From Chromatiales bacterium (lineage in GTDB: Bacteria; Pseudomonadota; Gammaproteobacteria; JAGRGH01), in the NCBI GenBank assembly GCA_020445605.1, contig JAGRGH010000027.1, positions 1-64,000 on the forward strand: a stretch of 64,000 bases of DNA, in the 5' to 3' direction. Positions 1-64,000 of the stretch are shown piece after piece. The first letter of the stretch is position 1, and each line of letters starts with the position of its first letter. The translations under genes were made by a program, and so were the position numbers. The notes under the pieces are model-generated. The model did not search any database. It was not told the DNA's origin and worked only from the letters and a program-made list of their open reading frames with translations.

Positions 1-20
1 CGCGCCCGCAGGGAGGGCCC

Positions 21-101
21 CTACGGTTCGAGGGCGGTGTTGCGCCGCTTGCCAATGGAATGACCATTGCCTTCACGACGCGCCTTGCCCTCGAACCGTA
101 G
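21..101. repeat. Extragenic 15-bp inverted repeat
   Basis: Positions 21-35 (CTACGGTTCGAGGGC) are repeated exactly in inverted form at 87-101. The 51-bp interior holds a second hairpin, CAATGG at 53-58 and CCATTG at 64-69 around a 5-nt loop. No plausible gene overlaps it. It could be an extragenic structured repeat or the end of an element that continues upstream of the window. It is not a tRNA, although the arm resembles a T-stem. Confidence 0.6.
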
Positions 102-167
102 TAACCCTCAGAAATGACAGATCATTGTGGGACAGGACACTAGGGCCTGTTCACACTACGCGTGGCG

Positions 168-191
168 AAAAACCCAGCGTCCGCTAACGGG
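168..191 (-). terminator. Probable intrinsic terminator of the ACP-KAS-SDR operon
   Basis: On the minus strand a short hairpin (CCC...AGC, loop GGAC, GCU...GGG, with a 3-nt bulge) overlaps the stop codon of the reductase gene and is followed at once by five U residues. The stem is short, so strength is uncertain. It would end the operon that starts at the acyl carrier protein. Confidence 0.45.
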
Positions 192-939
192 CGGTGTAGC
201 CACCATCGATCACCAGATTCGTCCCGGTGATCCAGCGCGACTCGTCGGCAAGCAGAAACACAACAGCATCGGCCACATCCTCGGGCCTCCCAAGCCCGAG
301 TGGATGCAAATCGGCGATCCGCTGCCGCGATGCCTCCGACTGACTGTAGACGGCGGCGTCCGAGAGCGGGGTCTTCACCACGCCCGGTGAAACACTGTTG
401 ACGCGGATGGAACGTCCGGCCAGTTCCAGGGCAATTGCGCGCGTTCCACCAAGCAACGCGCCCTTGGTCAGGGCATAGGCGGTCTTGCCCTTCTCCCCGA
501 CCATTCCCATGACCGAGGCGACGAACACCACGCTCCCGCCGTCGGCGGCCCAGCGCCGTCGGTCGACGACCAGACGCGTCAGATTCATGCCGGCGGTGAC
601 ATTGGTCTCGAACAGGCGGTTGGTCTGTTCCGGGCGCAGGGATGAAAGTGGCAGGGTCATCGAAACGCCGGCGGCGTTCACGAGTCCATGAAAATCACCG
701 ATACTTTCGTGGCAGGCCGCAACCACATCCGGCACCTGATCGTAGTCGATCAGATCGACGGTGGCGGTGTAATGCATCTGAGCGTTGTCGCACCGCGACC
801 GGGTTTCGGCCAGGCGCTCGGCGTTTCGCCCGAGCATGGCGAGGGTGGCGCCCTGTCGCGCACACGCAATCGCGCAGGCCCGGCCGATACCGGAGGATGC
901 GCCGGTGATCAGGATCTTCTTTCCGCTCAGATCAAGCAT
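184..939 (-). CDS. SDR-family oxidoreductase (3-oxoacyl-ACP reductase-like)
   Basis: This is a cytoplasmic NAD(P)-dependent short-chain dehydrogenase of 251 residues, most like FabG-type 3-oxoacyl-ACP reductases. The nucleotide-binding motif TGASSGIG lies at residues 12-19, NAAG at 88-91, and the catalytic Ser142, Tyr155 and Lys159 are present (YALTK). The C-terminal GTNLVIDGGY is typical of the family. The start is the ATG at 939; the open frame runs 35 codons further upstream but that part lies inside the synthase gene and has no SDR character. The gene overlaps the upstream ketoacyl synthase by 8 bp, so the two are coupled and the likely substrate is the beta-ketoacyl-ACP made next door. 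The natural product is unknown. Confidence 0.85.
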   Translation of the reverse strand: MLDLSGKKILITGASSGIGRACAIACARQGATLAMLGRNAERLAETRSRCDNAQMHYTATVDLIDYDQVPDVVAACHESIGDFHGLVNAAGVSMTLPLSSLRPEQTNRLFETNVTAGMNLTRLVVDRRRWAADGGSVVFVASVMGMVGEKGKTAYALTKGALLGGTRAIALELAGRSIRVNSVSPGVVKTPLSDAAVYSQSEASRQRIADLHPLGLGRPEDVADAVVFLLADESRWITGTNLVIDGGYTAR

Positions 940-2041
940 CGATCGGATCCGGCATCTCCACCAGGCCGGACACATGGGGCCGGTCCAGCCTGAGCACCGC
1001 GCTGGCCCAGGAAAGCCCGACGCCGAAGCCCGACAGCAGCACATCGCCGCCCATGAGCGGAAGTTTGTCCGCTAGCCGGGTCACCATCGTCAGCGGAATG
1101 CTGGCACTGCTGGTGTTGCCGAATTCGTCCAGTGAGTAGGGAACCTGGTCCGGCGCCAGCCCCAGCTTCTTACGCAGGTGTTCGAGCCCGAATCGGTTCG
1201 CCTGATGCATAACCGCAAACGCCAGCTCATCGGCACCGCGCCCGGCGCGTTCGAGAATTGCCCGGATATCGCGATATACATCCGAGATCATGAAACTGAA
1301 AATTCCGACCCCGTCCATGACACCGTGCTCGTCTGAACGAAAGCCGCCATCCGGCTGCGCCTTTTCGCGAAGCGTTTCCGGCGTACTCGGATGCCGTGCG
1401 CCGCCGGCCTTGATGCTGATGAGATGACCGCGCTCTCCATCCGAGTTCAGTGAGAAATGACTCTTGCCGGCAGTGGGCCGATGTTCGATCAGCGTTGCGG
1501 TTCCCGCATCTCCGAACAACAGGCCGGTTTTACGATCGCGAAACGAATAGGCACGGGTGCGGGTTTCCCCGTTGAGCAGGAGCACACGACGCATGGCGCC
1601 CGAGCCGATCATCGAGAATGCGACGAACAGGCCGTATACATATCCCGAACAGCCCAGATTGATGTCGAAGGCCGCGGCACCTGTGCCCAGGGCGAGACGG
1701 TGTTGCAGCAACGCTGCCGTTGCCGGCATCCGGTAATCCGGTGTTTGCGAGACAAAGACGACGGCATCGACGCTTTGCGGATCGACATCCATATCCTGCA
1801 ACAGCCGTTTCGCCGCCGCCTCGCTCATATCCGAACCGCAGATCGAGTCGGGCGCCCAGCGACGCCGTTGAACCCCGGACTTGGCAACGATGTCGCGTAC
1901 TTCCTGGTCCGAGAAGTCCCAGTCGAACTCGAGGTTGTCCAGCACCCGTTGCGGCACCGCGGCCGCGACCCCGACTATCGCCGGCCCTTCGAAGGAAGCA
2001 AATGACAAATCAGATTCCCGACTGCTTTCGCAGACAGGCAT
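932..2041 (-). CDS. 3-oxoacyl-ACP synthase III (FabH-like ketoacyl synthase)
   Basis: This thiolase-fold condensing enzyme should join an acyl-CoA or acyl-ACP primer to malonyl-ACP. The triad of the KAS III family is visible: Cys131 in NLGCSGY, His279 in MHQANRFG and Asn309 in EFGNTSSAS. At 369 residues it is longer than housekeeping FabH (about 320), mostly through an N-terminal extension and an insertion around residues 200-240. It overlaps the acyl carrier protein by 32 bp if the ATG at 2041 is used; a TTG at 2008, just past the ACP stop, is an alternative start. The setting, a private ACP and reductase but no other fatty-acid genes, argues for a specialised acyl chain rather than bulk fatty acid synthesis. 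Confidence 0.85.
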   Translation of the reverse strand: MPVCESSRESDLSFASFEGPAIVGVAAAVPQRVLDNLEFDWDFSDQEVRDIVAKSGVQRRRWAPDSICGSDMSEAAAKRLLQDMDVDPQSVDAVVFVSQTPDYRMPATAALLQHRLALGTGAAAFDINLGCSGYVYGLFVAFSMIGSGAMRRVLLLNGETRTRAYSFRDRKTGLLFGDAGTATLIEHRPTAGKSHFSLNSDGERGHLISIKAGGARHPSTPETLREKAQPDGGFRSDEHGVMDGVGIFSFMISDVYRDIRAILERAGRGADELAFAVMHQANRFGLEHLRKKLGLAPDQVPYSLDEFGNTSSASIPLTMVTRLADKLPLMGGDVLLSGFGVGLSWASAVLRLDRPHVSGLVEMPDPIDA

Positions 2042-2234
2042 CGAGCTCGTCGATGGTCTCCAGCTGCTCGAACTGCGTCGGACTCAACTCGACCCCATAG
2101 TCGGCATCCGCCATGGCAATGGTCGAAATCGCTGCCAATGAATCCCAATGCGGATGATCACGGAACGCAACAGAGCCGTTCAATTCCTTAGGAGAGCATT
2201 CAAGTATCTCGGCCATCTTGTCCAGAACGGACAT
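2010..2234 (-). CDS. Acyl carrier protein
   Basis: This 74-residue four-helix carrier has the phosphopantetheine attachment motif DSL at residues 31-33 (Ser32 modified) in the context HWDSLAAI. I chose the ATG at 2234 because a strong ribosome-binding site (GGGGAGG) lies 6 nt upstream; the frame is open 13 codons further but without such a site. The sequence departs from housekeeping AcpP (His-Trp before DSL, fewer acidic residues) and is nearer to the dedicated carriers of surface-polysaccharide and secondary-metabolite loci. It is first in a three-gene operon with the ketoacyl synthase and the reductase. Confidence 0.85.
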   Translation of the reverse strand: MSVLDKMAEILECSPKELNGSVAFRDHPHWDSLAAISTIAMADADYGVELSPTQFEQLETIDELDACLRKQSGI

Positions 2235-2351
2235 CGCTGCCTCCCCTTCAATGGTTTTCGAAAATCGATTCAAGAACGCCGGCTTGACCGTCCGGGCGGC
2301 GGCTTGCTCCGGCGATGAAAGGTTTGCAGTTCCGGGGCATTCTTTGCATCG

Positions 2352-3170
2352 CTAGACCCCGTCGCGCGCCTCACCGCAGGGCGCACTGAGCCGCACAACC
2401 TTGCGCAGATAGTTCTGCGTCTCGCGATACGGTGGAACGCCATCGTAGCGCCCGACGGCGCCCTCGCCCGCGTTATAGCCGGCGATCGCCAGCGTCGGGT
2501 CCCAGTCGAAATGATCGTGCAGCCAGCGCAGATAGCGGATGCCGCCGTAGAGATTCTGCAAGGGATCGAACGGATCTCCGACATCGAACCGGTGTGCGGT
2601 CGCCGGCATCAGCTGCATCAGGCCCATCGCGCCCTTTGGCGAAATCGCGTCGACCCGGTAGGACGACTCGACCGCAATGACCGCCTTGACGAGACCGGGC
2701 TCCAGATCGAACGCCGGCGCGATGATCTCGACCCAGCGCTCGATCTCGCGGCGCTCCGGCACGCGGCCGGCTTCGGGCAACGGGCACGCCGGATCGCCGA
2801 TCGCGAGCGTCGGCGGAAACCAGCGTGCCAGCCGCGCGGCATGCGGTTCACCGCCGTCAGCCGCCCGCGCGAACCAGCCGGCCGCAACCGCATCGTCGCG
2901 GGTCACGCCGCGCCCGTTGGCCGCAATCCAGCCGAGTTCGAACTCGGCGCGCGCCGATCCGGACAGCGCCGCGAGACACAGCAGACGCCGCGAACGCGGA
3001 CCGTCCTGACGAATGCCTTCACCATGCGCATGCCGCAGCGCCTGGTCGACGATCTCGACAAGATCAGCCTCGGAAAACCCGCCCGGCGACGGCGCGGCAC
3101 TTGCCGCGCCTGCAAAGAGCGCAAGCGCTAGCGCAATGTTCAGCGCGCAGCGCGCCGCCGCCAATGCCAT
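2352..3170 (-). CDS. Lytic transglycosylase (SLT domain) with Sel1-like repeats
   Basis: The 272-residue exported protein cleaves the MurNAc-GlcNAc bond of peptidoglycan. It starts with a signal peptide (ALNIALALALFAGAASA), followed by a Sel1/TPR-like region (ARAEFELGWIAANGRGV, residues about 73-115) and a C-terminal Slt domain. The catalytic Glu168 sits in AVESSYRVDA, followed by SPKGAMGLMQLMP and the AGYNAGEGAV motif, all diagnostic for the family. I chose the ATG at 3170 rather than 3197 because it places the signal peptide correctly. It overlaps the upstream surface-protein gene by 31 bp, suggesting co-transcription. Confidence 0.85.
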   Translation of the reverse strand: MALAAARCALNIALALALFAGAASAAPSPGGFSEADLVEIVDQALRHAHGEGIRQDGPRSRRLLCLAALSGSARAEFELGWIAANGRGVTRDDAVAAGWFARAADGGEPHAARLARWFPPTLAIGDPACPLPEAGRVPERREIERWVEIIAPAFDLEPGLVKAVIAVESSYRVDAISPKGAMGLMQLMPATAHRFDVGDPFDPLQNLYGGIRYLRWLHDHFDWDPTLAIAGYNAGEGAVGRYDGVPPYRETQNYLRKVVRLSAPCGEARDGV

Positions 3171-3919
3171 GCCAGCAGTCCGGCCCCCAGCAACCACGAC
3201 GCACCAGGAAGCGGTAATGCGCTGAGCGTGATCTGGCTGATCTCCACCCGCGCTGACGCAGAACTCGTGTCATCGCCGAAAAACAGGAAGTTCGGCACGT
3301 TGTACGGAAAGCCGAATCCCGAGTAGTCGACTAGGGAACCGCTGAGCGCGGGCGCACCATCCACACGCAGCGCAAACGCCGAACCCACGAGATCCAGTGC
3401 GTAGGTGTGGAACGCGGAACTCGTGTGCAGCGCGTATCCCGAACCATGCGTGAAGGCTGCCGACGGGTAGTACCAGACCTCGTTGTCCCAGAACGCGAGC
3501 TCCAGCGCGCGGGTCGGGTCACTGCCGACGAGGATGATCGAAAAACCGGCCCGATCCGAGGTCGAATGGCTTTCGCTCACCACCCGCATGCGGATCGTGA
3601 GCCGTATTCCCTGATCCATATCCAGCGGCAGGTCCGCGCGCGAACTGCCTGCGGAGATCGATGACGATGCCGTCGTATCCAGCGTGTAGACACCGCCGGC
3701 GACCGACTGCACGGCCCCCGGCGGAAGCGACAGGAATGCAAAGCCCTGGGCGCTCGGCAAAGTATTCAGGCCGGCGTCGTAGATGACCGCCGCCGGCGCC
3801 GGCGCCGCAAATGCCGTCACGCAGAACAGCGCCAGCAGTGCCCGCCAGCGCGAACGCGGTGCGGCGCGCGCGGCTTGCGCCGTATCGTGAATGGCATCGC
3901 TGTGGTGATTCGCGCACAT
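3140..3919 (-). CDS. Exported protein with PEP-CTERM-like (VPLPA-type) sorting tail
   Basis: I do not recognise a named family for the main domain. After a hydrophobic signal segment (WRALLALFCVTAFAAPAPA) comes a roughly 185-residue beta-rich region with features of a concanavalin/LamG-like fold (LELAFWDNEVWYY). The C-terminus ends in LPLPGASWLLGAG, a transmembrane stretch and the basic tail WHWRRRAAR. This is the tripartite layout of PEP-CTERM proteins of the VPLPA subtype, which exosortase processes at the inner membrane. The ATG at 3919 is favoured; the frame is open to 4015 without a better signal. The product is probably secreted or surface-attached. No exosortase gene is in the window. 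Confidence 0.65.
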   Translation of the reverse strand: MCANHHSDAIHDTAQAARAAPRSRWRALLALFCVTAFAAPAPAAVIYDAGLNTLPSAQGFAFLSLPPGAVQSVAGGVYTLDTTASSSISAGSSRADLPLDMDQGIRLTIRMRVVSESHSTSDRAGFSIILVGSDPTRALELAFWDNEVWYYPSAAFTHGSGYALHTSSAFHTYALDLVGSAFALRVDGAPALSGSLVDYSGFGFPYNVPNFLFFGDDTSSASARVEISQITLSALPLPGASWLLGAGLLAWHWRRRAAR

Positions 3920-4011
3920 CAATCGGGGCCCTCGGGGCAATCGATTCCGGGTGTGAATAGTACCGGCACGGTCCGCGCAGGAATATCCCGAAGCGGACGA
4001 AACAACCGAAT

Positions 4012-5070
4012 TCACGCGCGCCGCCGAAATTCGGCCTGCTCAGCCGGACCGCCACCGGAGAGATCGTTCGTTGCCCCGGTGGACTGCGCAGCGGCCCAGG
4101 CCTCGCCGAACAACTCCGCGCCGACCCCTTCGCGATGTGCATGCTCGCTGAGGTACCGCCGCCAGATGCGTGCCCCGGGCATGCCGTGCAGAAGTCCCAC
4201 GATGTGGCGGCTCAACGCGCCAAGACGCGCGCCATGCGCGAGCTCTGCACGTGCGTAGTCCGCATACGCCTCCATCACCTCGCGCGGCGAGCGCACGGGC
4301 GAGTGATCGCCGAAGAACAGGCGGTCGACCTGCGCCAGCAGATAAGGCCTGGCATAGGGCGCACGCCCGAGCATCACGCCATCAAGTGCGGGGCCGTCTG
4401 GGTCGTCGTCGAGGAATGCGAGCGCCTGCTCCAGCGTCTCGATTCCGCCATTGACGACAACCGTCAGGTGCGGAAACAGCGCCTTGAGCTGACGCGCGCG
4501 CTCGTAGCGTAATGGCGGCACCGTGCGATTCTCGCGGGGACTGAGCCCCTGCAACCAGGCCTTGCGCGCATGCACGACGAATGTTTCGCATCCCGCGCCC
4601 GCGACCACATCCACAAAGTTGCGCAGATCGCCCCATTCGTCCTGCTCGTCAATGCCGATGCGGCATTTCACCGTGACCGGAATCCGCACCGCCGCCTGCA
4701 TGGCTGCGAAGATCTCCGCGACCAACGCTGGCTCGGCCATGAGGCAGGCACCAAAGCGACCCGATCGCACCCGGTCGCTCGGACAGCCGACATTGATATT
4801 GATTTCGTCGTAGCCGTATTCGGCGCCGATCGCCGCGGCCTCGGCCATCTGTAAGGGGTCGGCGCCACCGAGTTGCAGCGCGACCGGATGCTCCCCGGAC
4901 GCAAACGCCAGCAGATGGTCGCGATCACCGTGGATCACGGCGTTCGCAGTGAGCATCTCGGTGTACAGCCGAGCGTGACGCGAGATCAGCCGCAGCAGGT
5001 GCCGGTCGTGGCGGTCCGTGCAGTCCATCATCGGCGCGACGCAGAACCGGTGCGTGCCGGGCCTGTTCAT
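4012..5070 (-). CDS. dusA: tRNA-dihydrouridine synthase A
   Basis: This FMN-dependent enzyme reduces uridine to dihydrouridine in the tRNA D-loop (U20/U20a in DusA). The 352-residue protein begins RFCVAPMMDCTDRHDR, characteristic of DusA, and carries NVGCPSDRV and the catalytic Cys109 in RFGACLM. The FMN-phosphate site VVNGGIETLEQA and the DusA-specific helical C-terminus (HIVGLLHGMPGARIWRRYLSEHA) are present. The start at 5070 overlaps the dehydrogenase stop as ATGA. An upstream in-frame ATG at 5166 is rejected because it falls inside the neighbouring gene. Confidence 0.95.
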   Translation of the reverse strand: MNRPGTHRFCVAPMMDCTDRHDRHLLRLISRHARLYTEMLTANAVIHGDRDHLLAFASGEHPVALQLGGADPLQMAEAAAIGAEYGYDEININVGCPSDRVRSGRFGACLMAEPALVAEIFAAMQAAVRIPVTVKCRIGIDEQDEWGDLRNFVDVVAGAGCETFVVHARKAWLQGLSPRENRTVPPLRYERARQLKALFPHLTVVVNGGIETLEQALAFLDDDPDGPALDGVMLGRAPYARPYLLAQVDRLFFGDHSPVRSPREVMEAYADYARAELAHGARLGALSRHIVGLLHGMPGARIWRRYLSEHAHREGVGAELFGEAWAAAQSTGATNDLSGGGPAEQAEFRRRA

Positions 5071-6026
5071 GCGCGGACGAGATTCTCGGGCGTACCGGCC
5101 AGAAACGCGCGCAGGTTTGCGGCCGTACCATCGATCGCGCGCTGACGCGCCTCGCGGCTCGCCCACGCGGTATGCGGCGTGAGGATGAGATTCGGGATAT
5201 CCGGCGCAAGCAGCGGATGGTCGGCCGGCGGCGGTTCGCGCTCCAGCACGTCGATCGCCGCGCCGGCGATCGTGCCGGCACGCAGGGCCACTGCCAGCGC
5301 CGCGGCGTCGACGATCGCACCGCGGGCGGTGTTGATCAACACGGCATCGCGTCGCATCCGCGCGAATGCCGCCGCGCCGATCAACCCCTGCGTCTGCGCG
5401 GTCAGCGGACAGTGCAGACTTACATAGTGACTCTCGCGCAGGAGTTCATCGAGCGAAACCCGCCCGGGCGGCAGGTCCGCGCTGCCGGGCCGGGCCGCAA
5501 CGAGCACCTGCATGCCAAACGCCTCGGCGATTCGCGCAACCCCGCGCCCGAGCTCGCCGAAGCCGACGATCCCCAGCGTGCGCCCGGCGAGTTCGCCGAT
5601 CGGGTGATCGAGCATGCAGAAATGGGTGGCCGCGCTCCAGGCGCCGGCGCGCACGTCACGATCGTAGTCCTGCCAGCGCGTCGCGAACGCGAGCATCACG
5701 GCCAGCACGTGCTGCACCACGGCCGGCGTCGCATACGCGCGCAGGTTCACGACCGCGATGCCGCGCTCCGCCGCCGCGGCAAGATCGATGTTGTTGGTTC
5801 CGGTCGCGGTCACCGCGATCAGCCGCAGCAGCGGCGCGGCTTTGATCGCGGCCCGGTCGAGGACGACCTTGTTCGTCACCACGATCCGCGCGCCGGCGAT
5901 GCGCGCGGCCGTTTCGCTCGCAAAGGTTGACGCGTGCAGGGTCCAGCGCGGGTAGGCGGCCCGCAGCCGGGAAAGTTCGAGATCACCGGCATCGACGCTG
6001 CCGAGATCAAGGAAAACCGCACTCAT
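5067..6026 (-). CDS. D-2-hydroxyacid dehydrogenase (hydroxypyruvate/glycerate dehydrogenase-like)
   Basis: The 319-residue enzyme interconverts a 2-ketoacid and a D-2-hydroxyacid with NAD(P)H. The Rossmann motif GIVGFGELG is at about residues 152-160. The substrate-binding and catalytic signatures are NTARGAIVD and TPHTAW, with the His of the latter acting with an upstream Arg and Glu. The overall pattern (ATGTNNIDL, YATPAVVQH) is that of the hydroxypyruvate reductase HprA group, so glycerate dehydrogenase is the best guess, but the substrate cannot be fixed from sequence. It is first in a two-gene unit with dusA (4-bp ATGA overlap). Confidence 0.85.
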   Translation of the reverse strand: MSAVFLDLGSVDAGDLELSRLRAAYPRWTLHASTFASETAARIAGARIVVTNKVVLDRAAIKAAPLLRLIAVTATGTNNIDLAAAAERGIAVVNLRAYATPAVVQHVLAVMLAFATRWQDYDRDVRAGAWSAATHFCMLDHPIGELAGRTLGIVGFGELGRGVARIAEAFGMQVLVAARPGSADLPPGRVSLDELLRESHYVSLHCPLTAQTQGLIGAAAFARMRRDAVLINTARGAIVDAAALAVALRAGTIAGAAIDVLEREPPPADHPLLAPDIPNLILTPHTAWASREARQRAIDGTAANLRAFLAGTPENLVRA

Positions 6027-6060
6027 TTCGCCGCGCCCATTTCGGACTAATCCGGTCGGG

Positions 6061-6083
6061 ATATCAGCCGATCATGATATACT
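6061..6083 (+). promoter_or_regulatory. Extended -10 promoter with overlapping dyad upstream of the antitoxin-like gene
   Basis: TGATATACT at 6075-6083 is an extended -10 element (TGn plus TATACT at 6078-6083); no good -35 is visible. Overlapping it, ATATCA (6061-6066) and TGATAT (6075-6080) form a perfect dyad with an 8-nt spacer, and ATCATGAT (6071-6078) is itself palindromic. A dyad over the -10 is the layout expected of an autorepressor operator. Confidence 0.5.
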
Positions 6084-6116
6084 GCCGGCCGATTTTGCGT
6101 CCGGAGCGTTCTGCTC

Positions 6117-6539
6117 ATGACCAGCCCGCTGAGCCACGACGAGCGCGTGGAGATATCGCGCCGCACGATGTGGCTGCTCGAAGAGTGGGCCGTCGCACCC
6201 GGCGACCAGATCCGAATCCTCGGCCTTCCCGACGGCACCCGCAGCCGCGAACTTCGCAAGTATCGCGATGCCACGCCGCTGCCCGATGACCCGAACGTCA
6301 CGGCCCGCGTCATCCACCTGCTGGAAATCGACGAGGCGCTGCGCACGACCTATCCCCGCAACCGCCGCATGGGTTCGCGCTGGATGCAGACGCCATCGCG
6401 CCACTTTCGCGGACGCCGGCCGGCCGAACGCCTGACCGACGGCCTCGAAGGCATCGTCTCCGTGCGGGCCTACCTCGACTGCACCTACGCCTGGGACCTC
6501 AGCGGCTCGGCGAACACTTCCTGCAAGCCCGGCGGCTGA
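6117..6539 (+). CDS. Orphan MbcA/ParS/Xre-type antitoxin-like protein
   Basis: The 140-residue protein has an Xre-like helical N-terminal half (about residues 8-60) and a C-terminal toxin-binding domain of the MbcA/ParS/Xre (DUF2384) kind, recognised from RPAERLTDGLEGIVSVRAYLD. In classical systems this protein both represses its operon and neutralises a RES-family NAD-degrading toxin. No RES gene adjoins it: the next gene is clpB on the opposite strand. It therefore looks like a stand-alone regulator or an antitoxin that lost its partner. The start is an ATG with GGAG 11 nt upstream. A palindromic promoter lies in front. Confidence 0.75.
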   Translation: MTSPLSHDERVEISRRTMWLLEEWAVAPGDQIRILGLPDGTRSRELRKYRDATPLPDDPNVTARVIHLLEIDEALRTTYPRNRRMGSRWMQTPSRHFRGRRPAERLTDGLEGIVSVRAYLDCTYAWDLSGSANTSCKPGG

Positions 6540-6556
6540 GCCGGTTCCACCCGGCT
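6539..6556. terminator. Hairpin between convergent antitoxin and clpB genes
   Basis: AGCCGG (6539-6544) and CCGGCT (6551-6556) pair around a 6-nt loop in the short space between the two convergent genes. There is no T tract on either side, so it may only act as a weak bidirectional terminator. Confidence 0.35.
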
Positions 6557-6566
6557 GGACCGCAGC

Positions 6567-9197
<2,631 letters not shown>

Positions 9198-9231
9198 GGA
9201 ACGGCTCCGGCAGAAAATTTCACTGGTCCCG

Positions 9232-9260
9232 ATATGGTTAACGACCGGACGAAATTCAAG
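9232..9260 (-). promoter_or_regulatory. Sigma-32-type heat-shock promoter of clpB
   Basis: On the minus strand CTTGAA (9260-9255) is separated by 15 nt from AACCATAT (9239-9232). This fits the heat-shock consensus CTTGAA - N13-17 - CCCCATnT, with six of eight matches in the -10 part. Transcription would start about 30 nt before the clpB start codon. Confidence 0.7.
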
Positions 9261-9324
9261 AAGGCGCAGTTTTGATCTGTGTTAGGCTCGGCGCGCTTCC
9301 GCCACCCGCCACCGGCAGCGACTC

Positions 9325-11511
9325 ATGCAGGGAAACAGCGCCGCAGACGCCATTCGCGACTGGATCGATCGATTCCAGCTCGCCGTCTTACGCCCCCCGC
9401 CGCGCGTACTCGGCTGGTACCTGATTGCCCTGCTCGCGTTTGCCTTCGCCATGCAACTGGCAACGCCCATCCACAAGGGCGACACCGACATGTGGTACCA
9501 CCTGTCGGGCGGGCGCCACTTCTGGACCGAGGGGCACGTGCCGACCAGCGCGTACTTCTCGTTCATTGCGCAGGATCGACAGTGGGTCAACTATTTCTGG
9601 GGCTTTCAGGCGCTGATCTTTCCAATCATGGAGAGCTTCGGCTACGGCGGGCTCAGCGCGCTGCGTGGGCTGCTCTATCTCGCCGGCGTCGCCACGATCG
9701 TCGCGTTTCTCGCCAGTGGCCCGCGACGGCTGAACCTCGCGCTGGCACTGCTTGCAATCGGCTACATCGTGCTGCTGGACGGCCGCGCTCATCAGCTTCG
9801 GCCACACCTGGTTTCCTACTTCGCGATCGCGTTGTTCCTGCTGATTCTGGAACGCCGCCCGCGCTGGGCGCCCGCGTTACCGGTGGTCGGGGTGATCTGG
9901 GCCAACCTGCACGGCGTCGAATACATCGTCGGCGCATTGATCGGCGGCGCCTATCTGCTGGAATGGCTCGTGGACCGTCGGCGTGGCGTCCCTTCAGCCC
10001 CCGGCCGAGGTTGGATCTACCCGGCCTCCATTCTTGCCTGCCTACCGGCCTTATTGCTTACGCCAAATGGACCGGCACTGCTTTCGGCGCCGTTCGCGCC
10101 GCCGCCCGACATCGGCGACTACATTCGCGAAATGCGCCCGCTGCCGGGATCGGTGCTGCATTCCTTTACCTTTGACGGGAAATCGATCCCGCAGAACACG
10201 ATCATTGCCGCGATGTTCGTCGGCAGTGTCGTTGCCCTGCTGGCGCTCGCAATCGGCCGTCGGCTGCGGCTTGCGCACGTCATCCTGTACGCGGGCGGGC
10301 TTTACCTGCTGTCGAGCGGCATCCGTTTCGTCTCCGAATGGAGCCTGTTGTCCCTGCCGCTGCTGGCACAGGCCGCAACGAATGTGCCGCCGCTGCGCCG
10401 CCCGCTCCTGAGGCCATCACCGGCGGCGATGTTCCTCGTCGCAATCGCGTTCGTAGCATTTCCATCGCTGCACCCACGTGATCGGCAACACTTTCCGTTC
10501 GACCCAACCGACCTGCCGGTCGGCGCGTTCAGTTTCATGGCGGCCGAGAATCTCAGCGGCAACCTGCTGATACCCCCGGGCGACGGCGGCTACGCGCAAT
10601 GGGCCGGGTACCCCCGTGTGCTGATCCACAGCGACATGGAACTGCCGCCGTTCACGGATGTGGAAATGTTCGAGATCCAGCGCACCTACAACTCCGGACT
10701 CGTGCTTGACCGCGTTCTGAAACGCCACCCGGTCGACTATGTGCTCTGGCCGCTGGAACCCAAGGAACGCCAGGCCACGGTAAAAGGCCGCGAGGATCTG
10801 AGCCCGATCTTTTTCGACGACAGTTTCGTGCTGTATGCGAACCGCGAACGCAAGCCGGATATCGTCCGCAGCTTTGAGATCCAATACGTCGATCCATTCA
10901 GCCTGCTGCGCGGCGAAGGCACTGCTGCGCAACGCCTGGAGGAACTCGAACGTCTGCGCACACGGTGGCCCGATGGCGTTCGCATCAACCATGCGATTGC
11001 GCGACTGCTCTATGACGAGAGGCGTTACGCGGAGGCCCTGCCCGCGGCCGAGCGTTACATCAAAGGACATTCGCGGGACGTCAATGCATGGCTATTGGCC
11101 GGCGAGATTCTCAGCGAACTGGGACGCTGCCCCGATGCATTCGCGTATCTCGACCATGCACGGTCGCTGGCCGACGACACCTTCCGCCCGGTCGTCGAGC
11201 GCAAGATCGCCAGCTGCCATTACCGCCTGCGCGAGTTCGACGCGGCCTACGCGGTGTTCCGTGACAGCTTCAACCTGTATCAGCAGTCGTGGGAGTCGGA
11301 GACGCTGTATCAATACGCGTTCGTGGCGGCGGCGGTCGGCGACCTGGAAAGATCACGACGTCTGCTCGCGGCACTCGTGCTGACCACGCCGGACGACAAG
11401 GCCGAACTGATCGGGCGCGCAAACGCGCTACGGGCGGATATCGAGCGTGGCGAGATCGCCGCACCGGGCCTGCTCGACTGGCTGAAGCACCTGGTCGGCA
11501 AGGATCCCTGA
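9325..11511 (+). CDS. Polytopic GT-C-like membrane protein with C-terminal TPR domain
   Basis: The 728-residue protein has about ten membrane segments in its first 400 residues. Its first loop carries DTDMWYHLSGGRHFW with Asp53 and Asp55, the pattern of GT-C glycosyltransferases that use lipid-linked sugars. After a soluble periplasmic-type region (about 410-540), residues 550-720 form TPR-like helical pairs (YAEALPAAERYI, GRCPDAFAYLDHA, EFDAAYAVFRDSF). I cannot name a substrate; surface glycan transfer is an inference. No clear ribosome-binding site precedes the ATG. It lies divergent from clpB and ends only 12 bp from the convergent plsC-like gene, so it is probably monocistronic. It interrupts the usual clpB-pgeF order. 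Confidence 0.7.
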   Translation: MQGNSAADAIRDWIDRFQLAVLRPPPRVLGWYLIALLAFAFAMQLATPIHKGDTDMWYHLSGGRHFWTEGHVPTSAYFSFIAQDRQWVNYFWGFQALIFPIMESFGYGGLSALRGLLYLAGVATIVAFLASGPRRLNLALALLAIGYIVLLDGRAHQLRPHLVSYFAIALFLLILERRPRWAPALPVVGVIWANLHGVEYIVGALIGGAYLLEWLVDRRRGVPSAPGRGWIYPASILACLPALLLTPNGPALLSAPFAPPPDIGDYIREMRPLPGSVLHSFTFDGKSIPQNTIIAAMFVGSVVALLALAIGRRLRLAHVILYAGGLYLLSSGIRFVSEWSLLSLPLLAQAATNVPPLRRPLLRPSPAAMFLVAIAFVAFPSLHPRDRQHFPFDPTDLPVGAFSFMAAENLSGNLLIPPGDGGYAQWAGYPRVLIHSDMELPPFTDVEMFEIQRTYNSGLVLDRVLKRHPVDYVLWPLEPKERQATVKGREDLSPIFFDDSFVLYANRERKPDIVRSFEIQYVDPFSLLRGEGTAAQRLEELERLRTRWPDGVRINHAIARLLYDERRYAEALPAAERYIKGHSRDVNAWLLAGEILSELGRCPDAFAYLDHARSLADDTFRPVVERKIASCHYRLREFDAAYAVFRDSFNLYQQSWESETLYQYAFVAAAVGDLERSRRLLAALVLTTPDDKAELIGRANALRADIERGEIAAPGLLDWLKHLVGKDP

Positions 11512-11523
11512 TCCTGCGAACGG

Positions 11524-12219
11524 TCAGCGTTCTTCGATCAGGAATCGCTGGAGTTCGACGGCGATGACCGTCTCGTCGACCTGAGCATCCACGACGAACG
11601 GCAGCGAAAAGGCCAGCTGCGCACGGCCTGGCACGAACACCGCCGAGACCACCCGGCCCGGCGCGCCAACGCCGGCCACGCGGGCCGCGACCACCGGCGC
11701 CCCGGTCAACGCGGCCAGTCGCAAAGCGCCGCGCTTGAGGCTCGGCGCTGGCCCGTCCGGCAGGTGGATGGCCCCATGCGGAAACAGCGCGACCACCTCG
11801 CCGGACGCCAGCGCCCGCAGGGCGTCCCGCAGGGCCTGCTCGGGACGCGTCCCGCGATCGACTGGAATGCAGCCCGCCGCACGGAACAGCCAGCGCAGTC
11901 CGAACCGCTCGTACTGCTCGCGCGCAATCAGGAACCGCAACGGCCGTCGGCTCGCCGCGACGAGCAGCAGCGGATCGAGCCCCGAGACATGGTTCGCAAC
12001 CACGATCGCCGGCCCGGTGGGCGGGATCGGCGCGGCGACCGGCGCAAGGCGATGCACGCGGCGGCACCACCAGCGGTTCAGTCCATCGATCCAGTTCACG
12101 CCCGGCCGACCCCAGTCCGCAAAGCGATGGCGATCGGCGCCGTGGTGCAGCCAGGCCGCGACACCGCCCAGGCCAATCCCGGCGACCACGTTCAGCAGGA
12201 TCGCGGCTACACCACTCAC
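11524..12219 (-). CDS. PlsC-type lysophospholipid acyltransferase
   Basis: The 231-residue membrane-anchored protein has an N-terminal hydrophobic helix and the acyltransferase motifs: NHVSGLD (HX4D, catalytic His and Asp), GCIPVDRGTR (block II) and a block III that reads FPHGAIH instead of the usual FPEGT. It probably acylates a lysophospholipid or related lipid. I chose the GTG at 12219 because it overlaps the pgeF stop as GTGA, matching the coupling seen throughout this operon; the frame is open to an ATG at 12306 inside pgeF. It is last in rluD-pgeF-plsC. The block III change is worth checking for activity. Confidence 0.8.
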   Translation of the reverse strand: MSGVAAILLNVVAGIGLGGVAAWLHHGADRHRFADWGRPGVNWIDGLNRWWCRRVHRLAPVAAPIPPTGPAIVVANHVSGLDPLLLVAASRRPLRFLIAREQYERFGLRWLFRAAGCIPVDRGTRPEQALRDALRALASGEVVALFPHGAIHLPDGPAPSLKRGALRLAALTGAPVVAARVAGVGAPGRVVSAVFVPGRAQLAFSLPFVVDAQVDETVIAVELQRFLIEER

Positions 12220-12938
12220 GACCGGCGCCAGATGATGCTGGCCATGCGGCCGGTCGCACCATCGCGACGAAACGAGAAGAAGCGTTCGGACTCGCGATAG
12301 GTGCACCAGCCCCCACCGTGCACCGCGCCAACCCCGGCGGCCAGTAACCGACGTCGTGCCAGCGCATACAGGTCACAGTGCCAGCGGTCATCGCGACCAG
12401 GCCGAAAGGCCAAGGCCGCTCCGGGGTCGGTCGCGCAAAACCCGGCACGCACCTCGGGCCCGACCTCGAATGCGTCCTGCCCGATCGCCGGTCCCAGCCA
12501 GGCCAGCACCGCACCGGCGGGCGCGCGGAATTTCCGGATCGTTGCCTCCAGCACGCCGGCCGCGAGCCCGCGCCAGCCCGCGTGCGCCGCCGCGACCTCG
12601 GTGCCGTCGGCGGTGCACAACAGCACCGGCAGACAGTCCGCGGTGAGCACTGCGCAGGGTTCGCCGGGATCCGCGGAATAAACGGCATCCGCGCAACCAC
12701 CGAGCCGCGCGTCCGTTACCGCACAGCCGTGCACCTGCTCGAGCCAGTTGGGTTGCGCCGGCAGCCGCCGACCGAGCCGCGCGCGATTCGCCGCGACCGC
12801 CGCCGGATCGTCGCCGACATGTGCCGCAAGGTTCAGCGAGGCATACGTGCCCGTGCTGCCCCCGCCGCTGCGGGTCGTCGTGAATGCAACGACCGGGACA
12901 TCGGCGCCCCAGTCGGCCAGAACAAGATCCGCATTCAT
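12216..12938 (-). CDS. pgeF: Peptidoglycan editing factor PgeF (YfiH/LACC1 family)
   Basis: This 240-residue member of the multicopper polyphenol oxidase-like family has the conserved metal-site segments QVHG, TADCLPVLL and HAGWRGL. Family members have been linked to purine nucleoside phosphorylase/deaminase activity and, in E. coli, to quality control of UDP-MurNAc-peptide synthesis. The protein is cytoplasmic. The gene sits between rluD and the acyltransferase, overlapping each by 4 bp; the rluD-pgeF pair is conserved in E. coli. Confidence 0.92.
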   Translation of the reverse strand: MNADLVLADWGADVPVVAFTTTRSGGGSTGTYASLNLAAHVGDDPAAVAANRARLGRRLPAQPNWLEQVHGCAVTDARLGGCADAVYSADPGEPCAVLTADCLPVLLCTADGTEVAAAHAGWRGLAAGVLEATIRKFRAPAGAVLAWLGPAIGQDAFEVGPEVRAGFCATDPGAALAFRPGRDDRWHCDLYALARRRLLAAGVGAVHGGGWCTYRESERFFSFRRDGATGRMASIIWRRS

Positions 12939-13909
12939 AGGTCCGCCCGGTCGGTGCGCAGCAGGCCCAGCAGACCGGCGATGTCGGCGGGCAACGGCGC
13001 CTCGAAATCCACTTCGCGCCCGTCACCCGGGTGGCGCAGTGACAGGCGCCATGCGTGCAGCGCCTGACGCCGAAAACCGACAAGCGCATCGCGCAGTGCC
13101 GCGCTGGCGCCGGCCGGGACCTGCACGCGCCCGCCGTAGACCCGGTCGCCGACGATCGGCAGCCCGACATGCGCGAGGTGCACGCGGATCTGGTGGGTGC
13201 GCCCGGTCTCAAGCCGGACCTCCAGCAGCGTATGCGCGCGGAAACGCTCGGCAAGCCGATAGTGCGTCACGGCCTCGCGCCCGGTTCCTTCGGGCACGAC
13301 GGCCTGACGCAGCCGGTCGCGTGGATGGCGTCCGAGCGGCGCGTCGATCGTCGCGCCGGCGACGACCGGGCCGCGGACCAGCGCCAGATACTCACGCCGG
13401 ATCAGCCGGTCCTTCAGCGCCGCGGTCAGGCGTGCGTGCGCCGTGGCGTTGCGCGCGATGACCAGCAGCCCGGAGGTGTCCTTGTCCAGGCGATGCACGA
13501 TTCCGGCCCGCGGCAGGGCGGCGAGTGCGGGGTCGAAATGCAGCAGGGCGTTGACCAGTGTGCCGGCACGGTTGCCCGCACCGGGGTGAACGACGAGCCC
13601 GACAGGCTTGTTCACCACCAGCAGATCGGCGTCCTCGTACAGCGGATCGAGGGCGATCGTCTCCGGCGCATCGGCAATGACCGGCGTCGGCTCCGGAAGA
13701 TCGAGTTCGACGGTCTGGCCGGCCTTCAGGCGAAAGCGCGGGGCCTGTGGCGCGCCGTCCACCCGCACCCGCCCGGCGTCGATCCATTGCTGAATTCGCG
13801 CGCGCGAGGGGCCGTCGAGCAGGGTCGTCACGGCCTGATCGAGTCGCAGGCCGGCCTGCTCGGGGCCGATCCGCCAGGCGAGCGGACCGTCATGGTCGCC
13901 GGCCTTCAT
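12935..13909 (-). CDS. rluD: 23S rRNA pseudouridine synthase RluD
   Basis: The enzyme makes pseudouridines at positions 1911, 1915 and 1917 of 23S rRNA (E. coli numbering), in helix 69. The 324 residues comprise an N-terminal S4 domain (LDQAVTTLLDGPSRARIQQWI) and the RluA-type catalytic domain with Asp142 in VHRLDKDTSGLLV. TGRTHQIRVHLAHVGLPIVGD is also present. It starts 55 bp from the divergent bamD, the same arrangement as in many gammaproteobacteria, and heads the rluD-pgeF-plsC operon. Confidence 0.95.
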   Translation of the reverse strand: MKAGDHDGPLAWRIGPEQAGLRLDQAVTTLLDGPSRARIQQWIDAGRVRVDGAPQAPRFRLKAGQTVELDLPEPTPVIADAPETIALDPLYEDADLLVVNKPVGLVVHPGAGNRAGTLVNALLHFDPALAALPRAGIVHRLDKDTSGLLVIARNATAHARLTAALKDRLIRREYLALVRGPVVAGATIDAPLGRHPRDRLRQAVVPEGTGREAVTHYRLAERFRAHTLLEVRLETGRTHQIRVHLAHVGLPIVGDRVYGGRVQVPAGASAALRDALVGFRRQALHAWRLSLRHPGDGREVDFEAPLPADIAGLLGLLRTDRADL

Positions 13910-13929
13910 GGGACGCGTCGACCCTGGGC

Positions 13930-13935
13930 TATAAT
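13930..13935 (+). promoter_or_regulatory. bamD -10 element
   Basis: A perfect TATAAT stands 28 nt before the bamD start codon in the divergent rluD-bamD gap. The -35 region is weak (TTCATG 19 nt upstream). Transcription would start near 13942. Confidence 0.55.
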
Positions 13936-13963
13936 CCGCGCTCGCTTTTCAGAGAGACCATCC

Positions 13964-14812
13964 GTGACTGCCCGCATCAGCGCGACGGCGCGTACCTGCA
14001 TCATTGCCTGCCTGTGGATCGCCATGTCGGTTACGACGGGTTGCGGTATTCTCGGCGAAAAAGACGATCCAACCAAGGACTGGTCAGCGAACAAGCTCTA
14101 CACTTCGGCGAAGGCCGAGATGAACGCCGGCGCCTTCGAGGCCGCGATCGGCTACCTCGAAAAGCTCGAGGCCCGCTACCCGTTCGGCCAGTACGCGCAG
14201 CAGGCGCGTATCGATCTGGCCTACGCGTACTACCGCTACAGCGAACCGGAATCCGCCATCGCCGCGGCCGACCGCTTCATCAAGCTCTATCCGAACAGCC
14301 CGTACGTCGACTACCTCTATTATCTGAAGGGTCTGACGAACTTCAACCGCGGCATCACGTTCTTCGAGCGCTTTCTGCCGACCGATGTCGCGCAGCGCGA
14401 CGCCAGCGCGCAGCTGCGATCATTCAACGACTTTGCGGAACTCGTGCGGCGTTTTCCCGACAGCCGCTACGCCGAGGATTCTCGTCGGCGCATGCTCTAC
14501 CTGCGCGCGAACCTCGCCCGGCAGGAAGTCAACATCGCGAGCTACTACGTGAAGCGCAAGGCCTGGGTCGCGGCGGCGAACCGCGCCAAGAACGTCATCA
14601 CGCACTATGAGGGCACGCCCGCGGTCCGCGATGCGCTGGTGATCATGATCCAGTCGTATACCGAACTCGGGATGGACGACCTGGCCGCAAACGCACAGGC
14701 CGTATACGACTACAACGAGGCGCGCGGCACCTTTGCCGGGCTGGACGACGCGCCGACCGAGAAGACCCCCCTCGGACGGCGCATCTGGAACCTGTTCGGG
14801 CTGGACGAATAG
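13964..14812 (+). CDS. bamD: Outer membrane assembly lipoprotein BamD
   Basis: BamD is the essential TPR lipoprotein of the BAM complex that folds outer-membrane proteins. From the GTG at 13964 the product is 282 residues. It has a signal peptide ending in the lipobox-like VTTGC (Cys27), then five TPRs beginning at LYTSAKAEMNAGAFEAAI and containing ARYPFGQYAQQA. The much longer open frame upstream (from 13055) is the antisense shadow of rluD and is rejected. Length is somewhat above E. coli BamD (245). Confidence 0.93.
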   Translation: MTARISATARTCIIACLWIAMSVTTGCGILGEKDDPTKDWSANKLYTSAKAEMNAGAFEAAIGYLEKLEARYPFGQYAQQARIDLAYAYYRYSEPESAIAAADRFIKLYPNSPYVDYLYYLKGLTNFNRGITFFERFLPTDVAQRDASAQLRSFNDFAELVRRFPDSRYAEDSRRRMLYLRANLARQEVNIASYYVKRKAWVAAANRAKNVITHYEGTPAVRDALVIMIQSYTELGMDDLAANAQAVYDYNEARGTFAGLDDAPTEKTPLGRRIWNLFGLDE

Positions 14813-14824
14813 TCCGCGACGCAG

Positions 14825-14844
14825 GACGGCCGCAACCGGCCGTC
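14825..14844. terminator. Bidirectional hairpin between bamD and glnB
   Basis: GACGGCCG (14825-14832) and CGGCCGTC (14837-14844) form a perfect 8-bp stem with a CAAC loop, flanked by a further weaker pairing (TCCGC and GCGGA). It fills the 40-bp gap between two convergent genes. There is no T tract. Confidence 0.55.
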
Positions 14845-14852
14845 ACTGCGGA

Positions 14853-15197
<345 letters not shown>

Positions 15198-15276
15198 CTA
15201 CCTCCGCCTCTAACAGAATTGTGATGCTTTTGGGCCTTACCGCGCGGCGCGCCCGCCTGGTCGGACCAGCGCCTGT

Positions 15277-16893
15277 TCACTGGCTGCCGCGGGAACGGAA
15301 TCCAGACGTCAAAGGATAGCGCCGATCGCGCCCGAACGCGCGCCTGGAGATGCGCACGCCCGGCGGTGCCTGCCGACGCTTGTATTCGTTGCGATCGACC
15401 AGCCGTGCAATGCGCCGCACCGTGGCCGTATCGAAGCCGGCCTCGATGATCTCGGCGACGGATTCGTCGCGTTCGATATAGCGTTCGAGCACGGCATCGA
15501 GCAGGTCATACGGCGGCAGCGAATCCTGGTCGGTCTGGTCCGCACGCAGTTCGGCCGACGGCGCACGCTCGATGATGCGGCGCGGGATCACGGTACCGCG
15601 CGCGTTGCGCCATTCGGCCAGCGCGTAGACCAGGGTCTTGGGGATGTCCTTGATCGGCGCGTAGCCCCCGGCCATGTCGCCGTACAGGGTCGCGTAGCCG
15701 ACCGCCATCTCGCTCTTGTTGCCGGTGGTCAGCAGGATGTGACCGAACTTGTTCGACAGGGCCATCAGGATCACGCCGCGGCAGCGCGCCTGGATGTTTT
15801 CCTCGGTCGTGTCCGGCGACCGGTCGCCGAAGGTCTCGGCGAGCAGGTCCACGAAGCTGCGGAACACCGGCTCGATCGGGATCACGCGATGTTCGATGCC
15901 GAGCGCGGCGGCGCAGGCCGCGGCATCGGTCACGCTGATGTCCGCCGTATAGCGCGTGGGCATCATGACCGCGAGCACCTGCTCAGCGCCGAGTGCATCG
16001 GCCGCGATCGCGGCAACCAGGGCCGAGTCGATGCCGCCGGACAGACCCAGCACGGCGCCGTGAAATCCATTCTTGCGGACGTAATCGCGCGTGCCGAGGA
16101 CGAGTGCGCCGTAAATGGACTCCAGCCGCTCCGGCAGCGGGGCGATGTCGCCGGACTGCGGGTTTCCCCGATCGTTCACGTCCACGATCAGTTGCGCGCT
16201 CGCGCAGAACGCCGCTCGCGCAACCAGTTCGCCGTCACGATCGATGGCGAACGAACTGCCGTCGAAGACCAGTTCGTCCTGCCCGCCAACCAGATTTCCA
16301 TAGACCACCGGCAGGCCGGTCTCGCGCCGGCGCCGGTCGACGACCGCGAGCCGCTCGGCGAACTTTCCGGTATGAAACGGCGAGGCGTTCAGGTTGATCA
16401 GCAGCTCAGCCCCGGCCGCGGCCGCGAGGCGCGCGGGCGCTTCGGTCCAGATGTCTTCGCAGATCGTGATGCCGATCCGCACACCGGCGCATTCCACGAC
16501 GCACGGGGTCTGGCCGGCGGCGAAGTAACGCTTTTCGTCGAACACCGCGTAGTTTGGCAGGACGTGCTTGTCGTAGATCGCGACGATCCGGCCGTCACGG
16601 ATCAGCGCCGCGGAGTTGAACATTTCGTTCGCGGACCGCCGTGGATAGCCGAGCAGGATGCCGATCGCCGCGGCCTCGGCGCAGATGCGCGCCAATGCCG
16701 CGTCGACCTGCGCGACGATTTCAGGCTTCAGCAGCAGGTCCTCGGGCGGGTAGCCCGTCAGCGTGAGTTCGGGGAAAACGACGAGGTCCGCGGCATGCTC
16801 GGCGAGCGCTCGCGCGGCCTCGCGCAGCACGATTGCGGCATTGCCGGCGACATCGCCGACCATGAGGTCGCACTGCGCGACGACGACGCGCAT
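15277..16893 (-). CDS. nadE: Glutamine-dependent NAD+ synthetase
   Basis: The enzyme performs the last step of NAD synthesis, amidating nicotinate adenine dinucleotide with ammonia taken from glutamine. The 538-residue fusion has an N-terminal nitrilase-type glutaminase with Glu42 (FPELTLTGYPPEDLL), Lys109 (YDKHVLPNY) and Cys145 (TICEDIW). The C-terminal ATP-pyrophosphatase domain has P-loop GLSGGIDSALVA and the motif LLTTGNKSEMAVGYATLYGD. All catalytic residues are present. It follows glnB, a neighbour seen in some other proteobacteria. Confidence 0.95.
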   Translation of the reverse strand: MRVVVAQCDLMVGDVAGNAAIVLREAARALAEHAADLVVFPELTLTGYPPEDLLLKPEIVAQVDAALARICAEAAAIGILLGYPRRSANEMFNSAALIRDGRIVAIYDKHVLPNYAVFDEKRYFAAGQTPCVVECAGVRIGITICEDIWTEAPARLAAAAGAELLINLNASPFHTGKFAERLAVVDRRRRETGLPVVYGNLVGGQDELVFDGSSFAIDRDGELVARAAFCASAQLIVDVNDRGNPQSGDIAPLPERLESIYGALVLGTRDYVRKNGFHGAVLGLSGGIDSALVAAIAADALGAEQVLAVMMPTRYTADISVTDAAACAAALGIEHRVIPIEPVFRSFVDLLAETFGDRSPDTTEENIQARCRGVILMALSNKFGHILLTTGNKSEMAVGYATLYGDMAGGYAPIKDIPKTLVYALAEWRNARGTVIPRRIIERAPSAELRADQTDQDSLPPYDLLDAVLERYIERDESVAEIIEAGFDTATVRRIARLVDRNEYKRRQAPPGVRISRRAFGRDRRYPLTSGFRSRGSQ

Positions 16894-16912
16894 GACCGGA
16901 CCGGTCGGCCGC

Positions 16913-17781
<869 letters not shown>

Positions 17782-17785
<4 letters not shown>

Positions 17786-18954
17786 GCGGCCACCCCGCGC
17801 GCGGCGCCGACGACCTTGTTCGCGGCGTCGGCCAGATCGGCCCCCGCGATCAGGTCCAGCCCGCTGTCGGCGAGCAGGGCACGACCGGCCTCGGCGTTCG
17901 TACCTTCAAGCCGAACCACCACGGGCACGCCGACCCCGACTTCCCGCACGGCGGTGATGATGCCCTCGGCGATCAGATCACAGCGCACGATGCCGCCGAA
18001 GATGTTCACCAGGATCGCGCGCACGCGTGACTCGCCGAGGATGAGCTTGAAGGCCTCGGCGACACGTTCGGCCGTGGTGCCGCCACCGACATCCAGGAAA
18101 TTCGCCGGCTCGCCGCCGTGCAGCTTGATCAGGTCCATGGTCGCCATCGCGAGTCCCGCACCGTTGACCATGCAGGCGATGTCGCCATCCAGGGTGACGT
18201 AATTCAGGCCGTGGGCTTCGGCGGCCGTTTCGGTCGCGTCTTCCTGCGTGCGGTCGCGGAGTTCGGCCAATTTCGACTGGCGAAACAGCGCGTTGTCGTC
18301 GATGTCGACCTTCGCATCCAGGGCAACCAACTGCCCGTCCGCGGTGACCACCAGCGGGTTGATCTCGACGAGCCGCGCGTCACACTCATTGAACATGCGA
18401 AACAGTCCAGCGAGCAGTTTGCCGAGCGCCGCCGCGGCCGGTTTTTCCAGCCCCAGCGCGAACGCAAGCCGGCGCGCCTGATACGGCAGCATGCCGGCGG
18501 CCACAGGAATGCCAACCGAGAGAATGCGCTCCGGATGCTCGGCCGCGACGGCCTCGATGTCCATGCCGCCATCGCGACTGGCGACAAACACGATGCGTTC
18601 ACTCGCGCGGTCCACCAGGGCACTCAGGTAAAGCTCGCGTGCAATTGCCGTGGGGCGTTCGATCAGAAGGCGGTGAATCGGCAGACCCGCACCGTGGGTC
18701 TGATGGGTGGCCAGTGTGCCGCCGAGCAACTCATCGCAGGCCTTGCGCAACTCATCGATGGAATCGACCAGACGAATACCGCCGGCCTTGCCGCGGCCGC
18801 CCGCGTGAACCTGTGCCTTCACGACCCAGCGCGAACCGCCGAGCGTGCCGGCCGCCGCGACGGCCGCGTCTGTCGAGTCGACGACCACGCCGTCCGGAAC
18901 GCTGACCCCGTAGTCCGAAAACAAACGCTTGGCCTGGTATTCGTGCAGCTTCAT
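17782..18954 (-). CDS. sucC: Succinate-CoA ligase (ADP-forming) subunit beta
   Basis: The 390-residue beta subunit has an ATP-grasp domain ([33 protein letters not shown]) and the C-terminal flavodoxin-like domain with [16 protein letters not shown] chose the ATG at 18954 because MKLHEYQAK is the universal N-terminus of the family; the frame is open to 19083 but reads as noise. Only 29 bp separate it from the divergent pilS, so the promoters must overlap or lie within pilS. No sucAB is adjacent. Confidence 0.96.
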
Positions 18955-18983
18955 GGCGACCTGTCTGCCGGCAGCGGAGCCCA

Positions 18984-20698
18984 ATGCTACTATTTTTCTT
19001 GGCACGTCAGCCCCTGAAGGCGCTGACACCTGCCCGCACCGCCCCACCAGGACCCCGGATTGGCTCGCACGTGGCTGCCGCAAGCGAATACTGGAACCGA
19101 CCCTCGCGGCTGAGCGCAGCCACGGAGAGGCCGACCGCCCGGCCGCTGGTGGTTTTTCTCCTTTACCGGGCCTTTCTAGCGACCCTGTTCGTCGCCTCCG
19201 CGGTCATCCGCAGCGAGCAGATGCCGTTCGGGCAGGTTCACCCGGAACTGTTTCTGATCGTCAGCATCATCTATCTCGGGGCCGTGCTCGCCAGCGCGAT
19301 CGTCTATCGCTACTCGCACATCGCCGCGCCGAACCTGGTCGCCGCAATCGTGGCGACCGACGTCGCCGCACTCACGGCCCTGATGTATGCGAGCGGCGGG
19401 GTTTCGTCGGGAATCGGCATTCTGTGCGTCGCGAGCGTGGCCGCCGGCGGACTGCTGCTGGACGGACGGCTGGCCATGGCCTTCGCCGCGCTGGCGAGCA
19501 TCGGCGTGCTCGGCGAGCAGGGCCTGCGGGTCCTGACCGGCGGACAGGCGAACGACTTCCTGCAGGCCGGCCTGCTCGGCGCCACCTTCCTGATCACGAC
19601 CGCGGTCGTCAGCCTGATGGCGCGTCGTGTGCGGGTCTCGGAACGGCTCGCCGCGCGACGCGAGGTCGACCTCGAGAACCTCGCGCAGCTCAATGCCTAC
19701 GTCATCGCGCGCATGGACAACGGCATGCTGGTCATCGACGCCCTCGGGCATGTGCGCCAGTCCAATGCCGCCGCGTGGTATCTGCTTGGCATGCCGGCGC
19801 TGGACGGGACCGCGCCCCTGGAATCGGCAAGTCCGGAGCTGGCCCAGCGGCTGGCGATCTGGAGCGCCCACCCGCGCCACCGCAGCGTCGAGTTCAACGC
19901 CAATGGCACGGACCTGCAGGCACGGTTCACGCGACTCGGCCAGGGCCGCACGGCTGGAACGCTGATCTTTCTCGAAGACAGCTCGGCGCTCAAACAGCGT
20001 GCCCAGCAGCTGAAACTCGCGTCGCTGGGCCGGCTCGCCGCGAGCATCGCGCACGAGATTCGCAACCCGCTCGGCGCACTGAGCCACGCCGCGCAACTGC
20101 TCGGCGAGGACGACGCCTTGGACGCCGGCAGCCGGCGCATGGTGGAGATCATCCGCACCCAGTGTGCGCGGATGAACAACATCGTCGAAAACGTGCTCGA
20201 GGTCTCCCGCGAGCAACGCTCGCAACCGGAGGAATTCGCGCTCGGTCCGTGGGTGGCGGAGTTCGTCCGCGACTTCCAGGAAACCCGCAGCCTTGCCCCG
20301 GAAACCATGCGCGTACGTATCGAACCGGCGAACTGCCGGGTATATTTCGACCCCGGACACCTGCGACAGGTCATGACGAACCTCTTCACCAATGCGCTGA
20401 AATACGGCGGCCCGGGCGCCGACGGCACCCATATCGATGTGCGCGGCGGCATGGAGGGCGAGGCCGGATCACCGCACCTGGACGTCATCGACTACGGCCC
20501 GGGGATCGCCCCGGACGCGCTCGCGAAGATTTTCGAACCCTTCTTCACGACGACCACTTCGGGCACCGGGCTCGGGCTGTATCTGTCGCGCGAACTGACC
20601 GAATCCAATCGCGGCCGGCTCGAATATGTGCCGCTGCCGACGGCCGGCTCGTGTTTTCGCATCGTGTTTCCACCCAACATCCCGGGACGAGGTACGCC

Positions 20699-20702
<4 letters not shown>
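18984..20702 (+). CDS. pilS: Sensor histidine kinase PilS
   Basis: This inner-membrane kinase controls pilin expression through PilR. The 572-residue protein has about six membrane segments (residues 54-212), a PAS-like domain (about 235-335), the H-box ASIAHEIRNPLGAL with phosphorylated His357, and an ATPase domain (FTNALKYGG, DYGPGIAPD, GTGLGLYLSREL). GGAG 5 nt before the ATG at 18984 supports that start, although the first 50 residues are unlike the family and the GTG at 19071 is an alternative. It overlaps pilR as GTGA. Confidence 0.88.
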
Positions 20703-22060
<1,358 letters not shown>

Positions 22061-22067
22061 ATGCGGG

Positions 22068-22086
22068 AGTGACGTGCCGCGTCACT
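22068..22086 (+). terminator. Palindrome after pilR (terminator or operator)
   Basis: AGTGACG (22068-22074) and CGTCACT (22080-22086) form a perfect 7-bp stem with a TGCCG loop, followed by TTCT, 8 bp after the pilR stop. It may be a weak terminator; as it lies about 120 bp upstream of the sigma-54 promoter, a protein-binding site is also possible. Confidence 0.4.
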
Positions 22087-22205
22087 TTCTGACCGTGAAG
22101 CCGGTCCTCGACGCGCATGCACGGCTGCTGTAGGCTTTGCGCGCGATCGGTACAAGCCGCTTCGGATGCCGCTGCGATGCACTTTCGCTGCGGCAACCAG
22201 AAAGT

Positions 22206-22221
22206 TGGCACGATCGATGCT
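22206..22221 (+). promoter_or_regulatory. Sigma-54-type promoter of the major pilin
   Basis: TGGCACGATCGATGCT matches the -24/-12 consensus TGGCACG-N4-TTGCW except for one T-to-A change; the GG (22207-22208) and GC (22219-22220) are 12 bp apart as required. Transcription would start near 22232, about 100 nt before the pilin start. With pilR immediately upstream this is very likely its target. Confidence 0.75.
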
Positions 22222-22331
22222 TGAATCCGAGGTGGAAGGTGGGTGTGGACACTTCTGACGCGATCCAAAGCGAGTTCTGACGACAAAACAGCATCAACAT
22301 TGGAAATTACGTGTACTTCGTGGAGACTCAA

Positions 22332-22778
22332 ATGACCAGCAAGAATCGCCAATCCGGCTTTACCCTGATCGAACTGATGATCGTCGTGGCGATCATCGCC
22401 ATCCTCGCCGCGATCGCGATCCCGGCGTACAACCAGTACATCCGTGAAGCGCGTATCGCGAAGGTGACGGATCATTACGACGAGGCCGTGCGTTCCCTGC
22501 GTGCCGAGTTCGCCAAGCGCACCGCGCAGCTGGCACGCGGCCAGACCCTGACGGCGCTGGACTTCGCGGCGGCCGAGGTCATCGTGAACCCGGAAGGTCG
22601 CTATGCGCCCATCGGCAGCCAGGTCGATGCGTTCAACACAGCCGTGGATAACACCAACGGCGTAGTGGGTATCAACATCACCGGCACCGTCGCGGGTCAG
22701 GAAGTCGCCGTCATCACTCAGCCGAATTTCGCGACCATCGGCAGCCAGTCCGTGCGCATCGACGCGAACCAGATCTGA
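22332..22778 (+). CDS. pilA: Type IV major pilin, cysteine-free
   Basis: This is the probable main subunit of the type IV pilus. The 148-residue prepilin has a short leader MTSKNRQSG, cleaved by PilD before Phe, and the hydrophobic N-terminal helix [19 protein letters not shown] with Glu5 of the mature protein. The start at 22332 is chosen over 22311 because of GGAG 6 nt upstream and leader length. The protein contains no cysteine, so it cannot form the C-terminal disulfide-bounded D-loop of classical type IVa pilins. It is preceded by a sigma-54 promoter and followed by a terminator. Confidence 0.9.
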
Positions 22779-22802
22779 CGATCTGACGCGGAGCTGACGA
22801 CA

Positions 22803-22845
22803 GGCGGCGCCGGGGATCGATTCGAGCCCCAGCGCCGCCTTCGGT
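22803..22845 (+). terminator. Rho-independent-type terminator after the major pilin
   Basis: GGCGGCGCCGGGG (22803-22815) pairs with CCCCAGCGCCGCC (22827-22839) with one mismatch, around an 11-nt loop, followed by a modest T-rich run (TTCGGTT). It separates the strongly expressed pilin from the second pilin-like gene. Confidence 0.7.
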
Positions 22846-22890
22846 TCGTCAGACGTCGAGCGAGCAATCACTCCAGCCTGCAAGGCCCCA

Positions 22891-23271
22891 GTGCGTAACC
22901 GCGGCTTCAGCCTCATCGAACTGATGATCGCCATCGCGGTGCTGGCGCTTCTGGTCGGCATCGCGATTCCGGCGTATCAGGGCTACATCGCCGAATCGCG
23001 CTCCGGCGCGGCCCGCGCCAACGCCGAACACCTGCGCACCGCGGTCGAGGACTATTTCCTCGACAACGAAAGCTACACCGGCCTCAACGGGCTCGTGTGG
23101 GACGGCAACGGCACGACCACCACCGACCCATCGCCCAATCCGCTCGGCTGGTCGCCCACTGGCGACGACGGCCAGTACGACTACACGATCACAGCACCAG
23201 CGGCAACGCGCTATACGATCACGGTCAAGAACATCCACGGTGGCACCACCGCCAGCTTGAGCCGCAACTAA
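22891..23271 (+). CDS. Second type IV pilin-like protein (PilE-like), cysteine-free
   Basis: This 126-residue prepilin has a five-residue leader (MRNRG, GTG start with AAGG 5 nt upstream) and the class III signal FSLIELMIAIAVLALLVGIAI with Glu5. The following SRSGAARANAEHLRTAVEDYFLDN is the usual alpha-helical spine. The short C-terminal domain, rich in Thr and Gly, has no cysteine. It could be a minor pilin or an alternative subunit. It lies behind the pilA terminator and so probably has its own promoter or lives on read-through. Confidence 0.85.
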   Translation: MRNRGFSLIELMIAIAVLALLVGIAIPAYQGYIAESRSGAARANAEHLRTAVEDYFLDNESYTGLNGLVWDGNGTTTTDPSPNPLGWSPTGDDGQYDYTITAPAATRYTITVKNIHGGTTASLSRN

Positions 23272-23433
23272 GCTTGCGCTTCCGCGTCCCTGAGGCCGGG
23301 AGCGATCACGTCCAACTGCTTCCCCGATACATCCAAACGGCCTGCCACGTACATCGAGGGGCCCGCACGGTCACCATTACGCCACACCACCGGATTTCGG
23401 TTTCGCAATCCGGCGTTTGCGACCTGAGTGGCA

Positions 23434-23461
23434 TTGCAACAAGCGCCCAAACCGCTACACT
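23434..23461 (+). promoter_or_regulatory. Possible sigma-70 promoter of pilB
   Basis: TTGCAA (23434-23439) and TACACT (23456-23461) are 16 bp apart in the 261-bp gap before pilB. The rest of that gap shows no gene and no other clear signal. Confidence 0.4.
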
Positions 23462-23532
23462 TGCCAACGGGTGTTTATCAATCGCTTTAATTTCGTGGTG
23501 CACCTGCACCTGATCGCGACCCGGGATAGCCG

Positions 23533-25236
23533 ATGGCCACTCCACAGTCCGAACTGAACCTGACCGGCCTTGCGGCGCGGCTGGTGCGCGACGGCATCAT
23601 GGCCGAGTCCGCGGCACGTTCGGCGTTCGAGGCCGCGCGCGAACGCAAGATCCCGCTGGTGCGCCACCTGGTCGACCAGAAGATCCTCTCGGCGCGCGTG
23701 CTCGCCGGCACGGCCGCACGCGAGTTCGGCGTGCCGCTGTTCGACCTGGACTCGCTGGAACCGACAGCCACCCCGCAGGATGCCGTTTCCGACAAGCTGA
23801 TCCGCACGCACCGCGCCCTGCCGATCGGCAAGCGCGGCGGTCGCCTGTTCGTCGCGGTTTCGGACCCGACGAACCTCGCCGGGCTCGACGAGATCAAATT
23901 CCATGCGGGATTGCTGGTCGAGCCCGTGCTGGTCGAAGACGACAAGCTCGGCAAACACATCGACGCGGCGCTCGATGCGCGCGACACCACCATGTCGGAC
24001 CTCATGGACTCCGACGTCGACCTCGAATACAGCGAGAACGAAGAGGCCAAGGACAAGAACGAGGCCGCGGTCTCCGACGCGCCGATCGTCAAGTTCGTCA
24101 ACAAGATGCTGCTCGACGCGATCAAGCAGGGCGCCTCGGACGTGCACTTCGAGCCCTACGAGCACGATTTTCGCGTGCGCTACCGTTCGGACGGCATCCT
24201 GCACGAGGTCGCCTCGCCGCCGGTGCAGCTCGCCCCGCAGATCGCCACGCGCATCAAGGTCATGTCGCGCATGGACATCGCCGAACGCCGCGTACCGCAG
24301 GACGGGCGCATCAAGCTGCGCGTCTCGCAACGTCGCTCGATCGACTTCCGCGTGAACTCCTGTCCGACCCTGAATGGCGAAAAGCTGGTGCTGCGTATTC
24401 TCGATTCGAGCAACGTGGCGCTCGGTGTCGAGCACCTCGGTTTCGAGGAAGAGCAGCGCGAGGCCTACGTGAAGGCCATCAACAAGCCCTACGGCATCAT
24501 CCTGGTCACCGGCCCGACCGGCAGCGGCAAGACCGTCACGCTGTACACGGCGCTCAAGATGCTGAACGAAGTCGGCGTCAACATCTCCACCGTCGAGGAT
24601 CCGGTCGAAATCTATGTACCGGGCATCAACCAGGTCAACACGAACCTCAAGACCGGCCTGACGTTTGCCGAAGCCCTGCGCGCCTTCCTGCGCCAGGACC
24701 CGGATATCATCATGGTCGGCGAGATTCGCGACCTCGAAACGGCGGAGATCGCCGTCAAGGCCGCGCAGACCGGCCACCTCGTGCTGTCGACCCTGCACAC
24801 AAACGACGCGCCGCAGTCGCTGACGCGACTCGCGCAGATGGGCGTGCCGCCCTACAACATCGCCTCATCGGTCCTTCTGATCATGGCACAGCGTCTGATC
24901 CGCAAGCTCTGCGACAACTGCAAGCGCCCGGTCGACATCCCCAAGGCCGCGCTGATCGAAGAAGGCTTTCGCGAGGACGAGATCGGCACCTTCGAGGTGT
25001 ATGGACCGGTCGGCTGTCAGCGCTGCACCGGCGGTTACCGTGGCCGGACGGGCATCTTCCAGGTCATGTCCGTCAGCGAGGAAATGGGCCGGATCATCAT
25101 GGAAGGCGGCAACTCGCGGATGCTGGCCGAGCAGGCCGACCGCGAGGGCGTGGCCACCATGCGCGAATCCGGACTGCGCAAGGTAAAGAACGGCATCACG
25201 AGCCTGGATGAAATCAACCGCGTAACGATCGACTGA
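23533..25236 (+). CDS. pilB: Type IV pilus assembly ATPase PilB
   Basis: PilB is the cytoplasmic hexameric motor that drives pilus extension. The 567 residues include the N-terminal N1 domain, Walker A GPTGSGKT, the Asp-box region (EDPVEIYVPGINQVN), Walker B (DIIMVGEIRD) and the His box (TGHLVLSTLHTND). A zinc-binding tetracysteine (CDNCKRP... CQRCTGG) sits near the C-terminus. Length is normal for PilB. pilC follows after 5 bp. Confidence 0.96.
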   Translation: MATPQSELNLTGLAARLVRDGIMAESAARSAFEAARERKIPLVRHLVDQKILSARVLAGTAAREFGVPLFDLDSLEPTATPQDAVSDKLIRTHRALPIGKRGGRLFVAVSDPTNLAGLDEIKFHAGLLVEPVLVEDDKLGKHIDAALDARDTTMSDLMDSDVDLEYSENEEAKDKNEAAVSDAPIVKFVNKMLLDAIKQGASDVHFEPYEHDFRVRYRSDGILHEVASPPVQLAPQIATRIKVMSRMDIAERRVPQDGRIKLRVSQRRSIDFRVNSCPTLNGEKLVLRILDSSNVALGVEHLGFEEEQREAYVKAINKPYGIILVTGPTGSGKTVTLYTALKMLNEVGVNISTVEDPVEIYVPGINQVNTNLKTGLTFAEALRAFLRQDPDIIMVGEIRDLETAEIAVKAAQTGHLVLSTLHTNDAPQSLTRLAQMGVPPYNIASSVLLIMAQRLIRKLCDNCKRPVDIPKAALIEEGFREDEIGTFEVYGPVGCQRCTGGYRGRTGIFQVMSVSEEMGRIIMEGGNSRMLAEQADREGVATMRESGLRKVKNGITSLDEINRVTID

Positions 25237-25241
25237 GAACC

Positions 25242-26522
25242 ATGGCCACCAATACCGCCGTCGCTCGCAACCCCGCCGCCAAAGGCAAGGGCAAGGGCAA
25301 GCGCAAGACCGAAAAGATGTACAGCTTCACCTGGGAGGGCGTCGACCGGCGCGGTCGTCGCATCAAGGGTGAGGTCAACATGCAGAACGCCGCGCTGGTC
25401 AAGGCCGATCTGCGCCGCCAGGGCATCAACCCGCTGAAGGTCCGGCAGAAATCGACCCTGCTGTCGTTCGCGAAGAAGAAGGTCCGGCCGCGCGACGTGG
25501 CAATTTTTTCGCGCCAGCTTGCGACCATGCTGTCCGCCGGCGTGCCGCTGGTGCAGGCCATGGACATCATCGCGCAGGGTCACGACAATCCCGCCGTTCG
25601 CGACCTGGTCAATACCGTGCGCATGGATCTTGAAGGCGGCAACGCGCTGTCCGTTGCCCTGTCCAAGCATCCCGCCCATTTCGACGAACTCTATGTGAAT
25701 CTGGTTGGCTCCGGCGAGCAGGCCGGCGTGCTCGACCAGGTGCTGCACAAAATCGCGACCTACAAGGAACGCACGGAGTCCCTGAAGTCGAAGGTCAAGA
25801 AGGCGATGTTCTACCCCGTCGCCGTGATCGCGGTCGCCATCATCGTGACCTCGATCATCATGATCTTCGTCATTCCGCAGTTCAAACAGCTATTCGAGGG
25901 ATACGGATCGGACCTGCCCGTGTTCACGACGGTCGTGATTCACATCTCGGAGTGGATGCAGCGGTTCTGGTGGCTGCTGCTCTTGATCGTAATCGCCGGC
26001 GTCGTGATGTTCATGAACGCACTGAAGCGTTCAAGAAAATTCCACCACGCCGTGGACCGCATGACCCTGAAGATCCCCGTCCTGGGGCCGATCCTGCACA
26101 AGTCCGCTGTGGCGCGCTTTGCGCGCACGCTTTCGACCATGTTCGGCGCGGGCGTGCCGCTGGTCGAATCGCTGGAATCCGTCGCCGGGGCGACCGGCAA
26201 CATCGTTTACGCCGATGGCCTGCTGAGGATTCGCGACGAGGTCTCGACCGGGCAGTCGCTCGAACTCGCGCTCCGCCAGTCGAAGATGTTTCCGAGCATG
26301 GTCGTGCAAATGGTTGCGATCGGCGAGGAATCCGGTTCGCTCGATACGATGCTTGCAAAGGTCGCCGACTTCTACGAGGAAGAGGTCGAAAACGCGATTG
26401 ACGCACTGATGAGCCTGATCGAGCCCTTGCTCATGGTCGTACTCGGCGTGGTCATCGGCGGCCTCGTCATCGCGATGTACCTGCCGATCTTCCAGCTCGG
26501 CCAGGCCGTGCTCGGCAAATGA
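25242..26522 (+). CDS. pilC: Type IV pilus inner-membrane platform protein PilC
   Basis: PilC is the membrane platform on which PilB acts. The 426-residue protein has two T2SSF domains (about residues 90-215 and 295-415), each with ARTLSTMFGAGVPLVESL-type motifs, and three membrane helices (about 190-220, 240-260, 395-420). The N-terminus is unusually lysine-rich (KGKGKGKRKTEK). It is transcribed with pilB and pilD. Confidence 0.95.
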   Translation: MATNTAVARNPAAKGKGKGKRKTEKMYSFTWEGVDRRGRRIKGEVNMQNAALVKADLRRQGINPLKVRQKSTLLSFAKKKVRPRDVAIFSRQLATMLSAGVPLVQAMDIIAQGHDNPAVRDLVNTVRMDLEGGNALSVALSKHPAHFDELYVNLVGSGEQAGVLDQVLHKIATYKERTESLKSKVKKAMFYPVAVIAVAIIVTSIIMIFVIPQFKQLFEGYGSDLPVFTTVVIHISEWMQRFWWLLLLIVIAGVVMFMNALKRSRKFHHAVDRMTLKIPVLGPILHKSAVARFARTLSTMFGAGVPLVESLESVAGATGNIVYADGLLRIRDEVSTGQSLELALRQSKMFPSMVVQMVAIGEESGSLDTMLAKVADFYEEEVENAIDALMSLIEPLLMVVLGVVIGGLVIAMYLPIFQLGQAVLGK

Positions 26523-26586
26523 ATCGGGCGCTCACTGCCCATCGGCCACCCAGCGCACAGCAGCGAACCGCGGCCAGCTAGACACC

Positions 26587-27432
26587 GTGCCGGTTGCATT
26601 CTGGTATCTGGCCGCGGGCACACTGGGGCTCGTGGTCGGCAGCTTTTTGAATGTCGTGATCGCACGGCTGCCGGGCATGCTGCGTTTCCACTGGGAGGCC
26701 GAATGCGCGGACGCCACCGGAAGGCCGCTTGACCGGCCGGCGCCCCCGTCGCTGACCCACCCGCGGTCGCGATGCCCCAGTTGCAGCGCCCCGGTGCGCG
26801 CGCGCGACAACATCCCATTGCTCAGCTACCTGCTCCTGCGCGGACGGTGCCGAGACTGCGGCGCAGTCATTGGCCTGCGCTACCCCGTCGTCGAGGCCCT
26901 CGGCGCCCTGCTGGCGATGCTCTGCGTGTGGCGCTTCGGGCCAGGCGCGCAGGCAGCGCTCGCGGCGATTTTCTGCTGGATGCTGCTCGCCGCCGCGATC
27001 ATCGATCTGGACACCCAGCTGTTGCCGGACAGCCTGACCCTGCCGCTTCTGTGGCTCGGGCTGCTCGCGAACACCCGCGACCTGTTCGCTCCATTGGAAT
27101 CCGCAGTGCTGGGCGCGGCGTTTGGCTACCTCGTTCTCTGGCTGGTATTCCAGACGTTCCGCCTGCTCACCGGCAAGGAAGGCATGGGCTACGGCGATTT
27201 CAAGCTCGTCGCCGCGCTTGGTGCCTGGCTCGGCTGGCAGCAGTTGCCGCTGGTGATCCTGCTCGGTTCGGTAGCCGGCGCCCTGATCGGCACGTTGATG
27301 CTCAAGCGCGCGGCCGCAGATCGCGCCACGCCCATCCCGTTTGGCCCGTTCCTGGTGCTCGCGGGTCTGGTCGCCATGTTTGCCGGGCCCGAGATCACCA
27401 ATGCCTATCTGAACTGGTCCGGCCTGCGCTGA
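26587..27432 (+). CDS. pilD: Prepilin peptidase / N-methyltransferase PilD
   Basis: This polytopic aspartyl protease removes prepilin leaders and methylates the new N-terminal Phe. The 281 residues contain the cytoplasmic zinc loop (CPSC and CRDC), the catalytic Asp pair in IDLDTQLLPD and GMGYGDFKL, and about seven membrane helices. The start is a GTG at 26587. It overlaps coaE as TGATG. Its substrates include the two pilins of this locus. Confidence 0.95.
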   Translation: MPVAFWYLAAGTLGLVVGSFLNVVIARLPGMLRFHWEAECADATGRPLDRPAPPSLTHPRSRCPSCSAPVRARDNIPLLSYLLLRGRCRDCGAVIGLRYPVVEALGALLAMLCVWRFGPGAQAALAAIFCWMLLAAAIIDLDTQLLPDSLTLPLLWLGLLANTRDLFAPLESAVLGAAFGYLVLWLVFQTFRLLTGKEGMGYGDFKLVAALGAWLGWQQLPLVILLGSVAGALIGTLMLKRAAADRATPIPFGPFLVLAGLVAMFAGPEITNAYLNWSGLR

Positions 27433-28028
27433 TGTTGCGCGTCGGCCTGACCGGCGGAATCGGCAGTGGCAAGTCTGCCGTCGCCGCAGCATTCGCAGAG
27501 CTCGGCATCCCGGTCGTCGATACCGACCAGATCGCACACCAGCTGTCCGAACCCGGCCAGCCCGTGTACCTGGCAATGGTCGCGGAGTTCGGAACCGGAA
27601 TCATCGGTCCGCACGGGCGCATCGACCGCGCTGCGCTGCGGCAGCTGGTCTTTGCGAACCCCGGGCTGCGCGCACGACTGGAGGCCATCACCCACCCGCT
27701 GATCCGCGCGGAGACCGAGGCAAGGCTCGCGGAACTCGACGAAGCCTACGCCATTGTCGTCGTGCCGCTGCTCGTTGAGGCGGGCTGGATGGACCTCGTC
27801 GACCGGGTGCTCGTCGTCGACACCGACCCGGGCGTTGCGCGTCGCCGCGCCGCCGACAGAGACGGCTTAAACGAGGCCGACATCGCGGCCATTCAGAAGA
27901 GCCAGACCGGCCGAGATGCCCGACTTGCCGCGGCCGACGACCTACTCAGCAACGACGGCGGACACGAAGATCTGCGCGCTGCGGTCGCCCGTCTGCACGA
28001 GCGCTACGCGGCATGGCCTCGTTCATAA
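27432..28028 (+). CDS. coaE: Dephospho-CoA kinase
   Basis: CoaE phosphorylates dephospho-CoA in the last step of coenzyme A synthesis. The 198-residue P-loop kinase has GLTGGIGSGKS at residues 6-16, DTDQIAHQL, THPLIR and VVPLLVEAGW, all hallmarks of the family. The pilD-coaE-zapD order is conserved in gammaproteobacteria. The longer frame upstream overlaps pilD out of phase and is rejected. Confidence 0.95.
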   Translation: MLRVGLTGGIGSGKSAVAAAFAELGIPVVDTDQIAHQLSEPGQPVYLAMVAEFGTGIIGPHGRIDRAALRQLVFANPGLRARLEAITHPLIRAETEARLAELDEAYAIVVVPLLVEAGWMDLVDRVLVVDTDPGVARRRAADRDGLNEADIAAIQKSQTGRDARLAAADDLLSNDGGHEDLRAAVARLHERYAAWPRS

Positions 28029-28100
28029 CATGACCGACTGCATTGCGCCTCCTCGCAGCCTCCCGCACAATCAAGCATTGGTTCACCTGCCCGCCCGCCT

Positions 28101-28868
28101 GTGCCCTCCATCGTCGTCTACGAACATCCCCTGACCGAGCGCATGCGCAGTCTGCTGCGCCTGGAACATCTGTTCGGCGCGCTCGAGGCCACGGCCAGCA
28201 GAACCGATCCGTTTTCCCAGCGCGGCACCGTGTTCCGCCTGCTGGACCTGTCCGGCATGTTTGCGCGCTACGACCTGAAAACGGAGATTCTCAAGGAACT
28301 GGAACGCCACACGGGTCTGCTGGCGCCCATGCGCGGCCAAGCGGAGGTGGACGGCGAGCGCCTCGACCGCGTGCTAGACGAGCTTGGCCGTGCGAGCGAC
28401 GAAATCGCCGCGATCGACAACCACCGCCTGCGGGATCTGCGCCAGCACGAGATGCTCAACGCGATCAGCCAGCGCTACAACATGCCGGGCGGCACGTGCA
28501 GCTTCGATCTGCCGGACTTTCACCAGTGGCTGGTCGGCCCCGCGGAGGTCCGCGATGCCGATCTGGCCCGCTGGCTCGCACCGTTTGAGCCGCTGCACCG
28601 CGGCGTGCGGCTGTCGCTGAAACTCAGCCGGGCTTCGGCACGGCCGGCACCGAAGGTCGCTTCCGGCGGGTTTTATCAACAGTCGCTGGACGCCTCGAAG
28701 CCGCTGCAGCTTATCCGCGTGGCCCTGACTTCGGATGATCGCTGCTACCCGCAGATCAGCGGCAACAAACACCGTTTTACGGTGCGCTTCGTGGAGCCGG
28801 ACAGCAACGGCCACGCCTGTGCGACCGAGATCGACACGGCCTTTCAGCTGACCTGCTGTCTAATCTGA
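28101..28868 (+). CDS. zapD: Cell division protein ZapD
   Basis: ZapD crosslinks FtsZ protofilaments and stabilises the Z ring by binding the FtsZ C-terminal peptide. The 255 residues show family signatures YEHPLTERMRSLLRLEHLF near the N-terminus, the helical domain, and the C-terminal beta domain with VRFV and FQLTCCLI. The start is a GTG. The zinc protein gene yacG that often follows is not present here; the Nudix gene comes in from the other strand. Confidence 0.93.
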   Translation: MPSIVVYEHPLTERMRSLLRLEHLFGALEATASRTDPFSQRGTVFRLLDLSGMFARYDLKTEILKELERHTGLLAPMRGQAEVDGERLDRVLDELGRASDEIAAIDNHRLRDLRQHEMLNAISQRYNMPGGTCSFDLPDFHQWLVGPAEVRDADLARWLAPFEPLHRGVRLSLKLSRASARPAPKVASGGFYQQSLDASKPLQLIRVALTSDDRCYPQISGNKHRFTVRFVEPDSNGHACATEIDTAFQLTCCLI

Positions 28869-28972
28869 GATTGCACGTTCGCCCGGGAAGCGGCGATCTT
28901 TTCTTTTGCGCTCATCTTCAACAGCCTGCGGCTGTCGAGGAGCGTGGCGCTTCTTGAGCCTGCGGGCGTTGC

Positions 28973-29914
28973 TCAGCTCACTCCGGAAAACCCGCGGATG
29001 CCGGCGACACCCTGCGCGCCGTGTCGCAGGGCTGCGCGTATATCGGCGGGTCCGACGCCGCCGAGCGCATACACCGGCATGGCAACGGGCTCGACCAGCC
29101 GCGCGAAACCGTCCCACCCGAGCGGCTGCCGGTCAGGATGCGACGGAGTCGGCTGAACCGGCGAGAGCAGGCCGTAGTCGAGCCCAAGCAGCTCGGCGCG
29201 ACGCAACTCGTCGACGTTGTGACACGAGGCGCCGATCGGCCAGAACCCCGCGGGTCTTTCCGCGCGTTCGAAAAGCCCCTTGGCACTGAGGTGCAGCCCG
29301 CAGCCTTCCAGCTGCGGCAGGTGTTCAGGCGCACGATGCAGCACCAGCGTGGCGCTGCGCTCGGCACAGGCGGGCACCAGCCGACGGGCCACTGCCGAGT
29401 AGTCGGCATCGTTCACAGCGTGGGCACGCAGCAGGATCTGCCGGTATCCACGCGCAAGAAGTCCCTCCACCTCCCGTTCCAGCATCCCGGGCTTATCACT
29501 GGCGGTGATGGCATACAGCGGCTGTAGACGCAGTGCCGCCACGATCGGCCGGTCCGCGGCGGGCATTGGAAATCCATGCAGTTCCGCCGGCGCGACCCAT
29601 TCGATCGGCTGGCCTTCGCGCGGCTCCAGGGCGCCGTCGAACGAGAGCACGCGAAAGACATGCAGCACGATCTCGCGATCGGTGTAGCGGTGCGCAAGCC
29701 GGATCAGCGGCGCCAGCGCCTGTGCCCGAATGCCGAGTTCTTCGAACAATTCACGGCGCAGGGCCGCCGCCGGCGTCTCGCCCGGTTCGAGTTTTCCACC
29801 CGGAAACTCCCAGAGCCCGCCCTGGTGAGAGTGGGCGTGTCGGCGCGCGAGCAGAACGCGCCCGTCGGCCCGGGCGATCGCCCCGGCCGCGACCTCGACG
29901 CGGGAACCCCGCAT
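28973..29914 (-). CDS. Nudix hydrolase fused to a thiamine-phosphate-synthase-like domain
   Basis: The 313-residue protein joins a MutT-type Nudix domain (residues 5-130, Nudix box GGKLEPGETPAAALRRELFE followed by ELGI) to a ThiE/TenI-like TIM-barrel domain (about 135-310, LSPVQPTPSHP, YALGGVGPADIRAAL). The first half should hydrolyse 8-oxo-dGTP or a similar nucleotide. The role of the second is not established; the pyrophosphate-loop sequence is divergent from true ThiE. The same fusion occurs next to argJ/secA in other gammaproteobacteria. It starts 1 bp after argJ ends, so the two are coupled. Confidence 0.85.
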   Translation of the reverse strand: MRGSRVEVAAGAIARADGRVLLARRHAHSHQGGLWEFPGGKLEPGETPAAALRRELFEELGIRAQALAPLIRLAHRYTDREIVLHVFRVLSFDGALEPREGQPIEWVAPAELHGFPMPAADRPIVAALRLQPLYAITASDKPGMLEREVEGLLARGYRQILLRAHAVNDADYSAVARRLVPACAERSATLVLHRAPEHLPQLEGCGLHLSAKGLFERAERPAGFWPIGASCHNVDELRRAELLGLDYGLLSPVQPTPSHPDRQPLGWDGFARLVEPVAMPVYALGGVGPADIRAALRHGAQGVAGIRGFSGVS

Positions 29915-31132
29915 TCAGCTCCGGTAGCTGGCGTTGATGCGCACGTAGTCGCAGGTCAGATCACTGGTCCAGACCCGCGCATGCGCCTCGCCCAGACCGA
30001 GTTCCACGCCGATGAACTGGTCCACGCCCGCCAGTGCCGCCTGCCCGGCGGACTCGGTGTACTCGGCCGCCGGCAGGCCATTGCGAATCACATAGTGTTC
30101 GCCAAGCCGGATCGCGACCCGATCGATTCGCAGATCCACAACGCCCGCGCGACCAACGGCCGCGAGAATGCGTCCCCAGTTCGGATCGCCGGCCGACAGT
30201 GCCGTTTTCACCAACGGCGAGTGCGCAATCGTGAATGCCACGCGGCGTGCCTCGTCCTGGTCGCGTGCGCCGGATACATCAATGGTCACGAAATGCGTCG
30301 CGCCTTCGGCATCGCGCACAATCGCCTGCGCAAGCTCCATGCACACGGCCGCAATCAACGCATAAACCTTGGCGTAGCGCGGGTCGTCCGTTGAAACGAT
30401 CGGATTGTCCCGACCGGTCGCGATCAGCACACACGCATCATTGGTCGAGGTGTCCCCGTCCACCGTGATGCTGTTGAACGATTCGGCCACGCAGTCGTCC
30501 AGACAGCGCTGCGCCAGTTCCGGGCTGAGCGCCGCATCGGTGGCGACGTAAGCCAGCATCGTCGCCATATCCGGACGGATCATGCCCGCACCTTTGGCAA
30601 TGCCGATCGCCGAGACGGTATCAGCACCGATCTGTACGCTTGCGCTGCGAAGCTTCATGACCGTATCGGTCGTCATGATCGCCCGCGCGACCGCGGGCCA
30701 GGCGTCGGCGTCCAGCGCGGCGACCAGCTTGGGGACACCGCGCTCAAAGGGCGCCAGCGGCAACTGCGCGCCGATCACGCCCGTGGAAAACGGCAGGGTC
30801 TGCTCCGCATGCGTGCCGGTCGCTGCGGCAACGAGTTCGCAGCAACGGCGGGCCGCAGCGAGCCCCTGCTCGCCGGTTCCCGCGTTGGCATTGCCGGAGT
30901 TGATCAACAAATACCGCGCACTGGCTGAACGCAGATGTTCCCGTGCAACGAGAACCGGTGCCGCACAAAATGCGTTGCGGGTAAACACCGCGGCGACGCT
31001 GGCGCCGGCCGCGATCTCGATCAGGGCGAGATCATCGCGATCCCGGTAACGGATTCCACCGGCGGCCGTTGCCAGGCGTACGCCGTCGATCGCCAGTGCA
31101 ACGTCACCCACTGCATTCGTTGAGTCGGCCAC
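29915..31132 (-). CDS. argJ: Bifunctional ornithine acetyltransferase / N-acetylglutamate synthase
   Basis: ArgJ recycles the acetyl group in arginine synthesis, moving it from N-acetylornithine to glutamate. The 405-residue precursor self-cleaves before Thr191 in MIRPDMATMLA, giving alpha and beta chains. NSGNANAGTGEQG and the C-terminal GDPNWGRI and YVRINASYRS are typical. Whether it also makes acetylglutamate from acetyl-CoA cannot be told from sequence. It lies 12 bp after secA on the same strand. Confidence 0.95.
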   Translation of the reverse strand: MADSTNAVGDVALAIDGVRLATAAGGIRYRDRDDLALIEIAAGASVAAVFTRNAFCAAPVLVAREHLRSASARYLLINSGNANAGTGEQGLAAARRCCELVAAATGTHAEQTLPFSTGVIGAQLPLAPFERGVPKLVAALDADAWPAVARAIMTTDTVMKLRSASVQIGADTVSAIGIAKGAGMIRPDMATMLAYVATDAALSPELAQRCLDDCVAESFNSITVDGDTSTNDACVLIATGRDNPIVSTDDPRYAKVYALIAAVCMELAQAIVRDAEGATHFVTIDVSGARDQDEARRVAFTIAHSPLVKTALSAGDPNWGRILAAVGRAGVVDLRIDRVAIRLGEHYVIRNGLPAAEYTESAGQAALAGVDQFIGVELGLGEAHARVWTSDLTCDYVRINASYRS

Positions 31133-31144
31133 TGCCGAACGCCC

Positions 31145-33958
<2,814 letters not shown>

Positions 33959-34076
33959 GGATATTTTAGGGAGAGATGGACGATGGCGGGTATCGGGCGG
34001 CGATGATACCCGATCACACGAGTCGGCCGCCGGCGGATGGGGGCCGGCGCCGCGGACCGCCCCGCAGGAGTGTGGG

Positions 34077-35006
34077 TCAGCCCGCGCTGCGGACGAACTT
34101 CGACGGATTCACGGCGCGACCGTCCTTGAGCACCTCGAAATGCACATGCGGGCCGGTTGAGCGGCCCGAGGAGCCCATCCGCGCGATGGTCTCACCCTTG
34201 TGAACGGTCTGACCGACGGCGACCAGAACCTCACTATTGTGGCCGTATCGGGTTACGTAGCCATCGCCATGGTTGATCAGCACCTGCAGGCCGTAGTCGT
34301 TGATCTGCTCGACGGCCTGGACGACACCGGTCGCCACCGTAACCACATCGCTGCCCTCCTTGCCCGCGAAGTCGATCCCGCTGTGCCAGTCCTTCTTGCC
34401 CGTGAACGGGTCGGTGCGCTTGCCGTAGGCGGACGACACCCAGCCCGATTTCACCGGCCGGCCCGAGGGCAGAACTTCCGCGCGTAGATGCTGCCCCATG
34501 ATCAGGTTCTCAAGCCCGCGAAGCTGAAGACCGCGGGCGTCAACCTGCTCTCCGAGCCGGTCGAGCTGCTTCATGAGGTCATCGGACGAATAGTCATCGA
34601 CCGCGCGTGCAGCGGCCTCGATACCACCCATGGGCGGCGCCTCGGAGAAGTCGAATTCAGCCGGGTCGAGTTCACCGAGTTCTACCAGGCGTGAACCCAA
34701 AGCGCTCAGTCGCACCACTTCGGCCTGAAGCCGGCCCGCGCGGAGCGCCATGGCATCGAGATTTGCGCGCAACTCCTGCCCGGCATCCGCGACGATCGTG
34801 CGCTGCTCGTCCAGCTTCGCGTGCAGATCGGCGGTCATCGAATCGGCAACGGACGTAATGCGCCCGATGCCATACGAGTATCCGATCCATCCGGCGAGCG
34901 CAGCCACCATCACGCCAGCCAGCGCAAACACGACCGCCAGCCGCGGCATGCAGACTTCGACGCTGTTGGTCTTACGACAGAACTTCGGGACTAGTAGGAT
35001 TTGCAT
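34077..35006 (-). CDS. M23-family metallopeptidase (membrane-anchored)
   Basis: This LytM-type protein is either an endopeptidase for peptidoglycan crosslinks or an amidase activator. The 309 residues start MQILLVPK, as in relatives encoded next to secA, then one membrane helix (about 22-45), a coiled coil (about 55-110) and the M23 domain. The zinc ligands are intact ([16 protein letters not shown]), so it is probably catalytic. The start codon is 4 bp from the divergent DciA-family gene. Confidence 0.85.
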
Positions 35007-35010
35007 CGTG

Positions 35011-35457
35011 ATGCCGAGTCGTACCCGCTCCAGCTACAAAGGCCCCCTCGGGGCTCTACAAAACGCCAATCCAGGCTTGGGCCAGCTCATCGCACAGGCC
35101 CGCGCCTGCCAACACCAGCTCGACGAAATTCGCGCGCTGCTGCCGGCCCCGATGGGCGACCACTGCGTCGCGTGTGTCCCGGATGGACCGCGCATGACGC
35201 TGTTTGTTTCCACCCCCGCGTGGGCCACGCGGTTCCGCTACCTCGCGCCCGCGCTCACCACGCGGCTGGGGGTTTCCGGCGTCGATGTCCGCCTCGCGCC
35301 ACCATCGCCGACCGCGCCGGTCACTCGCCGCCGACCGACCCCGGACCTGTCGCCAGCACGCGCCGCGCTGCAGGCAACCGCCGCACATGTGTCGGACCCG
35401 AGTCTGGCTGCCGCGCTGCAACGCCTGCTGCGCGCGATTGGCGATCACGCCGGTTGA
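35011..35457 (+). CDS. dciA: DciA family protein (DUF721), putative helicase-loading factor
   Basis: The 148-residue basic protein has the DUF721 core with WATRFRYLAPALTTRL, the conserved Trp-containing helix of the DciA family. DciA proteins help load the replicative helicase DnaB in bacteria without DnaC. The gene sits between secA/M23 and lpxC, where Pseudomonas also has its copy. The start may be the ATG at 35011 or the GTG at 35008, which is better spaced (8 nt) from AGGA. The C-terminal half (Pro- and Ala-rich, then helical) is poorly conserved. Confidence 0.7.
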   Translation: MPSRTRSSYKGPLGALQNANPGLGQLIAQARACQHQLDEIRALLPAPMGDHCVACVPDGPRMTLFVSTPAWATRFRYLAPALTTRLGVSGVDVRLAPPSPTAPVTRRRPTPDLSPARAALQATAAHVSDPSLAAALQRLLRAIGDHAG

Positions 35458-35637
35458 GGGCTCATCTCCGTTCAGCTACGTCTGGGTAGCCGCCGGCCCA
35501 CACTCACACCGCACCGCAAACGCGGCGCGAAAATCAACCCATCATCAATTTGTTGTTGTCGTTCTCGCGGGTCGCGAACTGCTCGCGCCACCGCAGCCGA
35601 TCCGCCATCGACACGCGACGCCGGACCATCGAATTCA

Positions 35638-36552
35638 TCAACTCAACGCGTGAATCGGCGTACCGTACGAAATCGGCAGCTGGTCCGGGTCCGTGAACGT
35701 CACCTCTTCCCACGCCTTGCGGTCGGCGAGCAGCGCACGCAGCAGACGGTTGTTCAGTCCGTGACCGGACTTGTAGCCGGCATACGAACCGATCAGGCTG
35801 CGATTGAGCTGATACAGATCGCCGATCGCGTCGAGAATCTTGTGCTTGACGAACTCGTCTTCGTAACGCAGACCGTCTTCATTGACGATGCGGTAGTCGT
35901 CTACCACGATTGCGTTATCGAGGCTTCCACCCAGTGTGAGGTTGTGCGCGCGAAGATATTCGATATCGCGCAGAAACCCGAACGTACGGGCACGACTGAC
36001 CTCTTTCACGAACGAGGTCGACGAGAAATCAATTTCGGCTGACTGCGGGCGACCACGAAACGCGGGGTGATCGAAGTCAATGGTGAAGCCAACCTTGAAT
36101 CCGTCATACGGCGAGAGTTCCGCCCACTTGTCACCCTCTTCGACACGCACCGTTCGCTTGATGCGCACGAACCGCTTCGGCGCGTTGAGTTCCTCGATGC
36201 CGGCGGATTGCAGCAGGAACACGAACGGCCCCGCGCTACCATCCATGATCGGAACCTCGGGGGCGCTGAGATCGACATAAGCATTGTCGATACCCAGACC
36301 GGCCATCGCGGACAGCAAGTGTTCCACCGTGGAAACCTTGATGGAACCGTTGGAGACCGTCGTCGACAGCTGCGTGTCGCCAACATTGGACGGATGCGCC
36401 TTGATCTCGACCGGAGGCTGCATGTCGACCCGCCGGAACACGATGCCCGTGTCCGCGGCGGCGGGTCGCAGGGTCAGATAGACCTTCTCACCGGTATGCA
36501 GTCCAACGCCGGTGGCGCGGATGATGTTTTTGAGCGTTCGTTGTTTTATCAC
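35638..36552 (-). CDS. lpxC: UDP-3-O-acyl-N-acetylglucosamine deacetylase
   Basis: LpxC is the zinc enzyme of the committed step of lipid A synthesis. The 304 residues match the family length. Zinc ligands and catalytic residues are visible in [32 protein letters not shown] and the C-terminal [15 protein letters not shown]. The gene ends the dcw cluster, 208 bp downstream of ftsZ, with a probable promoter of its own. The 180-bp gap to the convergent dciA holds no clear signal. Confidence 0.96.
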
Positions 36553-36606
36553 CGCCGCGCCCAGACCCCTGACGAAAGAATGTTCTAATGGCGTAATTAG
36601 TCAAAG

Positions 36607-36633
36607 AGTATCACAAGCCCCCCGTTCTGTGAA
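36607..36633 (-). promoter_or_regulatory. Possible lpxC promoter
   Basis: On the minus strand TTCACA (36633-36628) is followed after 15 nt by GATACT (36612-36607), preceded by TG one base away, giving an extended -10. The spacing is short. It would start a transcript about 50 nt before lpxC. Confidence 0.3.
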
Positions 36634-36760
36634 GAACGACATGCTTGTCGCCGGCCCGGCGCCCGGCCTGCCGGCGGTATCGGCACAACCCCGGTCGGCG
36701 GGTGACGCGCAACGCCCGTCCGCCCCCAACGACCTCGATCCGAGACATGCCCGGATCGGC

Positions 36761-37912
36761 TCAATCGGCCTGACGGCGCAGGAACGCCGGGATGTCCAGA
36801 TACTCGACATCGGCGCGCCGGGCGGCCTCGACATAGGCACGGGCCTGACTCCGTCCCGCGGGCTCCGCTGACTTGGCCGGCTTGCCGTCGGTACCGGTGG
36901 CCGGCAGGGCATCCACCGCCGGCTGCACCAGTCGCACGGGCTGCTCGGCGGCCGCCGGACGATCCAGCCCGGTGGCAACGACCGTGACGCGGCACTCGCC
37001 TTCCATTTCGGGGTCAATGACCGTGCCGACGACGATCTGGGCATCGTCCGACGCAAACTCGCGCACGGTCTGCCCGACCTCCTCGAACTCGCCGATCGAC
37101 AGGTCCATGCCGGCCGTGATGTTCACCAGCACGCCACGGGCGCCCTGCAGGTGGATGTCTTCGAGCAGCGGGCTGCCGACCGCGGCCTCGGCGGCCTGAC
37201 GCGCGCGGTCCTCGCCGCGGCCGACACCGGTACCCATCATCGCCATGCCCATTTCGGACATGACGGCGCGCACGTCGGCGAAATCCACGTTGATCAGTCC
37301 CGGCCGGATGATCAGTTCCGAGATGCCCTGCACGGCGCCCAGCAGCACGTCGTTGGCGTGCCGGAATGCATCCAGCAACGACATGTTCTTGCCCAGCACG
37401 GGCAGGAGCTTGTCGTTCGGGATCGTGATCAGCGAATCGACCGTCTGGCGCAGCTCGCGAATCCCGTGCTCGGCCACGGCGTTGCGCTTCGTGCCTTCGA
37501 AGTTGAACGGCCGCGTGATCACGGCGACGGTCAGGATATCCATGTCCTTCGCGATCCTCGCGATCACCGGCGCCGCGCCGGTACCCGTACCGCCGCCCAT
37601 GCCGGCGGTGACGAACACCATGTCCGCGCCATCCAGCACCTCGGCAATCCGATCCTGATCCTCCAGTGCCGACTGGCGGCCCTTGGTCGGATCGGCGCCG
37701 GCACCCAGGCCCTTGGTCAGGTTGTTGCCGAGCTGCAGGACGGTTGCCTGCTCGACATTCTTCAGTGCCTGCGCATCGGTATTTGCACAGATGAAATCGA
37801 CCCCGGCGATCTGTGCCGAAATCATGTGTCTTACCGCGTTGCCGCCACCGCCGCCGACACCGACCACCTTGATCACCGCATTCTGCGGATTCACATCTAC
37901 TAGCTCGAACAT
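36761..37912 (-). CDS. ftsZ: Cell division GTPase FtsZ
   Basis: FtsZ is the tubulin homologue that forms the Z ring. The 383 residues include the GTP-binding [12 protein letters not shown] motif, the synergy-loop region with [11 protein letters not shown], a Pro/Ala-rich linker (about 318-365) and the C-terminal peptide [12 protein letters not shown] that docks FtsA, ZipA and ZapD. A strong ribosome-binding site (AGGAGGT) precedes the ATG. ftsA lies 84 bp upstream on the same strand. Confidence 0.97.
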
Positions 37913-37996
37913 CGTCTACCTCCTGCCGTATACGGCCGCGCCACCCGGGCGCGCCTGAAAATGACTCCGCCTTGACCGGCTGCTGAAAAGCACCGC

Positions 37997-39229
37997 TCAG
38001 AAGCGCCCGTGAAACCACCCGCGCACCCGATCCCAGGCGGCACGCAGACCGCTGCGGGTGGTCGGGGCGGGACCCATGCCGCGCTCGGATCGTCCAAACA
38101 GGATCAAACCGACCGCGGTCGCATAAATCGGATTGCGCACGACCTCGCCGAGACCGCGCACGGACTGCGGCGCGCCCAGGCGCACCGGCTTGTGAAAGAT
38201 CTCCTCGGCGAGATCGACGAGCCCCTCCATCTTGGCGCTGCCGCCGGTCAGCACGACGCCGGCGGCGATCAGGTCCTCGTAGCCGCTGCGCTGGATCTCG
38301 GAGTGCACCAGTTGCAGCAGTTCCTCGTACCGTGGCTGCACGACCTCGGCCAAGGTCTGGCGCGAGAGCTGCTGGGCCGGACGATCGCCGATGGCCGGAA
38401 CCTTGATCGTTTCGTTCTGGCCGGCAAGCTCCGCGCGTGCGCAGGCGTACTTGACCTTGATTTCCTCGGCGTGCTGCGTTGGCGTTCGCAGACCCACCGC
38501 AATGTCGTTGGTGACCTGGTCGCCCGCGATCGGGATGACGGCCGTATGCCGCACCGAACCGTCCTTGAAAATCGCGATGTCGGTCGTGCCCCCGCCGATA
38601 TCCACCAGGCACACGCCGAGTTCGCGCTCGTCGTCGGAAAGCACGGCCTCGCTGGAGGCCAGTTGCTCAAGAATCAGCTCGTCGACCTGCAAGCCGCAGC
38701 GACGCACGCATTTGATGATGTTCTGCGCAGCACTCTGCGCGCAGGTCACAAGATGCACTCGCGCCTCAAGCCGGACGCCGGCCATGCCGACGGGCTCCTT
38801 GATGCCCTCCTGCTCGTCTATGACGAATTCCTGCGGCAGGATGTGCAGGATGCGCTGGTCGGCCGGGATCGCGACCGCACGTGCCGCGTCGATGACCCGG
38901 TCGACATCGCCGGCGACCACCTCCTTGTCACGAATCGCCACGATGCCGTGCGAGTTCAGGCTGCGGATGTGGCTGCCGGCAACGCCAGTCACGACGGACT
39001 GCACATGGCAGCTCGCCATGAGTTCCGCCTCCTCGACTGCACGCTGGATGGCCTGCACGGTCGATTCAATGTTCACCACGACGCCCTTCTTCAGGCCGCG
39101 CGAGGGATGTGAACCGACGCCGATGATCTCGATCGAGCCGTCCTCGGTGATCTCGCCGACCACGGCGACGACCTTGGAGGTGCCGATGTCCAGACCCACG
39201 GTCAGTCGCTTGTCGTTGCGCTTGCTCAT
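37997..39229 (-). CDS. ftsA: Cell division protein FtsA
   Basis: FtsA is the actin-like protein that ties FtsZ to the membrane. The 410-residue product starts MSKRNDKRLTVGLDIGTSKV and has the phosphate loops DIGGGTTDIAIFKDG and VVLTGGSAKMEGL. The C-terminal amphipathic membrane anchor is seen in WDRVRGWFHGRF. The ATG at 39229 overlaps the ftsQ stop by 4 bp; the 66-codon open stretch upstream is an ftsQ shadow. Confidence 0.96.
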   Translation of the reverse strand: MSKRNDKRLTVGLDIGTSKVVAVVGEITEDGSIEIIGVGSHPSRGLKKGVVVNIESTVQAIQRAVEEAELMASCHVQSVVTGVAGSHIRSLNSHGIVAIRDKEVVAGDVDRVIDAARAVAIPADQRILHILPQEFVIDEQEGIKEPVGMAGVRLEARVHLVTCAQSAAQNIIKCVRRCGLQVDELILEQLASSEAVLSDDERELGVCLVDIGGGTTDIAIFKDGSVRHTAVIPIAGDQVTNDIAVGLRTPTQHAEEIKVKYACARAELAGQNETIKVPAIGDRPAQQLSRQTLAEVVQPRYEELLQLVHSEIQRSGYEDLIAAGVVLTGGSAKMEGLVDLAEEIFHKPVRLGAPQSVRGLGEVVRNPIYATAVGLILFGRSERGMGPAPTTRSGLRAAWDRVRGWFHGRF

Positions 39230-40014
39230 CCACCGGCCTCCGTCTGGGCTGGGGCCAGGCGCACGGCCAGCCCGTTCGGGTAGCGCAGGTCCACGGCGAC
39301 CACCCCGGCCGCTCCGACCGGCGCCGTAGCCAGCTGCGGCCAGGTCCGTGCAAACCTCTCGATCCGGTTCGCAACATCGGCACTGCCGATCTCGATCACG
39401 GCGCCATTCGCGAGCGCCAGGCGCCACGCCCGGCGCGCATTGCGTTCCAGCACGACGACCTCGAGCCCCAGCGGCGCCAGCCGCGACTGCACGTCTGCAA
39501 GCATCTGAACCATCTCTGCGGCCGCCGAGTCATCGGGGCCGATCAGCCGGGGCAGGTCGAAGCCATCGACCACCGCGGGCCGGAACACCACACCGTCACG
39601 CCCGACCAAGGCGTCCTCACCCCAGTACGCAACCGGCTGTCGCTCGCGCACAAAGACCTCCAGCGTCGCCGGCCAGCGTCGGCGCACCGTCGCCTCGGCG
39701 ATCCACGGCGAGGCCTCCGCCGCGGACCGGATCGCCGCGACATCGGCCGCAAACAGACCGGTCGCAGCCAGGGGCGCGAGTTCGGTCTGCAACTCGGCCG
39801 GATCTGCGTGCAGCAACGGAGTGGCGATCCGCACGACCTGCACAGGCAGTACGTCCGGGCGCTCCAGCGTGCCGAGCGCAAGCGCAGCACCCCAGCCAAT
39901 GCCGATGGCCAGCACCAGATAGCCCAGTGACAGCCGCAGTCCGCGCCAGAGTCGCCGACGCAGGGCGTTCTCGATGCTGCGGCGTTCGCGTTGGGCGGCC
40001 TTCCTACGCGCCAT
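39226..40014 (-). CDS. ftsQ: Cell division protein FtsQ
   Basis: FtsQ is a bitopic divisome protein that binds FtsB and FtsL. The 262 residues have a basic cytoplasmic N-terminus (MARRKAAQRERRSIENALRRR is its start, shown in part), one membrane helix (about 30-48), a POTRA domain and the FtsQ beta domain with VFVRERQPVAYWGEDALVGRDG, typical of the family. It overlaps ddl by 11 bp. Confidence 0.92.
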   Translation of the reverse strand: MARRKAAQRERRSIENALRRRLWRGLRLSLGYLVLAIGIGWGAALALGTLERPDVLPVQVVRIATPLLHADPAELQTELAPLAATGLFAADVAAIRSAAEASPWIAEATVRRRWPATLEVFVRERQPVAYWGEDALVGRDGVVFRPAVVDGFDLPRLIGPDDSAAAEMVQMLADVQSRLAPLGLEVVVLERNARRAWRLALANGAVIEIGSADVANRIERFARTWPQLATAPVGAAGVVAVDLRYPNGLAVRLAPAQTEAGG

Positions 40015-40945
40015 GGGCAACCTCCGCGTCCAGCGTCTGCGCGAGGATGCGCCAGACCAGCGAGTCGAAATCGATGCCGGCCGCACGTGCGGCCATTGGC
40101 ACGAGGCTGTGGTCGGTCATGCCCGGCACGGTGTTGACCTCGAGCAGCCATGGGCCGTCGCCGTCGTACATCAGGTCCACGCGGCCCCAGCCCCGGCAGT
40201 CCACCGCCGTGAACGCGGACAGCGCGAGCTTCTGGATCGCGGCCTCGTCCGCCGCCGACAGACCGCAGGGGCACAGGTACTGCGTGTCGTTCGCGCGGTA
40301 TTTCGCGTCGTAGTCGTAGAAGGTATGCGAGGTGCGCAGACCGATCGCCGGCAAGGCCTCGCCATCGAGAATCGCGACCGTGTACTCGGCGCCCTGGATG
40401 TAGCGCTCGACCAGCACCTCGTCGTCGAGCGCGACCGCCGCAGCCAGCGCGGCGCGAAGTTCTCCGGCCTCGCGCACGATCGTCACGCCGAGGCTGGAGC
40501 CTTCCCGCGCCGGCTTCACGACCACTGGCAGCGGCAGGTCCGGGTGCTCCGCACTGCCGGCGTGGTAGTGCCGGAACGCCGGCGTTGGCAAGCCCAGCGC
40601 ATTCCAGACCCACTTGGTGCGGGTCTTGTCCATGCCGAGCGCCGAGCCGAGCACACCCGACCCGGTGTAGGGCAACCCGACACGCTCCAAATAGCCCTGC
40701 GCGGAACCATCCTCGCCGCCACGGCCGTGCAGCACGATGAACACCCGTTCAAAGGTCGCGCGGGAGATTGGCGCCCAGCCGCCGTCGGCCGGATCGACGA
40801 GTCGCGCATCGACGCCGCGCCGTTGCAGCGCGGCATGCACCGCCGCGCCGCTGATGAGCGAGATCGCGCGCTCGGACGAATCGCCGCCGGCAAGCACGGC
40901 CACCCGTCCAAACTGCGCCGGAGCAATGTTCGCTGGGGTCTTCAT
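40004..40945 (-). CDS. ddl: D-alanine-D-alanine ligase
   Basis: Ddl makes the D-Ala-D-Ala dipeptide for peptidoglycan. The 313-residue ATP-grasp enzyme has LAGGDSSERAISLISG, VVVKPAREGSSLGV, the catalytic loop and LLEVNTVPGMTDHSLVP. I chose the ATG at 40945, which overlaps the murB stop as ATGA. It is the DdlB-type copy embedded in the dcw cluster. Confidence 0.95.
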   Translation of the reverse strand: MKTPANIAPAQFGRVAVLAGGDSSERAISLISGAAVHAALQRRGVDARLVDPADGGWAPISRATFERVFIVLHGRGGEDGSAQGYLERVGLPYTGSGVLGSALGMDKTRTKWVWNALGLPTPAFRHYHAGSAEHPDLPLPVVVKPAREGSSLGVTIVREAGELRAALAAAVALDDEVLVERYIQGAEYTVAILDGEALPAIGLRTSHTFYDYDAKYRANDTQYLCPCGLSAADEAAIQKLALSAFTAVDCRGWGRVDLMYDGDGPWLLEVNTVPGMTDHSLVPMAARAAGIDFDSLVWRILAQTLDAEVAHGA

Positions 40946-41856
40946 GGCGCGGTCTCCGCGGCCGCCTCGCCGACGATGCGTACCTCGGGTTCCAGCAGCA
41001 CGCCAAAGCAACCGTTGACCCGCTCGCGCACCTCGCCGATCAACGCCTCGATGTCGGCCGCCGTCGCGCCTCCGGTGTTGATGATGAAGTTCGCATGACG
41101 CGGCGAGACTTCAGCGGCACCGCGGCGCAGTCCCTTGAGTCCGGCGGCCTCGATCAGCCGTGCAGCGTGATCGCCCGGCGGATTGCGGAACACCGAACCA
41201 CAGCTCGGCAGGCCGGTCGGCTGGGTCGCGGCGCGACGTTCGAGCAGGGAGCGAATCCGGTCGCGCGAGGCCGCGCCGTCGCCCGGGCTGAGCGCCAGCC
41301 GGGCGGCAAGGAACCATTCGTCCGGCGGACCCTGCACCTGCCGGTAGCCGACGGAGAACTCAGCCGGTTCACGTGTGTGCACGACGCCGCGCCGGTCCAC
41401 CGTGTCCACACCGGCGACGATCGACCAGGTCTCGCCGCCGAACGCCCCGGCATTCATCGCTAGGGCACCGCCGAGCGTGCCGGGAATGCCGGCGAAGAAC
41501 TCGCCGCCGACCAGATTGGCGCGGGCGGCGTGGCGCGCGATCTGTGCACAGGCCACCCCGCATTCCGCCTCGATGCCGTGTTCGCCCCAGGCCCGCATTT
41601 CGCGCACCCGGCCCTGGGTCACGATGACCGTGCCCGGAAACCCCCCGTCGCGCACCAGAAGATTGCTGCCCAGTCCGATCCACAGCAGCGGCTCGGCCGG
41701 GTCCAGTCCGGCGAGAAACCGGCACAGATCGTCGCGATCCGCAGGCCGGTACACACGCGCCGCACGGCCGCCGACCCGCCACGAGGTGTAGCGGTCCAGG
41801 GCGATGTTCTGCGCAAGCTCGCCACGCAGTCCGTCGGTCGTCCGCGCCGCCATCAT
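40942..41856 (-). CDS. murB: UDP-N-acetylenolpyruvoylglucosamine reductase
   Basis: MurB is the FAD enzyme that reduces the enolpyruvyl group to give UDP-MurNAc. The 304-residue protein lacks the long C-terminal insert of E. coli MurB and belongs to the shorter type. FAD-binding [27 protein letters not shown] and the catalytic Ser in [11 protein letters not shown] are present. The start at 41856 overlaps the murC stop as ATGA. Confidence 0.95.
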
Positions 41857-43289
41857 GCGCCGCCTCCCGCCGCGATCTGCGCCGCAATCCGGCCGATGGA
41901 ACCGGCACCCATCAGCAGCACCACATCGCCGTCGCGCGCAGCAGTTTCGATGGCAGCCGGCAGGGCCTCCACGCGCTCGACGAACACCGGCTCGACCACG
42001 CCGCGCGCACGCACGCCGCGCGCCAGCGCACGCCCGTCGGCGTTTGCAATGGGTGCCTCGCCGGCCGGATAGACCTCGACGATCAACAGGGCGTCGGCAC
42101 GCGAGAGTTCGCGACAGAAGTCGTCGAACAGATCGCGTGTTCGGGAATAACGATGCGGCTGGAACGCCAGCACCAGCCGGCGCTGCGGCCACACGGCGCG
42201 CGCGGCGTCCAGCGTGGCAGCGATCTCGGCCGGGTGATGGCCATAGTCGTCGACGGTGGTCACCCGCGCGTCGCCCAGCCGTACGTCGTCGTGAATCTGG
42301 AAGCGCCGGCCGATGCCGGCAAAGCCCGCGAGCGCGGCCTGCACATGCTCGATGCCGACGCCGATCTCCAGCGCGACGGCAGCGGCGGCGAGCGAATTGC
42401 GGACGTTGTGGCGTCCGGGCAGATTCAGCCGCACCGGCACCGGCGGTTCACCGCGCACCACCAGATCGAACTGCATCGCGCCGCCGTCGGGGCGCAGATT
42501 GCGCGCGGCGAGATCGGCGTCGTCACGCTCGATGCCGTAGGTACGCACCGGGCGCGCGACCTTGGGCAACAGGGCCGCGGTTTCGCGGTCGTCGATGCAG
42601 AGCACCGCGAGCCCGTAGAACGGCAAGTGATAGAGAAACTCCAAGAAGGTCTGGCGCAGACGCGCGAAATCACCACCGTAGGTCTGCATGTGATCGGCGT
42701 CGATGTTCGTGACGACCGCGATCATCGGTTGCAGGTGCAGGAACGACGCGTCGGACTCGTCGGCCTCGGCGACGAGATAGCGGCCGGCCCCGAGCCGCGC
42801 GCTCGCGCCGGCGGAGGTCAGCACGCCGCCGATCACGAAGGTCGGGTCCAGACCGGCCTCGGCGAGGATGCTCGCCACCAGGCTGGTCGTGGTCGTCTTG
42901 CCATGGGTGCCGGCAATCGCAATGCCGTAACGGAAGCGCATCAGCTCGGCGAGCATTTCGGCGCGGCGCACGACCGGCACGCGCGTCTCGCGTGCGGCCC
43001 GCAGTTCCGGGTTGTCAGCGGCGATCGCCGTCGATACCACCACAGCATCGGCACCGGCGATGTTTGCGGCGGAGTGCTCGAAGACGATCTCCGCACCGAG
43101 TTTGGCGAGACGATCAGTTGCCGTATTCGCCGCACGATCCGATCCGGTGATGCGATAACCGAGATTCAGCAGCACCTCGGCGATCCCGCTCATGCCGGAA
43201 CCACCGATGCCGACGAAATGCAGGTGCCGCACGCGGCCCATCGCCTCGCGCGGAATCGCCCCGTGGTGCGGACGCTCAAACGCGACCAT
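41853..43289 (-). CDS. murC: UDP-N-acetylmuramate-L-alanine ligase
   Basis: MurC adds L-Ala to UDP-MurNAc. The 478 residues have the N-terminal UDP-binding [15 protein letters not shown], the ATP loop [13 protein letters not shown], and [12 protein letters not shown]. The ATG at 43289 has an excellent ribosome-binding site (GAGGAGGT); an ATG-led extension to 43358 lies within murG. It overlaps murG by 14 bp. Confidence 0.96.
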
Positions 43290-44343
43290 CGAGCACCTCC
43301 TCGCAGGTCGCAACCACACACTGGGTCGCATCCGGCCGTGCCAGCGTGCGCGCGGCATTTGCCCAGGCCAGCGCGCGCGCGCGATCCAGCGTGTCCAGAT
43401 GCGCGGCCAGCGTCTCGGCCGTCAGCGTGGCCTGTTGCTCGATGACCGCCGCGCCGGCCTCGACCAGCACCCGCGCGTTCGCGCTCTGGTGGTCGTCGAC
43501 CGCGTGCGGATACGGCACGAGGATGCCGCCCAGTCCCGCCGCGGCCAGCTCCGAAACCGTCAGGGCGCCGGCCCGCGCGATGACGAAATCGGCCCAGGCA
43601 TAGGCGCCGGCCATGTCGTCGATGAATTCGCCAAGTTCGGCCTGGACACCATGCGCGGCATAGGCGTCGCGCGCGGCGTCGATCTGCCGCCCGGTCTGGT
43701 GGCGTACGACCGGGCGACGGCCTTCGGGCAGGCGCGCAATTGCCGATGGAACGAGCGCGTTCAACGCGGTCGCACCGAGCGAGCCGCCCAGCACCAGCAA
43801 CCGCAACGGCCCATCCCGACCTGCAAAGCGTTCGGCGGGCGACGCGAGCATGCTGATCTCCCGGCGCACGGGATTGCCGCAGATGCGCACACCACAGCTG
43901 CGGAACGCGCCGGCGAATGCGGCAAGCCGACGTGAGGCAAACCGTTCCAGCCGACGATTGGTCATGCCAGCGATGGCGTTCTGCTCGTGGATGACCAGCG
44001 GCACGCCGGACAGCCAGGCCGCAAGGCCGCCGGGCGCCGCAACATAGCCGCCCATGCCCAGTACCAGCTTCGGACGCTGCCGGCGCAGAACCCCCAGGGC
44101 GTTCCACACGGCGCCCGCCAGACGAAACGGCGCGACGGCCCAGCCGAGCGCGCCCTTACCGCGCAGACCGGTCATCGGCGACCACTCGACCTCGAATCCG
44201 GCCTGCGGCACGACGCGGGATTCGATGCCGCGGCGCGTCCCGAACCAGACCACCCGGTGACCGCGCTCGCGCAGCGCCTCGGCACAGGCCAGCGCCGGAA
44301 ACACATGCCCGCCGGTGCCGCCGGCCATGATCATCACGGTCAC
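43276..44343 (-). CDS. murG: Lipid II synthase MurG
   Basis: MurG is the peripheral glycosyltransferase that adds GlcNAc to lipid I. The 355 residues include [44 protein letters not shown] and [13 protein letters not shown]. The GTG at 44343 overlaps the ftsW stop as GTGA; ATG codons three and five residues later are possible starts. Confidence 0.95.
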
Positions 44344-45500
44344 CGCCCACCGCCTTCGAGCACCCGCCGCTCGGCCGTCTCATAGTCGATGCGGGCGAGC
44401 AGGCCGACCGCCACTCCGAGCACCAGCAGCGCGTTGCCGCCAAAACTCACGAACGGCAGCGTCAGCCCCTTGGTCGGCAGCACGCCGAGATTCACCCCGA
44501 CATGCACCAGCCCCTGCAGCCCGATCCACAACGCGATGCCGGCTGCAACCCAGGCCGCGAAATCCTGCTTCAGCGCATGGGCGCGACGCGCCAGTGCCAG
44601 CCCACGCAGGGCGACCAGCGCGATCAGTGCAATGACGGTGAGCGTGCCGATCAGACCCAGCTCCTCGCCGATGACCGCGAGCACGAAATCGTTGTGGGCC
44701 TCGGGCAGATAAAAGAGCTTCTGCACGCCGGCGCCCAGGCCAACGCCTTCCACACCACCCCGACCGAAAGCAATCAGCGACTGCACCAGCTGGTAGCCGG
44801 TGGCAAGCGGATCTTCCCAGGGGTTGTGAAAGCTCATCACGCGGGCCACGCGATACGGCGCCATCATCACGGCGGCGGCCGCCGCAACCGCAAACGCGAG
44901 CAACATGCCGGTGAACTGGGCAAGCGGCATGCCGGCCAGGAACAGCAGACCGAGACCGGTCGCAACGACCACGAACAAGGTGCCGAAATCCGGCTCGAGC
45001 AGCAGCAGCCCGGCCGCCACGGCGAGCAGCACCAGCGGCATCCAGAAACCGCGCACCGGTTGCCCGAGTTCGTCGTGACGGTTGTCCAGGTAGGCCGCCA
45101 GGAACACGATCGACGCCAGCTTCATCCACTCCGATGGCTGCAGGTTGATGCCTGCGATCAGCGGTATCCAGCGCGTCGCGCCGTTCGCGGTACGCCCCAC
45201 ACCCGGCACCAGCACGATGGCGAGCAGGGCCAGCGCGCCGAGAAACAGATACGGCGCCGCAAACCGCCAGGCGCTCACCGGCACGACCCAGGCGAGGATG
45301 CCAAGACCGATGGCCGCGGTCAGAAACTGCACATGCCGGGTGAACAGCGTCATCGAGGGCTCGGCATCGCCGGCGTGCAGGGTCGCCGACGCGACCATGA
45401 CGACACCGAGGCCGACCAGCACGGCAATCGGCACGTACAGCCACAGCGCGCTCGCCATACGCGGTGGAGTGGCGCTGGCCGTGGCACGCGCGGCACTCAT
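44340..45500 (-). CDS. ftsW: Peptidoglycan polymerase FtsW
   Basis: FtsW is the SEDS-family glycosyltransferase that polymerises septal lipid II together with FtsI. The 386-residue protein has ten membrane helices and SEDS motifs such as GINLQPSEWMKLASIVFLA and the loop with LPEAHNDFVLAVIGEELG. It overlaps murD by 4 bp. Confidence 0.95.
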   Translation of the reverse strand: MSAARATASATPPRMASALWLYVPIAVLVGLGVVMVASATLHAGDAEPSMTLFTRHVQFLTAAIGLGILAWVVPVSAWRFAAPYLFLGALALLAIVLVPGVGRTANGATRWIPLIAGINLQPSEWMKLASIVFLAAYLDNRHDELGQPVRGFWMPLVLLAVAAGLLLLEPDFGTLFVVVATGLGLLFLAGMPLAQFTGMLLAFAVAAAAAVMMAPYRVARVMSFHNPWEDPLATGYQLVQSLIAFGRGGVEGVGLGAGVQKLFYLPEAHNDFVLAVIGEELGLIGTLTVIALIALVALRGLALARRAHALKQDFAAWVAAGIALWIGLQGLVHVGVNLGVLPTKGLTLPFVSFGGNALLVLGVAVGLLARIDYETAERRVLEGGGR

Positions 45501-46870
45501 GCGAATCGCTCCCGCACGGCGCGCTGAAAGCGGTCACCGCGGTCGGCGTAGCCGTTGAACATGTCGAAGCTGGCACAGGCCGGCGACAGCAGCACGGCGT
45601 CCCCGGGCTGCGCGAACCGCGCGGCGGCCTCGACGGCGGCGGGCATCGAATCCGCGTGCGCGATGGCCGTCCCGGGTGGCAGCACCGCCTCGATCTTCGG
45701 CGCGTCCTCGCCGATCAGCACGACACCGCGAACGTATCTGCGAACCGGCTCGGCCAGCGCATCAAACGCCTGCCCCTTGCCCTGGCCGCCGGCGATCAGC
45801 ACGACACGCGCGGCGTCCGGCAGGATCGCCGCCAGCCCCTCGATCGCAGCCAGCGTCGCGCCGACGTTCGTGCCCTTGGAGTCGTCATACCAGTCGATCC
45901 CGCCGCGCCGACCGACCGGCTGCGTGCGATGCGCGAGCCCGCGAAAGCGCCGCAGCGTCGCGACCATCGCCTCACGCGACAGCCCGGCGGCCGTGCCAAG
46001 CGCCAGCGCCGCGAGCGCATTGGCCTGGTTGTGCGCGCCGGCCAGGGCGAGGTCGTCGACCGCCATCCAGCTGTCCGAGCCGCAGGCGAGAAACAGACGA
46101 CCGTCCCGCTCGATGCGGCCGAATTCGCGACCGTTGCGCGGCCGACCGAGCGTGAAGCCGACGACCTCGGCAGCGACCGGACCGGACGCCGTGCGCGGGT
46201 CGTCGAGATTCACGACGACGGTCTGGGCGCCGGCATAGACGCGGCGCTTCGCGCCCGCGTAGTCGTCGAGCGTCGCGTAGCGATCCATGTGATCCGGCGA
46301 GACGTTCAGCACACAGGCCGCGCGCGCACGCAGCGACCGGGTCGTTTCGAGCTGGAAGCTCGACAGCTCCAGCACGTACAGCGCAGGTTCCGCGTCGCCG
46401 AGCAGGTCGAGCGCGGGTTCCCCGAGGTTGGCGCCTACACGCACGTCGACACCGTCCGTGCGCGCCATTTCGGCGACCAGGGTCGTGACCGTGCTCTTGC
46501 CGTTGGAACCGGTGATCGCAATGACCGGCGCACGCGCAATCCGCGCGAACAGTTCGATGTCGCCGATGACCTCCACGCCAGCGGCGAGCGCCGCCTGCAC
46601 CGCGGGCTCGGCGAGCGCGACGCCCGGCGACAGCACGATGCGATCGAAGCCGGTCAGCAGTTCCGCGGACAGCGGTCCGGTCGCGATCCGCAAATCGGGA
46701 TGCTCGGCACGCAGCGCGTCGATGCCGGGCGGGGCGACACGCGTATCCGCCAGCGCGGGCCGTTCGCCACGCGCGAGCAGGTGACGCAGCACCGAGCGCC
46801 CGGTCGCGCCCAGACCGACGATCAGCGTGCCGGCATCAGGCATCGGATGAATCCCGTTCGCGCAAGACAT
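45497..46870 (-). CDS. murD: UDP-N-acetylmuramoylalanine-D-glutamate ligase
   Basis: MurD adds D-Glu to UDP-MurNAc-L-Ala. The 457 residues show VGLGATGRSVLRHL, the ATP loop ITGSNGKSTVTTL, LELSSFQLE and the C-terminal DDSKGTNVGATLAA and LSPACASFDMFNGYADRG. The start could be the ATG at 46870, 6 nt after GGTGA, or the ATG at 46843, which would give the usual N-terminal length. It follows mraY after 6 bp. Confidence 0.95.
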   Translation of the reverse strand: MSCANGIHPMPDAGTLIVGLGATGRSVLRHLLARGERPALADTRVAPPGIDALRAEHPDLRIATGPLSAELLTGFDRIVLSPGVALAEPAVQAALAAGVEVIGDIELFARIARAPVIAITGSNGKSTVTTLVAEMARTDGVDVRVGANLGEPALDLLGDAEPALYVLELSSFQLETTRSLRARAACVLNVSPDHMDRYATLDDYAGAKRRVYAGAQTVVVNLDDPRTASGPVAAEVVGFTLGRPRNGREFGRIERDGRLFLACGSDSWMAVDDLALAGAHNQANALAALALGTAAGLSREAMVATLRRFRGLAHRTQPVGRRGGIDWYDDSKGTNVGATLAAIEGLAAILPDAARVVLIAGGQGKGQAFDALAEPVRRYVRGVVLIGEDAPKIEAVLPPGTAIAHADSMPAAVEAAARFAQPGDAVLLSPACASFDMFNGYADRGDRFQRAVRERFA

Positions 46871-46876
46871 CCGCGC

Positions 46877-47959
46877 TCACCGGATCTTCAGGCTCGCGAG
46901 CCCGATCGAGACGAGGATCACGGTGATGATCCAGAACCGCACGATGACGCGCGGCTCCGGCCAGCCCTTGAGCTCGAAGTGGTGATGAATCGGCGCCATG
47001 CGGAACAGCCGCCGGCCGGTCAGACGATACGAGCCGACCTGCAGGATCACGGAGATCGTCTCGATCACGAACACACCGCCCATGATCACGAGCACGAGTT
47101 CCTGACGGACGACCACCGCGATCAAGCCGAGCGCCGCGCCCAGCGCCAGTGCGCCGATGTCGCCCATGAACACCTGCGCGGGGTAGGTGTTGAACCACAG
47201 GAAACCCAGGCCGGCGCCGACGATCGCGCCACAGACGATGATCACTTCGCCGACCCCGGGCAGATTCGGCAGCAGCAGATAGCTCGCGAACTTCGCGTGT
47301 CCGGACGCATACGCGAACACACCGAGCGCGCCGCCGACCAGCACCGTCGGCATGATCGCGAGCCCGTCCAGGCCGTCGGTCAGGTTCACCGCGTTGCTGG
47401 CACCGACCACGACCAGGTAGACCCACAGCACATACCAGGGACCCAGCTCGAAGACGAGTGTCTTGAAGAACGGGATGATCAGCTGCGACTCGGCCGGCGA
47501 CTGCTGGGTGAAGTACAGCCACAGCCCGGCGGCGAGTCCGGCGATGGACTGGAACAGGTATTTCCAGCGCGCCGGCAGGCCACGCGAATCCTTCAGCACG
47601 AGCTTGCGATAGTCGTCGACGAAGCCGATCACGCCGAAGGCGGCCGTCGTCAGCAGCACGACCCAGACGTAGCGGTTGGACAAATCCGCCCACAGCAGCA
47701 CCGCCGTGGCGATCGCGACGAGGATCAGCGCGCCGCCCATGGTCGGCGTACCGGCCTTGGACAGATGCGTCTGCGGGCCATCGCTGCGCACCGTCTGACC
47801 GATCTGGTATCGGTTCAGCGAGCGGATCATCGCCGGACCGACGAGCAGCGCAATGCCGAGCGCGGTCAGCACGCTCAGCAGTCCACGCAGCGTCAGATAC
47901 TGGAATACCGCGAAGCCGTCGTGGAAGCGGGTCAGCCATTCAGCAAGCCAGAGCAGCAC
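46877..47959 (-). CDS. mraY: Phospho-N-acetylmuramoyl-pentapeptide-transferase
   Basis: MraY makes lipid I from UDP-MurNAc-pentapeptide and undecaprenyl phosphate. The 360-residue polytopic enzyme has [19 protein letters not shown] (catalytic Asp pair), [13 protein letters not shown] and the C-terminal [13 protein letters not shown]. It matches the family in length. Confidence 0.97.
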
Positions 47960-47962
47960 GGC

Positions 47963-49345
47963 TCAGCCCTCCGCCCTGGCGAGTTCGCGCACGACTGCAT
48001 CCATGCCCGCGGTGCGCGAGCCCTTGACCAGCAGCGACTGATCGACTGCAAGCGAATCGCGCAGCGCGCGGGTCGCCGCCGAGCGGTCCGCGAACACCTC
48101 GCCGCCGCGCCCGAACGCCTGCGCCGCGGCGGCCGACAGCGGCCCCACCGCAACCAGCCGATCGATACCCGCGGCCCGCGCGAACGCGCCGGCGCGCGCA
48201 TGCCAGCCGCGCGCATCGTCACCGAGCTCCGCCATGTCGCCGAGCACCAGCACGCGTTCGCCGCCGGCGCTCGCCAGCACCTCGATCGCGGCCGCAAGCG
48301 ACGCGGGATTGGCGTTGTAGCTGTCGTCGATCAGCAGCCCGCCGGCGCGATGCGCAAGCGCATTGAGCCGACCCGGCGCGGGTGCCAGTTCCGCAAGCGC
48401 GTCGGCGACCGTCGCGGCCGGAATGTCGAGCGCCAGCGCCACGGCCATGGCAGCCGCCGCGTTGAGCACGTTGTGCCGGCCCAACAGGGCCATCTCGAAG
48501 GACGCTTCACGCTTGCCGAGCGCAAGCGAAAACGCCGTGCGTGCGCCATGTCCCGCACCGATCGTGCGCAGCCGCTCCGGCAGGAACCGCACATCGGCCT
48601 GCGGACTCGCGCCGAAGCGGATACAGCGTCGCGTACCGAGCCGCTCGACCCATTGCGGCGCGAAGTGTTCGTCGGCGTTGACCACGGCCGTGCCGTCGGC
48701 CGGCAGGGCCGCGTAGATCGCGCCCTTGGTCTGCGCAACGGCCTCGACCGAGCCGAAGCCCTCGAGATGCGCCGGCGCGACATTCGTGACCAGCGCGATC
48801 TCCGGCTCGACGAGCGCCGCGAGCATGGCGATCTCGCCGCGGTGATTCGCGCCGAGTTCGAACACCGCCGCCTGATGCCGCTCGCAATCGAGTTCGCAGA
48901 GCATCAGTGGCACGCCGATGTGGTTGTTCAGATTGCCGCGCGTGGCGAGCACGGATTCCGGGCCGTAATGGGCGCGCAGAATCGCGGCGATCATCTCCTT
49001 GACCGTGGTCTTGCCGTTCGAGCCGGTCAGTGCGATCACGCGCCCGGCACAGGACTGACGATGCCGGTGCGCAAGCACCTGCAGCGCCGCAAGCGTGTCG
49101 GCCACCACCAGCTGCGGAATCGATACGCCGTCCAGCGGATGATTCACCAGCGCCGCCGCGGCGCCACCCGCCTGCGCCTCGGCGAGAAACGCATGGCCGT
49201 CGAAGTTCGCACCGCGCAGCGCGACGAACAGATTCCCCGCGGCGAGCCGGCGCGTATCGGTGCTGACACCCGTGAACGTGGCGTCGGCACCCGAGATGGT
49301 TCCGGCAAGCGGTCGGGCTGCCTGGCTGAGCGACATGGCGATCAT
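47963..49345 (-). CDS. murF: UDP-MurNAc-tripeptide-D-alanyl-D-alanine ligase
   Basis: MurF adds the D-Ala-D-Ala made by Ddl. The 460 residues include GVSTDTRRLAAGNLFVALRG, the ATP loop LTGSNGKTTVKEM, HLEGFGSVEAVAQTKG and DDSYNANPASLAAA. It overlaps murE by 4 bp (ATGA). Confidence 0.95.
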   Translation of the reverse strand: MIAMSLSQAARPLAGTISGADATFTGVSTDTRRLAAGNLFVALRGANFDGHAFLAEAQAGGAAAALVNHPLDGVSIPQLVVADTLAALQVLAHRHRQSCAGRVIALTGSNGKTTVKEMIAAILRAHYGPESVLATRGNLNNHIGVPLMLCELDCERHQAAVFELGANHRGEIAMLAALVEPEIALVTNVAPAHLEGFGSVEAVAQTKGAIYAALPADGTAVVNADEHFAPQWVERLGTRRCIRFGASPQADVRFLPERLRTIGAGHGARTAFSLALGKREASFEMALLGRHNVLNAAAAMAVALALDIPAATVADALAELAPAPGRLNALAHRAGGLLIDDSYNANPASLAAAIEVLASAGGERVLVLGDMAELGDDARGWHARAGAFARAAGIDRLVAVGPLSAAAAQAFGRGGEVFADRSAATRALRDSLAVDQSLLVKGSRTAGMDAVVRELARAEG

Positions 49346-50844
49346 TCCCGCCCGTCCAGCGCGGCCCGCGCGACCGCGGCATCGTCGAACGGCAGTCGCA
49401 GATCGCCGATCTGCTGCTCGCGCTCATGACCCTTGCCCGCAATGACGATGACGTCGCCCGCAGCGGCGGCGCCAATGGCCGCAGCAATCGCGCGACGCCG
49501 GTCGCGTTGCACGGTGGCGGCCGCGGGCCGCTCCAGACCCGCCACGATCTCGGCGACGATGGCATCGCCGTCCTCGTGACGCGGATTGTCATCGGTGATC
49601 GTGACCTGATCGGCCAAGCGCTCGGCGATCGCGCCCATCAGCGGACGCTTGCCGCGGTCCCGATCGCCGCCGCAGCCGAACACGCAGATCAGCGATCCCT
49701 GCGTGTGCGCCCGCGCCGCGGTCAACAGATTCTCCAGCGCATCCGGCGTGTGCGCGTAGTCGACGATCACCAGCGGCTGCCGGTCGCCGCCGAGCCGCTG
49801 CATGCGCCCGGCCACTGGCCGCAGGCGCGCGAGGCGCTGCACGACATCGTCCAGCCGCAGACCGAGCGCCAGCAGTCCGCCCGCAGCCGCAAGCGCGTTC
49901 GCCGCATTGAAGCGGCCGTACAACGGCAGTTCCACCGTGGCCGTTCCGTATGCACCGTCAAGCTCGATCACCAGCCCCTCGGCAACGGTCGCAACGCGCT
50001 TCGCATGCAACTCGGACACGCCCGGTTGCAGCGAGTAACGCAGGCGCCGCACGCCGCGCGCGAGTGCCGCCGCGTACTGCTCGGCCGCGGGATCGTCGGC
50101 ATTCAGTACCGCGGCATCCAGCCCGGGGCGGGTGAAGAGTTTCTGCTTCGCGGCGCGATAGGCGTCCAGATCGCCGTGAAAATCCAGGTGGTCGCGCGTG
50201 ACGTTCGTGAGGATCGCGACCGGCATGTGCACGGCCTCGACCCGCCCCTGCGCGAGCGCGTGCGAGGACACTTCCATCGCCGCGAAGCGCAGGCCGTCGG
50301 CGATGAAGCCCGAGAGAATCTCCTGCACGCTGACGGCATCCGGCGTCGTGTGCGTGGCCGACGCCAGCGCGCCCGGCCGGCCGCTGCCCAGCGTGCCGAT
50401 CACCGCGGCATCCGGGCCCAGCGCCTGCGCGAGGTAGTGCGTGACGCTGGTCTTGCCGTTCGTGCCGGTGACACCGACCACCGTGATGCGCCGCGACGGC
50501 GCGCCATGGAAGCGCGCGGCGAGCGCACCGGCATGCCGGCCGAGGGCTTCGACCGCAAGCACGGGCAGGGCACGCGTGGCCAGCCGGACGATCGCGGCGG
50601 CCGGCCAGCGCGCGTCGGGCTCGGCCAGCACCGCGACGGCCCCGGCCGCGCGTGCGGGGTCAAGAAATTCAAGCCCGTGGTGCGCCTGGCCGGCCAGCGC
50701 GACAAATACCTCGCCGGCGCGCAGCGCGCGACTGTTCGCACTAAGGCCGGCGACGCGGACCGCGGGCGGCAGTCCACGCACCGGCAGCCCCGTCAGCAGG
50801 GTGTCCAGGCGCCAGCCGTCGTTCTGTGTGGGCGCGACCATCAT
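49342..50844 (-). CDS. murE: UDP-MurNAc-tripeptide synthetase (meso-diaminopimelate-adding)
   Basis: MurE adds the third residue of the stem peptide. The 500-residue protein has the ATP loop VTGTNGKTSVTHYLAQ, the carbamylated-lysine region, and the DNPR motif in TITDDNPRHEDGD that selects meso-diaminopimelate. The product is therefore Gram-negative-type peptidoglycan. It overlaps ftsI by 4 bp. Confidence 0.96.
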   Translation of the reverse strand: MMVAPTQNDGWRLDTLLTGLPVRGLPPAVRVAGLSANSRALRAGEVFVALAGQAHHGLEFLDPARAAGAVAVLAEPDARWPAAAIVRLATRALPVLAVEALGRHAGALAARFHGAPSRRITVVGVTGTNGKTSVTHYLAQALGPDAAVIGTLGSGRPGALASATHTTPDAVSVQEILSGFIADGLRFAAMEVSSHALAQGRVEAVHMPVAILTNVTRDHLDFHGDLDAYRAAKQKLFTRPGLDAAVLNADDPAAEQYAAALARGVRRLRYSLQPGVSELHAKRVATVAEGLVIELDGAYGTATVELPLYGRFNAANALAAAGGLLALGLRLDDVVQRLARLRPVAGRMQRLGGDRQPLVIVDYAHTPDALENLLTAARAHTQGSLICVFGCGGDRDRGKRPLMGAIAERLADQVTITDDNPRHEDGDAIVAEIVAGLERPAAATVQRDRRRAIAAAIGAAAAGDVIVIAGKGHEREQQIGDLRLPFDDAAVARAALDGRE

Positions 50845-52538
50845 GGCGCGCCCACCGAGGAGGCCAGCCGCGTCGCGGGCCGTTCCAGCTCCGGCGCGAT
50901 GCTGCGCAGGCGCAGCGCCTGCGCCATCACGGCGCTGAACACGGGGGCGGCGACCTGGCCGCCGAAGTATTCGCCGGCCGCCGGTTCGTCGATGACGACC
51001 ACGAGTACGAGTTCGGGCGTCGTGATCGGCGCCATGCCGGCAAACAGCGCGCGGTAGCGGTCTTCGGAATAGCCGTCGCGACTGACCTTGTGCACGGTGC
51101 CGGTCTTGCCGCCGACGCGATAACGCGGCACGGCCGCGGCGCGGCCGGTGCCGTCGCGAACGACGGTTTCGAGCATCGCACGCAGCTGCCGCGCGGTCTG
51201 GGCATCCAGCACGCGGGTTTGTTCGACGGGACCATCGCGCAGCTCAAAGGTGACAGGCGTGAACACGCCGTCGTTGGCGATCACCGCATACGCCTGCGCG
51301 AGTTGCAGGGTCGTCACGCCGATCCCGTAGCCATAACCGAGCGTGGCGTGCTGCGCATCGGACCACTCGCCGGGCGGCGCAAGCTGCCCCGCGCCTTCGC
51401 CCGGGAACGCGCTCTGGGTGGGCCGGCCGAAGCCGAGCATGTCGTACAGATGCGCAAGCCGCTCGCGCGGCTGTGCGAGCGCGATCTTGCCGGCACCCAC
51501 GTTGCTCGAATGGCGAATGACGTCCGCAACCGGAATCGCGCCGTAGTCGCGATGATCGCGCACGGTGTACTTGCCAACGCGCATCCAGCCCGGGCTGGTT
51601 TCGATGATCGAACCAGGCGTGAGCGCATGCGCCTCGAGCGCCGCGGCGATGGTGAACGGTTTCAGTGTCGACCCGGGCTCGATCACGTCGGCCACCGCGG
51701 CATTGCGACGCGCGCGCAGTTCGCCCTTGTCCGCACTGTTCGGATTGAACGACGGCTGATTCGCCATCGCGAGGATTTCGCCCGTTGCCGGGTCCAGCAG
51801 CACCAGACTGCCGCCGCGCGCGCCGGCGGACTGCACCGCCGCTTTCAGTTCCCGATACGCGATGTACTGGAGGCGATGGTCCAGCGCCAGCGCAACATCG
51901 ACGCCGTCATGCGCGGCCTCGATCAGCCCGACCTCGTCGACCAGCCGGCCGGTGCGATCACGCATGACACGGCGCAGCCCCGGCGTCGCGGCAAGCCGCG
52001 ATTCCAGCGCGAGTTCGAGCCCCTCCTGGCCGACGTCGTCGACATCGGTGAAACCGATTACATGTGCACTCGCCTCGCCCGACGGATAGAAGCGCCGGTA
52101 GTCGCGCTCCAGACGCACGCCTTCGAGTTCCAGCGCCGTGACCCGATCAGCGATCTCCGGCGTGACCCGTCGCGCAACGAGCACGATGTTGCTGTTGCGA
52201 TTCGCCGCAAAACGCCTGCCAAGGGCTTTTGGCTTTGCGCCGATGACGCGCGCGAGGCGTTCGAAGTTTTCGGGCGTGGGTTCGAACTCGCCCGGGATCA
52301 GCCCCACGGACTGCACGGCCGTCGAAACTGCGAGCGGTTCGCCGTTGCGATCGGTGATGACCCCGCGACGCGCCACGGTTGGCAACGCCGCGAGATAGCG
52401 GCCCTCGCCCTGCTTGCGCAGGAAGTCGACATCGACCACCTGCAGGAAATACGCGCGGGCGCCAAGCGCGGCAGCGCCAGCGACGAAGATTGCGCCGACC
52501 AGTCCATAACGCCAGCGGCTGCTGCGCTCAGCGGCCAT
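50841..52538 (-). CDS. ftsI: Septal peptidoglycan transpeptidase FtsI (PBP3)
   Basis: FtsI is the class B penicillin-binding protein of the divisome. The 565 residues have one N-terminal membrane helix (about 12-34), the pedestal domain with ARRGVITDRNGEPLA, and the transpeptidase domain with Ser290 in the STLK tetrad, SSN (HSSNVGAGK) and KTG (VGGKTGTVHK). It overlaps ftsL by 11 bp. Confidence 0.96.
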   Translation of the reverse strand: MAAERSSRWRYGLVGAIFVAGAAALGARAYFLQVVDVDFLRKQGEGRYLAALPTVARRGVITDRNGEPLAVSTAVQSVGLIPGEFEPTPENFERLARVIGAKPKALGRRFAANRNSNIVLVARRVTPEIADRVTALELEGVRLERDYRRFYPSGEASAHVIGFTDVDDVGQEGLELALESRLAATPGLRRVMRDRTGRLVDEVGLIEAAHDGVDVALALDHRLQYIAYRELKAAVQSAGARGGSLVLLDPATGEILAMANQPSFNPNSADKGELRARRNAAVADVIEPGSTLKPFTIAAALEAHALTPGSIIETSPGWMRVGKYTVRDHRDYGAIPVADVIRHSSNVGAGKIALAQPRERLAHLYDMLGFGRPTQSAFPGEGAGQLAPPGEWSDAQHATLGYGYGIGVTTLQLAQAYAVIANDGVFTPVTFELRDGPVEQTRVLDAQTARQLRAMLETVVRDGTGRAAAVPRYRVGGKTGTVHKVSRDGYSEDRYRALFAGMAPITTPELVLVVVIDEPAAGEYFGGQVAAPVFSAVMAQALRLRSIAPELERPATRLASSVGAP

Positions 52539-52827
52539 CGCCCGCTCCCGTGCCGACCCCGAGCACCACGACCTCGGCCGGCGGCGGCACCTGCATCGCG
52601 AAGGCCTTGCGCGCGCGGCGCTCGACCTCGTCGTAGGCCGCCAGCGTGCCGTGCTCGATGCGCAGCCGCTCCCAGGCGGTCAGCAGTGCGTCGCGATCGG
52701 TCCGCGCGGCCTGCAAATCGCGAAGCGTCCGACGATGCTCGTCGACGACATAGACGCTGGCGAGCGCACTGGCAATCACCGCAAGCGCAAGCGCGGCCGT
52801 CGCAAGCCCACGCAACAGGGCGCTCAT
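52528..52827 (-). CDS. ftsL: Cell division protein FtsL
   Basis: FtsL is a small bitopic protein of the FtsQLB complex that activates FtsWI. The 99 residues have a short cytoplasmic end, a membrane helix (about 8-28) and a periplasmic coiled coil (HRRTLRDLQAARTDRDALL). Identification rests on this architecture and on its place between rsmH and ftsI. Confidence 0.88.
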   Translation of the reverse strand: MSALLRGLATAALALAVIASALASVYVVDEHRRTLRDLQAARTDRDALLTAWERLRIEHGTLAAYDEVERRARKAFAMQVPPPAEVVVLGVGTGAGDGR

Positions 52828-53780
52828 TGCACACGCTCCGCCACGCGCAGCACGGCACTGCGTGCGCGCGGGTTTGCCGCGATCTCGTCTTCGTCGGCGA
52901 AGACCGCCTGCCCGACCAGACGCATGGGCGGCGTGACCTCGGGGGCGGGCAGCCCGCGCGGCATCTGCGGCGGGCGCGCGTGATCGCGCATCCAGCGCTT
53001 GACCATGCGGTCTTCCAGCGAGTGAAAGCTGATCACGGCCAGCCGTCCGCCCGGGGCGAGCCAGCCGAGCACGAAATCGAGCAGGGTCCGCAGCTCATCG
53101 AGTTCGCCGTTGACCTGGATACGAATGGCCTGGAACGCGCGCGTGGCCGGATGCCGGCCCGGTTCGCGCCGGCGTACGACCCGCTCGATGAGGCCGGCGA
53201 GTTGGCCGGTGGTTTCGATCGGCCGTTCGGTGCGCTCGGCGACGATTGCGCGGGCGATGCGCGCGGCGTCGCGCTCCTCGCCGTACTCGCGAAGGCAGCC
53301 TGCGATCTGCTGAGCGCTGGCGCGCGCCAGCCATTCGGCCGCCGACGGCCCGCGGCTGGGGTCCATGCGCATGTCCAGCGGCCCGTCGCGCAGAAAGCTG
53401 AAGCCACGCGCGGATTCGTCGAGCTGCGGCGAGGACACGCCAAGGTCGGCCAGCACGCCGTCGACCCGCCCCGCCCAGTCCCGCTCGCGCACCAGCCGGT
53501 CGAGTCCGGAGAACGCTGTGTGTTCGATCGCAAAGCGCGGGTCGGCGCCATAGCGCGCCAGCCCGTCGCGTATCGCCGCCGGGTCCCGATCCACCGCGAG
53601 CATGTGGCCGTCCCTACCGAGCCGCGCGAGGATCGCACCGGCGTGACCGCCACGCCCGTACGTTGCGTCGAGGTAGCGACCGTCGGGCCGAATCGCCAGC
53701 GCCGCGACCGCGGCGTCGAGCAGCACGGCGCGGTGCGGTGTTGACTGGACCGGGTCGTTCACTGCCGGAGGCATCGCCAT
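52824..53780 (-). CDS. rsmH: 16S rRNA (cytosine1402-N4)-methyltransferase
   Basis: RsmH (MraW) methylates N4 of C1402 in 16S rRNA; RsmI, encoded nearby, methylates the ribose of the same nucleotide. The 318 residues include the SAM-binding YLDATYGRGGHAGAIL, DLGVSSPQLDESARGFSF and AVISFHSLEDRMVKRWM. It overlaps ftsL as ATGA and follows mraZ after 32 bp. Confidence 0.96.
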   Translation of the reverse strand: MAMPPAVNDPVQSTPHRAVLLDAAVAALAIRPDGRYLDATYGRGGHAGAILARLGRDGHMLAVDRDPAAIRDGLARYGADPRFAIEHTAFSGLDRLVRERDWAGRVDGVLADLGVSSPQLDESARGFSFLRDGPLDMRMDPSRGPSAAEWLARASAQQIAGCLREYGEERDAARIARAIVAERTERPIETTGQLAGLIERVVRRREPGRHPATRAFQAIRIQVNGELDELRTLLDFVLGWLAPGGRLAVISFHSLEDRMVKRWMRDHARPPQMPRGLPAPEVTPPMRLVGQAVFADEDEIAANPRARSAVLRVAERVQ

Positions 53781-53812
53781 CGCTGTCGGAATTCGCGCCG
53801 TTCATTGCCCGC

Positions 53813-54274
53813 TCACAGCGAGAAATTGCGCAGCGCATCGGGGAGTTCGGGCGCGTTCGGATCGAACGGCTTCGCGCGCATCTGTTCGCTGCGCTCGGCC
53901 CAGACCTCGGCGGCCCAGAGTTCGAACCGTCGCCCCTGGCCGAACATGACCATGTTGCGATCGAGTTTGACGGCATTGCGCAGCGGCGACGGCAGCAGCA
54001 GACGGCCCTGGGCATCCACGTCGATCTCGGTCGCGTGGCCGATCAGCCAGCGCTGCATGTCGCGCGCCATGGCATTCATGTTCGGTGCCGAGGCAAGATT
54101 GGACTCGACGCGTTCCCATTCCGGCAGGGGGTACAGGAGCAGGCAGGAATCCATGATGTCGAGCGTGCACACCAGATGGCCCTGGCAGGCCGTCTGCACG
54201 GCCGCACGATGCCGCGTGGGCAACGCGAATCGGCCCTTCGCGTCTAGCGTGATTTCGGCGATGCCGCGAAACAC
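53813..54274 (-). CDS. mraZ: Transcriptional regulator MraZ
   Basis: MraZ is the AbrB-like DNA-binding ring that controls the dcw operon. The 153 residues contain two swapped-hairpin repeats: FRGIAEITLDAKGRFALPTRHRA is abbreviated here to its core DAKGRFALP near the N-terminus, and the second is DAQGRLLLP near residue 85. The start is a GTG at 54274. Four phased binding boxes and a promoter lie directly upstream, consistent with autoregulation. Confidence 0.95.
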   Translation of the reverse strand: MFRGIAEITLDAKGRFALPTRHRAAVQTACQGHLVCTLDIMDSCLLLYPLPEWERVESNLASAPNMNAMARDMQRWLIGHATEIDVDAQGRLLLPSPLRNAVKLDRNMVMFGQGRRFELWAAEVWAERSEQMRAKPFDPNAPELPDALRNFSL

Positions 54275-54292
54275 CGTACATACACTCCCGTG

Positions 54293-54332
54293 GAGAATTC
54301 CATTTCAAGCCACTTTTTCCCACTTCGTTCCA
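54293..54332 (-). promoter_or_regulatory. MraZ operator: four direct repeats at 10-bp spacing
   Basis: On the minus strand TGG recurs exactly every 10 bp: TGGAACGAAG, TGGGAAAAAG, TGGCTTGAAA and TGGAATTCTC, starting at 54332, 54322, 54312 and 54302. E. coli MraZ binds direct TGGGN repeats separated by 5 nt, i.e. the same 10-bp period. The repeats cover the predicted transcription start, so binding should repress the cluster. Confidence 0.75.
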
Positions 54333-54333
54333 C

Positions 54334-54363
54334 TATTTAGGTATCCGCGGGACGGGAAGTCAA
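54334..54363 (-). promoter_or_regulatory. Promoter of the dcw cluster (Pmra)
   Basis: TTGACT (54363-54358) is followed after 18 bp by TAAATA (54339-54334) on the minus strand. The predicted start, near 54327, falls inside the MraZ boxes and leaves a leader of about 50 nt before mraZ. Confidence 0.6.
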
Positions 54364-54626
54364 GGGGATTCGAGCATTCGCCCGAGGGAAAACTGTCTTT
54401 TTGTACAACGACTTAGCTCGGATTGCTCGACCAGCGAGAGACGCTTTACCCGCTGATACAGTCGCTTACGAACGGAACCTGATGCAGGTTTTCAGGTTTA
54501 GGGACACAGGTGTCGAGCTGGGGCCCAACACCAGAGACGGACCTGACCGGTGGGATTTCGCGCAACGCCTGCGCAGAGCCCGCGCAGCGCGGAGCCCATG
54601 AGCGGCTGCACGGGGTGATCAAAGGT
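54364..54626. other. Gap between the mraZ promoter and rnpB, no gene seen
   Basis: This stretch has the dcw promoter at one side and the 3' end of rnpB at the other. A 66-codon plus-strand frame at 54401-54601 has no ribosome-binding site and no protein-like character. I see no convincing terminator for rnpB here. Confidence 0.6.
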
Positions 54627-54997
54627 GGGGAGCCGGCCGATAAGCCGGGTTCTGTCGGGGGCAGCCATTCATCTGCGAGGCGCGTCGCCGCGCCCCTGAA
54701 GCGACCTACCCGGAGACACGTGCGGACCACACGTCGCGGCCTTGACGCCGCCGGCCTCCCTATTCGGTCTTGCTCCGGACGGGGTTTACCCTGCCACCGC
54801 TGTTACCAGCGGCGCGGTGCGCTCTTACCGCACCATTTCACCCTTACCGGCAGCCTGCGGCTGCTTGGGCGGTATATTTTCTGTGGCACTTTCCGTCGGC
54901 TCGCGCCGCCCAGGGGTTACCTGGCGTCCTGTCCTGCGGAGCCCGGACTTTCCTCCACCCGCCAACGGCGGGCAGCGACTGCCTGGCCGACTCCCCG
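54627..54997 (-). ncRNA. rnpB: RNase P RNA (bacterial class A)
   Basis: This is the catalytic RNA that trims the 5' ends of tRNA precursors. On the minus strand the conserved landmarks appear in order: GAGGAAAGTCCGGGCTCC, the CR-II/III region AGGGTGAAATGGTGCGGTAA, AGAGCGCACC, GCAAGACCGAATAGGGAG and finally GACAGAACCCGGCTTAT. The ends pair as P1 (GGGGAGTCGGCC with GGCCGGCTCCCC, one G-U), which sets the limits given; a few 3' bases may be missing. It starts 13 bp after rsmI, with a -10 element just upstream. Confidence 0.95.
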
Positions 54998-55003
54998 CTG
55001 GCA

Positions 55004-55009
55004 ATTGTA
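55004..55009 (-). promoter_or_regulatory. rnpB -10 element
   Basis: TACAAT on the minus strand lies 7 nt before the first paired base of rnpB. The -35 would fall within the end of rsmI and is weak (GCTTGG, 16 nt away). Confidence 0.5.
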
Positions 55010-55861
55010 TCAGTCGGTCTTGTCACCAAGCTCCAGCGCGCGCCGGTAGAGGTCCTGCCGCGAGAGCCCCGTCACACGGGCTGCGACCCGCGCGGCCGCC
55101 GTGGCCGGCAACTCGCCGGCTAGGGCGCGCAGCAGCCGGTCCGCAGAGGCCTGATCGGTGCCGGCCTGCGGCGCGGGTGCGACCAGCACGACAAATTCGC
55201 CGCGCGTGTGGTTTTCGTCCTCGTTCAGATAGTCGAGCAAGCTGCCGAGCGTGCCGTGCCGCACGGTCTCGTAGGTCTTGGTGAGTTCGCGCGCCAGCGT
55301 CGCCTCGCGCCCGGCGCCCAACACCTCGGCCATATCACGGACGCTCGCGACGATACGATGCGCGGATTCGTAAAAGATCAATGTGCGCGGTTCGGCGACA
55401 CGTTCGCTGAACCATGCCCTTCTGGCCGCGGCCTTGCGCGGTGGAAAGCCGTCGAATGCAAAACCCGCGCCGCCGAGTCCACTGGCGCTCAGCGCGACCA
55501 CCGCCGCACAGGCGCCCGGCACGGGCACCACACGCACGCCCTCGCGATGGGCAGCCTGCACGATGCGGAAACCGGGATCGCTCACCAGCGGCGTCCCGGC
55601 ATCGCTGATCAACGCGACATCCGTGCCCGCGCGCAGGGCCTCCAGCACGCTCCGCGACGCGGCCTCTTCGTTGTGTTCGTGGTAGCTGACGAGGCGTGCG
55701 CCAGCACCAATGGCCGCGAGCAGCGGCCGCGCGCGTCGGGTGTCTTCCGCGGCGATCAGCCCTGCGGCCCGCAGTACGGCGCCGGCACGCGGGCTCAGGT
55801 CATCCGCGTTGCCGATCGGCAAGGCAACAACACTCAGGACGCCGCTCAGTTCGGGATTCAT
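55010..55861 (-). CDS. rsmI: 16S rRNA (cytidine1402-2'-O)-methyltransferase
   Basis: RsmI methylates the ribose of C1402 in 16S rRNA. The 283-residue SAM enzyme of the tetrapyrrole-methylase fold has VVALPIGNADDLSPRA, AEDTRR, SDAGTPLVSDPG and YESAHRI, all conserved in the family. It is divergent from lpoA, as in E. coli. A copy of the five-hairpin repeat begins 21 bp before its start codon. Confidence 0.95.
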   Translation of the reverse strand: MNPELSGVLSVVALPIGNADDLSPRAGAVLRAAGLIAAEDTRRARPLLAAIGAGARLVSYHEHNEEAASRSVLEALRAGTDVALISDAGTPLVSDPGFRIVQAAHREGVRVVPVPGACAAVVALSASGLGGAGFAFDGFPPRKAAARRAWFSERVAEPRTLIFYESAHRIVASVRDMAEVLGAGREATLARELTKTYETVRHGTLGSLLDYLNEDENHTRGEFVVLVAPAPQAGTDQASADRLLRALAGELPATAAARVAARVTGLSRQDLYRRALELGDKTD

Positions 55862-55881
55862 CGATCAGGTGGGTGGCTTCA

Positions 55882-56044
55882 CAGGTTGTTGAAAAAGGCC
55901 CTTCCATGGCCTTTTCAACGTCGCAACGGAAAAGCGTGGTTTTCGGTTGCTCACGAAAATCAAACACTTGTGCGTTCGATTTTCGGGCGGGCCATCCCTG
56001 TCTCGCGCCAACAGGCCGTTGAAAAGAGAGTTTCAACAGCCTGG
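55882..56044 (-). repeat. Five-hairpin repeat element, copy A
   Basis: This roughly 163-bp segment is a nearly exact inverted copy of the one at 59070-59246. Substitutions relative to copy B are few and cluster in the second hairpin, whose stem is broken here. It fills the intergenic space between the divergent rsmI and lpoA. The open frame through it (reading KSNAQVFDFREQPKTTLF) is a by-product of the repeat, not a gene. Confidence 0.85.
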
Positions 56045-56094
56045 TATGCGGCCTGCGGTCTGAATGACCGTAACGCTCGGGAAAGCCGACAGGT

Positions 56095-56124
56095 TTGACA
56101 GCGAATTCCAGCGCGCCAGATACT
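56095..56124 (+). promoter_or_regulatory. Sigma-70 promoter of lpoA
   Basis: A perfect TTGACA (56095-56100) and GATACT (56119-56124) are 18 bp apart, just beyond repeat copy A. Transcription would begin near 56131, leaving a very short leader before the GTG at 56144. Confidence 0.65.
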
Positions 56125-56143
56125 TTCAGGCATCCTGCCCGCC

Positions 56144-58035
56144 GTGTCCGCCCGCATGCAAGCGCCCCGCCTTCTACATCTCCTGGCCGTGATCGGTCCG
56201 CTGCTTTTCGCAGCTGGCTGCGAGACCGCCCGTGAACCGCCGCCACCAGCACCGCAACAGCCGATCGCGGTGCGTGAACAGAATCCCGCGGAACGGCTCG
56301 TCGCGGCGGCCAGCGCGCCGGGACCGCAGCGCGCATCGCTTGCGTTCGAAGCGGCCCGCGCGTTTGCCGATGCCGGCGACCCGACCGGCGTCCGCGCGGC
56401 GATGGAACTGGTCGCGGCCCCCGACATGACGCCGGCCGACGCCCTGCGCAGGCAGATGTGGCTCTCGCGCGCCGCGCTGATCGAGGGCGACCACGCCACC
56501 GCGCTGGCACAGCTCACACAAGCCGATACCAACGTCGGTGACCTGGCGCTGGAGGTTGAATATCACCTCCTGCGCGCCGATGCCTCCGCCGCCGCGGGCG
56601 AGTGGTTTGCCGCGGCACAGTCGCGGGCATGGGTCGATTCGCTGATCGCCGATTACCAACGGCGCGGCACGAACCAGATCGACCTGATCTCGGCACTGAA
56701 CCATCTCGGACCGCAGCGCCTGCGCGAACTGGCCGTCGACCAGCCCGCGACCATGCGTGGTTGGATCGACCTCGTCGAGCGCCTGCGCGGCCTGCGTCAG
56801 GTCGAATCCATCGGTCCGATCGATCTCGCCGACTGGCGTACCACCAACCCCGGACATCCGTTGCTCGACGGTATTCTGTCGAACGCCCATCTGCGAGTTC
56901 GCGAGGAATTCCACCCGCTCGAACGCGTCGCCGTGCTGGTGCCGGAAAGCGGTGTCTACGCCGATGTCGGTCGCGCCGTGCGTGAAGGCGTGCTCGCCGC
57001 CTGGTATCTGGACGGCCCGGACCGCCCCGCGCTGAGCATTGTGGACACCACGCTTGCGCAGGATCATGCCGCGCTCTACGCCGCGCTCGCCGCCGAACAG
57101 ACGAACCTGATCCTCGGCCCGCTGCGCAAGGAAGTGCTGGCGGCCATCGCCACCAGCGCGCCGACGAGCGTCCCGGTGTTTGCACTGAACGCGCTCGAGG
57201 CAGATGCGGCCCTGCCTGCAGGCTGGGTGCAGTTCGGGCTGCCGCCGGAGACCGAGGCCGTCGCACTGGCCCAGCGGTTCTTTGCCGACGGCCACCGCAA
57301 CGCCGTGATGCTCGCGCCGAACAACGACGCCGGCCAGCGCACGGCGCGTGCCTTTGGTGCCGAACTTGCGGCGTTGGGCGGCCGGCTGCTGGCGGTCGAA
57401 CATTACGATACGGAAGGCTTCGACTTCGGCCAGCCGGTGCGCGCCGCACTTGCCGTGGATGCAAGCGAGTCGCGCCGCCGGGCGCTGCAGGATGCGATCG
57501 GCATGCGCATGGAATTCGAGCCGCGTCCGCGCGGCGACGTGGATGCAATCGTCGTTTCCGCCCAGCCACGACAGGCGCGCCTGCTCAAACCGTTGTTCGA
57601 GTTCCACTACCCCGACGCGATGCCGGTATACGCGACATCATCAGCCTACTCAGGCGTTGCCGATCCGCCGCGTGACGCCGATCTGGATGGTGTACGTTTT
57701 GAAGACCTGCCGTGGATCATCGAACCGCAGCGCTTCGGCGAACTTTCACGCAACCGCATCGAGGCACTGCTGGAACACGCACGCAGCCAGTATCGCCGCC
57801 TGTTTGCGCTCGGCGCGGACGGCTACCGGCTCGCCGTTGCCGCGCACCGCGACGGTGACACGACGCTCGATGGCCTGACCGGACAACTCGCGATCAACAG
57901 CACCGGCGTCGTCATGCGCACGCCGGCCTGGGCGGAATTTCGCGATGGTCTGGCCATACCACTTCGCGAAGACGGCAGCATCGGTACGAGTGCCGAAGCA
58001 TTGCCGACCACACCCATCGTGATGCCCGCGCGCTG

Positions 58036-58036
<1 letters not shown>
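56144..58036 (+). CDS. lpoA: Penicillin-binding protein activator LpoA
   Basis: LpoA is an outer-membrane lipoprotein that reaches through the periplasm and activates PBP1A. The 630 residues start with a signal peptide ending in the lipobox LFAAGC (Cys26), then a TPR-like N-terminal domain (about 50-250) and a periplasmic-binding-protein-like C-terminal domain (about 265-620, VAVLVPESGVYADVGRAVREG). The start is a GTG at 56144; the ATG at 56156 is equally possible, and neither has a good ribosome-binding site. yraN follows with a TGATG overlap. Confidence 0.9.
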
Positions 58037-59017
<981 letters not shown>

Positions 59018-59069
59018 ACCGGCGGGTGCAACCCGCGATCCACCGGACCGGCACTCGGCGGCAAGGCGC

Positions 59070-59246
59070 GATTTTAACAGGCTGTTGAAATTCTCTTTTC
59101 AACGGCCTGTTAACGCGAGACAGGGACGTCTCGCCCGAAAATCGAACGCACAAGTGTTTGATTTTCGTGAGCAACCGAAAACCACGCTTTTCGGTTGCGA
59201 CGTTGAAAAGGCCATGGATGGGCCTTTTTCAACAACCCGTTAAATC
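59070..59246 (+). repeat. Five-hairpin repeat element, copy B
   Basis: Five hairpins follow one another with almost no spacer. H1: 59074-59090 pairs with 59097-59113 (17 bp, one G-U). H2: 59115-59121 with 59128-59134. H3: 59136-59147 with 59156-59167 (one G-U). H4: 59171-59181 with 59188-59198 (11 bp, perfect). H5: 59202-59213 with 59221-59233 (one bulge). The ends are imperfect inverted repeats (GATTTTAACAGGCTGTTGAA against GATTTAACGGGTTGTTGAA), as in a MITE. It lies between the convergent diaA and macro-domain genes. Confidence 0.85.
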
Positions 59247-59252
59247 GAACGA

Positions 59253-59774
59253 TCAACCCGTGGTGCGAGTCGCCAGCATGCGTTCATAGAGATCGCCATC
59301 GGCCACGCTGTACGCGCAGAGAACCATTCGCTCGAAACGATCCTCGAACCTCCGCAGCTCGCGCACGGCGATCTGCGCCGCGGCTTCCTTCGGATAGCCA
59401 TACACACCGGTGCTGATCGCCGGATAGGCGATTGAAACCAGCGCCTGCTGCAAGGCAAGCCGCGCGGTTTCGCGATAACAGCGCGCGAGCAGTTCAGGTT
59501 CACCGTGCGAACCACCGCGCCAGACCGGGCCGACGGTATGCACGACGTGGCGCGCAGCGAGCGCGTGTCCGGATGTGATGCGCGCCGCGCCGGTCGGGCA
59601 ACGCACGCCCGGTGCAAGTTCGGGAATCGCGCGGCATTCGGCGAGCAGTCCGGGCCCGGCCGCGCGGTGGATCGCGCCGTCCACACCGCCACCGCCGAGC
59701 AGGCTCTCGTTCGCGGCGTTGACGATCGCATCCAGCGCAAGGGTCGTGATGTCAGCGACCAGGACCTCGATCAT
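59253..59774 (-). CDS. Macro-domain protein (O-acetyl-ADP-ribose deacetylase-like)
   Basis: The 173-residue protein is a single macro domain of the YmdB/MacroD type. Binding motifs are IVNAANESLLGGGGVDGAIH and the phosphate loop AISTGVYGYP. Such enzymes hydrolyse O-acetyl-ADP-ribose and can remove ADP-ribose from proteins. The start at 59774 overlaps the tpm stop as ATGA. It is last in the operon nucleotidyltransferase-tpm-macro. Confidence 0.9.
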   Translation of the reverse strand: MIEVLVADITTLALDAIVNAANESLLGGGGVDGAIHRAAGPGLLAECRAIPELAPGVRCPTGAARITSGHALAARHVVHTVGPVWRGGSHGEPELLARCYRETARLALQQALVSIAYPAISTGVYGYPKEAAAQIAVRELRRFEDRFERMVLCAYSVADGDLYERMLATRTTG

Positions 59775-60448
59775 GCGCCGTGTTCGCGCGGGATCAACCG
59801 CCAGGCCGTTTCGATCATCCAGTCCAGCCGGCGCTCGCGAAACCGCGGTTCGCTTGCCAGCACGTCCACGGCCTCGAGCAGTTCGACGCGGTAGTGTTCG
59901 CCGAACAGCCGCTGCACTTCGGCAGCGGGTACGGCAAACGGCGGACCGGCCATGCGGACCTGCTCGTAATCGAGGGTGACGAGCAGGATCGGGGCGTCCG
60001 GCGCGAGTCGGCGCAGATGCTGGACATAGCGCGGGCGCAGTGCGTCGGGCAGCGCCACCAGGGCCGCGCGATCGTAGACGATGTCGACATCCCCGAGCGT
60101 GTCGGACGTCAGCGCAAAGTAGTCGCCCTCGATCAGGCGATAGCGCACCGCCGTATGCAGGCTCAGTTCGCCGAGCGGGTCGGGCACCAGTTGCAGGCCA
60201 TGCCGATCGGCAAACCTGGCGATGGCCACACCGCTCAGCTCCACGCCGGACACGGCGTGGCCCCGCTCGTGCAGCCATTCGAGGTCCAGCGAAGCGCCAC
60301 ACAGCGGCACGAAGGCGTGGCTGTCATGCGCCGTCATCGCGGGCCAGTGCAGGCGCAGCAGCGGATGCACATCCGCACGATGCCAGCCGGTATGTCCCTC
60401 GCGCCAGCGTTCCAGCCAGAAGTCAGCTTCCACGGTCGCGCACACCAT
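59771..60448 (-). CDS. tpm: Thiopurine S-methyltransferase
   Basis: This 225-residue SAM-dependent methyltransferase of the TPMT family has the signature WLERWREGHTGWHRADVHP, FVPLCGASLDLEWL, GVELSGVAI and VYDRAALVALP. Bacterial relatives methylate thiopurines and oxyanions of selenium or tellurium; the native substrate here is unknown. It lies between the nucleotidyltransferase (14-bp gap) and the macro-domain gene (4-bp overlap). Confidence 0.92.
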   Translation of the reverse strand: MVCATVEADFWLERWREGHTGWHRADVHPLLRLHWPAMTAHDSHAFVPLCGASLDLEWLHERGHAVSGVELSGVAIARFADRHGLQLVPDPLGELSLHTAVRYRLIEGDYFALTSDTLGDVDIVYDRAALVALPDALRPRYVQHLRRLAPDAPILLVTLDYEQVRMAGPPFAVPAAEVQRLFGEHYRVELLEAVDVLASEPRFRERRLDWMIETAWRLIPREHGA

Positions 60449-60462
60449 TTTGGTTCACATGA

Positions 60463-61560
60463 TTACTCCGCAGTCCGGGCGCGGCCCTTGCCCCGCCGCA
60501 GGCCCTTGCGCGTCAGATGCGCAGCGAGCTGCAACGGCGGCATGCGCAGCCAGTGCGAACGAACGTACAGCAGCCAGCGGGGAAAACGCACGCCGCGCGG
60601 CGCATCGGCATCGGCGACGGGCTCGATCGCACGCCGGGCAAGCGCAAGAAAGCCGGCACGGCGGACACGGTTCAGGCGTGAGGCCGGCAGCTTCGGCCAC
60701 CGGTCGCCAAGCGGGGATGTGCCGAATACCGCGCCGACGAGGTGCAGCCCGTAGTCCAGCGGACGCTCCAGTCGGTGCCGCTGCGCGCGCCCGGCCAGCG
60801 AGTCCGCAAAGCCCGCGTGGCCCATGCCCGCGACCAGCAACCCGTGCAGATCGAACACCTCGCGCAGGCGGTTGTTCAGATCGCCGTCCTGCACCAGGTG
60901 CGCACAGCAGTGCAGGACCTGGTCGGCCCGGTCCAGCACCAGCAACCCGGCCTCGCCGACCGGGCGCGCGCCGTCGAGCAGCGCCGCTGCGTCGGGATGC
61001 AGACGCCCGGTCGGCGGCAGAATCGTGTGGTGCAGATCCGCGATGGAGTTCCGCGAACGGTGCCGTAACGGCGGCAACTCGTGCATCCACTGGCGATAGT
61101 AGCGCTCGTCATACGGCGTGAGTTCCGCCTCGATCCATCCGGCGCGACGCAGGGCGGCCTCGGCAGCGGGCAGTTCGTCCTCGGCGACGAGCAGATCCAC
61201 GTCAGACACGTACCGACCAGCCGAAAACGGCAGACCCTCGGCGAAATATGCCGCCCCCTTCAGTAGAACGACTTTCGACACCTGCCCGCGCAGCGCCGCG
61301 GCAAGCTGCTCGATCTCCCAGTCGAGCATACGCGCGTATTCGTTCCCCACCCGCGTGGCGACGGCGAGCTGGCGGCGCGCGGCCGTCGGCAACTGGGCGA
61401 CAACCGTCGGCGGCACGATCGCCGCGAACCGCCCGAGCAGTCCGGCCTGACGGGTGACCCGCAGCCAGTCCTCGAGCGACCGTGGCGACATTGACGCCAG
61501 CAGGGCCGGGGCGGCAAAGGCGTCGACGATCGCCCGCACGGCTCCCATACGCATTTTCAT
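60463..61560 (-). CDS. Uncharacterised nucleotidyltransferase family protein (HPr-rel-A associated type)
   Basis: The 365-residue protein belongs to the NTP_transf_5 kind of nucleotidyltransferases. LLKGAAYFAEGLP and the metal-binding pair SDVD (about Asp120 and Asp122) form the active site, followed by AEAALRRAGW and a helical C-terminal half with many Arg residues. I chose the ATG at 61560; ATG codons two and four residues later and a GTG at 61587 are alternatives. Proteins of this family recur beside PqqD-like and HprK-related kinase A genes, both of which lie on the divergent strand here. Its substrate is unknown. Confidence 0.75.
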   Translation of the reverse strand: MKMRMGAVRAIVDAFAAPALLASMSPRSLEDWLRVTRQAGLLGRFAAIVPPTVVAQLPTAARRQLAVATRVGNEYARMLDWEIEQLAAALRGQVSKVVLLKGAAYFAEGLPFSAGRYVSDVDLLVAEDELPAAEAALRRAGWIEAELTPYDERYYRQWMHELPPLRHRSRNSIADLHHTILPPTGRLHPDAAALLDGARPVGEAGLLVLDRADQVLHCCAHLVQDGDLNNRLREVFDLHGLLVAGMGHAGFADSLAGRAQRHRLERPLDYGLHLVGAVFGTSPLGDRWPKLPASRLNRVRRAGFLALARRAIEPVADADAPRGVRFPRWLLYVRSHWLRMPPLQLAAHLTRKGLRRGKGRARTAE

Positions 61561-61774
61561 TGCGGGTCCGGAGTTGTCAAAATCCACGCCCCGGGATGTC
61601 GGATTTTTTTACACTTGCGCCAGTCCGCGTCCGGCGAAAAAGAGCCAACATACGCAAAATCATTCGCTTAGGATCCGTGGTGCGATTCTTGCTTTGTATT
61701 GTGGACACGCGCCGAAACGGCTGATACCGTGTTCGGCAACAGGATGCCCAAACGTCGCCTACAGCTCGCGAGTC

Positions 61775-62230
61775 ATGTCGAAAACCCCCACGACCAAGCA
61801 GCCGGATCAACAACCCACCGCGGACCACGTGGTGGAGTCCCGACGCAAGCTGCTGCGCGGTCTCGCCGCCGGCGTACCGGCCATCGCGACCCTGCATGTC
61901 GGCCCGAGCGCGGCGGTCAGCTTCGTAGATGGAACCGCAAAGTGCTTCAACAACATCCAGGACGCCTACACCAATAACCCGAACGTGCCGCCCCAATGTG
62001 TGACTGCGGTGCAGGCCGGCACCGAACTCCCATCTTGGATTCGCGACCCGGAAGGGAACTTCCAGGGGGGCGGTCCAATGGATATCAACGGGGACAGCGA
62101 TACCGCCGACTACTGCCTGCTGTACTTCGATGAGAACGGCAACGAGTTGCCCTCGACCGAGTTCCCGTATCAAAGCGGCGGGTATCCTATCACCGCGTCC
62201 TGCCTGACCTCGTTCGTCGTTCTCAACTGA
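61775..62230 (+). CDS. Small exported protein with twin-arginine signal and four cysteines
   Basis: I do not recognise a family. The 151-residue protein has a twin-arginine-type signal: SRRKLLRGL at residues 22-30 and a weakly hydrophobic stretch to about residue 47. The rest is acidic with four cysteines (57, 75, 114, 143) and an EF-hand-like DINGDSDTADY at 103-113. It has no lipobox and no sorting tail. The start at 61775 lacks a good ribosome-binding site. It is first in an operon with a PqqD-like protein, an HprK-related kinase and an SCO protein, and is the natural candidate for their substrate. Confidence 0.7.
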   Translation: MSKTPTTKQPDQQPTADHVVESRRKLLRGLAAGVPAIATLHVGPSAAVSFVDGTAKCFNNIQDAYTNNPNVPPQCVTAVQAGTELPSWIRDPEGNFQGGGPMDINGDSDTADYCLLYFDENGNELPSTEFPYQSGGYPITASCLTSFVVLN

Positions 62231-62249
62231 ACCAGCCGCTCGCCCGGAT

Positions 62250-62537
62250 GTGACCGCCGCAGAAGATCGCTGGCTGGGTCCATCGGCCGACCATCTCAAT
62301 TGGGCCGAATTCGACGACGAATTCTTCGTGCACCACGCACGTTCCGGGCAGACCCACATTCTGAACGCACCCGCGGCCCTGATCCTGCGCGAACTCGGCA
62401 CGCGTGCAATGAGTTTAGGCGAACTGGTCGCTGTGGTCTGCGAGCAGGCCGAGGTGAACCGCACCGATGAACTGCACGCGCAGGTTCTTGCTCACCTCAA
62501 ACAGCTGCAACAACTCGGACTCGTGCGCCATGCATGA
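62250..62537 (+). CDS. PqqD-like peptide chaperone (HPr-rel-A system)
   Basis: The 95-residue protein is a PqqD/RRE-type winged-helix domain. FDDEFFVHHARSGQTHILNAPAALIL matches that family in layout, shown here by its core SGQTHILNAPAAL; the helical C-terminus (HAQVLAHLKQLQQLGL) also fits. PqqD proteins bind leader peptides for modifying enzymes. It starts at a GTG and overlaps the kinase gene by 8 bp, so the two are coupled. Confidence 0.75.
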   Translation: MTAAEDRWLGPSADHLNWAEFDDEFFVHHARSGQTHILNAPAALILRELGTRAMSLGELVAVVCEQAEVNRTDELHAQVLAHLKQLQQLGLVRHA

Positions 62538-63492
62538 CTGGCAAACGGTCGGCAGCCTGGGCGCGGGACAATTGCGTGCGCAGCTAAAACGCGACGGAAT
62601 CGTGTTTCGTGCCGGGCCCTGGATCGTCCGCCTGCAGAGCGACGACAGCGACTTCGCGGAGCTGTTTCGCTGGATGTATTTCGAGGCACCGCTTGCGACC
62701 AGCGAGGCCTGCGCGGATATCACACTCGAACTCCGGCGCAAGCACGGCCTGCGCCGCGTCATCCGTCCGCAGATCGAACTCAAGACCGATCGCGAGGAAC
62801 TGCTGCCATTCACGCCGTTCCCGGCCGATCATGCGTTCGCCCTGTTTGAATGGGGCATGAACTGGTGCATGGCCATATCCGGCCACACGCGTTTCATGCT
62901 GCATGCGGCGGTGCTGGAACGCTACGGACGCTGCCTGATCCTGCCGGCCGCACCGGGAAGCGGAAAAAGCACCCTGTGTGCGGCGCTGGCGGTCAGCGGC
63001 TGGCGGTTGTTCTCCGATGAATTCGGGCTCATCCGGATCGACGACCTGGGCGTCGTGCCCATGCCCCGCCCGATCGCGCTGAAAAACGACTCGATCGAGA
63101 TCATCCGGCGCTTCGCGCCCAGTGCCGAATTCGGCCCCGTGTTTCCGAAGACCCGCAAGGGCGATGTCGCGCACATGCGCCCGAGCGATGCGGCCGTGCG
63201 TGCAATGGACGTCGAAGGGCAACCGGCCTGGATCGTGTTCCCGACCTGGCAGGCCGGCGCGGCCACCCGAATCGAGGCCTTTCCGCGCGGTCGCAGTTTC
63301 CTCAAGCTCACCGGGAACTCATTCAATTACATGCTGCTGGGTGCCGACGGTTTCCGTACCGCGGCCGCACTCGCCAGCTGCTGCGACTGCTACACGCTGC
63401 AATACAGCGAACTCCCGGAGGCCGTCGAGGTCATTGACCAGATCACGCGCAGCCCGATGCGCGCCAACGAGAAATCCGACGTCCAACGATGA
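62530..63492 (+). CDS. HprK-related kinase A
   Basis: The 320-residue protein is a distant relative of HPr kinase/phosphorylase. His125 in FMLHAAVLERYGR aligns with the catalytic-domain His that precedes the P-loop in HprK, and the P-loop is APGSGKST at 141-148, followed by FSDEFGLIRID. The N-terminal 100 residues differ from HprK. No HPr or other PTS gene is nearby, so the target is unlikely to be HPr. It overlaps the PqqD-like gene by 8 bp and the SCO gene by 4 bp. Confidence 0.8.
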   Translation: MHDWQTVGSLGAGQLRAQLKRDGIVFRAGPWIVRLQSDDSDFAELFRWMYFEAPLATSEACADITLELRRKHGLRRVIRPQIELKTDREELLPFTPFPADHAFALFEWGMNWCMAISGHTRFMLHAAVLERYGRCLILPAAPGSGKSTLCAALAVSGWRLFSDEFGLIRIDDLGVVPMPRPIALKNDSIEIIRRFAPSAEFGPVFPKTRKGDVAHMRPSDAAVRAMDVEGQPAWIVFPTWQAGAATRIEAFPRGRSFLKLTGNSFNYMLLGADGFRTAAALASCCDCYTLQYSELPEAVEVIDQITRSPMRANEKSDVQR

Positions 63493-64000
63493 ACCAGACC
63501 ACCTCCGCCCCCGCCCGCTGGCCATTGATTGCCGCGGCGCTGATCGCGATCGCCGTTGGTTTTCTGATAGGCCGGATGTTTCTGGACCAACCGACGCCGT
63601 TCGACGCCAACGCGCCGACCCAATGGCCGGAGCCAAAACCGCTCGCGCCCTTCGAACTGGTCAGCGACAGCGGCAAGTCATTCACCAACTCCGCACTCGC
63701 TGACCGCTGGTCATTGGTATTCTTCGGTTACACGCACTGTCCGGATGTGTGCCCGACCACGCTGTCATATCTGAACAACGTGGCCGGCAAGCTCGCCAAG
63801 GACCACACGCTGGAACGTCCGCTGCAGGTCCTGTTCGTGTCGGTCGACCCGCAACGCGACACGCCCGCGCAACTCGGCGAATACGTCCGCTACTTCAATC
63901 CGTCGTTTACGGGGCTCACTGGATCGGATTCCCAGCTCGAGGCATTCGCCCGCCAGCTCGGTTCGATCTACATGCGCATCGCGGGCTCAAGCGAAACCGA
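63489..64000 (+). CDS. SCO1/SenC-family protein (cut by window end)
   Basis: The visible 170 residues begin with a membrane anchor (about 11-30) and a thioredoxin-like domain with the CxxxC metal/redox motif Cys84-Cys88 (YTHCPDVCPTT) and SVDPQRDTP. The distal His that completes the copper site would lie beyond the window. SCO proteins deliver copper to cytochrome oxidase CuA or act as thiol reductases. The ATG overlaps the kinase stop (ATGA), so it belongs to the same operon. Confidence 0.88.
   Translation, partial: MNQTTSAPARWPLIAAALIAIAVGFLIGRMFLDQPTPFDANAPTQWPEPKPLAPFELVSDSGKSFTNSALADRWSLVFFGYTHCPDVCPTTLSYLNNVAGKLAKDHTLERPLQVLFVSVDPQRDTPAQLGEYVRYFNPSFTGLTGSDSQLEAFARQLGSIYMRIAGSSET

Follow-up and report, generated by a model that had tools for sequence, protein, structure and literature searches.

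The interval 60463-63492 of the window, a 64,000-nucleotide stretch of Chromatiales DNA (contig JAGRGH010000027.1), holds the HPr-rel-A gene set of NCBIfam together with a gene for a 151-aa leader protein. Comparison across genomes strongly supports the view that the PqqD-like/kinase/transferase set has this small protein as its protein partner. As a whole, the locus is probably best explained by a pathway in which the PqqD-like protein binds the leader, the HprK-related kinase phosphorylates Ser146, the transferase caps the phosphate, and the Tat machinery exports the product. HPr-rel-A is named from its genes, and no published substrate was found in the open-licence literature; a candidate substrate family with a single predicted acceptor serine can now be put forward.

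A sequence-only reading of this DNA had recognized the HPr-rel-A set from a PqqD-like protein, an HprK-related kinase and a divergent nucleotidyltransferase, and all three score above the curated cut-offs of their families (Table 1). Its finding extended to 64000; the parts are in place, but the last 500 bases belong to an SCO1-like gene outside the set, and among the gene positions the kinase start had to be corrected to 62530. The genes on the forward strand are tightly packed: the precursor stop (62230) closely precedes the PqqD start (62250), the PqqD and kinase genes overlap by 8 nt (62530-62537), and the kinase gene end overlaps the SCO1-like gene, which starts at 63489 and is followed by a copper-chaperone-like gene (PCuAC). 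SCO1 and PCuAC are not among the families that recur in at least 5 of 106 related neighborhoods, and are therefore treated as neighbors.

Table 1. Features of the HPr-rel-A locus in the window
Feature	Position	Strand	Remarks
NTP_transf_5 protein, 365 aa	60463..61560	-	Divergent; PF14907, 150.5 bits against a cut-off of 31.2, E 8e-44
Divergent intergenic region, 214 bp	61561..61774		G+C 55% against 67% for the window
Sigma-70-like site inside the divergent intergenic region	61580-61553	-	Single site, consensus match only
Class B precursor protein, 151 aa	61775..62230	+	RR leader, low-conservation middle, conserved C-terminal ASCLTSF
Precursor leader core, RR (23-24)...Pro35-x3-Thr39-Leu40	61841..61894	+	Conserved in the class B alignment
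Ser146 codon, predicted phosphate acceptor	62210..62212	+	Codon TCG, checked
PqqD_rel_X, 95 aa, leader-binding protein of RRE type (by family)	62250..62537	+	TIGR04353, 62.2 bits against 35, E 6.5e-17; PF05402 above cut-off
HprK-related kinase A, 320 aa	62530..63492	+	TIGR04352, 361.5 bits against a cut-off of 200, E 2.3e-108
Kinase active-site stretch	62902..63021	+	His125, 62902-62904; P-loop GSGKST (143-148), 62956-62973; Asp163-Glu164, 63016-63021

The small protein has an RR motif at residues 23-24, four cysteines (57, 75, 114 and 143) and no Pfam or NCBIfam family above cut-off, as the sequence-only reading had described it; the twin-arginine signal that it was also credited with scores 12.2 bits against TIGR01409, below the curated cut-off of 16.7. 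TatC is encoded in the genome (PF00902, E 3e-72). The predicted structure of the protein is unreliable (pLDDT 53.6). A single-sequence search of 56 genomes matched only the query itself, and the family was recovered only by alignments built from gene neighborhoods. A Pro-x3-Thr-Leu core is present in 25/25 leaders of the class to which the window protein belongs (class B, see below), is kept more loosely in the other class (A), and is found in none of the leaders of 14 further Tat-signal matches from the same genome. The sole regular-expression match to the core among those Tat-signal proteins (L220) falls beyond the signal. This distribution fits a second reader of this segment besides Tat, and the core is the proposed PqqD-binding site, overlapping the Tat signal.

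The sequence-only reading had proposed asking whether homologs of the small protein occur mostly without the kinase and PqqD genes, and they do not. The survey covers 106 HPr-rel-A loci (26 from 274 genomes sampled across the class and 80 from named genomes, among them Massilia and Duganella with class A loci), mostly from Gamma- and Betaproteobacteria, also from Magnetococcales and from two records titled Planctomycetes. With a leader profile seeded from open reading frames upstream of PqqD, an RR-leader protein is found immediately upstream of the PqqD gene in 96/106 loci and almost nowhere else in them; counting a frame-broken copy (L081) and one below threshold (L127), the number rises to 98. 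Three of the remaining eight loci are cut by contig ends (L055, L071, L117), in four the gene lies nearby but out of place (L077, L123, L133, L144), and L069 is the sole uncut locus of the 106 with no precursor in reach. In the class-wide sample, the kinase exceeds its cut-off in 26/274 genomes, about one in ten; each of the 25 genomes whose locus is uncut encodes the precursor, and a full-length match, with leader and mature part, is seen in none of the 248 genomes that lack the kinase (p about 1e-35 for the co-occurrence). Partial matches in kinase-free genomes are domain-only or leader-only. The domain-only matches reflect the occurrence of the class A domain in larger proteins as well; those to the leader alone are short open reading frames or another Tat-type protein (HiPIP-like, L197), and two of them (G100, G183) adjoin more distant HprK/PqqD-like genes.

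The precursors fall into two classes, with 64 non-redundant members in class A and 26, the window protein included, in class B. Directly behind the class A leader lies the motif C-x(1-3)-S-[GA]-x2-S-[GA]-N-x-S, followed by a domain with SPGYWKN and AALLNA; the RR, the Cys and two serines are essentially invariant (the serines in 63/63 and 62/63). The predicted class A structure is fair (pLDDT 77.7, pTM 0.70), and no PDB fold matched it at E <= 0.001. In class B, a drifting middle precedes the C-terminal motif S-C-[LW]-x-S-[FLI]. Only R23, R24, P35 and S146 are invariant in the 25 aligned proteins, with T39 and L40 nearly so, which makes S146 the sole invariant residue outside the leader; L114 lacks the serine. 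The pattern [CAS]xxS[LFIV] occurs in the last 26 residues of 25/25 class B proteins, where shuffles would give 2.2, and in 1/64 class A proteins; class B was first assigned partly by a C-terminal regular expression, but when membership is taken independently from the kinase clade, 25/26 carry the motif. Nearest in form to the window precursor are two proteins from Magnetococcales (L096 and L140).

The same division runs through the enzymes. A kinase tree, made without the precursors, separates 64 A from 26 B on one branch with support of 100/99, where shuffled class labels need about 23 changes; the transferase tree splits likewise (62/25, support 92), and the PqqD tree, with too few columns, needs 5 label changes. 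Because both classes occur inside Methylococcaceae, Chromatiaceae and Sedimenticola, the match between class and clade does not just follow taxonomy. Because genes in a single operon have a common history, agreement between their trees is proof of co-inheritance but not of enzyme specificity; within that limit, the matching clades suggest that the enzymes are fitted to the serine of their class.

The drifting class B middle also bears on whether the precursor is a protein at all in its final form. It could be a RiPP-like peptide source, cut after modification to a short bioactive peptide instead of being exported whole: the middles of class B proteins show little conservation and no predicted fold, L051 consists of leader and C-terminal motif only (74 aa), a trypsin-like peptidase lies near 23-24 of the 106 loci, and the LPP precursors of Bacillota likewise vary at the C terminus behind a conserved N-terminal part (PMC13381572). 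No dedicated peptidase, cyclase or peptide transporter lies beside the window locus, however, and class A proteins contain a domain that is predicted with confidence, unlike a disposable spacer. We consider a peptide source unlikely, and export of the whole protein remains the preferred reading.

Both enzymes look active, judged by their residues. In the kinase, H125, G143, G145, K146, S147, T148, D163 and E164 are identical in 107/107 sequences; these include the P-loop and the HprK-type His that the sequence-only reading had correctly noted. Arg180, Lys185 and Lys210 are also unvarying among the 107 kinases, and the kinase profile aligns with HprK of known structure (1jb1, 2qmh) at the His, the P-loop and the acidic pair. 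Lasso-peptide kinases require His-Lys-Asp-Asp (PMC9266682), the fourth residue of which is Glu in the window kinase. In the transferase, K101-G102, R116 and D120-x-D122, which belong to the nucleotidyltransferase fold, vary little or not at all across 103 relatives, and a further Asp and His set is also kept; no convincing solved structural relative was found for it. None of the four proteins of the locus was assigned to a family by PADLOC, and an anti-phage defense system was rejected.

Exopolysaccharide or exosortase-type genes, galE, or the trypsin-like peptidase occur in the vicinity of some loci, and such neighbors hint at a surface role for the exported protein. They also lend themselves to a reading in which the target of the trio is a sugar, a lipid or the precursor of a cell-surface polymer, and the leader protein serves as an exported partner that carries or uses the product: galE-like and exopolysaccharide/exosortase-type genes recur, the NTP_transf_5 family is uncharacterized, and modification of the protein precursor by the trio is itself a prediction. 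Yet galE is found in only about 14/106 neighborhoods, and a PqqD-like leader-binding protein together with an invariant serine amid drifting sequence points to the precursor as the target of the trio; we consider a sugar, lipid or polymer target improbable. It is very doubtful that the kinase, for all its homology to HprK, acts on HPr or another general regulator in a set that senses carbon or phosphate status, with the small protein an ordinary Tat-exported neighbor: HPr was rejected as its target, since no HPr lies beside the window locus, as the sequence-only reading had stated, and the ordinary HprK-HPr-PTS cluster of the genome is separate, on another contig (C52), and the presence of the precursor in every uncut kinase locus of the class sample, with full-length copies absent elsewhere, argues against an HPr-sensing role.

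The precursor is taken here as the probable substrate, and published enzymes suggest what may happen to it. In pseudomycoidin, a lasso peptide, PsmK phosphorylates a C-terminal Ser, and the same Ser receives one or two hexoses from PsmN, which is annotated as a nucleotidyltransferase (PMC9266682); in Bacillota, LppK acts together with its RRE to phosphorylate Ser3 of a linear peptide precursor (PMC13381572). From these precedents we infer leader binding, Ser146 phosphorylation, capping and export for the window set. In the cytoplasm, the PqqD-like protein would use the Pro-x3-Thr-Leu core to bind the RR leader; the HprK-related kinase would phosphorylate a single serine, Ser146, which has only five residues behind it; and the NTP_transf_5 protein would cap or extend the phosphate by adding a sugar or nucleotide. 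The modified precursor would exit by the Tat pathway, with an ordinary signal peptidase removing the leader, and may therefore act at or outside the cell surface. This order, in which the leader is bound, the protein modified and only then exported, fits the anatomy of the precursor as well as the precedents. The transferase step is the weakest of the model, because LppN, the LPP NTP transferase, had no activity in its test host (PMC13381572).

If the model is true, leader-guided modification of small peptides extends to larger exported proteins, a Tat signal doubles as an enzyme-recruiting leader, and the NTP_transf_5 family becomes testable on a defined substrate. More tentatively, and with somewhat less than even confidence, HPr-rel-A may be a general proteobacterial route by which exported proteins receive, via an RRE, a sugar or nucleotide linked through phosphate, and in which one segment serves as both enzyme-recruiting leader and Tat signal and the enzyme pair exists in two versions, for a serine just behind the leader or at the far C terminus.

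Among known systems, the window set matches HPr-rel-A itself (TIGR04352 and TIGR04353, with PF14907), whose NCBIfam names give no substrate; the precursor family is an addition made here. No paper in the open-licence literature searched names HPr-rel-A or HprK-related kinase, so an earlier description elsewhere is possible. HPr kinase/phosphorylase shares the aligned active-site residues; the window kinase differs from it in having Asp-Glu rather than Asp-Asp, its own N-terminal region and no HPr nearby. ScmC of SynChlorMet (TIGR04249) is weakly similar to the window kinase (23.3 bits, far below the cut-off of 125), and no radical SAM gene was recognized in the called window neighborhood.

The closest parallels are peptide systems. 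Paeninodin- and pseudomycoidin-type lasso peptides share with class B a serine near the C terminus; they differ in that the candidate substrate of the window is a protein of 151 residues that carries a Tat-type leader, and neither a macrolactam cyclase nor a B2 peptidase was recognized among the called genes around the window locus (L004, contig positions 55000-74000). LPP loci combine an RRE protein, an HprK-like kinase and an NTP transferase with precursors of 35-200 aa (PMC13381572), and their kinase acts on one serine, as predicted for the window. LPPs are described as restricted to Bacillota, with a SipW-like peptidase, an MsbA-like exporter and a YxxP leader (PMC13381572), whereas the window set is proteobacterial and has a Tat-type leader; no such peptidase or exporter was recognized among the same called genes, and the lasso/LPP leader motif [Y/W]xxPx[LVIFA] has no match in the 151-aa precursor. 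The sequence-only reading had called the locus a new modification-export system. The enzyme trio already modifies precursors in paeninodin-type lasso peptides and Bacillota LPPs (PMC9266682; PMC13381572). The present analysis adds a substrate family, its division into two classes, a predicted acceptor serine and the leader of Tat type. With RRE-dependent RiPPs at large, the locus shares a precursor with a conserved leader encoded beside a PqqD-type RRE.

On contig C52 of the genome of the window (G000), ordinary genes for HPr, a PTS IIA-like protein, a RapZ-like protein and HprK stand in a row; HPr phosphorylation in this genome is therefore served elsewhere than at the window locus. There, a run of SCO1-like and PCuAC-like genes joins the kinase gene with a 4-base overlap; neither gene is among the families listed as recurring near other HPr-rel-A loci. 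Within 6.5 kb, a trypsin-like peptidase gene lies in 23-24 and a galE-like gene in 14-15 of the 106 HPr-rel-A neighbourhoods, and the loci with these neighbours are mostly class A.

Precursors vary: one gene, from a Bathymodiolus endosymbiont, is frame-broken, and another product lacks the conserved serine. Leaderless copies of the class A domain, similar to the G000 protein, are also found in G079, G083, G098 and G214. Some of the small proteins adjoining more distant HprK-like kinases end in threonine runs (KKWTRPVVDSVVLPAHAETT...TTTT), and a broader group of leader-protein/HprK-like pairs may exist.

Coordinates of loci and genes discussed in the text
Feature	Location	Positions
SCO1-like and PCuAC-like copper chaperone genes, continuing from kinase	window	63489-64000
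Same	L004 (window locus)	8490-9559
HPr, PTS IIA-like, RapZ-like, HprK genes, consecutive	G000:C52, L201	4097-6588
460-aa protein with class A domain, RR leader absent	G000:C37, L203	2771-4153
Second trio-bearing cluster	G000:C42, L202	1374-6693
Distant HprK-like kinases adjoining small RR/KR-leader proteins	L061	3237-4153
Same	L060, L064, L067, L204, L205	
Frame-broken precursor gene	L081	about 4800-5670
Precursor without conserved serine	L114	5379-5615

The second cluster of G000 encodes a 599-aa asparagine-synthetase-like protein and a 54-aa peptide with a YTPPAVTRHPLE leader, together with an HprK-like kinase, a PqqD-like protein and an NTP_transf_5-like protein; no B2-type peptidase was recognised nearby. 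The cluster is lasso-like and carries the same modifying trio as the window locus.
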